A DNA stretch of 42,373 bases, taken from a virus. The notes under the pieces were generated by a model, which was not told the origin of the DNA, ran no database searches, and was given only the letters and a program-made list of their open reading frames with translations. The position numbers were made by a program, and so were the translations under genes. Positions 1 through 42,373 of this stretch are shown here, in pieces. The DNA lies in the IMG/VR virus record IMGVR_UViG_3300047546_001448, positions 1 to 42,373 of that record; one strand, given 5' to 3'. Position 1 is the stretch's first letter. Each line of letters opens with the position of its first letter.

Positions 1-360
1 GCAATTAATTCTGGTTACGATGTTGAGATAGATTTTTGGGTGGTAGATAATTTATTATATTTGGGCCATGACTATCCTCAATATAAAATTGATCAATTTT
101 TTTTAGACTCATATATAAAAAAAATATGGCTGCATTGTAAAAATCTAGATGCATTGAATTATGTAGTCAATAAACCAAAATATTATAAAGGATTTTGGCA
201 TGAAAATGACAAATATACAATAACAACAAATCATTATATTTGGACGTATCCTGGCATGCCAGTAACAAACAAAAGTATTTTAGTACATCTTAATAGGCCA
301 GAAAACAATATACCAGATTTTATTGCTGGAGTTTGCAGCGACTACGTAGGTCTGATATAA
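1..360 (+). CDS. Glycerophosphodiester phosphodiesterase-like protein, 5' partial
   Basis: The reading frame is open from the first base, so the start lies outside the window; about 119 residues remain. The segments GYDVEIDFW, LGHDYPQY, a Trp-x-His-Cys-Lys-Asn stretch, FWHENDKYT, IWTYPG and a terminal CSDYVG recall the GDPD/PI-PLC-like barrel proteins found in phages and bacteria, which hydrolyse glycerophosphodiesters. The catalytic N-terminal His-Arg-Gly motif would be upstream and cannot be checked. First of a run of plus-strand genes. Family assignment is from memory of conserved blocks. Confidence 0.5.
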   Translation, partial: AINSGYDVEIDFWVVDNLLYLGHDYPQYKIDQFFLDSYIKKIWLHCKNLDALNYVVNKPKYYKGFWHENDKYTITTNHYIWTYPGMPVTNKSILVHLNRPENNIPDFIAGVCSDYVGLI

Positions 361-367
361 TTAAATT

Positions 368-544
368 ATGAATAATAAACAATATTTAGATTTTATAAGA
401 CAAAAAAATAAAGAAATAATGTCTAAATGTTTTTATTGTGAAGGATTTGCTATCACCATAATAGCAGATGGATATTCTATTCGTCCTGTATGTAAAAATC
501 ATGACGAAAGAACTATTGATGAAATCGAGGAAGAAATAGAATGA
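368..544 (+). CDS. Small Cys-containing protein, putative zinc-binding
   Basis: 58 residues, too short for usual ORF cut-offs. It has a CFYC pair at residues 21-24 and a later Cys-Lys-Asn-His cluster (C48, H51), a spacing suggestive of one zinc site, then an acidic tail. Its TGA overlaps the ATG of the next gene by 4 bp (ATGA), indicating translational coupling. Function unknown; it resembles other Cys-pair microproteins in this window (19275-19397, 31204-31314). Confidence 0.6.
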   Translation: MNNKQYLDFIRQKNKEIMSKCFYCEGFAITIIADGYSIRPVCKNHDERTIDEIEEEIE

Positions 545-1299
545 TTATTCAGATTATAGGATTGCCTGGTTCAGGAAAAACAGCATTGGCTGTAGCACTT
601 AAAGAACGAATTAATGCTATTCATTTAAATGCAGATGAAGTTAGATCTACTGTTAATTCAGACCTTTCGTTTACACCTGAAGATAGAATTGAACAAGCCA
701 GACGCATGGGAGAAATGGCACGTCTTATTGCAAAACAAAATGTTGCTCCAGTAATTGTTGATTTCATTTGTCCTACAGAAGAAACACGAGAAGCCTTTGG
801 AGACGCAGACTTGGTGGTTTGGGTTGACAGAATTAAACATAGCAGATTTGAAAATACAAATAAGATCTGGGAAGAGCCTAGAATTTTTGATTTAAGAATA
901 TTAGATGGATACACAATAGAGCAAGAAGTTAATACTGTAATACAGGCTGGAGGTTTGTTTGATTGGTCCGCTCCAACTACCCTGCAACTTGGACGCTATC
1001 AACCTTGGCACGAAGGGCATCAAGCATTAAAAGAAGAAGCACACAAAAGAACTAATCAGGTATTGGTTGGTGTCCGTAATACATACAAGACATCAGAAAA
1101 AGATCCTTTACAGTATAGCGAGGTAGAAAATTATATTAAACAAGATAATCCTTTTAAAGATACTCTTGTATTAAGACTGCCCAATATTACAAACATTGTC
1201 TATGGTCGTGATGTTGGATATAAAATTGAGCAAGTAGATTTGGGGGCAGACATTCATGCTATATCGGCTACGCAAAAACGTAAAGAAATGGGTATCTAA
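541..1299 (+). CDS. Fused adenylylsulfate kinase-like / nucleotidyltransferase protein
   Basis: 252 residues in two domains. Residues 1-140 carry a P-loop (GLPGSGKT, 7-14) and the layout of APS-kinase-type small kinases, which phosphorylate adenylylsulfate to PAPS. Residues 150-252 form a cytidylyltransferase-like fold: GRYQPWHEGH contains the nucleotide-binding HxGH, and ISATQKRKEM near the C-terminus resembles the ISSTxxR signature. Kinase-first order is the reverse of NadR. It overlaps the upstream gene by 4 bp and is followed by DUF2061, a family often found with sulfate-activation genes. It may supply PAPS to the sulfotransferases encoded downstream (inference). An NMN or other small-molecule adenylyltransferase role is the alternative. 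Confidence 0.75.
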   Translation: MIIQIIGLPGSGKTALAVALKERINAIHLNADEVRSTVNSDLSFTPEDRIEQARRMGEMARLIAKQNVAPVIVDFICPTEETREAFGDADLVVWVDRIKHSRFENTNKIWEEPRIFDLRILDGYTIEQEVNTVIQAGGLFDWSAPTTLQLGRYQPWHEGHQALKEEAHKRTNQVLVGVRNTYKTSEKDPLQYSEVENYIKQDNPFKDTLVLRLPNITNIVYGRDVGYKIEQVDLGADIHAISATQKRKEMGI

Positions 1300-1341
1300 G
1301 ATATTAGATAAAATAGGCAACGATAAACTGGAGTGGCCTTC

Positions 1342-1545
1342 ATGAACGTATCTAAATCTAGATCAGCAGCAAAGGCTATAACGTGGAGAATTGTTGGAAC
1401 AACAGATACATTTTTAGTATCATATTTTGTTACTAAAAAACCTTTTGTGGCAGCAAGTATAGCAAGCCTAGAAGTTTTAACAAAAACTATACTTTATTAT
1501 TTTCATGAACGTGGATGGAATAAAGTACAATGGGGTAGAAAATAA
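1342..1545 (+). CDS. DUF2061 family small membrane protein
   Basis: 67 residues. An earlier in-frame GTG exists at 1333, but the GGAG at 1330-1333 lies 8 nt before this ATG and decides the start. The sequence (RSAAKAITWRIVGTTDT, a hydrophobic middle, then KTILYYFHERGWNKVQWG) matches the two-helix DUF2061 family, whose members sit beside or are fused to adenylylsulfate kinase genes. The biochemical role is unknown. The stop shares one base with the next ATG. Confidence 0.8.
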   Translation: MNVSKSRSAAKAITWRIVGTTDTFLVSYFVTKKPFVAASIASLEVLTKTILYYFHERGWNKVQWGRK

Positions 1546-1781
1546 TGTACACAGATGCTATGCGTACGGCTTTTAGGTCACTAGATCATTTTGCTCCAAA
1601 AGGATTTAGATTAGAGTTAGTAGACAATGATAGTTTTATAACTGTAAGAGCATCAGAAAAATCTTTTATGTCTTTACTTGACGAAGATAAGCGCCGTGCT
1701 GTAGAATATATGGTAAGAGTTAAAAAGGCTCTTGAGGACAATGGCGCAGTTGTTCTTTTAGTCCGTGAAGGCGGTAAGTAA
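1545..1781 (+). CDS. Hypothetical protein
   Basis: 78 residues, no recognised family. It is mixed alpha/beta by eye, with a charged centre (LLDEDKRRAVEYMVRVKKAL) likely to form an amphipathic helix. It starts on the last base of the DUF2061 stop codon and ends just before the next start, so it belongs to the same operon. Confidence 0.65.
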   Translation: MYTDAMRTAFRSLDHFAPKGFRLELVDNDSFITVRASEKSFMSLLDEDKRRAVEYMVRVKKALEDNGAVVLLVREGGK

Positions 1782-1782
1782 C

Positions 1783-2280
1783 ATGCAAACATTTTTACCA
1801 TCTAAAGATTTTATTCAGTGTGCTAAAATATTAGATTCAAAACGCCTTAATAAACAAATTCTAGAATGTTATCAAATTCTTAATGTATTATCTGGTAAAT
1901 CTCCTACAGGCGGATGGCGAAACCATCCAGCAGTTCTGATGTGGAAAGGGTTTGAGCGTGGTTTATGGGCTTATGTTCAGGCGATGATTAGTGAAGCCAA
2001 ATCTCGTGGTATCAAGACAGAAAATAACGAAGCAAATCTTAACGCATTAAAAAATCAATGTTGGGATAATTGGGGTAGCAATACTCCTTCATTTTGGTTT
2101 GATGATAATAAGTTATCAAGAATTACCACTACGCATAGGGTTAGTTTGTTTAATAAAGATCCATTGTATTATGCAAGATTTCAAACACATGCAAATAGTT
2201 TTTTTAATTCTCCTTGCTGTCCTGACCGCAAATTACCATGCAAATATTATTGGCCAACACATGAGGCTTTAAATGCTTGA
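1783..2280 (+). CDS. MSMEG_6728-like / pyrimidine-dimer DNA glycosylase-like protein
   Basis: 165 residues from the ATG at 1783; a GTG at 1765 in the same frame would lie inside the previous gene and is less likely. The N-terminus MQTFLPSKDF, KILDSKRLNKQ and WRNHPAVLMWKG matches the actinobacterial MSMEG_6728 family, related to phage-T4-type pyrimidine dimer DNA glycosylases (Pyr_excise). The expected role is repair of UV-damaged DNA, which fits a phage of sunlit water. Two C-terminal cysteines (PCCPDRKLPC) are a lineage feature. Overlaps the next start by 8 bp. Confidence 0.72.
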   Translation: MQTFLPSKDFIQCAKILDSKRLNKQILECYQILNVLSGKSPTGGWRNHPAVLMWKGFERGLWAYVQAMISEAKSRGIKTENNEANLNALKNQCWDNWGSNTPSFWFDDNKLSRITTTHRVSLFNKDPLYYARFQTHANSFFNSPCCPDRKLPCKYYWPTHEALNA

Positions 2281-2635
2281 TTTATTAATTTTTATTTTTG
2301 TCGTAATAATTATTACTGGTGCAGTAATTGAAAACATAAGATTAAAAAATAAAAATATTGAGTTAATGTTTTTATTAGCACAGTCAACATTAGATATAAC
2401 TGCTATTAAAGATAAAATAAGTAGCCAAGATAGTGATACAGAAAAAGATCATTTTATTACATTCTTAAATGATACAAGAGAAATGGCATATAAATATATT
2501 GAGGATTTGCAAAATGAATTAATAATTTTTGCTAAAGTATTAGACAATGAATCTGAGTTACCAAATGATCTATCAGTTCCACGAATAAAAAAGGCTTTTG
2601 AGCAAATAGAAAAAATGAGGCCAAGTGAAGACTGA
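2273..2635 (+). CDS. Single-pass membrane protein with coiled-coil tail
   Basis: 120 residues. A strongly hydrophobic N-terminal segment (residues 2-19, Leu/Ile/Val/Phe rich) should anchor it in the membrane; the rest is charged and helical. No family is recognised. It overlaps both neighbours, which couples it to the tryptophan halogenase gene. Topology is predicted by eye only. Confidence 0.6.
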   Translation: MLDLLIFIFVVIIITGAVIENIRLKNKNIELMFLLAQSTLDITAIKDKISSQDSDTEKDHFITFLNDTREMAYKYIEDLQNELIIFAKVLDNESELPNDLSVPRIKKAFEQIEKMRPSED

Positions 2636-4163
2636 TAAGATAGTTATTGTTGGCGGTGGATCAGCAGGTTGGATGACAGCATCTGCTTTAATAAAAGCAT
2701 ATCCAGAAAAAGATATATGTTTAGTTGAAAGCAAAGACATTCCAATAATTGGTGTTGGCGAAAGTACTACTTTTGAAATAAATGGATTTTTTAATTTTTT
2801 GGGTATTGACTATGCAAGTATTATGAAATATACTAATGCTTCATATAAAGTTGCAATTGGTTTTACTAATTTTAAAACAAAAGATTCCCCTACCTTTTAT
2901 TATCCTTTTGGACATCCTAATTTAGACAAAGAACTAACATGTTTTGGATTAGATGATTGGCATTATAAAAAAGCATTTTATCCAGATACTGAGGATCAAG
3001 ATTATGTTAGATACTTTTTCCCACAAGCAAAAAGTATGGAAACAAATAAAATAGTAGTTGATACTATTGAAGACATTCATCCATATCAGCCACACAGAGA
3101 TTTAGCATTGCAAATGGATGCTACTAAGTTAGGTAACTGGCTTGCAGAGTTTTATGCCATACCACGTGGTGTAAAAAGAATTTGGGGTACAGTAGATAAA
3201 ATTAACCCTAGCGATATCGGCATACACTCTTTAGTCTTGGACGATGGAACAGAAATAGTTGCTGACTTATTCGTTGATTGCTCTGGTTTTAATAGTATTT
3301 TATTAGGTAATTTTATGAATGAAAAATTTATCTCAACCGCAGAATTTTTGCCTAATAACAGGGCATGGACAGCCCATATTCCATATACTGATAAAGAAAA
3401 AGAGTTACAAACTTTTACTAATTGTACTGCTATAAACAATGGATGGGTATGGAATATTCCTCTTTGGAATAGAATTGGATCTGGATATGTGTACTGCAAT
3501 GATTTTATAAGTGATGAAGATGCTCTTGAAGAATATAAAAATTATTTAGATTCTAATAAGATGGTTGTTCATAACCCAGAAAGATCAAAATCTTTAACGT
3601 TTAAAAATATAAAAATTCATAATGGATATTATGATAGATTTTGGGTTGGAAATGTAGTTGCCGTAGGATTGGCAGCAGGATTTTTAGAGCCACTTGAAAG
3701 TACTGGTTTATTGCTTACTCATCAAAATTGCTTTACTCTTATAGATGCGCTTCAAAGAAATACAGTAAGCCAATATGATATAGATAATTTTAATTATAAA
3801 ACTAAAACAAGAATAGAAAAAATGTTTGACTTTGTAGGCATGCATTATGCTTTATCTCAAAGAGATGACACAAAATATTGGAAGAGCATTACGTCAAAAC
3901 AATATCCTAAAAATTATTTCAGATCAGACATGCAATGGGCCAATAATAATGTTGATACGATAAAGGCTGGATTTGGTTTAAGACCTTTTTATAATACATA
4001 CATAAGTCTTTTAGAAAGCATGTCAGATCAAAATTATAATATTAAAAGTAAAATGGAAATATATTTTCAGAAAAGAGCAAAAGCAAAAGAAATATGGGAT
4101 AATATTATAGACAATTCTAAAACACATTTTCAGATTTTAAGAGAAAATTTTTATGAAGAATAA
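2625..4163 (+). CDS. Flavin-dependent tryptophan halogenase family protein
   Basis: 512 residues with a GTG start inside the previous gene (11-bp overlap). The FAD-binding Rossmann motif GGGSAGWMTA is at residues 10-19. The WxWxIP signature of flavin-dependent halogenases is present as W274-W276-I278-P279. K75 in the motif ASYKVAIGF and E358 in EPLESTG correspond to the catalytic Lys and Glu of PrnA-type enzymes. Such enzymes use FADH2, O2 and halide to chlorinate or brominate an indole; the substrate can be free Trp or a larger molecule. All key residues are intact, so activity is plausible. A flavin reductase would come from the host. A cyanophage member of this class has been described, but phage copies are rare. 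Confidence 0.9.
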   Translation: MKTDKIVIVGGGSAGWMTASALIKAYPEKDICLVESKDIPIIGVGESTTFEINGFFNFLGIDYASIMKYTNASYKVAIGFTNFKTKDSPTFYYPFGHPNLDKELTCFGLDDWHYKKAFYPDTEDQDYVRYFFPQAKSMETNKIVVDTIEDIHPYQPHRDLALQMDATKLGNWLAEFYAIPRGVKRIWGTVDKINPSDIGIHSLVLDDGTEIVADLFVDCSGFNSILLGNFMNEKFISTAEFLPNNRAWTAHIPYTDKEKELQTFTNCTAINNGWVWNIPLWNRIGSGYVYCNDFISDEDALEEYKNYLDSNKMVVHNPERSKSLTFKNIKIHNGYYDRFWVGNVVAVGLAAGFLEPLESTGLLLTHQNCFTLIDALQRNTVSQYDIDNFNYKTKTRIEKMFDFVGMHYALSQRDDTKYWKSITSKQYPKNYFRSDMQWANNNVDTIKAGFGLRPFYNTYISLLESMSDQNYNIKSKMEIYFQKRAKAKEIWDNIIDNSKTHFQILRENFYEE

Positions 4164-4356
4164 TGTAAATTTAAGGGGTATTCCATCATCATGTTGTCCA
4201 TTATGCGGATCAAAAATAATAAAAGTTAAAGTTATATTTGATCCAGTAGATTATGAAATAGGTATGTATTTTTTAGATGGAGAATGTAACGAATGTGGTG
4301 CTTTAATGACAGTCCCAACTCCATTAGATCATCCAACTAATATAAAAGGAGAATAA
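4153..4356 (+). CDS. Zinc-ribbon protein
   Basis: 67 residues with two Cys pairs (CPLC near residue 15 and CNEC near residue 45) separated by a beta-rich stretch, a classic zinc ribbon. Overlaps the halogenase end by 11 bp and shares a base with the next start. Function unknown. Confidence 0.65.
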   Translation: MKNNVNLRGIPSSCCPLCGSKIIKVKVIFDPVDYEIGMYFLDGECNECGALMTVPTPLDHPTNIKGE

Positions 4357-4514
4357 TGAAAGATATATTGTTATCGGTAATAACAGGTTTTGGATGTGGC
4401 ATTGTATTTGCTGCATTTAAATTACCTGTGCCAGCGCCACCAGTTTTTGCAGGAGTTGCTGGTATAATAGGATTATGGCTAGGCTACGATGCCATAACTA
4501 AGTTCATATCCTAG
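4356..4514 (+). CDS. XapX domain small membrane protein
   Basis: 52 residues. The sequence GxxxGIVFAAFKLPVPAPPV followed by a Gly-rich hydrophobic helix matches the XapX domain, a short two-helix membrane family of unknown role. Preceded by AAAGGAG. Placed directly before the holin-like gene, so a part in membrane disruption at lysis is possible (inference). Confidence 0.75.
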   Translation: MKDILLSVITGFGCGIVFAAFKLPVPAPPVFAGVAGIIGLWLGYDAITKFIS

Positions 4515-4525
4515 GAGGAAAATAC

Positions 4526-4777
4526 ATGGACGCAAAACTAAAAGCAATGTTAGCATCATACGGAAGATCCGTTCTTGGTGCTGCATTAGCACTATATATG
4601 TCTGGGGTTACAGACCCTAAGACTCTTGCATACTCGCTATTGGCAGCAATTGCACCAGTTGCATTAAGAGCAATCAATCCTAATGACACTGCATTTGGCA
4701 GATTACCAGCAGTATCTGTTGTTGAAGAAGCGCTTAAGTCTGTAAAGGCAAAAAAGGCACCAGCAAAAAAGAAGTAA
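4526..4777 (+). CDS. Putative holin-like membrane protein
   Basis: 83 residues with a strong ribosome site (AGGAGG at 4513-4518). Two hydrophobic segments (about residues 14-27 and 36-48) are joined by a short polar turn, and a Lys-rich tail (KAKKAPAKKK) follows. Size, topology and basic tail fit a class II holin. The wording NPNDTAFGR recurs in phage holin-like proteins I know. No endolysin is in view. Last gene before the terminator at 4790. Confidence 0.5.
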   Translation: MDAKLKAMLASYGRSVLGAALALYMSGVTDPKTLAYSLLAAIAPVALRAINPNDTAFGRLPAVSVVEEALKSVKAKKAPAKKK

Positions 4778-4789
4778 TGCTATAGGTGA

Positions 4790-4817
4790 GATGGGTTACT
4801 TTTTATAGTAGCCCATC
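4790..4817 (+). terminator. Rho-independent terminator at convergent gene ends
   Basis: An 11-bp stem with one G-U pair (4790-4800 with 4807-4817) and a 6-nt loop, followed by TTTACTTTTT on the plus strand. It ends the 1-4777 operon. The stop codon of the opposing sulfotransferase gene (4796-4798) lies inside the stem. Confidence 0.85.
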
Positions 4818-5680
4818 TTTACTTTTTCATACAATTCATAATCTAAATTTTGATTTTCTATTATTTGATTCATCATTGATTTAGGTATTTTGTTAATAAA
4901 ATCTTTATTTTTACCAACGTTTTCAAATGGTTTTTGTATTGGCACGGTAACGCCAAATTTTTCTGAAATAATTGTATTTAATTTTGATAAATCTTTTTGA
5001 TTTTCTACAAGTTCAATACAGTTAATATTTTCTAATGCATTATCTATATTGTCATAAACTCTAACTAAATCATGATAAGACAATGCTCTTTTTTGATACT
5101 CTTCGTATGTTATTTTATTTTCACATAACAAATTGTAATTAGCAGTAAGATCTTTGATATTTAATGTGCAAGTAAGATGCTTATGTTGAACATTATCTTG
5201 TCTGGGATCATGCATAAAACAATCTAAATCATCTAGTGTAGGGTTATCCCTTTTATATAAAAAATTACTTAAAAATCTTTCTGTAGGCTCTCTTAATATT
5301 GTATACGTTGTTAACTTTTTATTAAATTTTTTAAATAACTCTATTGGGTATATTCCAAAATGACCACTAATAAAATCACATTTTATCATTTCGTCATCAT
5401 TAATATACTGTAAAAAATTACTATACATTCTTTGTTTATTGAATGCATATAGCAAAGGAATTTTTATAGACATGCCAGAAGTTTTTGGTATATGTAAAAA
5501 ATAAAAAGATTCTTTAGGGCTATATTCTTCATCCCTTATATGCTCAACTCTATAAACTACTTGATTATTTTTTAAAATAAATCCAGGATGTACCATCCAT
5601 GCTGGAAAATTATTTTGTAGACATTCTACCTGATCTTCTAAGTTATATACTGTTTCGTTTATAACTTTTCTTAAAGTCAT
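4796..5680 (-). CDS. Sulfotransferase family protein
   Basis: 294 residues. FLHIPKTSG (61-69) is the 5'-phosphosulfate-binding loop and TILREPTERFLS (127-138) is the 3'-phosphate-binding motif of the Sulfotransfer_2 (heparan-sulfate-2-O type) family. These transfer sulfate from PAPS to hydroxyl or amino groups, usually on carbohydrates. Core motifs are intact. It overlaps the upstream oxygenase gene by 4 bp, so the two are co-translated and may act on the same acceptor. The acceptor is unknown. Confidence 0.85.
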   Translation of the reverse strand: MTLRKVINETVYNLEDQVECLQNNFPAWMVHPGFILKNNQVVYRVEHIRDEEYSPKESFYFLHIPKTSGMSIKIPLLYAFNKQRMYSNFLQYINDDEMIKCDFISGHFGIYPIELFKKFNKKLTTYTILREPTERFLSNFLYKRDNPTLDDLDCFMHDPRQDNVQHKHLTCTLNIKDLTANYNLLCENKITYEEYQKRALSYHDLVRVYDNIDNALENINCIELVENQKDLSKLNTIISEKFGVTVPIQKPFENVGKNKDFINKIPKSMMNQIIENQNLDYELYEKVKMGYYKK

Positions 5681-6369
5681 AGTTTTTTGTCTTCAAACTG
5701 ATATTGAAGGTCTGTTGTATATGGAAACTCTATTTCTGCAAATCTTGTTTGTCTTTCTTTTTCTGATATCTCTGAGAAGAAAGATACAAAGGTATATCTA
5801 ACGCCAGATTTTATTGCATGAATCTTATGCATATAACTATATGCTGAAGGAAATACAAAAAGTTGTCCAGCCTTTGGCTTTATTGTAACTCCAAAATGAA
5901 CAAACTCTAACTCTCCACCCTCGTAATCATCATTTGGATAATACACCATGGATACAGTTCTAGGTGTTCCATATGAATCATCTGCATGCATAGAGAACCA
6001 TTCACCTGGTTCATATCTTGATATTCTCATTGCTTCTCTACTTAATGGTGCAAGGTCCCATTGCCATAAATAGGAATCAATAACTTCTTGAAAATTTTCA
6101 ACAAACTTGGGGTGATTCCAGATCCAACATGTTTCTGATCTTTTCCCATTTAATTCATCATAATAGTCTTCACGAATCCATTTTTTACTACCACGATCAG
6201 AAGATTCCCAAAACTTATCTTCTCTTATTTCTTCGATAAAAGCCATAGAATCTGGCCAAATGTTGTCATAAATATGCATACCAGGAAATGGTGATGAGAA
6301 ATAAAATCTTTCTCCATTTCTGCTTTCTGTAAATCCTTCTTGCTGGTACTTAAATTTAACTGGATCCAT
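5677..6369 (-). CDS. 2OG-Fe(II) oxygenase (prolyl-4-hydroxylase type)
   Basis: 230 residues. The iron triad is H128-x-D130 with a distal His in YMHKIH (H181 or H184), and R191 is placed to bind 2-oxoglutarate. GGELEF (151-156) is typical of P4H-type phage hydroxylases. Such enzymes hydroxylate protein or small-molecule substrates using O2 and 2-oxoglutarate. Translationally coupled to the sulfotransferase downstream. Relatives in the window: 7656-8222 and 36019-36645. Confidence 0.9.
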   Translation of the reverse strand: MDPVKFKYQQEGFTESRNGERFYFSSPFPGMHIYDNIWPDSMAFIEEIREDKFWESSDRGSKKWIREDYYDELNGKRSETCWIWNHPKFVENFQEVIDSYLWQWDLAPLSREAMRISRYEPGEWFSMHADDSYGTPRTVSMVYYPNDDYEGGELEFVHFGVTIKPKAGQLFVFPSAYSYMHKIHAIKSGVRYTFVSFFSEISEKERQTRFAEIEFPYTTDLQYQFEDKKL

Positions 6370-6386
6370 TTCATTTCTCTTTTCTA

Positions 6387-6635
6387 TTATGCCATATTAG
6401 AAAAAGTATGGCACCAGGTCCCGTCTGGCTTTAATGCTAGTGCATGTCTAGAGGACTCATCTTCTGGTAATGTATAGTCAAATGCATCAATAGCAGTTGC
6501 ACCCATTTCTTTTGCTTTGGCTGCAGCGTCTTTTGGATATTCAAAACATTCAATACAAACATCATCTACTAAAAGTGGATACTTGTTATCTTCGCAACCA
6601 AACGAACCACTTCTTTCAACTTTAAAAACAGGCAT
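6387..6635 (-). CDS. Small paralogous protein, copy 1
   Basis: 82 residues, no known family. Clearly related to the next gene upstream: both have FKVxRxGxxxC near the N-terminus, YPL, CF-x2-PKDAA and a GAT-x-I-x-x-FD block. The conserved Cys residues at matching positions suggest a structural role. The two genes abut with one shared base, a tandem duplication. Confidence 0.65.
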   Translation of the reverse strand: MPVFKVERSGSFGCEDNKYPLLVDDVCIECFEYPKDAAAKAKEMGATAIDAFDYTLPEDESSRHALALKPDGTWCHTFSNMA

Positions 6636-6865
6636 TATTTAAGAACCCATTTACCATCTTCTTGAACTACAGTAAATAAAGCATCTGATTCTATGTTATC
6701 AACATCAAAAACAATTATTTCCGTAGCACCAAATTCATCTTTTGCATGATTTGCCGCATCTTTTGGCAAATAAAAACATCCTACCTGCTCATTATCTTTA
6801 TATAGTGGGTATTGTCTTTCACGGCAGGTCCCCGTACCAGCACGTCCTACTTTAAAAGTACTCAT
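6635..6865 (-). CDS. Small paralogous protein, copy 2
   Basis: 76 residues from the ATG at 6865. A GTG two codons upstream overlaps the sulfotransferase stop, but TATAAT lies exactly 6 nt before the ATG, favouring a leaderless start here. Shares the FKVxRxG, YPL, CFYLPKDAA and FGATEI blocks with the gene at 6387-6635. Role unknown. Confidence 0.65.
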   Translation of the reverse strand: MSTFKVGRAGTGTCRERQYPLYKDNEQVGCFYLPKDAANHAKDEFGATEIIVFDVDNIESDALFTVVQEDGKWVLK

Positions 6866-6867
6866 AT

Positions 6868-7623
6868 TCACATTATAGCATATTTTTTCTTGTTAGACAT
6901 AACCTTTTCATAAAGATAGTAATCAGCATGATTTAATTCATTTATTCTATTTACCCAAGAGTCTGGTATAGAAAAATCTAAGGGGTTAGGCCTAGGCGTG
7001 TTATGGCCAGACCATTCGTAGTCTGAAATTGTCTTTGTTAATTTATATTTTTTTTGAAAAAGGGTATTTAGAAAATCGATCAGATTATCTCTATTTTCAA
7101 CAGTCTCTACTATATTAGAGTCCAATGCTTTGTCTATCTCTGAAGAATCAATATTATATTCTACTAAACACCAATTTGATTTCATCTTATCAATAGGTTC
7201 TTCAATTTTATTCCAAAGTTCTACGTTAACATAGCCTAATAAAAATTTTGACTGTATATTAGATGTACCTTTATAATACGATTCATCATATAAAAATTTT
7301 TCCATGTAGGCTTGTGGAGTACCATAGTCAGATCCAACAATCTTTGAATCTACAACAGTAAGACCTTGCCTGTACATAAGCCAAAACCAACTAAGCCACT
7401 GCTCTTTTGGATCTCTTACCAATGAAAAAGAAATTACACCGTCTATATGTTTTTGTGGTAACTGTCCTATGTGTCCAGCAATATATTGTTTATTCTTAAA
7501 ATTATTTACGTCTATTTTATCTGTAGGCTCTATAATATATTTAGAAACTTCTTTATTTTTTTTAATATAATGGTTTATAACTCCGCCAGAGGTTCTTGGA
7601 ATATGATTATGAAAAATTGTCAT
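6868..7623 (-). CDS. Sulfotransferase family protein
   Basis: 251 residues. The PAPS 5'-loop is at the very N-terminus (HNHIPRTSG, 5-13, with Arg in place of the usual Lys) and SLVRDPKEQWLSWF (66-79) is the 3'-phosphate motif. A C-terminal Asp-rich segment with DYYLYEKV resembles the end of the 4796-5680 enzyme. The Lys-to-Arg change at a PAPS-contacting position may alter activity. It starts 6 nt after TACAAT, within a divergent promoter shared with the oxygenase at 7656. Confidence 0.8.
   Translation of the reverse strand: MTIFHNHIPRTSGGVINHYIKKNKEVSKYIIEPTDKIDVNNFKNKQYIAGHIGQLPQKHIDGVISFSLVRDPKEQWLSWFWLMYRQGLTVVDSKIVGSDYGTPQAYMEKFLYDESYYKGTSNIQSKFLLGYVNVELWNKIEEPIDKMKSNWCLVEYNIDSSEIDKALDSNIVETVENRDNLIDFLNTLFQKKYKLTKTISDYEWSGHNTPRPNPLDFSIPDSWVNRINELNHADYYLYEKVMSNKKKYAIM
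6872..6877 (-). promoter_or_regulatory. -10 element inside the end of the sulfotransferase gene
   Basis: TATAAT on the minus strand, preceded by TGC (extended -10), 6 nt before the ATG at 6865. It overlaps the last sense codons (GCT ATA ATG) of the upstream gene. Leaderless architecture. Confidence 0.55.
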
Positions 7624-7629
7624 TAAATA

Positions 7630-7649
7630 ATTGTACCATATGATACAAT
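7630..7649. promoter_or_regulatory. Overlapping divergent leaderless promoters in a 20-bp palindrome
   Basis: A near-perfect palindrome places TACAAT on the minus strand at 7635-7630 and TACAAT on the plus strand at 7644-7649, 8 bp apart. Each lies 6 nt before its own ATG (7623 minus, 7656 plus). The two polymerase footprints overlap, so only one gene should fire at a time from a template. The 9950-9969 element has the same geometry. Confidence 0.65.
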
Positions 7650-7655
7650 AAAGTT

Positions 7656-8222
7656 ATGTATGAAATATTGGCTCCAGGAATTGTATTATTTAATAATATT
7701 TTTGATAAAGATTATGTAAGTTTTATAGAAGATAATATTTCTGAATATTTTAAATTAAAAATTAATAATCCTAATGGAAATATTGTTAGAAAATCTTATT
7801 CAATACAACTAAGCGATATCGAAAAAACTAATGAGTATGCAAATTTTTTATACAAAGATTTTCAAAATAAATTACAAGATTGCATTAATTTATATAAATC
7901 AATATACGATATTTCAAATATGGTTTTTGAATACGATAACGAAAACAATTCAATTGTCACTTTATTAAAGTATGAAATAGATAATTCAGTTATATTTCAT
8001 AGTGATACTTTAGGAATGGACAACAGGGTTGGTGCTGCTTTGGCGTATTTAAATGATGACTACGACGGCGGGGAGTTAGAATTTAAACATTTTAATATAA
8101 AAATAACTCCACCCAAAAATAGTTTAATAATTTTTCCGTCTAATTGGCCTTACACACATAGGTCAAATCCAATAGTGTCTGGAAATAAATATGCCTTAAG
8201 ATGTTTTTTGGTTAGTAAATAA
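7656..8222 (+). CDS. 2OG-Fe(II) oxygenase
   Basis: 188 residues. H115-x-D117 (FHSD), GGELEF at 138-143 and the distal His in YTHRSNP (H168) give the facial triad. The 2-oxoglutarate-binding Arg is replaced by K178 in SGNKYALR, although a nearby Arg (R182) could substitute. This is a single-gene plus-strand unit between minus-strand genes with its own leaderless promoter, typical of a moron. Substrate unknown. Confidence 0.87.
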   Translation: MYEILAPGIVLFNNIFDKDYVSFIEDNISEYFKLKINNPNGNIVRKSYSIQLSDIEKTNEYANFLYKDFQNKLQDCINLYKSIYDISNMVFEYDNENNSIVTLLKYEIDNSVIFHSDTLGMDNRVGAALAYLNDDYDGGELEFKHFNIKITPPKNSLIIFPSNWPYTHRSNPIVSGNKYALRCFLVSK

Positions 8223-8296
8223 AATTTGGTGGATCTTTTAATTGTTTTTTTAATTTTCTCATATAGTTCCACTTTTTAAATTTTCTGTATATTTTT

Positions 8297-9187
8297 TTAA
8301 AAAACATTCCATTTCTCCTTTGCTGTTTTTAAAAAACAATTAGCATAATACATATTAATTAAAGTACCAGCGTGTCCATCTCTTTTCTTTAGGTCATGAT
8401 CAGTCTTTTTCCAGCCCAATTCATACTGTGTTGCTACATAATTTACTTGATCATCTATGTTCATATCTACATATGAATCATCTAACATTTTTAATGTTTT
8501 TAAATTTTCTAAATCATTAAAATACCAAGTAGACCACAAAACATTGATATCATTATATTTACAATAATCTAAAAAAAATCTCCATCCTACAACAAAATTC
8601 ATTAACGATTCAAAATATTCTTTATTAGACAAAATGCCTAAATCCTTTTTTTGAGGGGGGCCATCAGAAGATTTAGGGTATCTTTGCATATAACAGTAAT
8701 CGTTTTTATTAACAGTATCAAATTCAAATCTTCTAGATATATTAGGTAACAAAATAAAAAGATAGTCTGGTTTACTATACTCACGTATATAAACTCTTAT
8801 ATTATCCATTATCATTTGCCAGCCCCATCCAGATCTTGCTAAACTATATAATGTTTTATCTTCTAGGTTGCAATTTTTTAAAAAAATAGTTGGCCAAACA
8901 GTTTCTAAATTACCACCTATGCCCTCAGTCTGAGAACAACCAGAAAACAAAACATGTGGCTTTGACGGAGTCTTTGTAAATTCGTTTGACCTAAAAAAGT
9001 TTGAATTATACTTATACAAAACAGTTTTATCATCAACTACATGAGTTCCTCTTTCAGATTTTGTTATGGTTTCTTCAAAAACCTTACTTCCTCTATGCCA
9101 GGATAAGTCAAATTGATCTAAAATTGTATTGCTCATTCCCTGATTGCAAATTTCTTTTTTTAAAATATAATCTTTATCTAAACTCAC
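8297..9187 (-). CDS. SGNH/GDSL hydrolase-like protein
   Basis: 296 residues. VLFSGCSQTEG gives a block I with nucleophile candidate S85, SGWGW a block II Gly, LLPNISR a block III Asn, and D270-x-H272 near the C-terminus a block V Asp/His pair. SGNH enzymes are esterases, lipases or O-acetyl transferases. Paralogues lie at 16688-17554, 17551-18438 and 34856-35764. Overlaps the methyltransferase gene by 4 bp. Between 8223 and 8296 I see no gene. Confidence 0.65.
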   Translation of the reverse strand: MSLDKDYILKKEICNQGMSNTILDQFDLSWHRGSKVFEETITKSERGTHVVDDKTVLYKYNSNFFRSNEFTKTPSKPHVLFSGCSQTEGIGGNLETVWPTIFLKNCNLEDKTLYSLARSGWGWQMIMDNIRVYIREYSKPDYLFILLPNISRRFEFDTVNKNDYCYMQRYPKSSDGPPQKKDLGILSNKEYFESLMNFVVGWRFFLDYCKYNDINVLWSTWYFNDLENLKTLKMLDDSYVDMNIDDQVNYVATQYELGWKKTDHDLKKRDGHAGTLINMYYANCFLKTAKEKWNVF

Positions 9188-9942
9188 CAGATTCTCCTTA
9201 AGTATATATCATAAAAGCCTAATTTATGTAATGCTAATGCATCTACAGACCAGTTTTTATTATAATATAAAAACTCATTTACTGTTTGAAAAGTTCCATA
9301 CTGAACCCCATCAATTATTCCGTCATAAATTAAATAATCATTTAGACCTATTATTCCATCGACAGGAATTAATTTAGAAGAGTCTGACAAAACTTTTCTT
9401 GTTGCTGCTCGTCCATTATGAATATCTATATAGATATAATCATATTCTTTTCCTACAAACGTTGGAAGAATATCTTCTGCGTCACCCTTATATGTAGTTA
9501 CATTGCCATACTTACTAAATTTATTTTTAATAAAATCTTCTGATTCCTCAGCAGAAAAATCATACGTATGCTTTATTGGCTTACACTGACATTCTCCAAA
9601 CCTTCTCCAAGACCAGCACTTCATGTCTTGATCAAATCTACAAACTAAGTCAATAACTGATGGGTTAGCACTCTCACAAACTAATTCAGAATAATATCCC
9701 CATGCAACACCAACTTCCATATACCTTAAGCCCTTTTTTAAACTTTTTATATATTCTTCTCTAGATTTAAATATTCGTGCATTGTCCAACTGTGCTTGAC
9801 TTAATTCTCTAGGATCCTCTACTTCATCCCTATTTAATTTTTTAATTTCATCTGGACCGAAAGACTCTACTATTTTTTTTGACATGCCGCTATTTTGCTC
9901 AACCTGCTCAGTTATACGTTTTTGTTCATCTGTTAATGGCAT
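9184..9942 (-). CDS. Class I SAM-dependent methyltransferase
   Basis: 252 residues. YMEVGVAWGYYSELV (74-88) is the SAM-binding motif I, and YDYIYIDIHNG is the strand-4 acidic motif of the Methyltransf_24-like group. The N-terminal 60 residues are helical and unmatched. A Cys cluster (CWSWRRFGECQC) sits after motif I. Acceptor unknown. Co-transcribed with the SGNH gene. Starts 7 nt after TATAAT. Confidence 0.75.
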   Translation of the reverse strand: MPLTDEQKRITEQVEQNSGMSKKIVESFGPDEIKKLNRDEVEDPRELSQAQLDNARIFKSREEYIKSLKKGLRYMEVGVAWGYYSELVCESANPSVIDLVCRFDQDMKCWSWRRFGECQCKPIKHTYDFSAEESEDFIKNKFSKYGNVTTYKGDAEDILPTFVGKEYDYIYIDIHNGRAATRKVLSDSSKLIPVDGIIGLNDYLIYDGIIDGVQYGTFQTVNEFLYYNKNWSVDALALHKLGFYDIYLRRIW

Positions 9943-9949
9943 AATAATG

Positions 9950-9969
9950 ATTATACACTATGATATAAT
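9950..9969. promoter_or_regulatory. Overlapping divergent leaderless promoters
   Basis: TATAAT on both strands (9955-9950 minus, 9964-9969 plus), separated by 8 bp and forming an imperfect 20-bp palindrome like that at 7630-7649. The minus ATG (9942) is 7 nt and the plus ATG (9978) 8 nt from its hexamer. Confidence 0.62.
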
Positions 9970-9977
9970 AAAGTATT

Positions 9978-10640
9978 ATGAAAGAACCAATAAAAGGGCC
10001 AGCCTACGATAAGTATATAGAATTAAAGATGTCTCAAGAGCCTATATCAAATCAGGACTTTGTTCCATTTATAGTAGATAATATTTTTTCTAAAGAAGAT
10101 ATAGAACATTTATATGAAATTATAAACAATACTCCAGATGAAAAAACACAAATTCAAAAATGGGGCGGGATGAAGGCTTGGCATATAGATTTAGGTCCAA
10201 GGATTAAAGATAAAATAAACGAAGCAGTAAAAAGATCTTTGGGTGATAATGTCAGATTGGTTGATGATCATTCATTTGCTAGATATAGTATGGAGTATGG
10301 ATGGATGACTAAATTATTTCCACATACAGATATGAGAGACAAACAAAGAATAACGTTTGACATACAAATTAGAGCAGATGAAGAGTGGGGAGTTGTAGTA
10401 GAAGATATAGAATACTTTTTAGAAGATAATCAGGCACTAGTCTTTGCTGGAACACAGCAACCTCATTGGAGAAGAAAGAAAGAATTAAAGTCAGGTAGCC
10501 ATCAGGACATGATATTCTGTCATTTAGAGTATGTAGAAGATGTGCCTTATGATGATCATCAAGATCAAATACTTCATGAAAGAAATAGATTCTTTTCTGA
10601 ATATTATGATATGCATCCAGATCCAAGTACTTTTTACTAA
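9978..10640 (+). CDS. 2OG-Fe(II) oxygenase, HWR subgroup
   Basis: 220 residues. The iron ligands are H116-x-D118 (FPHTD) and H163 (QPHWR). The long strand FDIQIRADEEWGVVVED, followed by NQALVFAGTQQPHW, defines a subgroup shared with 32117-32803 and 33118-33708, in which a Trp-Arg follows the distal His. Activity likely; substrate unknown. It leads a plus-strand unit that continues into the RsmI-like gene. Confidence 0.8.
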   Translation: MKEPIKGPAYDKYIELKMSQEPISNQDFVPFIVDNIFSKEDIEHLYEIINNTPDEKTQIQKWGGMKAWHIDLGPRIKDKINEAVKRSLGDNVRLVDDHSFARYSMEYGWMTKLFPHTDMRDKQRITFDIQIRADEEWGVVVEDIEYFLEDNQALVFAGTQQPHWRRKKELKSGSHQDMIFCHLEYVEDVPYDDHQDQILHERNRFFSEYYDMHPDPSTFY

Positions 10641-10641
10641 T

Positions 10642-10821
10642 ATGAAAAATGTAGAAGACTCTATAAAAGAAGTATTATTTAATATAGGAAAAGAAATTAA
10701 AGTACACAAATTAATAGATGGAAATCTTATATTAGATATCGATTACGATAAATATGCTGATGAGTTAATGCAGTTATTTAAAAAGTATTTAAAAGAAAGT
10801 AATTTGCGAGATGTATGGTAA
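10642..10821 (+). CDS. Hypothetical protein
   Basis: 59 residues starting one base after the oxygenase stop. An upstream in-frame start at 10540 would lie inside that gene and is rejected. Charged and helical, with an Asp-rich centre (ILDIDYDKYADELMQLFKK). It overlaps the RsmI-like start by 11 bp. No family recognised. Confidence 0.6.
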   Translation: MKNVEDSIKEVLFNIGKEIKVHKLIDGNLILDIDYDKYADELMQLFKKYLKESNLRDVW

Positions 10822-11575
10822 GTTATATCTAGTTGGATCCCCAATAGGGAATAGTTTAGATGTTTCCAAAAGACTGCTGGACGCTTTTTCTGACGCTAAA
10901 TATATTTGTGTTGAAGATATAGACAGGTTTAAGGAATATTGTAATTTAAATAATTTTTATTATAGTGCAGAATTAATAGACATATGCTTTTCTTTAAACA
11001 ATAACAGAGAAATGAATATTAAAGAAAAAATTATTTTATTGCTTAAAGGTGGAGAAGATGTTTATATAATATCAGATGAAGGAATGCCTGGTTTAGCAGA
11101 TCCTGGTGAAATATTAGTAAAAGAAGCAATAAAAAATAATATAGAAATAGTAACAACTCCAGGCCCATCCACTGTAGTAGCAGCAGCATCTGTATGCAAT
11201 GTTCTGAACAACTTTATATTTGAAGGATTTATGTCTAATACAAACTCTGACAGACATGAAAAATTTAAATTTTTACAAACATCACCTGCACCAATGATCT
11301 TTCTTTTACATAACCCAAACACTAGACCTATAGACAGTGACGATAAAATTCATATGATACATAACTGTTTTGATGCTGATGTTTTTATTAAAGAATGTAT
11401 TTCTTTTTTTGGAGAAGACCGACGTGCTGTACTTTGCATAGATTTAACAACTTCAAAACAAAAAGTAATAAGGGGATTGCTAAAAGATATAGAAGAGTAT
11501 TTATTAAATAATAAAGTTTTGGGTAATTTATGCTTAGTCGTTGATGGAATTACAAATCAAAAAATAACTATTTAG
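10811..11575 (+). CDS. RsmI-like 16S rRNA 2'-O-methyltransferase family protein, copy 1
   Basis: 254 residues of the tetrapyrrole (corrin/porphyrin) methylase fold. GKLYLVGSPIGN (3-14), SDEGMPGLADPG (88-99) and TTPGPS (115-120) correspond to RsmI motifs (LVATPIGN, ISDAGTPxxxDPG, xPGPS). RsmI methylates C1402 of 16S rRNA in the decoding centre. It is slightly shorter than bacterial RsmI, lacking part of the C-terminal domain. A paralogue lies at 13634-14389. rRNA targeting is inferred from family only. Confidence 0.75.
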   Translation: MYGKLYLVGSPIGNSLDVSKRLLDAFSDAKYICVEDIDRFKEYCNLNNFYYSAELIDICFSLNNNREMNIKEKIILLLKGGEDVYIISDEGMPGLADPGEILVKEAIKNNIEIVTTPGPSTVVAAASVCNVLNNFIFEGFMSNTNSDRHEKFKFLQTSPAPMIFLLHNPNTRPIDSDDKIHMIHNCFDADVFIKECISFFGEDRRAVLCIDLTTSKQKVIRGLLKDIEEYLLNNKVLGNLCLVVDGITNQKITI

Positions 11576-11717
11576 TATTTTTACCATATTCGCCATACTT
11601 ACCAAGAACTGCCTTTACTGTTCCGTCTTTACGAAGGCGAACAATATTTCCATCTTTAATTTGTATAGGATTAAATCTATCATGTCTCTTATATGATCCT
11701 GAAGATTTCTTAGACAT
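11568..11717 (-). CDS. Small basic protein
   Basis: 49 residues, Lys/Arg/Gly rich (KKSSGSYKRHDR at the start, ending KYGEYGKNTK), with a short beta-like IVRLRKDGTVKAVLG centre. It may bind nucleic acid. Convergent with and overlapping the RsmI-like gene by 8 bp; lies 3 bp downstream of the next minus gene. Confidence 0.5.
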   Translation of the reverse strand: MSKKSSGSYKRHDRFNPIQIKDGNIVRLRKDGTVKAVLGKYGEYGKNTK

Positions 11718-11720
11718 AAA

Positions 11721-12464
11721 TCACCAAATTTCTGTTATTCTTTCTGTTTTAGAAATTTTTTTGCCAAATCCCTCGAATAAAACTTTTTCTGCTGGAACAC
11801 AATTAGGAACTGGTTTACCATTTTTACCAGGTTTCATGCCACGTTGAACATAGCCTTCCCAGCACGGTGCTTGTTTATTTAAATCTGGACAGCAATCTGA
11901 TTTCATTTCATTTGCTTGACATACAGGACAAAGATCACAACAAACATTCATGTCCTTGCATGTAGGACATCCACAGCCATCGTACTGACATGGTTCTGAA
12001 TCAGATTGACCTATTGTTGAAACATCTTCTTTAATAACTTCGTTTTTATCCATACCAATATTTTCTTCTAATGATGGCATAACCATAACCTCTGATGCTT
12101 TTGCACCTACAAAATATTCAGTCTCTTCAAGACCGCCTTCTTCCATTTCAAAAAGTTGTATTAATATTGCTGGCTCAGTAGGACTTGCTTCAATAGCATA
12201 TTCTGATCCTGGAACTCCTAACATTCCTTCATTCATTACATGAACAACACGACCTACAAACATTTCTTCTTCATGTGGAGCCATGACCATATCGCCCTCT
12301 TTAACCATTGCTTTGCCTATATTGCCCTCAGAACGGTTTATAGCATAGATTTGTGCTGCTGCCTTACTACGAGTTTTGTGGCATCCCACAACCTCTCCTG
12401 TGTCTTTCATGGCAGGGTATCCAGAACATCCTCCAGATCCTTTAGCACCTATATGATATGGCAT
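11721..12464 (-). CDS. Cys-rich protein with capsid-associated N-terminal motif
   Basis: 247 residues. The start (HIGAKGSGGCSGYPAMKD, then GCHKTRSKAAAQIYAIN) is a module seen at the ends of actinophage capsid, portal and prohead-protease proteins. The middle is acidic. Residues 158-195 carry a Cys-rich cluster (CQYDGCGCPTC, CCDLCPVC, CCPD) able to bind metal, and the C-terminus PCWEGYVQRGMKPGKNGK repeats a motif common in phage structural proteins. Possibly a virion accessory protein. A leaderless start follows TATAAT by 6 nt. Confidence 0.6.
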   Translation of the reverse strand: MPYHIGAKGSGGCSGYPAMKDTGEVVGCHKTRSKAAAQIYAINRSEGNIGKAMVKEGDMVMAPHEEEMFVGRVVHVMNEGMLGVPGSEYAIEASPTEPAILIQLFEMEEGGLEETEYFVGAKASEVMVMPSLEENIGMDKNEVIKEDVSTIGQSDSEPCQYDGCGCPTCKDMNVCCDLCPVCQANEMKSDCCPDLNKQAPCWEGYVQRGMKPGKNGKPVPNCVPAEKVLFEGFGKKISKTERITEIW

Positions 12465-12470
12465 AACAAC

Positions 12471-12476
12471 ATTATA
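12471..12476 (-). promoter_or_regulatory. Extended -10, leaderless promoter
   Basis: TGC-TATAAT on the minus strand, 6 nt before the ATG at 12464. No convincing -35. Confidence 0.6.
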
Positions 12477-12487
12477 GCATGATAAAA

Positions 12488-12511
12488 GAGCAGTTTTAAC
12501 ACATGCTCAGG
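12488..12511 (-). promoter_or_regulatory. CCTGAGCA...TGCTC 3'-UTR element, copy A
   Basis: On the minus strand, 24 bp downstream of the Hsp20 stop: CCTGAGCATG, a short AU-rich loop ending AAAC, then TGCTC. It forms a 5-bp stem and matches three other copies at 23396, 24572 and 26154. Followed by TTTTATC, so it may help terminate transcription. Confidence 0.5.
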
Positions 12512-12534
12512 TGCCAGTATGACGCTGTTGTTAT

Positions 12535-12954
12535 TTATTTGATTTTGATTGTTTTTGGTTTCTTTTCTTCGGGGATGTTACGTTCCACAAAGATGCTAAG
12601 AATACCGTCTGCCATTTCAGCACGACCTACCTCCATATACTCTCCAAGAGCAAAGGTGCGTGTGAACTTCCTAGTTGCGATACCCTTATGTAGTACTTCG
12701 TTAGAAGCCTCTTCGGTTTTCTCACCCTTGATAATTAAACTTCCATTATCCACAGAAACCTCTACCTCGTCCTTACTAAAACCAGCAAGGGCTAAAGATA
12801 GTCTGTAAGTGTCTTCATCAAGTTTTACCACATCATATGGTGGATAAGATTGACGAGTTGCCTCACGATGGATATTTGAAAGACGGTCCAACTCTCTGTT
12901 GAAACCAATAAAAAATGGATCTTTAAACAGATCCAATGCAAATGAACTTACCAT
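12535..12954 (-). CDS. hsp20: Small heat shock protein, Hsp20/alpha-crystallin family
   Basis: 139 residues, normal length for the family. The alpha-crystallin domain spans about residues 38-125: YPPYDVVK, YRLSLALAGFSKDEVEVSV, LIIKGEK, then GRAEMADGILSIFVERN with the conserved A-x-x-x-G-I-L motif. A holdase chaperone that keeps unfolded proteins soluble; phage copies are known from cyanophages. Strong RBS (AAGGAGGAAAATT). Monocistronic. Confidence 0.92.
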   Translation of the reverse strand: MVSSFALDLFKDPFFIGFNRELDRLSNIHREATRQSYPPYDVVKLDEDTYRLSLALAGFSKDEVEVSVDNGSLIIKGEKTEEASNEVLHKGIATRKFTRTFALGEYMEVGRAEMADGILSIFVERNIPEEKKPKTIKIK

Positions 12955-12970
12955 AATTTTCCTCCTTATT

Positions 12971-12988
12971 AAGCGAGTTCGTTATACC
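12971..12988 (-). promoter_or_regulatory. Putative Hsp20 promoter
   Basis: The minus strand carries GGGTATAAC about 20 bp upstream of the ribosome site, without a good TTGACA. TATAAC could serve sigma70, while GGGTAT resembles the -10 of actinobacterial SigB/SigF-type stress sigma factors. Weak evidence. Confidence 0.3.
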
Positions 12989-13017
12989 CCCCTTTGGGCA
13001 GGTACATTACTATTATA

Positions 13018-13599
13018 TCATAAACTTCCTATAAAATCTATATTAATAACACATCTAAAATCAGATTTTACTGGACTAGAAGATGCATGATAGGTTAAGC
13101 CATCAAAAACAATTGCTTTACCAGATTCTGGAGATACATTTTTCATAATACTTAAACTATCAATTTTGTCGCCGTTGTATTTTTCATTAAAGAAAATTGT
13201 ATCACCATCTGAATCATTAACATAATATAAAAAAACTAAATGATTTTTGTCTGCGTCAACATGAGGATAATGCATTCCACTATTGCCATTTTTTAATATC
13301 ATGTTTGCTTTAATTCTAACAATGTCATTTACAATAATATTATTTTTACTGGAAAATTTATTTAATATAGATATACATGTATCTGCAAATGGTGACTGTT
13401 TTTGTTTATTAAACATAGCCATATGAACAAACTGTGGACTATCTATTATATTTTTTCCGTCTAGTATTGCATAACTATCTGTTTTTATGTTTGTAGATTT
13501 ATTAAATATCCATGGAAATTTCCATTTTGGTTCTTCATACATAACATTTTGTAAATGTTTAATTTCTTCTATTGATAAAAAATTGTCGTCTATTATCAT
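13018..13599 (-). CDS. 2OG-Fe(II) oxygenase
   Basis: 193 residues. H113-x-D115 (YPHVD), distal H171 (TYHASSSP) and R182 complete the active site. GDTIFF replaces the GGELEF of other copies, marking a separate subgroup close to eukaryotic-type P4H domains. Leaderless start 6 nt after TACAAT, divergent from the second RsmI-like gene. Confidence 0.85.
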   Translation of the reverse strand: MIIDDNFLSIEEIKHLQNVMYEEPKWKFPWIFNKSTNIKTDSYAILDGKNIIDSPQFVHMAMFNKQKQSPFADTCISILNKFSSKNNIIVNDIVRIKANMILKNGNSGMHYPHVDADKNHLVFLYYVNDSDGDTIFFNEKYNGDKIDSLSIMKNVSPESGKAIVFDGLTYHASSSPVKSDFRCVINIDFIGSL

Positions 13600-13605
13600 T
13601 AAATC

Positions 13606-13627
13606 ATTGTATCACATAGTGTATACT
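13606..13627. promoter_or_regulatory. Divergent leaderless promoters
   Basis: TACAAT on minus (13611-13606) and TATACT on plus (13622-13627), separated by 10 bp in a partly palindromic sequence. Each is 6 nt from its ATG (13599 minus, 13634 plus). Confidence 0.6.
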
Positions 13628-13633
13628 TAATAT

Positions 13634-14389
13634 ATGAAGTATGGAAAACTATTTTTAGTTGGACTTCCTGTTGGTAATTGGGAGGACATGTCTGTTAGAT
13701 CATATAAGTATATTAAAAATGCAAAAAATATAGTTATTGAAAGAGAAGAGGCATTTGAAAAAATTTGGCCTCAATTAGGAATGGAAAAGCCAAGCATAAA
13801 CACAATATCAATAGAGTATGATTCTGACGGAGGTGAGCCAGGTGAGGCATACGAATTGCACAATATGGAAAAAATATTGCAACTATTAAAAAATGGAGAA
13901 GATGTATATTTAATTTCTGATGAAGGAATGCCAGGTGTTGCTGATCCTGGAGCAAGAATAGTCAAAAGATGTATATTAGAAGGAATAGAAGTTACCTCTA
14001 CTCCTGGACCATCAGTAGTTATGGCTGCGGTAGCAGTTACTGGAACTATGCATAATTTTATATTTGAATCTTTCTTACCATTTATTAAAGAAGAAAGATT
14101 GTTATTTTTAGAAGAAAGAAAAGATTATAAATACCCCATGGTCTTGATGTTAAGAAATGCAAAACGTGGTCAAGAGTTTCATGATGAAATTCCAAACTTT
14201 TTGGAAGAAGCAATTTCTATATTAGGAAAAACAAGAAAGGCTTCACTTTGTTACAACTTAACAATGGATAACGAAAAGGTTGTACATGATACATTAGATG
14301 GACTAAGGTTATATTTTAACAATGGGCCAAGGAATATATTAGATCAAATATGCATCGTAATAGATGGAAAATATAACACTATGAATTAG
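13634..14389 (+). CDS. RsmI-like 16S rRNA 2'-O-methyltransferase family protein, copy 2
   Basis: 251 residues. GKLFLVGLPVGN (4-15), SDEGMPGVADPG (95-106) and STPGPS (122-127) repeat the motifs of the 10811-11575 protein, but the two diverge elsewhere, so the duplication is old or the copies were acquired separately. Predicted to methylate a ribose, possibly of 16S rRNA or another RNA. Convergent with the CDGSH gene (4-bp overlap). Confidence 0.75.
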   Translation: MKYGKLFLVGLPVGNWEDMSVRSYKYIKNAKNIVIEREEAFEKIWPQLGMEKPSINTISIEYDSDGGEPGEAYELHNMEKILQLLKNGEDVYLISDEGMPGVADPGARIVKRCILEGIEVTSTPGPSVVMAAVAVTGTMHNFIFESFLPFIKEERLLFLEERKDYKYPMVLMLRNAKRGQEFHDEIPNFLEEAISILGKTRKASLCYNLTMDNEKVVHDTLDGLRLYFNNGPRNILDQICIVIDGKYNTMN

Positions 14390-14607
14390 AATAATCCAGA
14401 GTGAGAGCCATCACAAAATGGTTTACTTTTGGATGTATTACAAACACACAGTTTTCTTCTTTTTAAACTACTAGATTTTAAAACTATTGTTTCGCTAGTG
14501 TCACAAACCTTTACCGTAAAATCATCATCTACAGAAGATATAATTTCTGCAGCCTTTTTATTATACTGACCTTCATCAGTTATCATTACTATCATTCCTG
14601 GTTTCAT
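14386..14607 (-). CDS. CDGSH iron-sulfur domain protein
   Basis: 73 residues. The C-terminus has the complete 2Fe-2S signature: C54-x-C56-x2-S59-x3-P63-x-C65-D66-G67-S68-H69, with three Cys and one His ligand as in mitoNEET. Residues 1-45 look like a small beta barrel (KPGMIVMITDEGQY, VKVCD). Redox or cluster-transfer role by family. RBS AAGGAG just upstream. Close to a tRNA cluster. Confidence 0.88.
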   Translation of the reverse strand: MKPGMIVMITDEGQYNKKAAEIISSVDDDFTVKVCDTSETIVLKSSSLKRRKLCVCNTSKSKPFCDGSHSGLF

Positions 14608-14633
14608 AATTCTCCTTTATAAAAGTATACCAG

Positions 14634-14705
14634 AGCCTCCTGTAGGATTTGAACCTACGACAACCCGCTTACAAGGCGGGTACTCTGCCACTGAGTTAAG
14701 GAGGC
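14634..14705 (-). tRNA. tRNA-Thr (UGU)
   Basis: Cloverleaf on the minus strand: acceptor GCCTCCT pairing with AGGAGGC, anticodon stem CCCGC/GCGGG with loop CTTGTAA (anticodon TGT), T arm GTAGG-TTCAAAT-CCTAC. CCA not encoded. Reads ACA, frequent in these AT-rich genes. Confidence 0.93.
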
Positions 14706-14706
14706 G

Positions 14707-14778
14707 CAGCCCTACAGGGAATTGAACCCTGCTTTACAGGTTGAAAACCTGTTGTCCTGACCACTAGACGATAGGGCC
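14707..14778 (-). tRNA. tRNA-Glu (UUC)
   Basis: Minus-strand cloverleaf with acceptor GGCCCTA, anticodon arm CAGGT-TTTCAA-CCTG (anticodon TTC) and T arm CAGGG-TTCAATT-CCCTG. CCA not encoded. Directly upstream of tRNA-Thr. Confidence 0.92.
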
Positions 14779-14804
14779 AATAATTAATTTTACCATGTTT
14801 AAGG

Positions 14805-14810
14805 TATAAT
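14805..14810 (+). promoter_or_regulatory. -10 element, leaderless promoter
   Basis: GG-TATAAT followed after 6 nt by the ATG at 14817; no clear -35. Confidence 0.5.
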
Positions 14811-14816
14811 ATCAAT

Positions 14817-15440
14817 ATGAAAATTTTAATAAATTCATACCCGTGGTCTGGACATATAGATTTAGCAGAATCACTAATAAGATCTGTTGATGGTTTATAT
14901 GAAAATAAAGCGCAGTGGCCTCAAGAAGAAAATTGGATTCTTTGGAAACAAGAATCTATTTTGTTTTTACCAAAATTTGAAAATGTTACTTTTTTATCCG
15001 TGATTAGAGATCCAGAAATTGTTATTCCATTATTAGTTGATAAAATGTTTAATGGTTATAGTGGAATTAAAGTTATGAATAAAGATGATAGATCTGGACC
15101 CTGGCAAAACAACAGCGAAGAATTATTAGAAAGAGATTTTAAATTAATATCTTATCAAATCAAAATGTATAAATCTTATATTGAATGTTTAGAAAAATCT
15201 CCAAACAATATAAAATTAATAACACATGATCAATGTATTAATAATATTAATGATACTATAATTAAAATTCTTACACCACTAAACATACAAAATATAAAAA
15301 ATGTTGATTTTGTTGATACTACTGGTGTGCCGCAAACAAAACTTTATAATAAAATATTAAATGTAGTAAGAGAAGATAATAATTTTAAAGAAATTAAATT
15401 ATGGTATCAAAATAAAAAATCTATATTAAATTTAAATTAA
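14817..15440 (+). CDS. Probable sulfotransferase-like protein
   Basis: 207 residues. NSYPWSGH (6-13) is positioned like a PAPS 5'-loop and LSVIRDPEIVI (60-70) like the 3'-phosphate motif, though both are degenerate. The C-terminal half, with IKLITHDQC, fits the later strands of a sulfotransferase. A nucleotide-binding protein of another type is possible. A lone gene between two tRNA clusters. Confidence 0.5.
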   Translation: MKILINSYPWSGHIDLAESLIRSVDGLYENKAQWPQEENWILWKQESILFLPKFENVTFLSVIRDPEIVIPLLVDKMFNGYSGIKVMNKDDRSGPWQNNSEELLERDFKLISYQIKMYKSYIECLEKSPNNIKLITHDQCINNINDTIIKILTPLNIQNIKNVDFVDTTGVPQTKLYNKILNVVREDNNFKEIKLWYQNKKSILNLN

Positions 15441-15450
15441 TTTGTTTTGG

Positions 15451-15523
15451 CTGGTCTGGCAGGTCTCGATCCTGCGACATCTCGATTAACAGTCGAGTGT
15501 TCTACCAACTGAACTACAGACCA
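15451..15523 (-). tRNA. tRNA-Asn (GUU)
   Basis: Acceptor TGGTCTG/CAGACCA, anticodon stem CTCGA/TCGAG with loop CTGTTAA (anticodon GTT), T arm GCAGG-ATCGAGA-CCTGC. CCA not encoded. Confidence 0.93.
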
Positions 15524-15539
15524 AAGTATTTAATTGTAG

Positions 15540-15612
15540 CACCCCTGATTGGATTTGAACCAACGACAAACAGATTAGAAGTCTGCTACTCTATCCACTG
15601 AGTTACAGGGGT
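15540..15612 (-). tRNA. tRNA-Arg (UCU)
   Basis: Acceptor ACCCCTG/CAGGGGT, anticodon loop CTTCTAA (anticodon TCT), T arm TTGG-TTCAAAT-CCAA. Reads AGA, the dominant Arg codon here. Confidence 0.92.
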
Positions 15613-15613
15613 T

Positions 15614-15689
15614 TGGTGCCCCTGGTTGGATTCGAACCAACGCTGTCACGATTTTAAGTCGTGTGCCTCTACCACTGGGCTACAAGGGC
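15614..15689 (-). tRNA. tRNA with UAA anticodon (Leu), class I shape, CCA encoded
   Basis: Acceptor GCCCTTG/CAGGGGC with one G-U pair, anticodon stem CACGA/TCGTG, 7-nt loop CTTAAAA giving anticodon TAA, variable region of only 5 nt (ACAGC), T arm GTTGG-TTCGAAT-CCAAC, then ACCA. By anticodon it reads UUA (Leu), but leucine tRNAs normally have a long variable arm. Confidence 0.85.
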
Positions 15690-15693
15690 TAAG

Positions 15694-15767
15694 TAGAGCA
15701 GGTAGGACTTGAACCTACGATAGCCGAATTATGAGTTCGGGGCCTTGACCAACTTGGCTACTGCTCC
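15694..15767 (-). tRNA. tRNA with CAU anticodon (Met, or Ile2)
   Basis: Acceptor GGAGCAG with CTGCTCT, anticodon stem CCGAA/TTCGG with loop CTCATAA (CAT), T arm GTAGG-TTCAAGT-CCTAC. Elongator Met by default; tRNA-Ile2 modified by lysidine cannot be excluded. Confidence 0.9.
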
Positions 15768-15772
15768 ATATT

Positions 15773-16006
15773 TTAATTGGGTAAAGAATATTTAGTATCT
15801 TTTGTAATTTTATATAATATTTTCATAACTCTAACACAATCATCATGTCTATACCATGTTGTGCAATAAAGTTTATCATTTATAACTTCAACATTTGGAC
15901 ACTCTTTATAGTCTTTTAATAGTAAGTCAACTATAAGCATTTTCATACCCAAGCCATTGAGTTTTCCTTGTGGGTCCTCTAATCCATTTTCAAAATTATT
16001 TTCCAT
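15773..16006 (-). CDS. Hypothetical protein
   Basis: 77 residues, no recognised domain; a hydrophobic MKMLIVDLLL segment, then Cys residues at 37, 48 and 57 (by eye). It is last in a short minus-strand operon (16638 to 15773) and overlaps its upstream neighbour by 11 bp. Confidence 0.55.
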   Translation of the reverse strand: MENNFENGLEDPQGKLNGLGMKMLIVDLLLKDYKECPNVEVINDKLYCTTWYRHDDCVRVMKILYKITKDTKYSLPN

Positions 16007-16376
16007 AATTAATCACCCTAAATGCATCTCCCGTTTCTTCATCGATATAATCCCAATGAAACTCTTCCCAATAAGGAATACCATCTTCATTATAGTCGTC
16101 CCATCCAGAACCAGACATATCCATATCTAATAACTTATAAAATGTTCCATGTTTTTGATATAACGGCCAAAAGGTATCCCATAACCAACCATAGTATTTA
16201 TATTTAAATCCTTTAATGCCTTCATCTTCCATGTATGATAGTTTTAACATATTCTTAGACGCTATCGATCCTGCCCAATTTGCAATCCATCGTAAAGGGG
16301 GTCGGGAATTATGAATAGCCTCAGAGTTATCCAAAATAGACTTTAACTCATTCATGCTATCTAATTGATCTTTCAT
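15996..16376 (-). CDS. Hypothetical Trp-rich protein
   Basis: 126 residues from the ATG at 16376, chosen because AGGAG lies 7 nt upstream and the ATG overlaps the previous stop. Rich in Trp and Tyr (KYKYYGWLWDTFWPLYQKH). DMSGSGWDDYNEDGIPYWEE looks like a loop of acidic residues that might bind a metal. No family recognised. Confidence 0.6.
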   Translation of the reverse strand: MKDQLDSMNELKSILDNSEAIHNSRPPLRWIANWAGSIASKNMLKLSYMEDEGIKGFKYKYYGWLWDTFWPLYQKHGTFYKLLDMDMSGSGWDDYNEDGIPYWEEFHWDYIDEETGDAFRVINYGK

Positions 16377-16537
16377 ACAATAACTCCTAGTAAAAATCCA
16401 ATTAAAAAAGAACCAATGGCAATAGACCAATAATATGTTTTTTGAAGGTAATCACGAACAATGTCTCTTACAACATAGTCAGGTATTGTAATTTCATAAC
16501 CATCATTGTCTGGGTCTGGAAAGCCATAATCTTTCAT
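16373..16537 (-). CDS. Small C-terminally anchored membrane protein
   Basis: 54 residues, below the usual size cut-off. The polar N-terminus contains DPDNDG, and a C-terminal transmembrane helix (residues 37-54, WSIAIGSFLIGFLLGVIV) follows. ATGA overlap with the downstream gene and with the upstream zinc-finger peptide. The RBS for the downstream gene lies inside its last codons. Confidence 0.6.
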   Translation of the reverse strand: MKDYGFPDPDNDGYEITIPDYVVRDIVRDYLQKTYYWSIAIGSFLIGFLLGVIV

Positions 16538-16638
16538 TTATGCTCCTTCATATGTCTATTAAGTGTATCATGGGCAAATATACCCCACCTAACCTCTATT
16601 TCTTTTTTGCAGTTAGGACATACAACAAGTCTATTCAT
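16534..16638 (-). CDS. C2H2-type zinc-finger microprotein
   Basis: 34 residues. CPNC at 8-11, then H23 and a C-terminal HMKEH pair: a single C2H2-like finger. First gene of the operon, leaderless after a near-consensus promoter. Likely DNA- or protein-binding; function unknown. Confidence 0.62.
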   Translation of the reverse strand: MNRLVVCPNCKKEIEVRWGIFAHDTLNRHMKEHK

Positions 16639-16644
16639 ATAACC

Positions 16645-16673
16645 ATTATAGTCTTTATAACAATAAAAGTCAA
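16645..16673 (-). promoter_or_regulatory. Consensus sigma70-type leaderless promoter
   Basis: On the minus strand TTGACT (16673-16668), a 17-bp spacer, TATAAT (16650-16645), then 6 nt to the ATG at 16638. The best example of the leaderless rule in this window. Confidence 0.8.
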
Positions 16674-16674
16674 G

Positions 16675-16680
16675 TACAAT
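16675..16680 (+). promoter_or_regulatory. -10 element for the SGNH pair
   Basis: TACAAT on the plus strand, 7 nt before the ATG at 16688; weak -35. It lies next to the -35 of the divergent promoter at 16645-16673. Confidence 0.45.
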
Positions 16681-16687
16681 ATAATAT

Positions 16688-17554
16688 ATGGCCTACAAAA
16701 CTGACATTTTAAATAATAATAGGGATATTCTTAGCCCAAATACTATAGTAAATACCAGAATGCAAATGGTATTTGATTCTGATAAAAATAAAAGAAATAC
16801 TGGATATTGGGAAAATGATTATTACTACACTCGTAATGTACATACAATGAGATTAAGTAAAGATATCTTGTACGTATTAAATAAACAAGGCTTTAGGTGT
16901 AATAATTTTAATCCTGTAAATAAAGAAAAATTTACAGTTTTGTACAGTGGATGCTCAGTAACTTTTGGGCAAGACCTCCCAGAAGAAATGTTATGGACAA
17001 AATTAGTAACAAAAGAATTATCAAAAAATAAAGATGTTGAAGAATATAATTTATCAATAATGGGTAGTTCTATGTTTTTAATACTTAGCAATATTTGTGC
17101 TTTTATTAATACCTATGGAATGCCAGATTTAATAATTACACTGATGCCCGATATGACAAGAACAGTTACTTTTGATCCTGAGACATCAGAGTTTTTTGAT
17201 TTAACTCCTAGAACACAAAAGCCTGATGCTAAAAACTTTATTCATCATTTAATGCCAGAAAATTTATTATTAAATAATTTATTAATGTTAAGATTGTTGG
17301 AGTTATTATGTAAAAGTAATAATTCTAAATTTTTATTTTCTACTTATGATGGCTTAACTCATGATTGTTTTTCTATGTTTGCAAATGATTTAGAGTGCTG
17401 GTTTGATTCTAAAAATTTAATAAATGGACCAAATTCTGTAAAACAAGATTACGAGCCACACGAATCTCCATTTTGGAAAATAGCAGGAGATGGAAAACAC
17501 CCAGGCGGTGGATGGCATGACAGGTTTGCAAAAAGAGTTATTGAGATTTTATGA
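16688..17554 (+). CDS. SGNH/GDSL hydrolase-like protein
   Basis: 288 residues. LYSGCSVTFG holds nucleophile candidate S90; SIMGSS is block II; LMPDMTR is block III with Asp in place of Asn; and GDGKHPGGGW gives D268 and H271 as the C-terminal dyad. About 40 N-terminal residues (NTGYWENDYYYTRN) are shared with the next gene, showing a tandem duplication. Overlaps it by 4 bp. Confidence 0.65.
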   Translation: MAYKTDILNNNRDILSPNTIVNTRMQMVFDSDKNKRNTGYWENDYYYTRNVHTMRLSKDILYVLNKQGFRCNNFNPVNKEKFTVLYSGCSVTFGQDLPEEMLWTKLVTKELSKNKDVEEYNLSIMGSSMFLILSNICAFINTYGMPDLIITLMPDMTRTVTFDPETSEFFDLTPRTQKPDAKNFIHHLMPENLLLNNLLMLRLLELLCKSNNSKFLFSTYDGLTHDCFSMFANDLECWFDSKNLINGPNSVKQDYEPHESPFWKIAGDGKHPGGGWHDRFAKRVIEIL

Positions 17555-18438
17555 CACTAGATATTAATGAAAGTATAAATAAAAATATAACAGCATTTGA
17601 CCATTATCAATTTCATATAAAAAGTGTTAATGGATCAATGATAACTAGAGATGGTTATTGGGACAACGATTATTTTTATACTAAAAGTACAAACGCTGAT
17701 GATGTATTTTATAAAATAAACAAAGATGGCTTTAGAACAGATAACTTTGAAGTTTTAAATAAAGATAACTTAAATATATTGTATAGTGGATGTTCTTTTA
17801 GTTTTGGTCAAGATATTCCTCAAGAATTTAGGTGGTCTGATTTTGTAACAAACTATTTTAATAATATAAAAAATACTAAGGGATATAACTTATCAATGAT
17901 GGGGGCGTCAATTCATTTAATAATAAAAAATATATGTACATTTATAAATAATTATGGTATACCAGATGTTTTAGTTATAATTTTACCAGACATACATAGA
18001 AAGATGATCTATAGTACATATACAGATCAGTTTATACCAGCCCAATTAAATTTTGATAAAGATAATACTGTTGATTGGATGTATGAAGAGTTGTTAAAAT
18101 ATAAAGAAAATTATATACCTCAAGAAAATGCAATGGTTTATCTTACAATGATAGATTTGCTAGAAAATTTATTTAAAGCAAATGGTTCTATATTTTTATG
18201 GAGTACTTGGCATATTGATTCAGAGTCAGTATTTGACAATTTTGCTAATAGGTATAGTTCTTATTTTAAAATACCAACATCTTATCCAGATTACACAAAA
18301 AAAGATTACGGTAATGACGATGTAAAGTATTGGTTTTTGGCTGGCGATAATCAACATCCTGGCGGTGGGTGGAATAAAGAGGTTTCTGAAAAAGTGATCG
18401 ATTTAATAAACAAAAGGTTAGAGTTCGGCGGTAAATAG
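17551..18438 (+). CDS. SGNH/GDSL hydrolase-like protein, tandem paralogue
   Basis: 295 residues. LYSGCSFSFGQD with S82, SMMGAS block II, ILPDIHR block III (Asp for Asn), and GDNQHPGGGW with D266 and H269. Closest to the upstream gene in sequence and order. Possibly a carbohydrate or lipid esterase, or an O-acyl transferase, working on the same target as the sulfotransferases (inference). Confidence 0.65.
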   Translation: MTLDINESINKNITAFDHYQFHIKSVNGSMITRDGYWDNDYFYTKSTNADDVFYKINKDGFRTDNFEVLNKDNLNILYSGCSFSFGQDIPQEFRWSDFVTNYFNNIKNTKGYNLSMMGASIHLIIKNICTFINNYGIPDVLVIILPDIHRKMIYSTYTDQFIPAQLNFDKDNTVDWMYEELLKYKENYIPQENAMVYLTMIDLLENLFKANGSIFLWSTWHIDSESVFDNFANRYSSYFKIPTSYPDYTKKDYGNDDVKYWFLAGDNQHPGGGWNKEVSEKVIDLINKRLEFGGK

Positions 18439-18471
18439 AAATATCAAACCATTTTATGCTAGACACTAGCA

Positions 18472-19008
18472 CTAAGGTTTAATAGTTCTACTATCCACCT
18501 TATTATAATAATCTGCTAATTGTTTATCCATAATGCCTTTTAACACTATCTCTGGATACATTAATCCTACATATGCATCTTTGTAGGGTTCTGACCAAAC
18601 CTCAAAGGAAATTTTTTTGCCCATAATTTCATCAAATAGAGATTCTTTTCCTGTTTTAGTTTTCCAGTTTGTGTCTTCAAGGGCAAAATGATCAAACAAC
18701 GCTTTGGTCAAAATGTGTATATGTTTAAATGATTCATAGTTAATAATGGTTTTAGCGTTTTCATATATATAATCAGAGTATCTTCTATATTTCTCCAAAG
18801 CAGCAGGAATTTCGTATCCTATATGAATAAGATCAGCAACGGCTTCATGTGGTTTTCTACATATTCCAATAATATGATCTATATTTTCATCTGGCATCTC
18901 TGGGCCAAATGTATATTTAAATGAAACATGTGGAATTTCAAACTTAATCTGTATGTATTCTCCAACAGAAGTTTTTGTTCCAGGCAAGGTAAGAAGATGT
19001 ACTCTCAT
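18472..19008 (-). CDS. Possible sulfotransferase-like protein
   Basis: 178 residues. LLTLPGTKTS (5-14) sits where a PAPS loop would and IIGICRKPHEAVADL resembles the 3'-phosphate strand. TIINYESF, then a helix, resembles the region after these motifs in the 14817 protein. Motifs are weak, so this is tentative. RBS AAGGAGATC. Overlaps the downstream end of the next gene by 4 bp. Confidence 0.4.
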   Translation of the reverse strand: MRVHLLTLPGTKTSVGEYIQIKFEIPHVSFKYTFGPEMPDENIDHIIGICRKPHEAVADLIHIGYEIPAALEKYRRYSDYIYENAKTIINYESFKHIHILTKALFDHFALEDTNWKTKTGKESLFDEIMGKKISFEVWSEPYKDAYVGLMYPEIVLKGIMDKQLADYYNKVDSRTIKP

Positions 19009-19187
19009 TTGATCTCCTTTATAACAGGATCTAACCTATCCCAATGGCCCTGAGCACTGCCTTGATAGATCTGCCCTGTTTCTCTATCTATTAGAAGCCA
19101 TTTGGTAGGTGCTTTGGTCTTTACCAAAAGTTCGACGGGATTTATAAGTTCTTCGTAATCCCTATTAGTCCTATTACCCAATAGCAA
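19005..19187 (-). CDS. Hypothetical protein
   Basis: 60 residues if it starts at the TTG at 19187, which has AGGG upstream; a TTG at 19181 is an alternative. WLLIDRETGQIYQGSAQGHWDRLDP looks like a compact beta hairpin. It overlaps the small membrane gene upstream. No family recognised. Confidence 0.5.
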   Translation of the reverse strand: MLLGNRTNRDYEELINPVELLVKTKAPTKWLLIDRETGQIYQGSAQGHWDRLDPVIKEIK

Positions 19188-19272
19188 TCCCTACTATAGT
19201 AAGGATAACAACAATAGATCCTAATAGAATCCAAAAAGCCTTAAAGTTAGCATCAACCTTATCTTTGTCCAT
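19174..19272 (-). CDS. 32-residue single-helix membrane protein
   Basis: The charged start MDKDKVDANFKAFW is followed by an uninterrupted hydrophobic helix (ILLGSIVVILTIVGIAIG) to the stop. It lies 2 bp after the stop of the next gene upstream. Small enough to be missed by gene callers; function unknown. Confidence 0.5.
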   Translation of the reverse strand: MDKDKVDANFKAFWILLGSIVVILTIVGIAIG

Positions 19273-19274
19273 AA

Positions 19275-19397
19275 TCACCCCATATGCATATAGATAAAAT
19301 GTCTTTTGCAGACATCGACGATAACACCAGTTTCTTTATCTGGTTGAGTAAACTCTGGTTTGTTATCACAATAATAACATTTTAACATGTCCGACAT
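19275..19397 (-). CDS. Cys/His microprotein, putative zinc-binding
   Basis: 40 residues. CYYC at 7-10, then C30 and H33 give a possible Cys3His zinc site. Leaderless start 6 nt after TATAAT (19409-19404, with TGC before it). Similar in layout to 368-544. Confidence 0.55.
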   Translation of the reverse strand: MSDMLKCYYCDNKPEFTQPDKETGVIVDVCKRHFIYMHMG

Positions 19398-19412
19398 ATT
19401 TCTATTATAGCA

Positions 19413-19568
19413 CTATCCATGTTCATACCATGATGGTGTAGGTTCGTCATCTATGGCTTCAATTATATCTTCCGCCAATTTTTTAGATAGTGCATCTTTA
19501 TGCTTACCCTTGAGATGATCATATAGTATTTCTGAGATAATCTCTATTTTTGATTCATTAGATATCAT
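19413..19568 (-). CDS. Hypothetical acidic helical protein
   Basis: 51 residues from the ATG at 19568, preceded by AGGAG; the longer frame upstream is rejected because it overlaps the oxygenase gene without an RBS. Helical by eye, ending in EPTPSWYEHG. Overlaps the oxygenase stop by 11 bp. Confidence 0.6.
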   Translation of the reverse strand: MISNESKIEIISEILYDHLKGKHKDALSKKLAEDIIEAIDDEPTPSWYEHG

Positions 19569-20055
19569 TATTGCTCCTAAGCATAAAAAATAAAACCTTA
19601 ACATAATCGCCATCATTAAATATCATTTCTGGTCTATGATGATACTGTTCACATGGACTAAAACTAATAGCACTATTCTTTTCTAGGCTCACACAATCAC
19701 CTTCCAAGCATATTGGCCAATCAACATTTGAATCTAGTAGATAGTCAAAGGTTAGGCCATTCTTGGTATGAATAGGATCTTTGTGTGGTGGAAGGTTAGG
19801 GTTATTGTGTTTGTTAGTATATTCTCCATAAGTTATAGCATTAATATATATACCCTCATCAAAATATGAAAGCACACGGTCACAAATTTCTTTAGCAATA
19901 GGGTTTGATTTTTCAAATGCAGATATACCACTAGGAGTTAAAGCAATATCTTCTCTGCCTCGCTCTGCATATTGATTATCTAATTTGTCATAGTTATCCA
20001 AGATTAGTTGGTTTATAAAATCTATTTGTGGCTGCGTGAACACGTCTTTTATCAT
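19558..20055 (-). CDS. 2OG-Fe(II) oxygenase-like protein
   Basis: 165 residues. PPHKDP gives an HxD pair and YHHRPE the distal His, with NGLTFDYLLDS and the strand VKVLFFML in the expected places. No GGELEF. It lies 10 nt after an extended -10 (TGC-TATAAT). Smaller than the other copies, and the Arg after the distal His may be the 2OG ligand. Confidence 0.7.
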   Translation of the reverse strand: MIKDVFTQPQIDFINQLILDNYDKLDNQYAERGREDIALTPSGISAFEKSNPIAKEICDRVLSYFDEGIYINAITYGEYTNKHNNPNLPPHKDPIHTKNGLTFDYLLDSNVDWPICLEGDCVSLEKNSAISFSPCEQYHHRPEMIFNDGDYVKVLFFMLRSNNDI

Positions 20056-20099
20056 GGCAAACTTAATTATAGCATTGCTTATTTTGAAAAATAAATCTT

Positions 20100-20411
20100 A
20101 CTGTTATTTTATATGTGGAGTAAAGTGGAGGATAGTGGAGAGATATGGGTAATGGAGCGCTTTTTAAGGCGGGGATCGTAATGTCAAACCATTTACCCCT
20201 ATGTCTAACAAACCCTTATACCATATATGCCCCATATCTGTCAAACCATTGTATTAAGGTTTGGGCATTATATCTGCAAAACCATGGTTTGTCAAGTATC
20301 TTCGTAATATATTTATGCAGAAAAATTGCCAAAAGTCTGGGAAATTTCTGATAATTTCGTAATATATTTTAAAAGGTTTGAAAATGTTTTAAAACCAGGA
20401 AATATGGTTTG
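20100..20411. repeat. Non-coding stretch with scattered short repeats
   Basis: No convincing gene. It holds repeated ATGGTTTG/CAAACCAT octamers (about 20186, 20240, 20280 as an inverted pair, 20404), a 14-mer TTCGTAATATATTT twice (about 20299 and 20352), GATCGTAAT (20174) and GTGGAG repeats near 20115-20140. Related repeats continue to 20700 around the next gene. Confidence 0.55.
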
Positions 20412-20630
20412 TTATTGCTTATTATGGGGGTTTGTGGTATGATCGTAATCTTTTTTAGATCCCGCCTCGTGTTCGGCCCTCCAGGCGCCCCTGTCAAAAT
20501 CGAGCGGGGTAAATGAAAAATACTTTGACAAACCAATCATATGAGTAAAGGCAGTAAAGGCATTAGACAATGATGTATCATGATCCTTTGCTCGGTTTGG
20601 GAAATTCATTCTATAGAAATGTCTTGGCAT
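20412..20630 (-). CDS. Hypothetical protein
   Basis: 72 residues from the ATG at 20630, which lies 7 nt after TATGAT on the minus strand, consistent with leaderless starts elsewhere. MPRHFYRMNFPNRAKDHD at the N-terminus, a central hydrophobic helix, and a polar C-terminus rich in His, Asp and Lys. Base composition differs from the AT-rich surroundings. No family recognised. Confidence 0.45.
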   Translation of the reverse strand: MPRHFYRMNFPNRAKDHDTSLSNAFTAFTHMIGLSKYFSFTPLDFDRGAWRAEHEAGSKKDYDHTTNPHNKQ

Positions 20631-20702
20631 ACAAACAATCATAACACGAATTTATTATGGTTTGGGGAAAAAATGGTTTGGATCGTAATGGTTTGTATAA
20701 AC

Positions 20703-20729
20703 AAAAAAATACACCGACCACTTTTGTGG
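20703..20729 (-). terminator. Rho-independent terminator
   Basis: On the minus strand, right after the stop of the 20730-21002 gene: CCAC-AAAA-GTGG, then TCGGTGTA and a run of seven T. The stem abuts a TCGG sequence like that of the GGTCGGCC boundary motif. Confidence 0.6.
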
Positions 20730-21002
20730 CTATTTGTCAAATCTCATTAATAATTCGTCAAGTGTAGAGAACCCAGTATCTTCTGTGTTCAATGACTCTA
20801 AAAATAAATCCCAAGTTTCATTGACATAGTTAGTTACTACATCATTGGTTTGTATAATTTCTTGACTAATAAAAAATGCTAACGGCAATCCCATATCATT
20901 ATATTCTACGAAATCTCCAAACTCAGAGTCTTGTTTATAGTTTAGCCAAAGGTCAGCCAAAATATTACAACGACTAGAAAAGTCTGTATTGGTGTTCGCC
21001 AT
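20730..21002 (-). CDS. Hypothetical protein
   Basis: 90 residues, acidic, helical; no motif recognised. RBS AGGAGAAATATA before the ATG. Overlaps the end of the next gene upstream (20974) by 29 bp. First of the dense early-type minus-strand cluster. Confidence 0.65.
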   Translation of the reverse strand: MANTNTDFSSRCNILADLWLNYKQDSEFGDFVEYNDMGLPLAFFISQEIIQTNDVVTNYVNETWDLFLESLNTEDTGFSTLDELLMRFDK

Positions 21003-21192
21003 TATATTTCTCCTCTTTGTGATACTGTGCGCTTTCTGCGATAGTGATAAGTCTATTATACGATACTGTTGGTGCGATTTGTGCTAGATACTCTCCTACC
21101 TGCTCAATGTCAAGGCGCAGGTCAGAAACGAGAGAAGCAAGTCGCATAGCGACCTTTTCCTCGTCAGTAAGCCTGTGTCTGCGTATAGTCAT
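20974..21192 (-). CDS. Hypothetical basic/helical protein
   Basis: 72 residues from the ATG at 21192, set by AAGGAG upstream; the longer upstream frame has no RBS. MTIRRHRLTDEEKVAMRLA suggests a helical DNA-binding or regulatory fold, but no family match is claimed. Confidence 0.6.
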   Translation of the reverse strand: MTIRRHRLTDEEKVAMRLASLVSDLRLDIEQVGEYLAQIAPTVSYNRLITIAESAQYHKEEKYNGEHQYRLF

Positions 21193-21277
21193 AGTTCTCC
21201 TTATTGTATCAAAAAAGTAAGAGGGGCGCAAGGCACAACGACGAAAGGAATAACCCAAACCTTACGCCCCAAGATTA

Positions 21278-21634
21278 TTATTGTACTGTAACTAGGTCAG
21301 TGTGATAACTAATAAACTTATCAAATGAATGAGTCCCAGTCTCATCTTCTACAGTCTTATTAACCAGGTCTACTACGATATCTGGATGGTCTCCTCCATA
21401 CATACCGTGCTCCGTCGAGGCCCATAGGCCAAATCCTGTCTCTTCCTTCCACTGGTCCCCAACAATCTGAGAAACAATAATACGTGCAGCATATGATGTA
21501 TCATTCCACCTTGGCTGTGCTGCATGCAATGCATTTGCTAGTGTAACAAACCTATCATAGCCACCCCAGTGACTGTATAAGTTTAAAGATAAATTACTAT
21601 CTTGTTTGATTGTATATACGATTCTATCGCCCAT
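21278..21634 (-). CDS. Hypothetical protein
   Basis: 118 residues starting MGDRIVYTIKQD, set by AGGGACC upstream. It contains a Gly-rich LYSHWGGYDR and ends with an alpha-helical KFISYHTDLVTVQ. I know similar sequences only as uncharacterised phage proteins. The promoter is at 21664-21692. Confidence 0.65.
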   Translation of the reverse strand: MGDRIVYTIKQDSNLSLNLYSHWGGYDRFVTLANALHAAQPRWNDTSYAARIIVSQIVGDQWKEETGFGLWASTEHGMYGGDHPDIVVDLVNKTVEDETGTHSFDKFISYHTDLVTVQ

Positions 21635-21663
21635 TATGGGTCCCTTCTGTAGAGTTTGTATTA

Positions 21664-21692
21664 ATGATATCAAGTTCTAAATCCAATGTCAA
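21664..21692 (-). promoter_or_regulatory. Sigma70-type promoter
   Basis: Minus strand TTGACA, 17 bp, TATCAT; it precedes the gene starting at 21634 and lies just downstream of the 21704-21850 gene. Confidence 0.7.
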
Positions 21693-21703
21693 CTGCTCGT
21701 ACA

Positions 21704-21850
21704 TTAATCCTCCAGTTTAAATGCTACAACAGATAGATCCGAAAGGACCTCAGAGCACAGGGCGTCTTCATGAGGTGCGTCTGATTCATATGTAAAATTC
21801 ATATACATGCCCGTAACCTCATGTATTACATCAACATTATACGTGGCCAT
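21704..21850 (-). CDS. Small acidic protein
   Basis: 48 residues, MATYNVDVIHEV start and a C-terminal SVVAFKLED. Its ATG shares a base with the stop of the next gene upstream. Function unknown. Confidence 0.5.
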   Translation of the reverse strand: MATYNVDVIHEVTGMYMNFTYESDAPHEDALCSEVLSDLSVVAFKLED

Positions 21851-22125
21851 TATGCTTCGTCCCTTTCTGCAATTGCAAATGATAGTTGGTAGGTAAGACT
21901 ATATAGTGCACCTAATGCGTCTGTATAGCCTTCCCAATACTTGCGCTCCATAGATTCCATGGCGTCGCTGTAATCATTCTCTTCTTCTATTTCTTGTGCC
22001 ATTCTTAGTTCGTCTTCAGCCTCTAGCATGAGGACCTTTAGTTGGCCATGCATGATGTCTAAACCACTGCTGCCGTGGTCTATCTGCTTTTGTATATGCG
22101 GCTCTATATTATAATCAGGTAACAT
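21850..22125 (-). CDS. Hypothetical helical protein
   Basis: 91 residues from the second of two adjacent ATGs; GGAGG sits 4 nt upstream of this one and only 1 nt before the first. Long Glu/Met-rich helix (MLEAEDELRMAQEIEEEND) and an aromatic C-terminal half. Its start overlaps the stop of the Api92-like gene. Confidence 0.6.
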   Translation of the reverse strand: MLPDYNIEPHIQKQIDHGSSGLDIMHGQLKVLMLEAEDELRMAQEIEEENDYSDAMESMERKYWEGYTDALGALYSLTYQLSFAIAERDEA

Positions 22126-22826
22126 CATGCCTCCAGATATTCTTTGTGTATGTCGCACTCTGCAACACACTCTAGGTCTGCTTCACCCATATAGTTACAA
22201 GAAGAGCATATCTCACCGCAGTCGTTCTCGCAATACTCTAGAGTGTTAAGTGAATCACAATCACGACACTTGTTATCATATTCCTCAACGGTAGTTACAA
22301 AACCATTAACTAGTGTAACTTCTCCACCCCAACCTGTTTCTTCTTCATAAGACAGATTAAAGTTAAGTGTAGGATATTGTTCTGATAGTATAGTTATAGC
22401 CTCAATAGGTGGAGACCAAGCAGTATTAAATTTATATCCTAGAACTGTAGAACTCTCTTCATGTAACTCAGTCTCAGGATACTTATCATCAGGAGATACA
22501 GCAACATCCCATTTGGTTCCCCAATGACGGACATTCCAGTCGTACCAATGATTACCCTTGAACATAAGGGATTCTTCTAAAGGTAGGGAATGGTCAGGTT
22601 GCTTTAGATATTCTTCTTCAGATATACCGTCCTGAATATGGTTATATATATTATGAAATGCAAATACTGGATTAGAGTATTGTGTTTGAGATAACTCCAT
22701 TTTGCCAGTTGTAGCATTCCATGAATCGTGGGTCTGAACAAATGGTTTATTAAGTTGTCGTTTGATATCTGCAATCAGGGTTTCGTCACCTGATATATCA
22801 AGATAGTTATAGCACCAATTAGGCAT
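22125..22826 (-). CDS. Api92-like ferredoxin-fold protein (DUF1281-type)
   Basis: 233 residues. MPNWCYNYLDISG is the hallmark start of Api92-like phage and plasmid proteins, followed by the Trp-rich WYDWNVRHWGTKWD and FNTAWSPP motifs of the family. The C-terminus (residues 185-230) adds a Cys-rich, probably zinc-binding segment (CRDCDS, CENDCGEICSSC). Biological role unknown. Confidence 0.85.
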   Translation of the reverse strand: MPNWCYNYLDISGDETLIADIKRQLNKPFVQTHDSWNATTGKMELSQTQYSNPVFAFHNIYNHIQDGISEEEYLKQPDHSLPLEESLMFKGNHWYDWNVRHWGTKWDVAVSPDDKYPETELHEESSTVLGYKFNTAWSPPIEAITILSEQYPTLNFNLSYEEETGWGGEVTLVNGFVTTVEEYDNKCRDCDSLNTLEYCENDCGEICSSCNYMGEADLECVAECDIHKEYLEA

Positions 22827-22853
22827 TGGGTTCCTTTCTAGTCGTTGTGTATA

Positions 22854-22882
22854 ATTCTAGCAAAATGTCAGGGGTATGTCAA
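22854..22882 (-). promoter_or_regulatory. Sigma70-type promoter with extended -10
   Basis: Minus strand TTGACA, 17 bp ending TGC, TAGAAT; drives the Api92-like gene, which has its own AGAAAGGAA ribosome site. The spacer holds CTGACAT, the reverse orientation of the TGTCAG element. Confidence 0.75.
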
Positions 22883-23037
22883 ATACGTCCCTCGTGAACT
22901 AATCCTCTTAAAAAGTCCTCTAGATCTATAAGAACTGCTCTATCCTCATCTGCAAATGGTCCAACCATATGATGATGGATAGTATAGTTTAATGTAGTAA
23001 TCATCTTATCTACTTGTTCTTCTGTATATCCTAGCAT
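22879..23037 (-). CDS. Small helical protein
   Basis: 52 residues with a HHHMVGPFADEDRAVLIDLEDFL core. Its ATG overlaps the stop of the next gene upstream by one base, and its stop overlaps the -35 of the downstream promoter. Confidence 0.55.
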   Translation of the reverse strand: MLGYTEEQVDKMITTLNYTIHHHMVGPFADEDRAVLIDLEDFLRGLVHEGRI

Positions 23038-23231
23038 TATAATCCTATCTTAGTTAATACATAATTGAAGGCTGCTACCTGACCACTAATAAAATTATAC
23101 TCGAAGTCTAGGTCAGCAAAGTCTTTAGAGGCAGGGTCAAGTGCTTCCATTTCATCAGCAAGATTGCGTTGGTCCTCTTCCAAACCATTACGCATATTAA
23201 ATATATCGGTTTTAAGTTCGTCGTTTGTCAT
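23037..23231 (-). CDS. Hypothetical coiled-coil protein
   Basis: 64 residues, strongly helical and acidic (LEEDQRNLADEMEALD). Leaderless: the ATG lies 6 nt after TATCAT of a consensus promoter. Confidence 0.6.
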   Translation of the reverse strand: MTNDELKTDIFNMRNGLEEDQRNLADEMEALDPASKDFADLDFEYNFISGQVAAFNYVLTKIGL

Positions 23232-23237
23232 AAATAA

Positions 23238-23266
23238 ATGATAGCAAAATTTGGGGATTTTGTCAA
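23238..23266 (-). promoter_or_regulatory. Consensus leaderless promoter
   Basis: Minus strand TTGACA, 17 bp ending TGC, TATCAT, then 6 nt to ATG 23231. Confidence 0.75.
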
Positions 23267-23315
23267 CGTATCGTAATTAAATTTCTAAATGATATTTTTG
23301 GTCGGCCCCTTTTTG

Positions 23316-23389
23316 CGAAGCGTACGGGACTTGAACCCGTGATCTCCACCGTGACAGGGTGGCGAATTAACCAACTATTCTAACGCTCC
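23316..23389 (-). tRNA. tRNA-Asp (GUC)
   Basis: Minus-strand cloverleaf: acceptor GGAGCGT with ACGCTTC, anticodon stem CCACC/GGTGG with loop CTGTCAC (anticodon GTC), T arm CGGG-TTCAAGT-CCCG. Isolated from the other tRNAs, in the DUF932 transcript's 3' region. Confidence 0.92.
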
Positions 23390-23395
23390 ATGTGT

Positions 23396-23419
23396 GAGCA
23401 GTTTATACTCATGCTCAGG
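23396..23419 (-). promoter_or_regulatory. CCTGAGCA...TGCTC 3'-UTR element, copy B
   Basis: Between the DUF932 stop and tRNA-Asp. CCTGAGCATG, an 11-nt AU-rich loop region ending AAAC, TGCTC. A hairpin GAAATT/AATTTC lies just before it, as with copy D. It might mark a processing site that frees the tRNA. Confidence 0.5.
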
Positions 23420-23431
23420 AGTTGAAATTAC

Positions 23432-24439
23432 TTACGCAATTTCTAAAACATCTCTTACAACATTTAGTAAGCGGTGTTTCTCAACTGTAATAGCAGGGTC
23501 AAAACCACTTGAACCCATTAGGATTGATTCAGTAAGACCACGCTTACCTCCACGATACCAATCAATGCGCTCAGTAAGTGCGTTCCATGCGCCCCATGCT
23601 GTGCCAGCAATCATTCCGTTGAACTCACCTGTGTAGATGTCGTTGATTGTATCAACTTTCTTAGTCCACTTAGTAAGTGCCTGTTTAGCGTCCTTGTCAG
23701 GCTTAGGATAGGCAGCAAGAACAATATCGTTGAATTGTTGCGCTGTGATTTCTTTCTCAATCATGGCTTGTGCCATTAGAGAGAATTCGTCCATGTAAGC
23801 ATTAGCAACAGCAAGAGCCTCACGAGCCTGTTGAACTTTACCTTCAGCAGATTGCGTGTGACGAATCTTGAATGATTGCTTGACACCATTCTTCTTGCGT
23901 GTGCGACCAAGAGCAACAGCAAGAGTATTAGCGCACACAACACGAACAGGTGTTACGCTTGCTTGAATAGCAACAGAGCCATCGTGTGATGTATTGACGA
24001 GAAGATAAGTTTTGACTTTATCTGCTACGCCATTAGGGTCTAGAACAGTCTCACGCTCAAGAGCAAGAGAACCGAATACAACACGACCACCACGCAGAGA
24101 GCCAGCAGTTTCCCAACGACCTCCACCATCAAGAATTGCGTCACCAAAAGTGAACAGTTCTTCATTTTGTAGTGGGACATAGCGTTCACCAACAACGCCT
24201 AAAACATCAACTTGATTTGCGGTGAATGGATTATCACGCACAACATATTGATAAGATTTATCAGATGAAAGAGTAGATGGGATTTCTACATCTTCAAGAC
24301 GAACATTCCAACCATCAAGATTGGCGAGTTCCAACATTTTTTCAGTAGATACTTCTTCCTGAAAAACTGTTCCTAAACCATGCCAAGCAGGTTCACGGAA
24401 CGAAGCGAAAGAATTAGCAGATTCTAATTCATGAGCCAT
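23432..24439 (-). CDS. DUF932 phage/plasmid-related protein (TIGR03299-like)
   Basis: 335 residues. MAHELE at the start, then REPAWHGLGT, YVPLQNEELF, GGRWETAGSLRGGRVVF and SVTPVRVVCANTL are the conserved blocks of the DUF932/TIGR03299 family, common in actinophages and plasmids; role not established. By eye its G+C is clearly higher than the AT-rich morons, suggesting a different ancestry. RBS AAAGGAAATAAA. Confidence 0.88.
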   Translation of the reverse strand: MAHELESANSFASFREPAWHGLGTVFQEEVSTEKMLELANLDGWNVRLEDVEIPSTLSSDKSYQYVVRDNPFTANQVDVLGVVGERYVPLQNEELFTFGDAILDGGGRWETAGSLRGGRVVFGSLALERETVLDPNGVADKVKTYLLVNTSHDGSVAIQASVTPVRVVCANTLAVALGRTRKKNGVKQSFKIRHTQSAEGKVQQAREALAVANAYMDEFSLMAQAMIEKEITAQQFNDIVLAAYPKPDKDAKQALTKWTKKVDTINDIYTGEFNGMIAGTAWGAWNALTERIDWYRGGKRGLTESILMGSSGFDPAITVEKHRLLNVVRDVLEIA

Positions 24440-24468
24440 TTTTATTTCCTTTCTGTTTTGTTATCTAA

Positions 24469-24497
24469 AGTTTAGCACAGGGGACAGACAAAGTCAA
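24469..24497 (-). promoter_or_regulatory. Sigma70-type promoter of DUF932 gene
   Basis: Minus strand TTGACT, 17 bp ending TGC, TAAACT. The spacer starts TTGTCTG, one mismatch from the TTGTCAG element of other early promoters. Confidence 0.75.
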
Positions 24498-24523
24498 TTC
24501 TTAAACAGGGAAAAGATTACAAT

Positions 24524-24562
24524 CTACGTAAAACGGACATTTCATGACAAAACGGGCCGACC
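24524..24562. repeat. Intergenic AAAACGGACATT / GGCCGACC element, copy 1
   Basis: CTACGTAAAACGGACATTT followed 10 bp later by CGGGCCGACC. The 12-mer AAAACGGACATT recurs at 27791, 30572 and 36829 (inverted). Confidence 0.65.
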
Positions 24563-24569
24563 AATTTTT

Positions 24570-24669
24570 TAGAGCAGTTTATAGACATGCTCAGGTCTTG
24601 GCCAATCTGAAAGAAAGGATGAAAGAGATTGGCCTTCTATGATCCTGGACCCTTTCATTGGTCCTAGGA
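24570..24669 (-). ncRNA. Structured 3'-UTR RNA with three hairpins and a possible kissing loop
   Basis: Downstream of the 24673-25128 gene, the minus-strand RNA can form three consecutive hairpins. Hairpin 1 pairs TCCTaGGACC with GGTCCAGGA (loop AATGAAAG). Hairpin 2 is a 9-bp GGCCAATCT/AGATTGGCC stem with loop starting CTTTCAT. Hairpin 3 is the CCTGAGCA...TGCTC element (copy C, 24572-24595), followed by TAAAAAATT. Loop 1 and loop 2 are complementary over 7 nt (ATGAAAG with CTTTCAT). Confidence 0.5.
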
Positions 24670-24672
24670 ATT

Positions 24673-25128
24673 TTAGTCAGTACGTGTTATCTCTTCGATA
24701 TCTGCGTCGACATTGATATCATACTCATATGAATCAACATTAACATATAGATTTAAACTATCGATATCAAAATCTTTTAGTTCTGACAATGGAATCTCTA
24801 CAGTTCCTGTGATTCGTGCAGTTGCTTCGAATTCAATTTCCTTAGTTGGGTTAAATCCAAAAATGCTGCAGATATCAGAAACAATATCTTCTGAATCCAT
24901 TTCCATATAATCAGCAAGACGACTAGACAATAAATTTACATTAGAAATATATTGTGCAAGATTCTTAGCGTTATAGCGTTTCTGCTCCAGTTCCCATTCA
25001 ATATCTGTTACCTTTACGGTAGGGTACGAGATAGTTTGGTCTGTTGCGTCCAAGTCAATTACTTTATATGTAACTAACTGATTGGGGTTGTAGTGGGCTG
25101 GCACTACGATTTCATTATTCGTTTCCAT
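24673..25128 (-). CDS. Hypothetical protein
   Basis: 151 residues, acidic (Asp/Glu-rich C-terminus), with a helical middle and alternating hydrophobic strands (EFEATARITGTVEIPLSEL). No family recognised. Overlaps the upstream gene by 14 bp, so translation is probably coupled. Transcribed from the promoter at 25418. Confidence 0.65.
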   Translation of the reverse strand: METNNEIVVPAHYNPNQLVTYKVIDLDATDQTISYPTVKVTDIEWELEQKRYNAKNLAQYISNVNLLSSRLADYMEMDSEDIVSDICSIFGFNPTKEIEFEATARITGTVEIPLSELKDFDIDSLNLYVNVDSYEYDINVDADIEEITRTD

Positions 25129-25390
25129 TTGTTATATCCTTTCCTAGTGAATCGAATTCATTGATAGTATTCATCATCTCATCTAATTCTGATTCTGTCA
25201 AGCAGACAGAAGTGACAAGGGTAGCGGTAAGTGCTGATAAGTGAGCAGAATACATAAACATTGCCTTGATGAATTCTTCCTCGCTCATTTCATTTCTACC
25301 ACGAAAAATCATAGAGGCGATACCCATAACTGATTCGTCGTGAACTGCGTCTTGTGTAGCAGTCTGTATTGCTAATGCGGTTGATAGCAT
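25115..25390 (-). CDS. Hypothetical helical protein
   Basis: 91 residues; starts MLSTALAIQTATQDAVHDE, contains an amphipathic MSEEEFIKAMFMYSAHLSAL. RBS AAGAAAGGAAAACA. First gene after a promoter with a CRP-like site; unknown role. Confidence 0.65.
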   Translation of the reverse strand: MLSTALAIQTATQDAVHDESVMGIASMIFRGRNEMSEEEFIKAMFMYSAHLSALTATLVTSVCLTESELDEMMNTINEFDSLGKDITNGNE

Positions 25391-25417
25391 TTGTTTTCCT
25401 TTCTTTGTTGTTATCTA

Positions 25418-25446
25418 ATAATAACATTTCCTACTGACAAAATCAA
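25418..25446 (-). promoter_or_regulatory. Early promoter with TGTCAG spacer element
   Basis: Minus strand TTGATT, spacer of 17 bp beginning TTGTCAG, TATTAT. Confidence 0.72.
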
Positions 25447-25478
25447 ATCAGGGTCTTAAAGTGTCTCACATAATGGAC

Positions 25479-25494
25479 TGTGTTTTGCATCACA
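25479..25494 (-). promoter_or_regulatory. CRP-like site
   Basis: TGTGT-N6-TCACA (one mismatch to TGTGA-N6-TCACA), centre 66 bp upstream of the -10 centre of the promoter at 25418-25446. Confidence 0.5.
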
Positions 25495-25495
25495 T

Positions 25496-25660
25496 TGGTC
25501 GGCCCCCGAAGGGGCTACAACGGGGGCAATTGCGATTACACATTCAAAACCCGTTGTAGCAATCCCCAAGGGACTTTCGCAGAAAGATCAATACAATTCG
25601 ATTTTGTATCGCAGTCTGCCTTGAACGCAGGGGATAGTGAGTGGGGCTTTTACACCCCAC
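25496..25660 (-). ncRNA. Highly structured non-coding region
   Basis: About 165 nt without a gene between the end of 25670-26089 and the next promoter. On the minus strand: GTGGGG/CCCCAC hairpin (25641-25660) right after the stop codon; ATACAA/TTGTAT near 25591-25610; CTTTC/GAAAG near 25573-25586; a 10-bp CTACAACGGG/CCCGTTGTAG stem (25515-25524 with 25550-25559); and GCCCC-TTCG-GGGGC (25502-25515), a UUCG tetraloop that is only stable on the minus-strand RNA. It ends at the GGTCGGCC boundary motif. Confidence 0.5.
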
Positions 25661-25669
25661 CCAATTTTA

Positions 25670-26089
25670 TTACAAGTATCTTGCGATAGCGTTGTAAGTA
25701 GAAGTAGAAACTACTTCCTCATCTGTCATCTTGAGAATACGAATTGCGTTCTCAATTTCCTCTACCATTTCCTTATACTGCCAATCGTGGAAACTCTCAA
25801 AATCCTTTTCAGGTTCAGCAGGTAGTTCTACGATACCCTTTGGGAGTGTGAAAGATACATTTATGTCGCCATTGTATCTTGTATGAGCAGACAAGTCTGT
25901 TGCCTTAGCAAGTTTATCAAGTGCTAACTTAGCAATCTCCTTGTTATACTTTTCTTGTGCCTTTGAGAACTTCTCCTCATTGACTTTCTGATTAGCCTTA
26001 TCCTTTTGGATTTGTGCTAACTTTGTTTCAAGTGCCTTGATTACTTTGGTTGTAGCAATCTTGACATTTATGGCTTTTCCTCTTGCCAT
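25670..26089 (-). CDS. Hypothetical coiled-coil protein
   Basis: 139 residues. Residues 15-60 are a Lys/Glu/Gln-rich heptad-like helix (KLAQIQKDKANQKVNEEKF), followed by a beta segment (INVSFTLPKGIVELP) and a helical end. Possibly oligomeric. RBS GAAAGGAAACAAA. Function unknown. Confidence 0.65.
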   Translation of the reverse strand: MARGKAINVKIATTKVIKALETKLAQIQKDKANQKVNEEKFSKAQEKYNKEIAKLALDKLAKATDLSAHTRYNGDINVSFTLPKGIVELPAEPEKDFESFHDWQYKEMVEEIENAIRILKMTDEEVVSTSTYNAIARYL

Positions 26090-26122
26090 TTTGTTTCCTT
26101 TCGTTTCGTTGTTGTTGTTTTT

Positions 26123-26151
26123 ATTCTAGCATTTTACTACTAGAAAAGCAA
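26123..26151 (-). promoter_or_regulatory. Sigma70-type promoter with extended -10
   Basis: Minus strand TTGCTT, 17 bp ending TGC, TAGAAT; drives 25670-26089. Confidence 0.65.
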
Positions 26152-26153
26152 GT

Positions 26154-26179
26154 GAGCAGTTTTAGTAGTCTTGCTCAGG
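26154..26179 (-). promoter_or_regulatory. CCTGAGCA...TGCTC 3'-UTR element, copy D
   Basis: Downstream of the 26199-26366 stop. CCTGAGCAAG, loop ending AAAAC, TGCTC; the loop is 2 nt longer than in copies A-C. Preceded by a TTCCT/AGGAA hairpin. Confidence 0.5.
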
Positions 26180-26198
26180 ACTTTTCCTGTATTAGGAA

Positions 26199-26366
26199 TT
26201 ACTTTGCTGTCCAAGTTGTCCAGCGTGGTGTGCCATTGACATCAAGTTTGACACGAACGCTTGTTCCGTCTGTGTTTGGCTTGATTTCAGTAATGACACC
26301 TGTGACCTTTGACTTCTGTGAGGTGTAGGTGTCGCCTACCTTGTATTGTGCGTTCTTTACTGCCAT
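26199..26366 (-). CDS. KOW/SH3-like small protein, paralogue 1
   Basis: 55 residues from the ATG at 26366 (RBS GAAAGGAAATACA). YKVGDTYTSQKSKVTGVITEI and RVKLDVNGTPRWTTW look like a small beta barrel with an R-W/R-F surface. Related to the next gene upstream in the same positions (VGD-x2-T-x2-K-x-x-TG-x-I). Confidence 0.62.
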   Translation of the reverse strand: MAVKNAQYKVGDTYTSQKSKVTGVITEIKPNTDGTSVRVKLDVNGTPRWTTWTAK

Positions 26367-26403
26367 TGTATTTCCTTTCATAGTGGTTGGTATTACTTGT
26401 ATT

Positions 26404-26432
26404 ATTATGACATTTATGGGATTATTTGTCAA
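26404..26432 (-). promoter_or_regulatory. Sigma70-type promoter
   Basis: Minus strand TTGACA, 17 bp, CATAAT; drives 26199-26366. Confidence 0.68.
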
Positions 26433-26453
26433 ATCCCACAAATACCATAAGTG

Positions 26454-26469
26454 TGTGATTTACATCACT
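26454..26469 (-). promoter_or_regulatory. CRP-like site
   Basis: TGTGA-N6-TCACT, centre 55 bp upstream of the -10 centre of the 26404 promoter. It overlaps the stop of the next gene upstream. Confidence 0.55.
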
Positions 26470-26635
26470 TAGAGGTTTTGACCATAGCAAAACGACGAGA
26501 GCCATTTGCTAGGATAAGATTTACACGAGTGACCTTGTTGCTAAGAGGAGAAAACCCAGCAATTCTGCCTGTAATTCCTGTCTTAGAAGTAGTGAATAGG
26601 TCGCCTACTTGATAAGTGTATCCGCCTAGTGTCAT
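26465..26635 (-). CDS. KOW/SH3-like small protein, paralogue 2
   Basis: 56 residues from the ATG at 26635 (RBS AGAAAGGAAAACAG). YQVGDLFTTSKTGITGRIAGF and RVNLILANGSRRFAMVK align with the downstream paralogue. The pair probably arose by tandem duplication and each kept its own promoter and CRP-like site. Function unknown. Confidence 0.62.
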   Translation of the reverse strand: MTLGGYTYQVGDLFTTSKTGITGRIAGFSPLSNKVTRVNLILANGSRRFAMVKTSK

Positions 26636-26666
26636 CTGTTTTCCTTTCTGTTTTCGTTGTAGTATT

Positions 26667-26695
26667 AGTTTAGCAAAAAAATACAAGAAATACAA
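26667..26695 (-). promoter_or_regulatory. Sigma70-type promoter with extended -10
   Basis: Minus strand TTGTAT, 17 bp ending TGC, TAAACT; drives 26465-26635. Confidence 0.65.
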
Positions 26696-26726
26696 ATCGG
26701 TGAGGGGATCTAGGGGGGCTTTTTAA

Positions 26727-26742
26727 TGTGTCCTTAATCACA
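26727..26742 (-). promoter_or_regulatory. CRP-like site
   Basis: TGTGT-N6-TCACA, centre 65 bp upstream of the -10 centre of the 26667 promoter. Confidence 0.5.
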
Positions 26743-26865
26743 GGGTCGTAACTTGACAATTAGGATCTTTGGGGGCCGACCACTTTTTGCGGGGGATTTA
26801 TTGAATTAAGAAAAAATATAACAGTATCCATATAAGAAATACAAGTTCTATTTTCAATCTAACTC

Positions 26866-27585
26866 CTATTTTTTACTAGAAGAGAAAACTATATCTGCTT
26901 TATTATACACACACAAGCCACACGATACGCAAGCAGAGCCATTTGTAGAAATAAGCGGAATACGTTTTGCATTTTCAGGACACTTTGCTCCTGGTTTAGA
27001 AATTAATTCTTTTAGTGTTTCTTGACCTACTGCAAAATTCTGTGCAAGGTATGCCATGCGTACGCCATTATTTAGTTTTAAATCTACTGCGGTTTTGATA
27101 TTCTCACTATCTGCAGAGAAATATAAACTAAGATTATCAATATCTTTTAGAATAATTGCTGCAGACTTTACTCGTGTATATACCCAGAATTGAACATCAG
27201 GATTATTTAGAATAACATGCTTCCATGCGAATGCGTACTCATCGCTAAAGAAATCGCCATCCCAGTGAATACGGAATAGTTTATCTGCGCCTTTCTTATC
27301 ACAATCAGCCTTAAAATCGTTAATCATATCTTGTAGCAAGGCCTCCATAGTATCATGGTCTGCATTGCGTAGCAATTCCCAATTATGAAGTAATACGGCT
27401 TTTACGCCTTTGTATATTTTCTCAAGTTTTCCTGCGTAGCAAACGCTTTCACAAACACTAGTGGCACCAGGACACGAGAAATCTTTTCCAGCAGGTAATC
27501 CGAATGTGTTGGCAATTGTTGGGGTTTTTCCATTCTTCGAAACAGCATTAGCCACCTTCCTATCATTAGAGCGTTTTAGTTTCAT
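26866..27585 (-). CDS. GP88-like phage protein with Cys clusters
   Basis: 239 residues. NTFGLPAGKDFSCPGAT with CESVCYAGK (Cys 38, 45, 49) and a C-terminal CPENAKRIPL...CVSCGLCVYNK match the phage GP88 (gene product 88) family. The Cys sets resemble iron-sulfur or zinc ligands; the FRIHWDGDFFSDEYAFAWK and FWVYTRVKSA segments are conserved in the family. Biochemical function unknown. Coupled by an ATGA overlap to the basic peptide upstream and also has an internal promoter. Confidence 0.8.
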   Translation of the reverse strand: MKLKRSNDRKVANAVSKNGKTPTIANTFGLPAGKDFSCPGATSVCESVCYAGKLEKIYKGVKAVLLHNWELLRNADHDTMEALLQDMINDFKADCDKKGADKLFRIHWDGDFFSDEYAFAWKHVILNNPDVQFWVYTRVKSAAIILKDIDNLSLYFSADSENIKTAVDLKLNNGVRMAYLAQNFAVGQETLKELISKPGAKCPENAKRIPLISTNGSACVSCGLCVYNKADIVFSSSKK

Positions 27586-27728
27586 TGTTGCCTTTCTTTC
27601 TTTGCTAATTCTATCATTTTTTTATTGCTTTGTCTAGTGTAACCCTTTTTATTTGGCAAGGCGGAAGCAGCATTAGATCGACGCAACTCTTGAATGCGTC
27701 TTAACTCTTCTTTGGTTTTTCTAAACAT
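27582..27728 (-). CDS. Small basic helical protein
   Basis: 48 residues, Arg/Lys-rich (MFRKTKEELRRIQELRRSNA), likely nucleic-acid binding. Leaderless start 6 nt after TAAGAT. The promoter of the GP88-like gene lies within its coding sequence. Confidence 0.58.
   Translation of the reverse strand: MFRKTKEELRRIQELRRSNAASALPNKKGYTRQSNKKMIELAKKERQQ
27608..27636 (-). promoter_or_regulatory. Intragenic sigma70-type promoter
   Basis: Minus strand TAGACA, 17 bp ending TGA, TAGAAT, inside the 27582-27728 gene; serves the GP88-like gene. Confidence 0.55.
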
Positions 27729-27734
27729 AAAATA

Positions 27735-27763
27735 ATCTTATCATAAAAATCTATGAAATACAA
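27735..27763 (-). promoter_or_regulatory. Leaderless promoter
   Basis: Minus strand TTGTAT, 17 bp ending TGA, TAAGAT, then 6 nt to ATG 27728. Confidence 0.68.
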
Positions 27764-27783
27764 ATTGGGAGGTTCTTAACAAA

Positions 27784-27821
27784 CTACGTAAAACGGACAT
27801 TTGGTACAAATTGGTCGGGCG
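27784..27821. repeat. Intergenic AAAACGGACATT / GGTCGGGC element, copy 2
   Basis: CTACGTAAAACGGACATTT, then GGTCGGGCG 10 bp later. Same arrangement as at 24524-24562, with the GC block inverted. Confidence 0.65.
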
Positions 27822-27824
27822 TTT

Positions 27825-28052
27825 TTATTCTACAAAAACATACCACTCAATTTTTTCATCATCTAAAACAAATACTTCAACCTCATCATCAAAGTCATCA
27901 ACTAAAATAAGATGATAGCCATTGTTATTTTCAATTATTGTTTTTAGTGTTAGGTATTGTTCATCTATTTTGATTAGATCACCTTCCGCCAATTGGTTTG
28001 GCAGAAGATAATCAGCAAAGACAAGTTCCATACTCATCATTGTATCAGACAT
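27825..28052 (-). CDS. Hypothetical acidic protein
   Basis: 75 residues, Asp/Glu rich (ILVDDFDDEVEVFVLDDEK). GDLIKIDEQYLTLKTI suggests a small beta-barrel. It starts immediately after the stop of the upstream gene. Acidic small phage proteins can mimic DNA, but no evidence is seen for this. Confidence 0.62.
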   Translation of the reverse strand: MSDTMMSMELVFADYLLPNQLAEGDLIKIDEQYLTLKTIIENNNGYHLILVDDFDDEVEVFVLDDEKIEWYVFVE

Positions 28053-28262
28053 TTATTTACCGCTAACTCTGCCGTCAGCATAAAAGTTTTTAGTATACAT
28101 TTTACCTGTTGGGTCTGTGAGATTATAGGTTGCGTATTCTTTAGCGTTGCCGTGGTCTTTACACAATGCCCAAAGTTGAGCGGCATCAGTAAAGTCAGCA
28201 ATTCGGTGAGTATTGTATAACTCTCCGTCATAGTAAGTAGTCAAGACATAGTGGTATTCCAT
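28053..28262 (-). CDS. Hypothetical protein
   Basis: 69 residues from the ATG at 28262, set by GAGAGGAA upstream. MEYHYVLTTYYDGELYNTHR then DPTGKMYTKNFYADGRVSG. No family recognised. Confidence 0.62.
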   Translation of the reverse strand: MEYHYVLTTYYDGELYNTHRIADFTDAAQLWALCKDHGNAKEYATYNLTDPTGKMYTKNFYADGRVSGK

Positions 28263-28263
28263 T

Positions 28264-28563
28264 TTAGTATTCCTCTCGTTCAATAATCCAAGCGTCTAAG
28301 TGGTGTTGTTCAATAATAGCCCAAGCAGGGGCAGTAGTCAAACCTTTATAGGTAATTCCTTCAGGCATAGGTATTTCTAAATCCCATAGCCCTAAGTCAT
28401 TTACGGCGTCAATAGCCTCAATACAAGGTGCGACCATTGACTTAGGAACGGGCGGATAGTGATTAGCAGATAAGTGAATACCTATCTGAGTTTCAATATC
28501 TAAGTTTATTCCTAAATCACTTAGAGTTCCGTCTGCCATTTCTGTTGCCATATTACTTCCCAT
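28264..28563 (-). CDS. Hypothetical protein
   Basis: 99 residues from the ATG at 28563, 9 nt after GGAGG; a second ATG four codons on is possible. Contains IGIHLSANHYPPVPKSM and a C-terminal AWAIIEQHHLDAWIIE. Similar short proteins occur in actinophages, with no known role. Overlaps the preceding gene region by two bases at its start. Confidence 0.6.
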   Translation of the reverse strand: MGSNMATEMADGTLSDLGINLDIETQIGIHLSANHYPPVPKSMVAPCIEAIDAVNDLGLWDLEIPMPEGITYKGLTTAPAWAIIEQHHLDAWIIEREEY

Positions 28564-28564
28564 T

Positions 28565-28783
28565 TTAGTTAGCCTCCTTAGTTCCAAATATAGCAAGTTC
28601 AGGCTCACTTAGCAAACCATTATCATAGATTACTGAGCCATCTTCATCTAGGATTAGTCCATAGGTATTACAATCGCAATCCTCAACATCATAGTCTTCG
28701 CCATTAGCGAAACCAATATAACCTTTACCATAGCAGAAATTACAAGAAGCAATCTGCCGTAGTGCGTATTCCAATTTATCCAT
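28565..28783 (-). CDS. DnaJ-type zinc-ribbon-like protein
   Basis: 72 residues. CNFCYGKGYIGF and CDCN form the CxxCxGxG pattern of DnaJ-type zinc modules. A shortened relative with the same CxxCxGxGY...EDYxxxxCxC pattern lies on the other strand at 31315-31434. RBS AAGAAAGGAAATAAAA. Confidence 0.68.
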   Translation of the reverse strand: MDKLEYALRQIASCNFCYGKGYIGFANGEDYDVEDCDCNTYGLILDEDGSVIYDNGLLSEPELAIFGTKEAN

Positions 28784-28810
28784 TTTTATTTCCTTTCTTT
28801 CAATACTGAA

Positions 28811-28839
28811 ATCCTATCATAGGGGGCTGACAAAATCAA
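28811..28839 (-). promoter_or_regulatory. Early promoter with TGTCAG spacer element
   Basis: Minus strand TTGATT, 17-bp spacer starting TTGTCAG and ending TGA, TAGGAT. Confidence 0.75.
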
Positions 28840-29009
28840 ATCCCCACGCTATCCTCAACACGCCACCTTGCGACATATCTTTCTAGGTCTGCTAGATTTT
28901 CGTCTGTGAGGTAAGTAGATAGTACGCCAAAAGAATATGCGTATTCGTTATAGCCTTTTTCTCTTGCGTATGCTAAGAGATCGTTTAGAATGTCATTTCT
29001 GTTTTTCAT
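28836..29009 (-). CDS. Hypothetical protein
   Basis: 57 residues from the ATG at 29009 (AAAGGAAAACTA upstream). Helical, EKGYNEYAYSFGVLSTYL and ENLADLERYVARW. The stop overlaps the -35 of the downstream promoter. Function unknown. Confidence 0.6.
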   Translation of the reverse strand: MKNRNDILNDLLAYAREKGYNEYAYSFGVLSTYLTDENLADLERYVARWRVEDSVGI

Positions 29010-29036
29010 TAGTTTTCCTTTCATTTTCAGGCTTCC

Positions 29037-29065
29037 AGCCTATCATTTTTTACTGACATTTTCAA
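29037..29065 (-). promoter_or_regulatory. Early promoter with TGTCAG spacer element
   Basis: Minus strand TTGAAA, 17-bp spacer starting ATGTCAG and ending TGA, TAGGCT. Confidence 0.72.
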
Positions 29066-29069
29066 TTTA

Positions 29070-29077
29070 GACACGCC
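29070..29077 (-). promoter_or_regulatory. GACACGCC element
   Basis: Reads GGCGTGTC in the direction of the 29037 promoter, 4 bp upstream of its -35. Confidence 0.55.
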
Positions 29078-29084
29078 GAAAATC

Positions 29085-29100
29085 TGTGAGAAAAATCACG
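29085..29100 (-). promoter_or_regulatory. CRP-like site
   Basis: TGTGA-N6-TCACG, centre 53 bp upstream of the -10 centre of the 29037 promoter. Confidence 0.6.
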
Positions 29101-29129
29101 AGGCCCGTAAACTGTTACGTAATTCACAT

Positions 29130-29149
29130 TGTGGATAACTTGTGGATAA
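29130..29149 (-). promoter_or_regulatory. Pair of perfect DnaA boxes
   Basis: TTATCCACA occurs twice on the minus strand (29138-29130 and 29149-29141), 11 bp apart (one helical turn), next to a GGCCGACC motif. A third perfect box is at 30606-30614 and a near match at 30146-30154. Confidence 0.65.
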
Positions 29150-29177
29150 GGGGCCGACCCGTTTGTTGAAATTTCAA

Positions 29178-29273
29178 CTAATTATTTTTAGCAGCACACA
29201 CAAAACATTTTAGATCTGCGACAAAAATTCTACCGCAGATTTCACATGTTGAAAATTTTGTTTTTTTATTTAT
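29178..29273 (-). CDS. Zinc-ribbon microprotein with possible AUA start
   Basis: An open frame encodes a 31-residue peptide with CEIC and CFVC pairs, clearly zinc-ribbon-like. No ATG, GTG or TTG precedes it after the last in-frame stop. An ATA codon lies 8 nt after AGGA, so initiation may be non-canonical, or the gene may be broken. Directly downstream of the 29270-29461 gene. Confidence 0.35.
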   Translation of the reverse strand: MNKKTKFSTCEICGRIFVADLKCFVCAAKNN

Positions 29274-29461
29274 GTTATTATTCCTAACTCATCAACACCG
29301 CAAGCGGTTTCAAATTTTGCTTTGTCAAACATTTCATTTTTAGTTGAGAAATAAACTGAGAAATTTTCCACGAGGTCTTCATAGACCTGTGGGTGAATTT
29401 CATCTTTAACATCATTTAGAATTGAAGCGATAGCCTTGAAGTGTGATTTAGTTAGCGACAT
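29270..29461 (-). CDS. Hypothetical protein
   Basis: 63 residues; helical with a DEIHPQVYEDLVENF centre. RBS GGAG 7 nt before the ATG, which overlaps the upstream gene by 14 bp. Unknown function. Confidence 0.62.
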   Translation of the reverse strand: MSLTKSHFKAIASILNDVKDEIHPQVYEDLVENFSVYFSTKNEMFDKAKFETACGVDELGIIT

Positions 29462-29711
29462 TATTTTCTCCTAACAAAATAAACGCATGAGAGCCACCGT
29501 CATTTAGTTTATTTAGAACATCTTGAATTTCTTGAAGTGTATAAGTTTGAGCAGGCAGATACTCTGACAACATTTCACAATGAAACTGTTGAAGAACATC
29601 TAGCGGAAGTGCTTTTAAGCGACCCAAAAACGGGGAATCAAAATTAATTCGTGAAATAAAATTTACCCCATTATAGATAAACGGGAAGTCTGTATAAGTT
29701 GCGTTAGTCAT
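29448..29711 (-). CDS. Hypothetical protein
   Basis: 87 residues. TDFPFIYNGVNFISRINF beta start, then LGRLKALPLDVLQQFHCEML and a helical C-terminus. RBS AAAGGAAAAT. The ATG shares a base with the stop of the 37-residue gene upstream. No family recognised. Confidence 0.62.
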   Translation of the reverse strand: MTNATYTDFPFIYNGVNFISRINFDSPFLGRLKALPLDVLQQFHCEMLSEYLPAQTYTLQEIQDVLNKLNDGGSHAFILLGENNVAN

Positions 29712-29824
29712 TAGTTATTTTCCTTTTCTGTTGTAGTGACAATTTTAGCGATTTTTTCTAGGTTTGTCAAGCGAGTAGCCTCACGCTCTTTCTTGACTAA
29801 TTCTTGGAATTCGTGTAGTTTCAT
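29711..29824 (-). CDS. 37-residue helical peptide
   Basis: A fully charged helix (MKLHEFQELVKKEREATRL) with TAATG coupling to the next gene and GGAG before its start. Its coding sequence contains the promoter at 29742-29770. Confidence 0.5.
   Translation of the reverse strand: MKLHEFQELVKKEREATRLTNLEKIAKIVTTTEKENN
29742..29770 (-). promoter_or_regulatory. Intragenic consensus promoter
   Basis: Minus strand TTGACA, 17 bp ending CGC, TAAAAT within the 37-residue gene; drives 29448-29711 and 29270-29461. Confidence 0.65.
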
Positions 29825-29826
29825 TT

Positions 29827-30039
29827 TTACTCCTTTACTCTCACGGCGATAGTTGCCCAATTAGTTTTGATAGACTGAGCAACACGATAGCGAATTGCGT
29901 AGGCTTGGAAGTCCTCGCCAACATAAACATCATCACGCTTTTCAGCGAATTCAATTTCTCCACCCATAAATTTACGAGCGAGAGAGGCAGGTCTATAAAA
30001 TTGACCCACTAACAAATCTTCAATTGAGTATGCTTTCAT
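29827..30039 (-). CDS. Hypothetical protein
   Basis: 70 residues. YSIEDLLVGQFYRPASLARKF then a mixed charged segment ending TIAVRVKE. AAGAAGG RBS. First gene after the 30071 promoter. Confidence 0.62.
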   Translation of the reverse strand: MKAYSIEDLLVGQFYRPASLARKFMGGEIEFAEKRDDVYVGEDFQAYAIRYRVAQSIKTNWATIAVRVKE

Positions 30040-30070
30040 TTTTTACCTTCTTTCATTTTATTACCCTGTA

Positions 30071-30099
30071 ATTTTAGCATTTTTGACTGACATTTTCAA
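30071..30099 (-). promoter_or_regulatory. Early promoter with TGTCAG spacer element
   Basis: Minus strand TTGAAA, 17-bp spacer starting ATGTCAG and ending TGC, TAAAAT. Confidence 0.75.
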
Positions 30100-30102
30100 G
30101 GC

Positions 30103-30110
30103 GACACGCC
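30103..30110 (-). promoter_or_regulatory. GACACGCC element within palindrome GGCGACACGCC
   Basis: 3 bp upstream of the -35 of the 30071 promoter; the complete 11-bp inverted repeat GGCG-ACA-CGCC is at 30100-30110. Confidence 0.6.
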
Positions 30111-30119
30111 GTTGATTTT

Positions 30120-30135
30120 TGTGACTTGTATCACA
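30120..30135 (-). promoter_or_regulatory. CRP-like site, perfect consensus
   Basis: TGTGA-N6-TCACA, centre 54 bp upstream of the -10 centre of the 30071 promoter. Confidence 0.65.
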
Positions 30136-30140
30136 CAATT

Positions 30141-30230
30141 TTACTTGTGGATACAATTCGATTCGATCTCGTGACCGAATTCTTCTACGAGTTCTTCGTA
30201 GATTTCATCTAAATAGTCTAAATAGTCCAT
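30141..30230 (-). CDS. Acidic 29-residue microprotein
   Basis: Starts MDYLDYLDEIYEELVEEF after AGAAAGGA; 11 of the 29 residues are acidic. The stop lies 5 bp from the CRP-like site. A DnaA-box-like sequence overlaps the 3' end. Plausible coding unit by RBS and position. Confidence 0.45.
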   Translation of the reverse strand: MDYLDYLDEIYEELVEEFGHEIESNCIHK

Positions 30231-30247
30231 TATTTTTTATCCTTTCT

Positions 30248-30445
30248 TTAGTATCCTAGAATTTCTGTTCCGTAGTATTCTACGGCTTCGGGAAGTCTCA
30301 TCATTCCCTTGTATTCTTTACAAGAGTAGCAGATACTATTCCAACCATCTGTGATAGTTGAGCAGAATACGCAGACTTTATCAGTCACGCAGAAGTTATT
30401 ATCTACTAAGTATTCAATTATTTCTGTTTTATTTAGTGTAGTCAT
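30248..30445 (-). CDS. Zinc-finger small protein
   Basis: 65 residues from the ATG at 30445. CVFC and CYSC pairs 12 residues apart make a zinc ribbon between two helices (TEIIEYLVDN and LPEAVEYYG). First minus-strand gene of the divergent control region. Confidence 0.65.
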   Translation of the reverse strand: MTTLNKTEIIEYLVDNNFCVTDKVCVFCSTITDGWNSICYSCKEYKGMMRLPEAVEYYGTEILGY

Positions 30446-30479
30446 TTTTTGACCTACCTTTCTATTTTCTAATACTGTA

Positions 30480-30508
30480 AGTCTAGCAGGGGGGTCTGAC
30501 ATTTTTGC
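30480..30508 (-). promoter_or_regulatory. Early promoter with TGTCAG spacer element, weak -35
   Basis: Minus strand GCAAAA at the -35 position, 17-bp spacer beginning ATGTCAG and ending TGC, TAGACT. Confidence 0.65.
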
Positions 30509-30518
30509 CTGTTTTTCG

Positions 30519-30526
30519 GGCGTGTC
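30519..30526 (-). promoter_or_regulatory. GACACGCC element
   Basis: Reads GACACGCC in promoter direction; centre 40 bp upstream of the -10 centre. Confidence 0.55.
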
Positions 30527-30539
30527 GGGAAATTATTTT

Positions 30540-30555
30540 TGTGAGCATAATCACA
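30540..30555 (-). promoter_or_regulatory. CRP-like site, perfect consensus
   Basis: TGTGA-N6-TCACA, centre 65 bp upstream of the -10 centre of the 30480 promoter. Confidence 0.65.
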
Positions 30556-30557
30556 TA

Positions 30558-30600
30558 AACGTAAATCGGACAAAACGGACATTTGCCGACGCTGTCGGGC
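30558..30600. repeat. Intergenic AAAACGGACATT element, copy 3, with CCGAC hairpin
   Basis: AAAACGGACATT at 30572-30583, followed by CCGAC-GCT-GTCGG, a perfect short inverted repeat. In the middle of the divergent control region. Confidence 0.6.
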
Positions 30601-30605
30601 GTGTC

Positions 30606-30614
30606 TGTGGATAA
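30606..30614 (-). promoter_or_regulatory. Perfect DnaA box
   Basis: TTATCCACA on the minus strand, between the two divergent promoters. Confidence 0.55.
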
Positions 30615-30618
30615 CTAT

Positions 30619-30634
30619 TGTTATTTAAATCACA
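30619..30634 (+). promoter_or_regulatory. CRP-like site
   Basis: TGTTA-N6-TCACA, centre 55 bp upstream of the -10 centre of the 30656 promoter. GACACGCC follows at 30638-30645. Confidence 0.5.
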
Positions 30635-30637
30635 TGC

Positions 30638-30645
30638 GACACGCC
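30638..30645 (+). promoter_or_regulatory. GACACGCC element
   Basis: 10 bp upstream of the -35 of the 30656 promoter; centre 40 bp upstream of the -10 centre. Confidence 0.55.
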
Positions 30646-30655
30646 GTGTTAGGAC

Positions 30656-30684
30656 TTGACTTTTTGAGATTTTTATGTTAGAAT
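30656..30684 (+). promoter_or_regulatory. Rightward early promoter
   Basis: TTGACT, 17 bp, TAGAAT. Starts the plus-strand small-gene operon (30719 onward). The spacer lacks TGTCAG. Confidence 0.8.
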
Positions 30685-30718
30685 ACCAGTATTAGAAAGT
30701 TAAAGAAAGGACTATAAA

Positions 30719-30889
30719 ATGCTTAGTCAAAAAACATTAGATAAAATCGTTTATGAATACCAACATGGTGGAGTTAAAAACTATCACCCTGAAATCTCAC
30801 TATCTGAGAGAAAGGCTCTTTTAGGGTATCTATTTAGCCTACCCTCTAAGTGTGCGCCTGAGTGTGAGGCAACTCACAAAAATAGTTAG
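30719..30889 (+). CDS. Small hypothetical protein
   Basis: 56 residues; RBS GAAAGGA. YEYQHGGVKNYHPEISLSER then LLGYLFSLPSKCAPEC. The last codons contain the CRP-like site of the next promoter. No family recognised. Confidence 0.6.
   Translation: MLSQKTLDKIVYEYQHGGVKNYHPEISLSERKALLGYLFSLPSKCAPECEATHKNS
30863..30878 (+). promoter_or_regulatory. CRP-like site, perfect consensus, intragenic
   Basis: TGTGA-N6-TCACA inside the 3' end of the previous gene, centre 65 bp upstream of the -10 centre of the 30910 promoter. Confidence 0.6.
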
Positions 30890-30891
30890 GC

Positions 30892-30899
30892 GACACGCC
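30892..30899 (+). promoter_or_regulatory. GACACGCC element within palindrome GGCGACACGCC
   Basis: Directly after the stop codon; centre 40 bp upstream of the -10 centre of the 30910 promoter. Confidence 0.58.
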
Positions 30900-30909
30900 C
30901 AAAAAGACC

Positions 30910-30938
30910 CCCAAAATGTCAGTGGTAGGGTATAGGAT
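30910..30938 (+). promoter_or_regulatory. Promoter with TGTCAG spacer element, no -35 match
   Basis: CCCAAA at -35, 17-bp spacer starting ATGTCAG, TAGGAT. Confidence 0.6.
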
Positions 30939-30974
30939 ACCTACTAGAAAGATAAAAAAGAAAGGATTTCTAAA

Positions 30975-31151
30975 ATGAAATTACTAAGTTATACAGCCGA
31001 AAAAGACGGCGTTCAGGTTGAGGTTCTAAATCGCCTCATGGTTAGCGAGTATCAGATAAATGACTTGCTAGATAGTCTAGTATCTTACGGATACACGATA
31101 AACTCTACACTAGTAGAGGAGGGAGATTACTCCCAGCATTGGCAAGGCTAA
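30975..31151 (+). CDS. Small acidic protein
   Basis: 58 residues; RBS AAAGGA. LSYTAEKDGVQVEVLNRLM then LLDSLVSYGYTINSTLVEE, mixed alpha/beta. Function unknown. Confidence 0.6.
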   Translation: MKLLSYTAEKDGVQVEVLNRLMVSEYQINDLLDSLVSYGYTINSTLVEEGDYSQHWQG

Positions 31152-31177
31152 CCCTTGTCAGTGCCTACTGATAGAAT
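31149..31177 (+). promoter_or_regulatory. Promoter with TGTCAG spacer element, no -35 match
   Basis: TAACCC at -35, 17-bp spacer starting TTGTCAG and ending TGA, TAGAAT. The -35 position overlaps the stop of the previous gene. Confidence 0.58.
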
Positions 31178-31203
31178 TATAGAAATAGAAAGGTAAAAAT
31201 AAA

Positions 31204-31314
31204 ATGATAAAAAAGAATTGTATGCTATGTGGCTCTCAAGCCTATGTATCAAAACGCAGTATCCCAGCGATGTGCGATAAATGTATTGAACTAAATTGGA
31301 AAGGAAAAAACTAA
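31204..31314 (+). CDS. Zinc-ribbon microprotein
   Basis: 36 residues. CMLC at 6-9 and CDKC at 24-27 form a compact zinc ribbon. RBS GAAAGG. Its stop directly precedes the next ATG. Confidence 0.62.
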   Translation: MIKKNCMLCGSQAYVSKRSIPAMCDKCIELNWKGKN

Positions 31315-31434
31315 ATGAAAATGTATCAGACATTAGAGTTTGCTTGTAAGTCTTGTCATGGTAGAGGCTATGTCTTTTATGGTGACAATGAAGATTACAC
31401 CATTGACCCTTGCGAGTGTGTAGCCAATGGCTAA
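31315..31434 (+). CDS. DnaJ-type zinc-module microprotein
   Basis: 39 residues. CKSCHGRGY and CEC reproduce the CxxCxGxG pattern of the minus-strand protein at 28565-28783, with a shared EDY-x4-CxC tail. Probably a paralogue that lost its C-terminal half. Confidence 0.6.
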   Translation: MKMYQTLEFACKSCHGRGYVFYGDNEDYTIDPCECVANG

Positions 31435-31573
31435 CTACTCAGAGGAACAACTACGCAGAAAAGCCCACCTAGAAAATGGTGGGACACTTGCTAACTATGA
31501 CCGCTCACATTATTTACATGATAAAATAGAACTAGGAGAAAAAAATGATACCAGTAAAACTAACAACAACTAA
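31427..31573 (+). CDS. Small hypothetical protein
   Basis: 48 residues overlapping the previous gene by 8 bp and the next by 29 bp. MANYSEEQLRRKAHLENGGT is helical. The RBS of the next gene lies in its codons. Weakly supported by position only. Confidence 0.45.
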   Translation: MANYSEEQLRRKAHLENGGTLANYDRSHYLHDKIELGEKNDTSKTNNN

Positions 31574-31742
31574 CGGAGAAACTAAAACAATAAATCTCCC
31601 TAACAAAGAAACAGTAGAAACTTTTATTTCTACTTTCTCAAGCGCATTACCTATTGGTTATGCGGTATGTATTGACGCACCACTCATTGGAATACATAAC
31701 GGGTGGCTATTTGGAAAAATGGAGGCACCAGTATCAAACTAA
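31545..31742 (+). CDS. Small hypothetical protein
   Basis: 65 residues; RBS AGGAG 8 nt before the ATG. KLTTTNGETKTINLPNKETVETF is a beta-type start, and GWLFGKMEAPVSN the end. Last gene before a strong terminator. Confidence 0.62.
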   Translation: MIPVKLTTTNGETKTINLPNKETVETFISTFSSALPIGYAVCIDAPLIGIHNGWLFGKMEAPVSN

Positions 31743-31769
31743 AAGCCCCAGTGCTATAAGATCAAAAAT

Positions 31770-31805
31770 TAGTGACACAATAAAATGTGCTCACTATTTT
31801 TTTTT
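31770..31805 (+). terminator. Rho-independent terminator
   Basis: TAGTGACACA pairs with TGTG(C)TCACTA (one bulged C) around a 6-nt loop, followed by nine T. Ends the rightward early operon. Confidence 0.85.
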
Positions 31806-31861
31806 GTTTTATTTTTTTTATTTATGTATCGTACATTTAAGAAAAAAATTCAGATTTTTGG

Positions 31862-31867
31862 TATAAT
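31862..31867 (+). promoter_or_regulatory. Extended -10, leaderless promoter
   Basis: TTGG-TATAAT, then 6 nt to the ATG at 31874. No -35. Confidence 0.58.
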
Positions 31868-31873
31868 GGTTTT

Positions 31874-32035
31874 ATGTCAGAATATTGTGAGCATGTATAT
31901 AAAGATATGGGACAAGATCTATGCCCTAAATGTGGGCGGGATACTCATGAAACTGACTGGAAGTATCAAGCAGAACTAATGAAACAATGGCATGCAGATG
32001 GTAAAGCAGTATATGGAGGATGGTGGTCTATATGA
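31874..32035 (+). CDS. Zinc-ribbon small protein
   Basis: 53 residues: EYCEHVYKDMGQDLCPKCGRD gives C5, H7, C17 and C20 as a possible zinc site; Trp-rich C-terminus (AVYGGWWSI). Leaderless. Its TGA overlaps the next ATG. Confidence 0.6.
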   Translation: MSEYCEHVYKDMGQDLCPKCGRDTHETDWKYQAELMKQWHADGKAVYGGWWSI

Positions 32036-32199
32036 CAGAAAATAATGGTTTGGCATTAAAAATTTTTTCAGATTTTTGTTGTGATGGTTGTAGTTGTAGA
32101 TCAGAAAAAGATCATATTACTGGCAGGGACCCTGAAGACGAGTTGCCTTCAAGAGTGTTTCAGGTAGAAGATGAGCATACTTTTGGGCAACCTCAGTAG
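32032..32199 (+). CDS. Cys-rich small protein
   Basis: 55 residues with CCDGCSC at 16-22. The 3' half overlaps the end of the opposing oxygenase gene by 83 bp, which lowers confidence, but the ATGA coupling and Cys motif support it. Confidence 0.42.
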   Translation: MTENNGLALKIFSDFCCDGCSCRSEKDHITGRDPEDELPSRVFQVEDEHTFGQPQ

Positions 32200-32803
32200 C
32201 GTGATCATCACCATCTAAATAATGTTCTTCAGATAAAGGATTTTCATCTTCTCCATGATGTGTTTGACATAACAAGATATCATAATAATCTTCATCACCA
32301 AAATATTTATCTGGTCTCCAATGTGCTTGGTTTGTACCAGAGAACCAAACTGCTTGATTCTTTTCCATTTGGAACTTCTCATCTTCAACATAGAAATCCC
32401 AATCAAGGGTTTTGTCTAGTTCAATTGTAAACATATATGCTGTATGTGTTTCTGATCTATCTTGGTGCGGGTACAAAGATGGAATCTCACCACTTAAAGG
32501 TGTATATCTAGCCCACAACACACCTATATGATCTACAGGACCACCAGTCTTTTCTTCAAACTTTTGTCTAATTTTATCTTCTACTTGTTTAGGCAATCCT
32601 GGTAGTGGTCCATTACGACGTTCACTAAAAAATATAACTAAAAATCCATTGTTTGTGTTTTTACGAAAATGTAGCCATGGATCGTTTGCTTCGGCAATAC
32701 CAATATCGATTGTCTTCTTTATTGTGTCATAAATCATTCCATACTCTTCATCTGTAAAAAAATATTTTTCAGTATGTGGTTTTAAAGGATCGATATTTGC
32801 CAT
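32117..32803 (-). CDS. 2OG-Fe(II) oxygenase, HWR subgroup
   Basis: 228 residues from the ATG at 32803, 6 nt after TATAAT; a longer frame upstream is rejected. LYPHQD gives the HxD pair; FTIELDKTLDWDFYVED and NQAVWFSGTNQAHWRPD give the distal His-Trp-Arg. Related to 9978-10640 and 33118-33708. Confidence 0.82.
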   Translation of the reverse strand: MANIDPLKPHTEKYFFTDEEYGMIYDTIKKTIDIGIAEANDPWLHFRKNTNNGFLVIFFSERRNGPLPGLPKQVEDKIRQKFEEKTGGPVDHIGVLWARYTPLSGEIPSLYPHQDRSETHTAYMFTIELDKTLDWDFYVEDEKFQMEKNQAVWFSGTNQAHWRPDKYFGDEDYYDILLCQTHHGEDENPLSEEHYLDGDDHATEVAQKYAHLLPETLLKATRLQGPCQ

Positions 32804-32809
32804 ATAAAG

Positions 32810-32835
32810 ATTATAACATATGATTATGGTATACT
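32810..32835. promoter_or_regulatory. Divergent promoters
   Basis: Minus TATAAT (32815-32810) is 6 nt from ATG 32803. Plus TATACT (32830-32835) is followed by an AGGAGG ribosome site before ATG 32859. One leaderless and one leadered gene. Confidence 0.58.
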
Positions 32836-32858
32836 TTAAAAGATGATAGGAGGCCATT

Positions 32859-33131
32859 ATGGCACTAGAAAAAATGAGTTCTGTAGAAACTGACTGGTAT
32901 ACAACTCAAGAGGGAACTGCTCAGGCAAAAGACTTTATTTTTAAAGATTTTTGTGACTATCTAATTGTAATCAAGACATTTGCAGATCCATCTGATAATA
33001 CACAATTAAAGAAAACTGAAATTGTTCATATCAACTCTAATGATGGGCGGGTAGTTAATAAATCTTATGATGAATTAGATCCACCACTAAAGGATGCATT
33101 GACAAGGGCTAATTTCCCTATTGCAAAGTAA
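32859..33131 (+). CDS. Hypothetical protein
   Basis: 90 residues with an AGGAGG ribosome site. KDFIFKDFCDYLIVIKTFADP then KKTEIVHINSNDGRVVNKSY, a beta-rich small fold. Convergent with the next oxygenase (14-bp overlap). No family recognised; base composition is more like the tail genes. Confidence 0.65.
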   Translation: MALEKMSSVETDWYTTQEGTAQAKDFIFKDFCDYLIVIKTFADPSDNTQLKKTEIVHINSNDGRVVNKSYDELDPPLKDALTRANFPIAK

Positions 33132-33708
33132 AATACTTAGCAACAAAAGAACCCACTTGGTTTGACATATTCTCTCTATGAGAATCGTCTAATATAAGTG
33201 GGTTTTCTGTATCTTCTACAACTTGAGCAACTATAATGTCATAATAATCATTTGGCCCAAACTCTATATCTGGTCTCCAATGTATCTGATGAGATCCAGA
33301 AAATAAGACAGCAGTATTTCTTTGAATATCATATCCTTGATGTCCAACATAAACTGTCCACGGTAGAGTATGATCAAGTTGAATACTTAAAGTAAACGAT
33401 GCTTGATCTAACCCTACATCATAATGAGGATGAAGCCTAGGCTTACTATTAGATTCTAAAGTATACCTAGGCATATGATTGCCCCATTCTTTAACTTTTA
33501 TTGGCACATTGTCTTGAACAATCTGCACAATTTTTTTTCTTATATTTTCACTAAATGGTTTGGTATTAGTTATGTAGCCACAACTTTCGTCAACCAATAG
33601 ATTCTCACTTTTTGAGCGGGAATCATAAATTTCTTTAATTTCTTCTTCGCTGAACACATTGCTAATAACAATAGGCTCAAACTCAGAAAATAAAGAACTA
33701 TTAGTCAC
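33118..33708 (-). CDS. 2OG-Fe(II) oxygenase, HWR subgroup
   Basis: 196 residues. LHPHYD is the HxD pair; LSIQLDHTLPWTVYVGH and TAVLFSGSHQIHWRPD carry the distal His and Arg. Third member of the subgroup; 32117 and 33118 flank the small 32859 gene. Overlaps the start of the downstream-running operon by 8 bp. Confidence 0.82.
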   Translation of the reverse strand: MTNSSLFSEFEPIVISNVFSEEEIKEIYDSRSKSENLLVDESCGYITNTKPFSENIRKKIVQIVQDNVPIKVKEWGNHMPRYTLESNSKPRLHPHYDVGLDQASFTLSIQLDHTLPWTVYVGHQGYDIQRNTAVLFSGSHQIHWRPDIEFGPNDYYDIIVAQVVEDTENPLILDDSHRENMSNQVGSFVAKYFTLQ

Positions 33709-33889
33709 GTATATAGCCGTTTTCCTTCAAAGTGTCAAACAGCATCCCATTAACAGCGTTTAACTGATCCTGCTGTTGCGCTAATACAGACTCTACTTGA
33801 TCCATCGGAACACCTGCGTTTGCAGCCATTCTTCGATTATAGTCATTTACAGTCTTTGTCATTAAAGCAACGCCTTCTTCTCTATACAT
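33701..33889 (-). CDS. Hypothetical protein
   Basis: 62 residues if started at 33889; an internal ATG (MTKTV) preceded by AGAAGG is an alternative. Helical, Gln-rich (VESVLAQQQDQLNAVN). Part of the 35764-33118 operon. Confidence 0.55.
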   Translation of the reverse strand: MYREEGVALMTKTVNDYNRRMAANAGVPMDQVESVLAQQQDQLNAVNGMLFDTLKENGYIRD

Positions 33890-33892
33890 ATT

Positions 33893-34111
33893 TCACCACT
33901 TTCCTATTGGACATTTTGCGCCTTGCAGTGTTGTTTTCAATTTCATAAAACAACCACACTTATTACATTTTACCATACGCTTGTTAAGGTGTTCACAAGA
34001 CATACAGATATCTAATCGCCTTTTGGCCTCTTCCTGTTCACTTCTTGGTTTATTAGGATTAATTAAATCCCAAACCTTAACATCTTCATTATTATCTGGT
34101 GTTATTTCCAT
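33893..34111 (-). CDS. Zinc-ribbon protein (CxKCGCFM type)
   Basis: 72 residues. RLDICMSCEHL then KCNKCGCFMKLKTTLQGAKCPIGKW, a zinc-ribbon family common in T4-like and cyanophage genomes, always ending near CPIGKW. RBS GGAGGAAA. Function unknown. Confidence 0.75.
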   Translation of the reverse strand: MEITPDNNEDVKVWDLINPNKPRSEQEEAKRRLDICMSCEHLNKRMVKCNKCGCFMKLKTTLQGAKCPIGKW

Positions 34112-34875
34112 TCGGTTTCCTCCATATATGTTACTGAGTATTCTCCCTGGTATGTTTCTGCATATGAGAAAATATCATTCATATATCTATTAACAGTATT
34201 ATACCCAACCTTGTCTTTGATATATTTAATACCAGTAATTAATGTTTCATGTGGAACATTTTCTTTTATTAAGGCTTCATTGATTGTTTTTATATACCGC
34301 TCTTTTCCAAAACGCCAAGATGTAAACGATTGATCATTTCCGTATTCTAATCTCATTTCATCATCCAAAGACTTTGAATACTCTGTGTTATAGATCACAT
34401 ACTTAACAGAAGGATGAGGCATCTTATCTGACCAATTTCGCATGTTATCGCTGTATGAAATCATATTTCTTAAAGTTGAGTCAGCGTAAGCCATGCGTAT
34501 GATGTCTTGTGCTGATGTTTCTATTTCTAACGCAAAAGCCAAAAGATATGCAGTAGCAAATGGATATTTGTCTTTATAGTTCGTAACGCCGAAATGTATA
34601 TTAGGATTGAACGATCTCTTAGACATATTATCATTTATAAGTCGCATATGATTTCCGAGCGACACTATATCTGGCCTGTTAATGTCACAATCAAGGAATA
34701 AACATTCTTCTATTTTTACCCCGTCCGAAAGACATAACTTATTTGAGTCATATGTGCCAACTACTTTTGCGCCGTTAAATCTATTTATAAAATGCGCCGA
34801 AATAAAACCGTCCATATCTGGAGATATAATTATTTTATCAAAACCCTCAATAGTTTTAAGAATTTCTTTTTTCAT
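34102..34875 (-). CDS. DHH-phosphoesterase-like protein, divergent
   Basis: 257 residues from the ATG at 34875. IISPDMDGFISA (15-26) resembles the DxDG motif of DHH phosphoesterases, and LFLDCDIN followed by LGNHMRLIN is where the DHH motif would be, but DHH is replaced by NHM. Could be a degenerate nuclease/phosphodiesterase or an unrelated fold. Overlaps the SGNH gene by 20 bp. Confidence 0.42.
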   Translation of the reverse strand: MKKEILKTIEGFDKIIISPDMDGFISAHFINRFNGAKVVGTYDSNKLCLSDGVKIEECLFLDCDINRPDIVSLGNHMRLINDNMSKRSFNPNIHFGVTNYKDKYPFATAYLLAFALEIETSAQDIIRMAYADSTLRNMISYSDNMRNWSDKMPHPSVKYVIYNTEYSKSLDDEMRLEYGNDQSFTSWRFGKERYIKTINEALIKENVPHETLITGIKYIKDKVGYNTVNRYMNDIFSYAETYQGEYSVTYMEETEWK

Positions 34876-35764
34876 TATATTCCTTCCATGCATCAAAAAA
34901 TGATTCTGTTACAGATATATGTCCTAGTATTCCAAAATGCTGGTTATCTCTAGCAATATCAAAATAATGATGATCTTTATATTTGTTGACTAAATCTAAA
35001 TCTATTGATTTATCAAATTTTACAAAATTTTTAAAAATTGTTTTCTTTTCATGCTCTATATAATTATCATAAGCATTCCACCAAGTACTCCAAAAAAATG
35101 GTATGTCTATTGATTCTAAATAATTTTCAAGAAGTTGTATTGAGTTTGTTATATTAAAAGAAAATGAGGCTATATCTACCTTTTGTGAACTATTTCTTTT
35201 ACCTAAAGGTATAGGCAATTCTAGGTTTTCATTAAAGTGAATTATGCTTAAATCATTGTTAACAAAACCTTCTATTCTTCCAAAATTTGGGTATAAAGCA
35301 AATATTGCTTTTGGTTTCCCAAATTGCTGAATATATTTATTTATATTATATGTTATAACATTAACCGAAATTCCGTTTATTCCCAAATTAAAAATTTTTT
35401 CTCCATTTAGTTTTTCATTTAAAAAATATGGCCATATTAAATTTTCTGGAAGCCCAACACCAAAAGTTACAGAACATCCTACATATAAAAAATTATTAGA
35501 GGCATCTTCTTTAGAAAATTCTTCAGACCTGTATCCTAAACTATTTGTGTTATATGTCACATCATCTAAATCATACAATTCCATATTCTTATTATCTGGG
35601 CCACCGTGGCACGTGCAGTCATAGCATAATTGTTTTAAAGAAGAGTTTGGCATAAGTGGATTTTTTATTAGTAGTGGATCAGTACTAACTATTTTTGACG
35701 GGTCGATTACATTGTTAAGAAAATAATTAGAAATTCCAGAAATTTTTTGCCCTACAGTATTCAT
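34856..35764 (-). CDS. SGNH/GDSL hydrolase-like protein
   Basis: 302 residues. FLYVGCSVTFG (S98), NLGINGIS block II, ALYPNFGRIEG block III with the canonical Asn, and RDNQHFGI giving D273 and H276. An extra CYDCTC sits near residue 47. Fourth member of the family and the only one in this part of the window. Confidence 0.65.
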   Translation of the reverse strand: MNTVGQKISGISNYFLNNVIDPSKIVSTDPLLIKNPLMPNSSLKQLCYDCTCHGGPDNKNMELYDLDDVTYNTNSLGYRSEEFSKEDASNNFLYVGCSVTFGVGLPENLIWPYFLNEKLNGEKIFNLGINGISVNVITYNINKYIQQFGKPKAIFALYPNFGRIEGFVNNDLSIIHFNENLELPIPLGKRNSSQKVDIASFSFNITNSIQLLENYLESIDIPFFWSTWWNAYDNYIEHEKKTIFKNFVKFDKSIDLDLVNKYKDHHYFDIARDNQHFGILGHISVTESFFDAWKEYNEKRNS

Positions 35765-35797
35765 TTTTTAAAAACTCCACTTATAATTGGAACTGTT

Positions 35798-36022
35798 ATG
35801 TTTGCCACAGAAGGTACCGCTTTAGTGATTGAAATAGTAATAGGCATGAGTACTATTCTAGCAGGTATTGCTGGATCAATCAAGTGGCTAACCAAACATT
35901 ATTTTGATGAAATACGTGCAGAATTTAAGCCTAATGGTGGGTCTAGTTTAAAAGATCAAGTTAATAGACTTGAAGAAAAAGTAAATATTATATACGACCT
36001 TGTTGTTAAAAATAGAGATTAA
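35798..36022 (+). CDS. Small membrane protein with coiled coil (holin-like)
   Basis: 74 residues from the ATG at 35798. One hydrophobic helix (ALVIEIVIGMSTILAGIAG), a basic turn (KWLTKHYF), then KPNGGSSLKDQVNRLEEKVN, a coiled-coil tail found in many actinophage small membrane proteins near lysis or tail genes. A possible TATAAT is 10 nt upstream. Convergent with the next gene. Confidence 0.6.
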   Translation: MFATEGTALVIEIVIGMSTILAGIAGSIKWLTKHYFDEIRAEFKPNGGSSLKDQVNRLEEKVNIIYDLVVKNRD

Positions 36023-36645
36023 GGTTTCCAGTTTTCATTAGCAAAAAACCATTGTGTAGAATATCTATGCCCAGATTTTACTTCTAATATTTCATGTATA
36101 TATTTAGACTCAAAAGCAACAAAATCTCCAGCAACTGGTTTATAAATGTACGGTGCCTTAATATCACTTTCTTCTGGTCTTTCTATCGCAACGTCATCAT
36201 CGTGAAATTTTAGTTCCCCGCCTTCAATATCATCATTCCAGTAAAAAATTCCCGATATTGTTATGGGGCTTCCTCCACCTAAAGATATTCCTGGATGTGG
36301 CTGATATGTTCCTGTTGGAATATCTGGATGAGGGCCAAGGCTCATGCCTGGATCCCTTCTATCAATTGTTAAAAAAGAAGTATTCATAAGATCAGCATAT
36401 TCTGGGTTAGTTATTTTTACATTTCTTTCACTTAAGTTAAAATCTTTTTCTATTAAAGGAATAACCTTTTTATGAACAGAGTACATTTTTTTATGAACTG
36501 ATATTGGAAGCCAATCTCTTAATTGTTTTACTGGCTCATCTGTGCAAATGCTAGGACTCCATAAAGGCTCTTCAAAATAACTCATTACATTTAAAACTTC
36601 AAGTCTATCTGATTCAGACATTAGGTTTTTATAAATTTTAATCAT
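36019..36645 (-). CDS. 2OG-Fe(II) oxygenase (GGELKF subgroup)
   Basis: 208 residues. H106-x-D108 (GPHPD), GGELKF (142-147), H184 and R194 (SGHRYSTQWFF) complete the active site. Leaderless, 6 nt after TATAAT. The oxygenase nearest to the collagen-like tail genes. Confidence 0.87.
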   Translation of the reverse strand: MIKIYKNLMSESDRLEVLNVMSYFEEPLWSPSICTDEPVKQLRDWLPISVHKKMYSVHKKVIPLIEKDFNLSERNVKITNPEYADLMNTSFLTIDRRDPGMSLGPHPDIPTGTYQPHPGISLGGGSPITISGIFYWNDDIEGGELKFHDDDVAIERPEESDIKAPYIYKPVAGDFVAFESKYIHEILEVKSGHRYSTQWFFANENWKP

Positions 36646-36924
36646 ATATTGATTATAACATTCTTTTCTTTATATATAATAGTAATTATCTCTGAGGGAA
36701 AGTCCCCCCCTCCCCCCATAGATTTTTTATTCGTATCTAATGGTGGAAGTGAAGATAATATCTCTAGTGCAAAGTCCCCACAAACCCTATAATTACTATA
36801 CCATAAAGAATTTGTGATGTAAGCCACTAATGTCCGTTTTATACCGTTATGATATACTTTAATTGCTTGTCCTGTGATCCGTCTCTCATACCCACCGATC
36901 ATGGGGCAAGTCTATTTTTCATGG
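36646..36924. other. Non-coding interval before the tail genes
   Basis: Contains the minus promoter (TATAAT at 36657-36652), a C-tract (C7-T-C6 around 36703-36718, that is G6-A-G7 on the minus strand), and AAAACGGACATT on the minus strand (36840-36829). I see no convincing gene. Confidence 0.5.
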
Positions 36925-36930
36925 TATAAT
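36925..36930 (+). promoter_or_regulatory. Extended -10 of the tail operon
   Basis: ATGG-TATAAT, 9 nt before the ATG at 36940; no -35. Confidence 0.55.
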
Positions 36931-36939
36931 CTTTCTATT

Positions 36940-37338
36940 ATGGCAAACCTCTGTGCACCCGAAATTTTTGGCGCTGATCCAGTTACAATTCAATGGCGTG
37001 TTGTTCGTGGTGACACAGGAACATTAAGAGTAGAATTTAAAGAAGCAGATGAAGTAGAACCTTATAATACAGAAGGCTGGGTTTATCGTTGTACAGCATA
37101 CGATCAATCTGGAAATGTATTAGATGCTTTAGATTGTGAACCAGGAGAAGGATTTGTAGATATTACTGCTTATGCTTCAGTTACTAAGAACTGGGGAAGT
37201 GGTTATAAGGCTACCGTCGCAGAATTGCCTTTTGATGTGCAGGTAATTATTCCAGAAGAAATAGAAGACATTGTTTGGACACCAGTTGTTGGAACAATTT
37301 ATGTTATCGGTGATGTAACACCAGGAGGTACTTTATAA
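36940..37338 (+). CDS. Tail fibre/baseplate-associated protein (BppU-like)
   Basis: 132 residues; the ATG at 36940 is chosen because TATAAT lies just upstream and the longer frame has no start signal. TIQWRVVRGDTGTLRVEF and PFDVQVIIP with a final GTIYVIGDV match the beta-sandwich N-terminal modules of receptor-binding baseplate proteins. Related to 38946-39344. First gene of the tail-fibre set. Confidence 0.65.
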   Translation: MANLCAPEIFGADPVTIQWRVVRGDTGTLRVEFKEADEVEPYNTEGWVYRCTAYDQSGNVLDALDCEPGEGFVDITAYASVTKNWGSGYKATVAELPFDVQVIIPEEIEDIVWTPVVGTIYVIGDVTPGGTL

Positions 37339-38186
37339 TGGCAGTTATTAAAATTGTTCCTATGCCAGGTGCAAAGGGAGACAAGGGTGACGATGGTGCA
37401 ACAGGTGCACAAGGACCACAAGGACCTATTGGTGTGACAGGACCAGCAGGTGCAGATGCAGCATGGTATTACAATGGAGCATACAATCCTGGAGCATCAT
37501 ATGTAGTTGGAGATGTTGTAACTTATGACGGACAAACCTGGTATCGTAAAAATGCAAATGGCGGTAATGTTGGAGATACCCCATCTGAAGGTTTATTTTG
37601 GGATTTAATTGCAGCAAAAGGTGAACAAGGATTAACTGGATTAGAAGGAGAACAAGGTCCACAAGGAGAACCAGGACCACAAGGAGAAGTTGGTCCACAA
37701 GGTGAGCCAGGTCCACAAGGTGAGCCAGGAAATAGTGATGCATCAAATATGGTTAGATATTCTCCAAACTTCACTGCAACTGGTTTAACGTTTACTGGTA
37801 CAGGAACAACTTATCCAACATATAATTCATATTACGTTAAGAATGGCAAGATAGTTAGTTTTGTTATTGAGGTTGATTGTTCTACCGTGACAAATTTTGG
37901 TACTGGTCAATATAAATTACAACTTCCATTTACTCCAGCGATTGGATTTAATCACTTTAGTGGTTGGGCACAAATAGACATTGCAGTAAATCCAGATGTA
38001 ACAAATGGTCACGTAATTCTTAATGTAGATCATGCTGGAATTACAGATATTCTTGACTTGCATTATTTAAAGCAAGCAGGTGGAGCACATACTCCAATTA
38101 TTGAGGGATTGTTTTTACAGGGTACACCAGTAACATTAACAACATCAAGCAAGATTTATGTTAATGGAACATATATTTGTCAATAA
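37338..38186 (+). CDS. Collagen-like tail fibre protein with carbohydrate-binding module
   Basis: 282 residues in four parts. Collagen-like Gly-x-y repeats (about 12-40); a CBM5/12-like module ([20 protein letters not shown], about 46-90); a second collagen-like run (94-132) with three Gly-Glu-Pro triplets; and a C-terminal beta domain (135-282), probably receptor-binding. Gly-x-y runs form trimeric shafts. Pro in the third position of GEP is where prolyl hydroxylases act in collagens. TAATG coupling with the previous gene. Confidence 0.85.
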
Positions 38187-38206
38187 TACCGTGAGATAAT
38201 AACTCA

Positions 38207-38929
38207 ATGGCTGTATCCAAATCCATGGACTTTCCAAACAGCAGTAAGAAATCTTCTTATGCTGCACAAGTTGTAGAAACACAAACAACAAATACTGATG
38301 TATTAATTAACTATGTTCCTGTTCCTGGCCCTATGGGGCCTCAAGGACCTGCTGGACCTATTGGACCTTCGGGACCTGCTGGAAAGGACGGGATTCAAGG
38401 TCCCAAAGGCGAGAGAGGTACACCTGGTAAAGATGGTCTAAGTTCCTTGTCTGCGTCTGGACAACAAGCAGGATGGGCATCATATTTTAATCTAAATAGA
38501 AAACCAATAAATCTTGGTGTCAACTATGGAGATGATGGATGGGTAAAGGTTTGGGTAGATTCCAAGGGTAGCAATACAAATGAAAAATATCTACCAGAAG
38601 GATGTACCAGTCTTTGGAATGCAGAGCAAAGAATGCTTAATTTTCATGGACTTAAAATTGGATCACAGGTATTTGTAACTTATAATTTTGAACTTACTAC
38701 TGAGTCTAATAATACAGAGGTTTGGATGAGAACATTTTTCCCTAAATCTACCACTGAAATTTCACAGTTTGTAGCATCATTAAAATACCAATATGTCTAC
38801 AATATGTATGTAACACAACATTTTTTTATAGAAGACAACGTTATGTGGAACTCTGGGGCGGTACCTCAAATTAGAACCGATTATGACTCATCCGTAATTA
38901 TGAATTCCATATACGTCAGCGTGGTATAA
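38207..38929 (+). CDS. Collagen-like tail fibre protein
   Basis: 240 residues. A short N-terminal adaptor (1-40), then about 12 Gly-x-y triplets (GPMGPQGPAGPIGPSGPAGK..., 41-77) and a beta-rich C-terminal domain (85-240) likely to bind a receptor. It ends SVV-stop, and the stop codon is part of a TATAAT (38925-38930). Confidence 0.82.
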   Translation: MAVSKSMDFPNSSKKSSYAAQVVETQTTNTDVLINYVPVPGPMGPQGPAGPIGPSGPAGKDGIQGPKGERGTPGKDGLSSLSASGQQAGWASYFNLNRKPINLGVNYGDDGWVKVWVDSKGSNTNEKYLPEGCTSLWNAEQRMLNFHGLKIGSQVFVTYNFELTTESNNTEVWMRTFFPKSTTEISQFVASLKYQYVYNMYVTQHFFIEDNVMWNSGAVPQIRTDYDSSVIMNSIYVSVV

Positions 38930-38930
38930 T
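38925..38930 (+). promoter_or_regulatory. -10 element overlapping a stop codon
   Basis: GTGG-TATAAT; the TAA is the stop of the previous gene. AGGAGG and the next ATG (38946) follow. Same arrangement at 39906. Confidence 0.45.
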
Positions 38931-38945
38931 TTACGAGGAGGAACT

Positions 38946-39344
38946 ATGGCATTTCCAGGAACATATAACATAAATTACTACAAAGGTGACACTTATCAAT
39001 TTCGTGTATACCCTAAAAAGCCAGACGGCTTGCCATTTCCATTAACATCTTATAATTTAGAAGATGACCCATTAACTACTGGAGAGGTAGAAGGAGTCAT
39101 TTTTGCATTTGCACAATCACGAGGCGGAAGTTCTGCCCCAGGATGGCATAAATGTTTAGCAGAAATTTCTGATGAAGGAGATTATGTTTTGTGCACAATT
39201 AGACCAGAAGATGGATTAACTATGGATGCATCAAAAGATTATGTTTATGACGTTCAGGTAAGAAAACCAGGAGTAGATTATCCACAAGTATTAACTTTAT
39301 TAACTGGAACAATTAATGTTACAGAACAGGTAGCAGATAAATAA
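38946..39344 (+). CDS. Baseplate/tail protein (BppU-like)
   Basis: 132 residues. INYYKGDTYQFRVYPKKPDG then YVYDVQVRKPG and LLTGTINVTEQV reproduce the fold and order of 36940-37338. RBS GAGGAGGAACT. TAATG overlap with the next gene. Confidence 0.65.
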   Translation: MAFPGTYNINYYKGDTYQFRVYPKKPDGLPFPLTSYNLEDDPLTTGEVEGVIFAFAQSRGGSSAPGWHKCLAEISDEGDYVLCTIRPEDGLTMDASKDYVYDVQVRKPGVDYPQVLTLLTGTINVTEQVADK

Positions 39345-39910
39345 TGACAGATGACGTATTGGTTTTGGGTGGTCCAGATACAGTTAATGTAGAGGTAGAT
39401 TTTGGAGATAAAGGAGATCGTGGTAGTTTAATTTTTGTTGGTAATGGAAATCCAGATTCTGTAGATATTGGACAAGATCCAAGAGTATTTGATTTATATA
39501 TAAACTTAAAAAAGAATAGTCCAGAAAATGAATATTTAATGCTTTACCAGTACACCTATGGTTTAGGAAGCAGTACTCCGCAATGGCAAACACTTAACAG
39601 ACTGATTCCAAACACTTATAGCACATTACAGGAAATATCTTTTCCAACACAAAATTATTGCAGAATACCATTAAGTTTTATTAAAGATCCATCTTATGTA
39701 GGAAATCTTACAAGTGCAAATTTTTCAGTACAGGCAACATTGGCAACATCTTCAGGTAGAGCAATTGCAAATTCAATAAAAACCGAAATTGTAAATGATG
39801 GCGGGTCAGATGATTTAAAAATTACTTTTTATGCAAAGGAGTTTGATGGAAGTTCTTGGGTAGATATTGTAGAATCAAGAACAGCCCACCTGCACATTTC
39901 GGTGGTATAA
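39344..39910 (+). CDS. Tail protein
   Basis: 188 residues. VLVLGGPDTVNVEVDFGDKGDRGSL has one short Gly-x-y-like start, followed by beta-rich sequence with many Asn and Ser. It ends HISVV, like 38207-38929, with a TATAAT across the stop. No named family. Confidence 0.6.
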   Translation: MTDDVLVLGGPDTVNVEVDFGDKGDRGSLIFVGNGNPDSVDIGQDPRVFDLYINLKKNSPENEYLMLYQYTYGLGSSTPQWQTLNRLIPNTYSTLQEISFPTQNYCRIPLSFIKDPSYVGNLTSANFSVQATLATSSGRAIANSIKTEIVNDGGSDDLKITFYAKEFDGSSWVDIVESRTAHLHISVV

Positions 39911-39911
39911 T
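39906..39911 (+). promoter_or_regulatory. -10 element overlapping a stop codon
   Basis: GTGG-TATAAT, the TAA being the stop of 39344-39910; then AGGGGGTGA and GTG 39928. A CCACC/GGTGG inverted repeat precedes it. Confidence 0.42.
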
Positions 39912-39927
39912 CAAGGGGGTGATTTAA

Positions 39928-40977
39928 GTGGCAGCAGAAGACATTGGTGGCATATGGAATGTAAAGCAACCAGGATATGAAGATAAGGCTGATATACAAG
40001 CAGCACTTAAGTTATTCCTGTATGGAGACTATAATTTTGATACTACAGCCCCGATTGGTGATCAAAAAACAGATTTAGCAAACAATGATGGGTTAGCCAG
40101 ACATTTACAAGATTTAAGAGAAGATGTAGATAGAGTAGATAATCGAGGAATTGGTTCTGATTATTTAACTATAAATCAAATACAAGCAATTTCATCTCCA
40201 ACTGACGGATATATTGTTATGGCATCAGACTCTACTGGCGCAGCAGTTCAGTCAACTTATGGAATTGCTCTTTATCAAAATGAAGAACCAACAACTAACC
40301 TAACAAACGGAATAGTCTGGATAGATAAAGACTCTGATAGTAAAGATATATATGTCTATGATTCTTCTGATTTTGTTAAAGTAGGAACATATACTGATGC
40401 CAAAGGTGATTTAATTGTTGGTTTTGATCAAGGAATTACTCAAATTTTACCAGTAGGAAGCACTGGAAAAGTTTTAACTGCAGATTCGAGTGCACCTTTA
40501 GGAATTTCTTGGACTGATTTAGACTATGAAACAAATAAAAATATATCTTCTATGTATTTTGGAAATTACTCAGATACAAGTTTAACTGGAATACAATTAA
40601 ATGGTGTTAATGAAAATGGAACATTAAAGACAATTGATTCTGATGATATTGAGTTAGCAATAACAAAGAGTGCATCGTCAACAAAAACAAAAATTACATT
40701 TACTGGTGTCTGTAGACCAACAACAGATACAAATATTGAAGCATTTATTGGATTACAGAGAAAGATTAATTCTGGATCATACTCAACTATAAATGTTGGG
40801 TTAATATCTAAAGAATTAGTAAGTTCGCATTTTGAATGGCTAGACACTCATAATGCTACAACTGGAGATATTATTACTTATAGATTAATTAATATTACTC
40901 CCTCTGGATACCTTGCAAATGTCATAACACAAAGATTTGGCGAAACATCAGATACTTTTATTGTGGAGGAAATCTAA
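39928..40977 (+). CDS. Minor tail protein / tail fibre
   Basis: 349 residues with a GTG start after AGGGGGTGA. The N-terminal domain (VKQPGYEDKADIQAALKLFLYG) resembles phage fibre adaptors. KGDLIVGFDQGITQILPVGSTG...LTADSSAPLGISW is a tail-fibre segment common in phage proteins; the C-terminal 150 residues form a beta domain. Confidence 0.72.
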   Translation: MAAEDIGGIWNVKQPGYEDKADIQAALKLFLYGDYNFDTTAPIGDQKTDLANNDGLARHLQDLREDVDRVDNRGIGSDYLTINQIQAISSPTDGYIVMASDSTGAAVQSTYGIALYQNEEPTTNLTNGIVWIDKDSDSKDIYVYDSSDFVKVGTYTDAKGDLIVGFDQGITQILPVGSTGKVLTADSSAPLGISWTDLDYETNKNISSMYFGNYSDTSLTGIQLNGVNENGTLKTIDSDDIELAITKSASSTKTKITFTGVCRPTTDTNIEAFIGLQRKINSGSYSTINVGLISKELVSSHFEWLDTHNATTGDIITYRLINITPSGYLANVITQRFGETSDTFIVEEI

Positions 40978-40978
40978 T

Positions 40979-41611
40979 ATGGCAAATCTAGCGTCGCAAA
41001 GCAAAGTAGCATATATGTATGATGAAGGAAGTAATTTATGGTACGCTATTGCTGGTGTTGCAAATACCAATGTTCCATATACATGGACACAGGCTCATAC
41101 TTTTGGTTCTACAGTAACAGTTAATGATGTTATTAAGGCAAAAGGTGGAGTTAACATATTTCAAAATCCAAATGCTAGAGATGCTGCAATAACTTCACCA
41201 ACAGAAGGTACCGTATGTTTTGTAGAGCAAACTAATAGTGGTACAGATATAAGTCAGGTTCAATATTATAATGGAACCAAATGGGTTGGGTTATTGGATA
41301 GTGTTGTTTTTAATGAAAAAACTGCTAACTATACACTTGTTTTAGGAGATGCTGGAAAAACAGTAACAATTAATTCTGGCTCAGATACAACAATTACAGT
41401 TCCTTTAAATTCATCTGTGCCATTTGAAATTGGTCAAAGAATAGACATAATTAGAGTTGGTTCAGGCAATGTTACTTTTAATGGAGCAACAGTAGCAGTT
41501 ATAATTAATAGTAAAAATTCAAATAAAAAAATTGCTGCAAGGTATTCTGGTGCAACCTTAATTAAGTATGCTACCGATACTTGGGTCTTACTTGGCGATT
41601 TGACGGCGTAG
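40979..41611 (+). CDS. Tail fibre protein
   Basis: 210 residues. SKVAYMYDEGSNLWYAIAG; a hinge with NPNARDAAITSPTEGTVCFV typical of phage fibres; then a beta-helix-like C-terminal half (YTLVLGDAGKTVTINSGSDT, VTFNGATVAVIIN). Preceded by GGAGG. ATG set by RBS rather than the upstream in-frame start. Confidence 0.75.
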   Translation: MANLASQSKVAYMYDEGSNLWYAIAGVANTNVPYTWTQAHTFGSTVTVNDVIKAKGGVNIFQNPNARDAAITSPTEGTVCFVEQTNSGTDISQVQYYNGTKWVGLLDSVVFNEKTANYTLVLGDAGKTVTINSGSDTTITVPLNSSVPFEIGQRIDIIRVGSGNVTFNGATVAVIINSKNSNKKIAARYSGATLIKYATDTWVLLGDLTA

Positions 41612-41618
41612 GTGTCCA

Positions 41619-42373
41619 ATGCTAAATTCATTATGGACATTTTTAGCAAAAGGTATGGGATCAGTACCCAACCTACTTGGATTAACAAAAAATCAAGCAA
41701 GACAATCATTGCAGAATGCAGGATTTAATTATGGAACAGAAATAGAAGAGGTTCAAGATAATGAATCTTTAACTGGATTAGTTAAATCACAAGATGTTGC
41801 AGCAAATACATTATTAGATTACGAAAGTACTGTTAACTATAAACTTCACTCATTTTCTTTTTCTCCATTTGGTGTTTTTGGTTTTTCTCCATTTGGTGTT
41901 TTTGGTTTTTCTCCATTTGCTGTTTTTGGTTTTTCTCCATTTGGAGTATTTTCTTTTACACCAGGACCGATAGAGTGTCCTCAGCCAGGAGCATGGTCAG
42001 AGTGGTCTGCTTGGGACATAGGCCCATGGGGTCCATGGGGTGAATGTGAAGCAGATGGATATAGAAGACAACATAGAACATATACAAGAACAAGAACAAG
42101 AACAATATATACATTAGTATCAGGAAACTGTATTGCTGGAACTGAAACTCAAACAGAAACTATGGACGATGTAAATGTTGAGGTTTGTGGCACTCCAGCC
42201 TTCAACTTTATGCCAACATTTGCTGTCTTTAGTTTTACTCCAGGATTTAGCGTATTTACATTTACACCAGAACCATCATTTAACTTTATGCCAACGTTCG
42301 GAGTGTTTAGTTTTACTCCAGCATTTGCAGTCTTTAGTTTTACACCAGAACCATCATTTAACTTTATGCCAAC
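41619..42373 (+). CDS. PASTA-like, Phe-rich-repeat, TSP1-like tail protein, 3' partial
   Basis: At least 251 residues, running off the window. Residues 16-76 resemble a PASTA domain (VPNLLGLTKNQARQSLQNAGF). Residues 81-112 are four FSPFGVFG-type octads; residues 118-170 hold CPQPGAWSEWSAW, GPWGPWGEC and several Cys, like a thrombospondin type 1 (WSxWS) module. From about residue 195 a 26-residue repeat FNFMPTFAVFSFTPGFSVFT... continues past the end. RBS-like AGGTG upstream. Confidence 0.68.
   Translation, partial: MLNSLWTFLAKGMGSVPNLLGLTKNQARQSLQNAGFNYGTEIEEVQDNESLTGLVKSQDVAANTLLDYESTVNYKLHSFSFSPFGVFGFSPFGVFGFSPFAVFGFSPFGVFSFTPGPIECPQPGAWSEWSAWDIGPWGPWGECEADGYRRQHRTYTRTRTRTIYTLVSGNCIAGTETQTETMDDVNVEVCGTPAFNFMPTFAVFSFTPGFSVFTFTPEPSFNFMPTFGVFSFTPAFAVFSFTPEPSFNFMP
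41859..41954 (+). repeat. 24-bp tandem repeat, four units
   Basis: Four copies start at 41859, 41883, 41907 and 41931, encoding FSPF-G/A-VFG; the last diverges. In frame, inside the tail protein. Confidence 0.9.
42201..42373 (+). repeat. 78-bp tandem repeat, continuing past the window
   Basis: FNFMP units begin at 42201, 42279 and 42357, period 78 bp (26 residues), third unit cut by the window end. Confidence 0.85.

What the first reader, a model, noticed from the sequence alone, without database searches (positions are those of the whole stretch)
7630..7649. Face-to-face overlapping promoters built as a 20-bp palindrome
At 7630-7649 and 9950-9969 two -10 hexamers on opposite strands are separated by exactly 8 bp; at 13606-13627 by 10 bp. 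Each drives a leaderless gene of the modification set. The polymerases cannot occupy both, so these look like built-in either/or switches. A palindrome also suits a dimeric regulator.
Basis: partly seen in the sequence, partly recalled or inferred. Interest (0 to 1): 0.6.

Follow-up and report, generated by a model that had tools for sequence, protein, structure and literature searches.

The report
Back-to-back leaderless phage promoter pairs
In an uncultured freshwater phage, neighbouring genes that point away from each other share about 32 bases holding two tightly packed promoters; the 'palindrome' is simply those two promoters touching, it gives no sign of a switch, and related phages have flipped DNA segments exactly at these spots.

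Summary
Relatives conserve them. Corrections: the promoters are back-to-back, not face-to-face, and only site 1 is strongly palindromic (18/20; site 2 14/20, site 3 10/22).

The palindrome is explained by two extended -10 promoters (TRTGnTATAAT-N6-ATG, no -35) packed so that their TG motifs meet; it fails at the free 'n' base. The gap varies widely in related pairs, which argues against a fixed dimeric operator. Both polymerases surely cannot sit at once, but a switch is not shown: published symmetric promoters barely compete at basal activity, and the pairs are functionally related enzymes that look co-expressed.

The unexpected result lies outside the claim. In relatives G008, G009 and G016 the ~3.65-kb segment between sites 2 and 3 is inverted with breakpoints inside these promoters, re-pairing the genes (C|D, E|F to C|E, F|D). 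The predicted hybrid junctions are seen; no serine or tyrosine recombinase was found. The promoter pairs behave like neutral hinges for module shuffling. New variant of a known kind (divergent/bidirectional promoters); moderate interest.

The parts
7630..7649 (.). Site 1: divergent extended -10 pair, ATTGTA-CCATATGA-TACAAT, gap 8; TGG and TGA precede the two hexamers
6868..7623 (-). Gene A, sulfotransferase-like (PHROG 3347, E 9e-5; PRTSGG motif at the N-terminus), leaderless, hexamer 6 bp from ATG
7656..8222 (+). Gene B, 2OG-Fe(II) oxygenase (PF13640, E 1.5e-10), leaderless, hexamer 6 bp from ATG
9950..9969 (.). Site 2: divergent pair ATTATA-CACTATGA-TATAAT, gap 8; an inversion breakpoint in relatives G008, G009 and G016
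9184..9942 (-). Gene C, SAM methyltransferase-like (PF13578 E 9.5e-5, below cut-off; tRNA 5-hydroxyuridine methyltransferase 8k1f E 1e-4 by profile)
9978..10640 (+). Gene D, probable 2OG oxygenase by inference (conserved H116-x-D118 ... H163/H182; PHROG 2954 weak)
13606..13627 (.). Site 3: divergent pair ATTGTA-TCACATAGTG-TATACT, gap 10; the other inversion breakpoint; shares an 11-bp inverted repeat with site 2 (TATACACTATG / CATAGTGTATA), 13 bp in G005
13018..13599 (-). Gene E, probable 2OG oxygenase (PHROG 274 E 1.6e-40, named 'DNA endonuclease V' there; invariant H113-x-D115 ... H171 ... R182), leaderless
13634..14389 (+). Gene F, RsmI-like tetrapyrrole-methylase-family methyltransferase (PF00590 E 3e-24; 5hw4 RsmI E 3e-13), leaderless
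9944..13636 (.). Segment (D, RsmI-like G, H, Hsp20 K, E) inverted in relatives G008/G009/G016 between sites 2 and 3
32810..32835 (.).

Best explanation
Each site is a pair of independent, host sigma-70/SigA-type extended -10 promoters (TRTGnTATAAT, no -35) for two divergent, leaderless genes. They are packed nearly as close as two such elements can be: at 8 bp the two hexamers share only the inner nCATATGn, which is two TRTGn motifs overlapping by two bases. The apparent palindrome is therefore a by-product of packing and is not transcribed. Polymerase binding in one direction excludes the other for that moment (inferred from footprint size), but the likely effect is balanced constitutive co-expression of two related enzymes at low cost in DNA, not a switch. 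Because both halves are near-identical promoters, a crossover inside them leaves every gene with a promoter, so segments can be inverted there without loss; this happened between sites 2 and 3 in the G008/G009/G016 lineage. Shown: sequence, spacing, motif statistics, conservation, inversion and junction sequences. Inferred: promoter activity, start sites, co-expression, and the route of the inversion.
For: Hexamer-to-ATG distance peaks at exactly 6 bp (101 vs about 24). 123 such promoters give TRTGnTATAAT with no -35; TGn in 73/123 against 5.6% background. Orthologues keep hexamers and TG and lose flanks. 40 unique divergent leaderless pairs in about 125 family loci against 1-3 at displaced spacings. 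In 75 IMG/VR-wide real divergent pairs TGn occurs in 76/142 halves against 29/246 in matches without genes, Fisher p about 1e-18. Gap-8 cores: n bases not complementary (2/11), centre TA shared. Inversion breakpoints 9944 and 13615-13636 lie in sites 2 and 3; F|D junction ATTATACACTATGgTATAAT (G008) and C|E junction ATTATACACcATGctgTGGTAaAAT (G016/L031) fit crossover products of site 2 and site 3. Hosts are probably Actinobacteria: phrog_1221 homologues are mostly in actinophages, and leaderless genes with TANNNT about 12 bp upstream exceed 20% of actinobacterial genes (PMC3160421).
Against: No transcript data; start sites are inferred from spacing. Site 2 spacings (7 and 8 bp) allow 1-2 nt leaders. 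Two half-sites have TG one base closer (GTG) than the classical TGn. Gap 8 recurs in about 7 of 20 independent family pairs (rough p 0.002 against a uniform 8-17 gap), so some preference for 8 within this family is not excluded.
Confidence: 0.85

Rival explanations
1. Either/or switch: steric exclusion between the two promoters makes expression of the two genes mutually exclusive in a regulated way.
For: Start sites about 33 bp apart; both polymerases cannot be bound together. Competition appears at E. coli bidirectional promoters when one direction is activated.
Against: At basal activity five of five tested promoters did not compete (PMC12825309). No activator site or asymmetric strong partner is evident; both sides are similar extended -10s. 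Partners are functionally related enzymes and the 2OG oxygenase | methyltransferase pairing recurs, which suits joint expression. Partners are swapped by inversion, so a specific antagonistic pair is not maintained.
Confidence: 0.1
2. Operator: the palindrome is the binding site of a dimeric regulator that controls both genes.
For: Site 1 is 18/20 self-complementary.
Against: Sites 2 and 3 are 14/20 and 10/22. The gap varies 8-15 in related pairs, changing half-site phase. The only conserved inner positions are those of TRTGn. Seven 20-mers of at least 18/20 exist in the window by composition.
Confidence: 0.06
3. Programmed DNA inversion: sites 2 and 3 are recombination sites of an invertase and the 3.65-kb segment flips to re-pair genes (phase variation).
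For: Precise inversion with both breakpoints inside the sites; 11-13 bp inverted repeats.
Against: No serine (PF00239) or tyrosine (PF00589) recombinase in ten records, several of about 100-120 kb. All contigs of one lineage have one orientation, so a single old event suffices. The repeats are short.
Confidence: 0.04
4. Chance: AT-rich phage DNA gives hexamers near start codons.
For: GC 34%; single hexamers are common.
Against: Exact 6-bp peak, TGn enrichment, conservation in relatives, displaced-spacing control 1-3 against 40.
Confidence: 0.01

Closest known systems
Bacterial bidirectional promoters (Warman, Grainger and colleagues; PMC12825309, PMC10268837)
   Same: Sequence symmetry of -10 elements drives divergent transcription; polymerases exclude each other; often between divergent mRNAs.
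   Different: There the -10 element is shared and start sites lie 7-25 bp apart (18 most common). Here the hexamers are separate, the extended -10 TG motifs are what meet, and inferred start sites are 33-36 bp apart.
Closely juxtaposed divergent leaderless promoters of Mycobacterium tuberculosis (Cortes et al. 2013, PMC3898074)
   Same: Divergent pairs with leaderless transcripts, -10 without -35; one pair reported with both genes up-regulated together; TGn raises activity.
   Different: Only 7% of those -10 motifs have TGn, against about 59% here; no packing geometry or inversion described in the passages read.
TA-led (leaderless) genes of Actinobacteria (PMC3160421)
   Same: TANNNT about 12 bp (first T) upstream of the start codon.
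   Different: Single genes, not interlocked divergent pairs; here in phages.

Membership tests
Bacterial bidirectional promoter (Warman/Grainger definition) | Divergent start sites 7-25 bp apart | tested here: not met
   Inferred start sites 33-36 bp apart; definition in PMC10268837
Bacterial bidirectional promoter (Warman/Grainger definition) | Shared or overlapping -10 element | tested here: not met
   Hexamers separated by 8-10 bp; definition in PMC12825309
Bacterial bidirectional promoter (Warman/Grainger definition) | Divergent transcription measured | not testable with these tools
   No RNA data
Leaderless (TA-led) extended -10 promoter | -10 hexamer at fixed 6-bp distance to ATG, no Shine-Dalgarno | tested here: met
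   Peak at 6 bp; six genes at 6-8 bp
Leaderless (TA-led) extended -10 promoter | TGn upstream of hexamer, no -35 | tested here: met
   Logo of 123 promoters; at the three sites 4 of 6 halves TGn, 2 of 6 GTG
Dimeric-regulator operator | Conserved inverted repeat with fixed half-site spacing | tested here: not met
   Gap varies 8-15 in related pairs; symmetry lost at sites 2 and 3
Site-specific invertible element | Dedicated recombinase encoded | tested here: not met
   No PF00239 or PF00589 match in ten records; other recombinase families not tested
Site-specific invertible element | Both orientations in one population | tested here: inconclusive
   Only lineage-level difference seen in assembled contigs; reads not available

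The most novel reading that the evidence does not exclude
Interlocked divergent promoters act as hinges of genome shuffling: their near-identical halves are short inverted repeats at which segments invert, and their symmetry makes each product functional, so the phage can re-pair modules without losing expression. F is seen opposite E, D or K and C opposite D, E or K in different lineages, with breakpoints at these promoters.
Probability: 0.35. Interest if true: 0.6.

Novelty: new variant of a known kind. Interest (0 to 1): 0.42.

Why it matters
It shows how small a two-gene divergent control region can be (about 32 bp between start codons, no leader, no -35, no operator) and gives a sequence rule (TRTGn meeting TRTGn) that explains a palindrome without invoking a regulator. 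If the hinge reading holds, promoter symmetry would be a neutral breakpoint for module inversion in phages, which is directly testable on long-read viromes.

Tried and rejected
Palindrome as operator: rejected on variable gap and on symmetry failing at n bases. '8 bp is a universal optimum': a first sample of 34 divergent pairs had no gap below 8, but the enlarged set of 75 has seven below 8, three of them gap 6 with two TGn or near-TGn abutting; 8 is only favoured within this phage family. Hairpin in RNA: not applicable, the palindrome lies upstream of both inferred start sites. Dedicated invertase: PF00239 and PF00589 searches negative. PDB profile searches for genes A, D and E gave nothing at E 0.01. 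Literature searches for inversion breakpoints at divergent promoters gave no papers. The F protein search in annotated phages gave only remote hits below 32% identity, several in unannotated or probably contaminated records.

Full report
SETTING. The window is a 42,373-bp IMG/VR virus record, 34% GC. Its relatives are contigs of up to 123 kb. A conserved protein (23432-24439) has its homologues mainly in phages of Mycobacterium, Streptomyces, Microbacterium, Arthrobacter and Gordonia, so the host is probably an actinobacterium. 'Freshwater' is an inference from the likely source of the related contigs and was not checked in a record.

OBSERVATION. The three hexamer pairs are at the stated coordinates with gaps 8, 8 and 10. 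The genes are divergent: 7623(-)/7656(+), 9942(-)/9978(+), 13599(-)/13634(+), so the promoters are back-to-back, not face-to-face. The fixed-gap pattern occurs twice against 0.13 expected. Only site 1 is a good palindrome (18/20; 14/20 and 10/22 at the others). A fourth divergent promoter, gap 14, lies at 32810-32835 with a leaderless gene on one side and a Shine-Dalgarno-led gene on the other.

LEADERLESS EXTENDED -10 PROMOTERS. In ten related phage records the TATAAT-like hexamer peaks at exactly 6 bp before the start codon (101 against about 24). 123 unique examples give T-R-T-G-n-TATAAT-N6-ATG without a -35. TGn occurs in 73 of 123 against a 5.6% background. This matches the known leaderless class of Actinobacteria (PMC3160421; PMC3898074).

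WHY IT LOOKS PALINDROMIC. With a gap of 8 the inner bases are n-CA-TA-TG-n: two TRTGn motifs on opposite strands that share the central TA. Among 11 distinct gap-8 cores the outer n bases are complementary in only 2, whereas the centre is in 7. The symmetry stops where the promoter motif is free. Orthologous sites keep hexamers and TG while the flanks change.

GAP DISTRIBUTION. Across about 125 family loci there are 40 unique divergent leaderless pairs against 1-3 at displaced spacings; gaps are 8 (16), 13 (6), 10 (3), 14 (3), 11 (2), 15 (2) and others. After collapsing orthologues by eye about 7 of 20 independent pairs have gap 8. In a wider IMG/VR sample 75 real pairs have gaps from 3 to 30 with no single optimum; TGn is present in 76 of 142 halves against 29 of 246 in matches without genes. 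A recurrent pair, 2OG oxygenase opposite a C-like methyltransferase, has gaps 8, 11, 13, 14 and 15. A fixed dimeric operator does not fit.

EITHER/OR. Two polymerases cannot occupy start sites about 33 bp apart at once (established footprint size; not tested here). Tested E. coli bidirectional promoters with closer start sites showed no competition at basal activity; competition appeared only when one direction was activated (PMC12825309). The partners are related enzymes: sulfotransferase-like A, 2OG oxygenase B, methyltransferase-like C, probable 2OG oxygenases D and E, RsmI-like F. Co-expression is the simpler reading.

INVERSION AT THE PROMOTERS. In the window lineage (window, G001, G003, G005) the order is C(-)|site 2|D G H K E(-)|site 3|F(+). 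In G008 it is F(-)|D G H K E|C(+). DNA alignment puts the strand changes at 9944 and 13615-13636, inside the two promoters. G009 shows F|D with E deleted, so K lies opposite C. G016 (L031/L321) shows C|E followed by K. Sites 2 and 3 share an 11-bp inverted repeat in the window and 13 bp (ATTATACACTATG) in G005. Random 35-mer pairs of the region reach 11 or more in 3 of about 3,000, though promoters are not random sequence. A crossover there predicts F-ATTATACACTATG-(A)TATAAT-D and C-ATTATACACTATG-TGGTACAAT-E; G008 has ATTATACACTATGGTATAAT and G016 has ATTATACACCATGCTGTGGTAAAAT. In G013, L348 and L356 F is opposite K. No serine or tyrosine recombinase was found. Selection against inversions that separate a gene from its promoter would also leave breakpoints here, so a causal hinge is not shown.

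COMPARISON. By the published definition (start sites 7-25 bp apart, shared -10) these are not bidirectional promoters; they work like them. They are closest to the juxtaposed divergent leaderless promoters reported for M. tuberculosis. I call them a new variant of a known kind.

Noticed in passing
window 9944-13636; G008 47630-51355 (L044): 3.65-kb inversion between relatives with both breakpoints inside the divergent promoters; re-pairs genes C, D, E and F.
   Followed up: yes
window 32801-32859: Fourth divergent promoter, gap 14, leaderless 2OG-like gene on the minus strand and a Shine-Dalgarno-led gene on the plus strand.
   Followed up: partly
window 10811-11575 and 13634-14389: Two RsmI-like (PF00590) paralogues, 37% identical, in one phage; a third, more distant one in G003, G005 and G008.
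   Followed up: no
window 2625-4163: Flavin-dependent tryptophan-halogenase family protein (PF04820, E 2e-100) in a phage.
   Followed up: no
L010 9679, L012 13883, L069 6737, L335 15087, L346 7768, L354 5661: Recurrent divergent pair of a 2OG oxygenase and a C-like methyltransferase across distant phage contigs.
   Followed up: partly
L193-L311 (bacterial genomes): 72 divergent leaderless-type pairs also occur in bacterial genomes (Saccharibacteria, Gastranaerophilales and others), with a mode at gap 19 (10 of 72), some of them homologous.
   Followed up: no
window 13018-13599: PHROG 274 is labelled 'DNA endonuclease V', but the invariant HxD...H...R of gene E suggests a 2OG oxygenase; the PHROG label is doubtful.
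   Followed up: no
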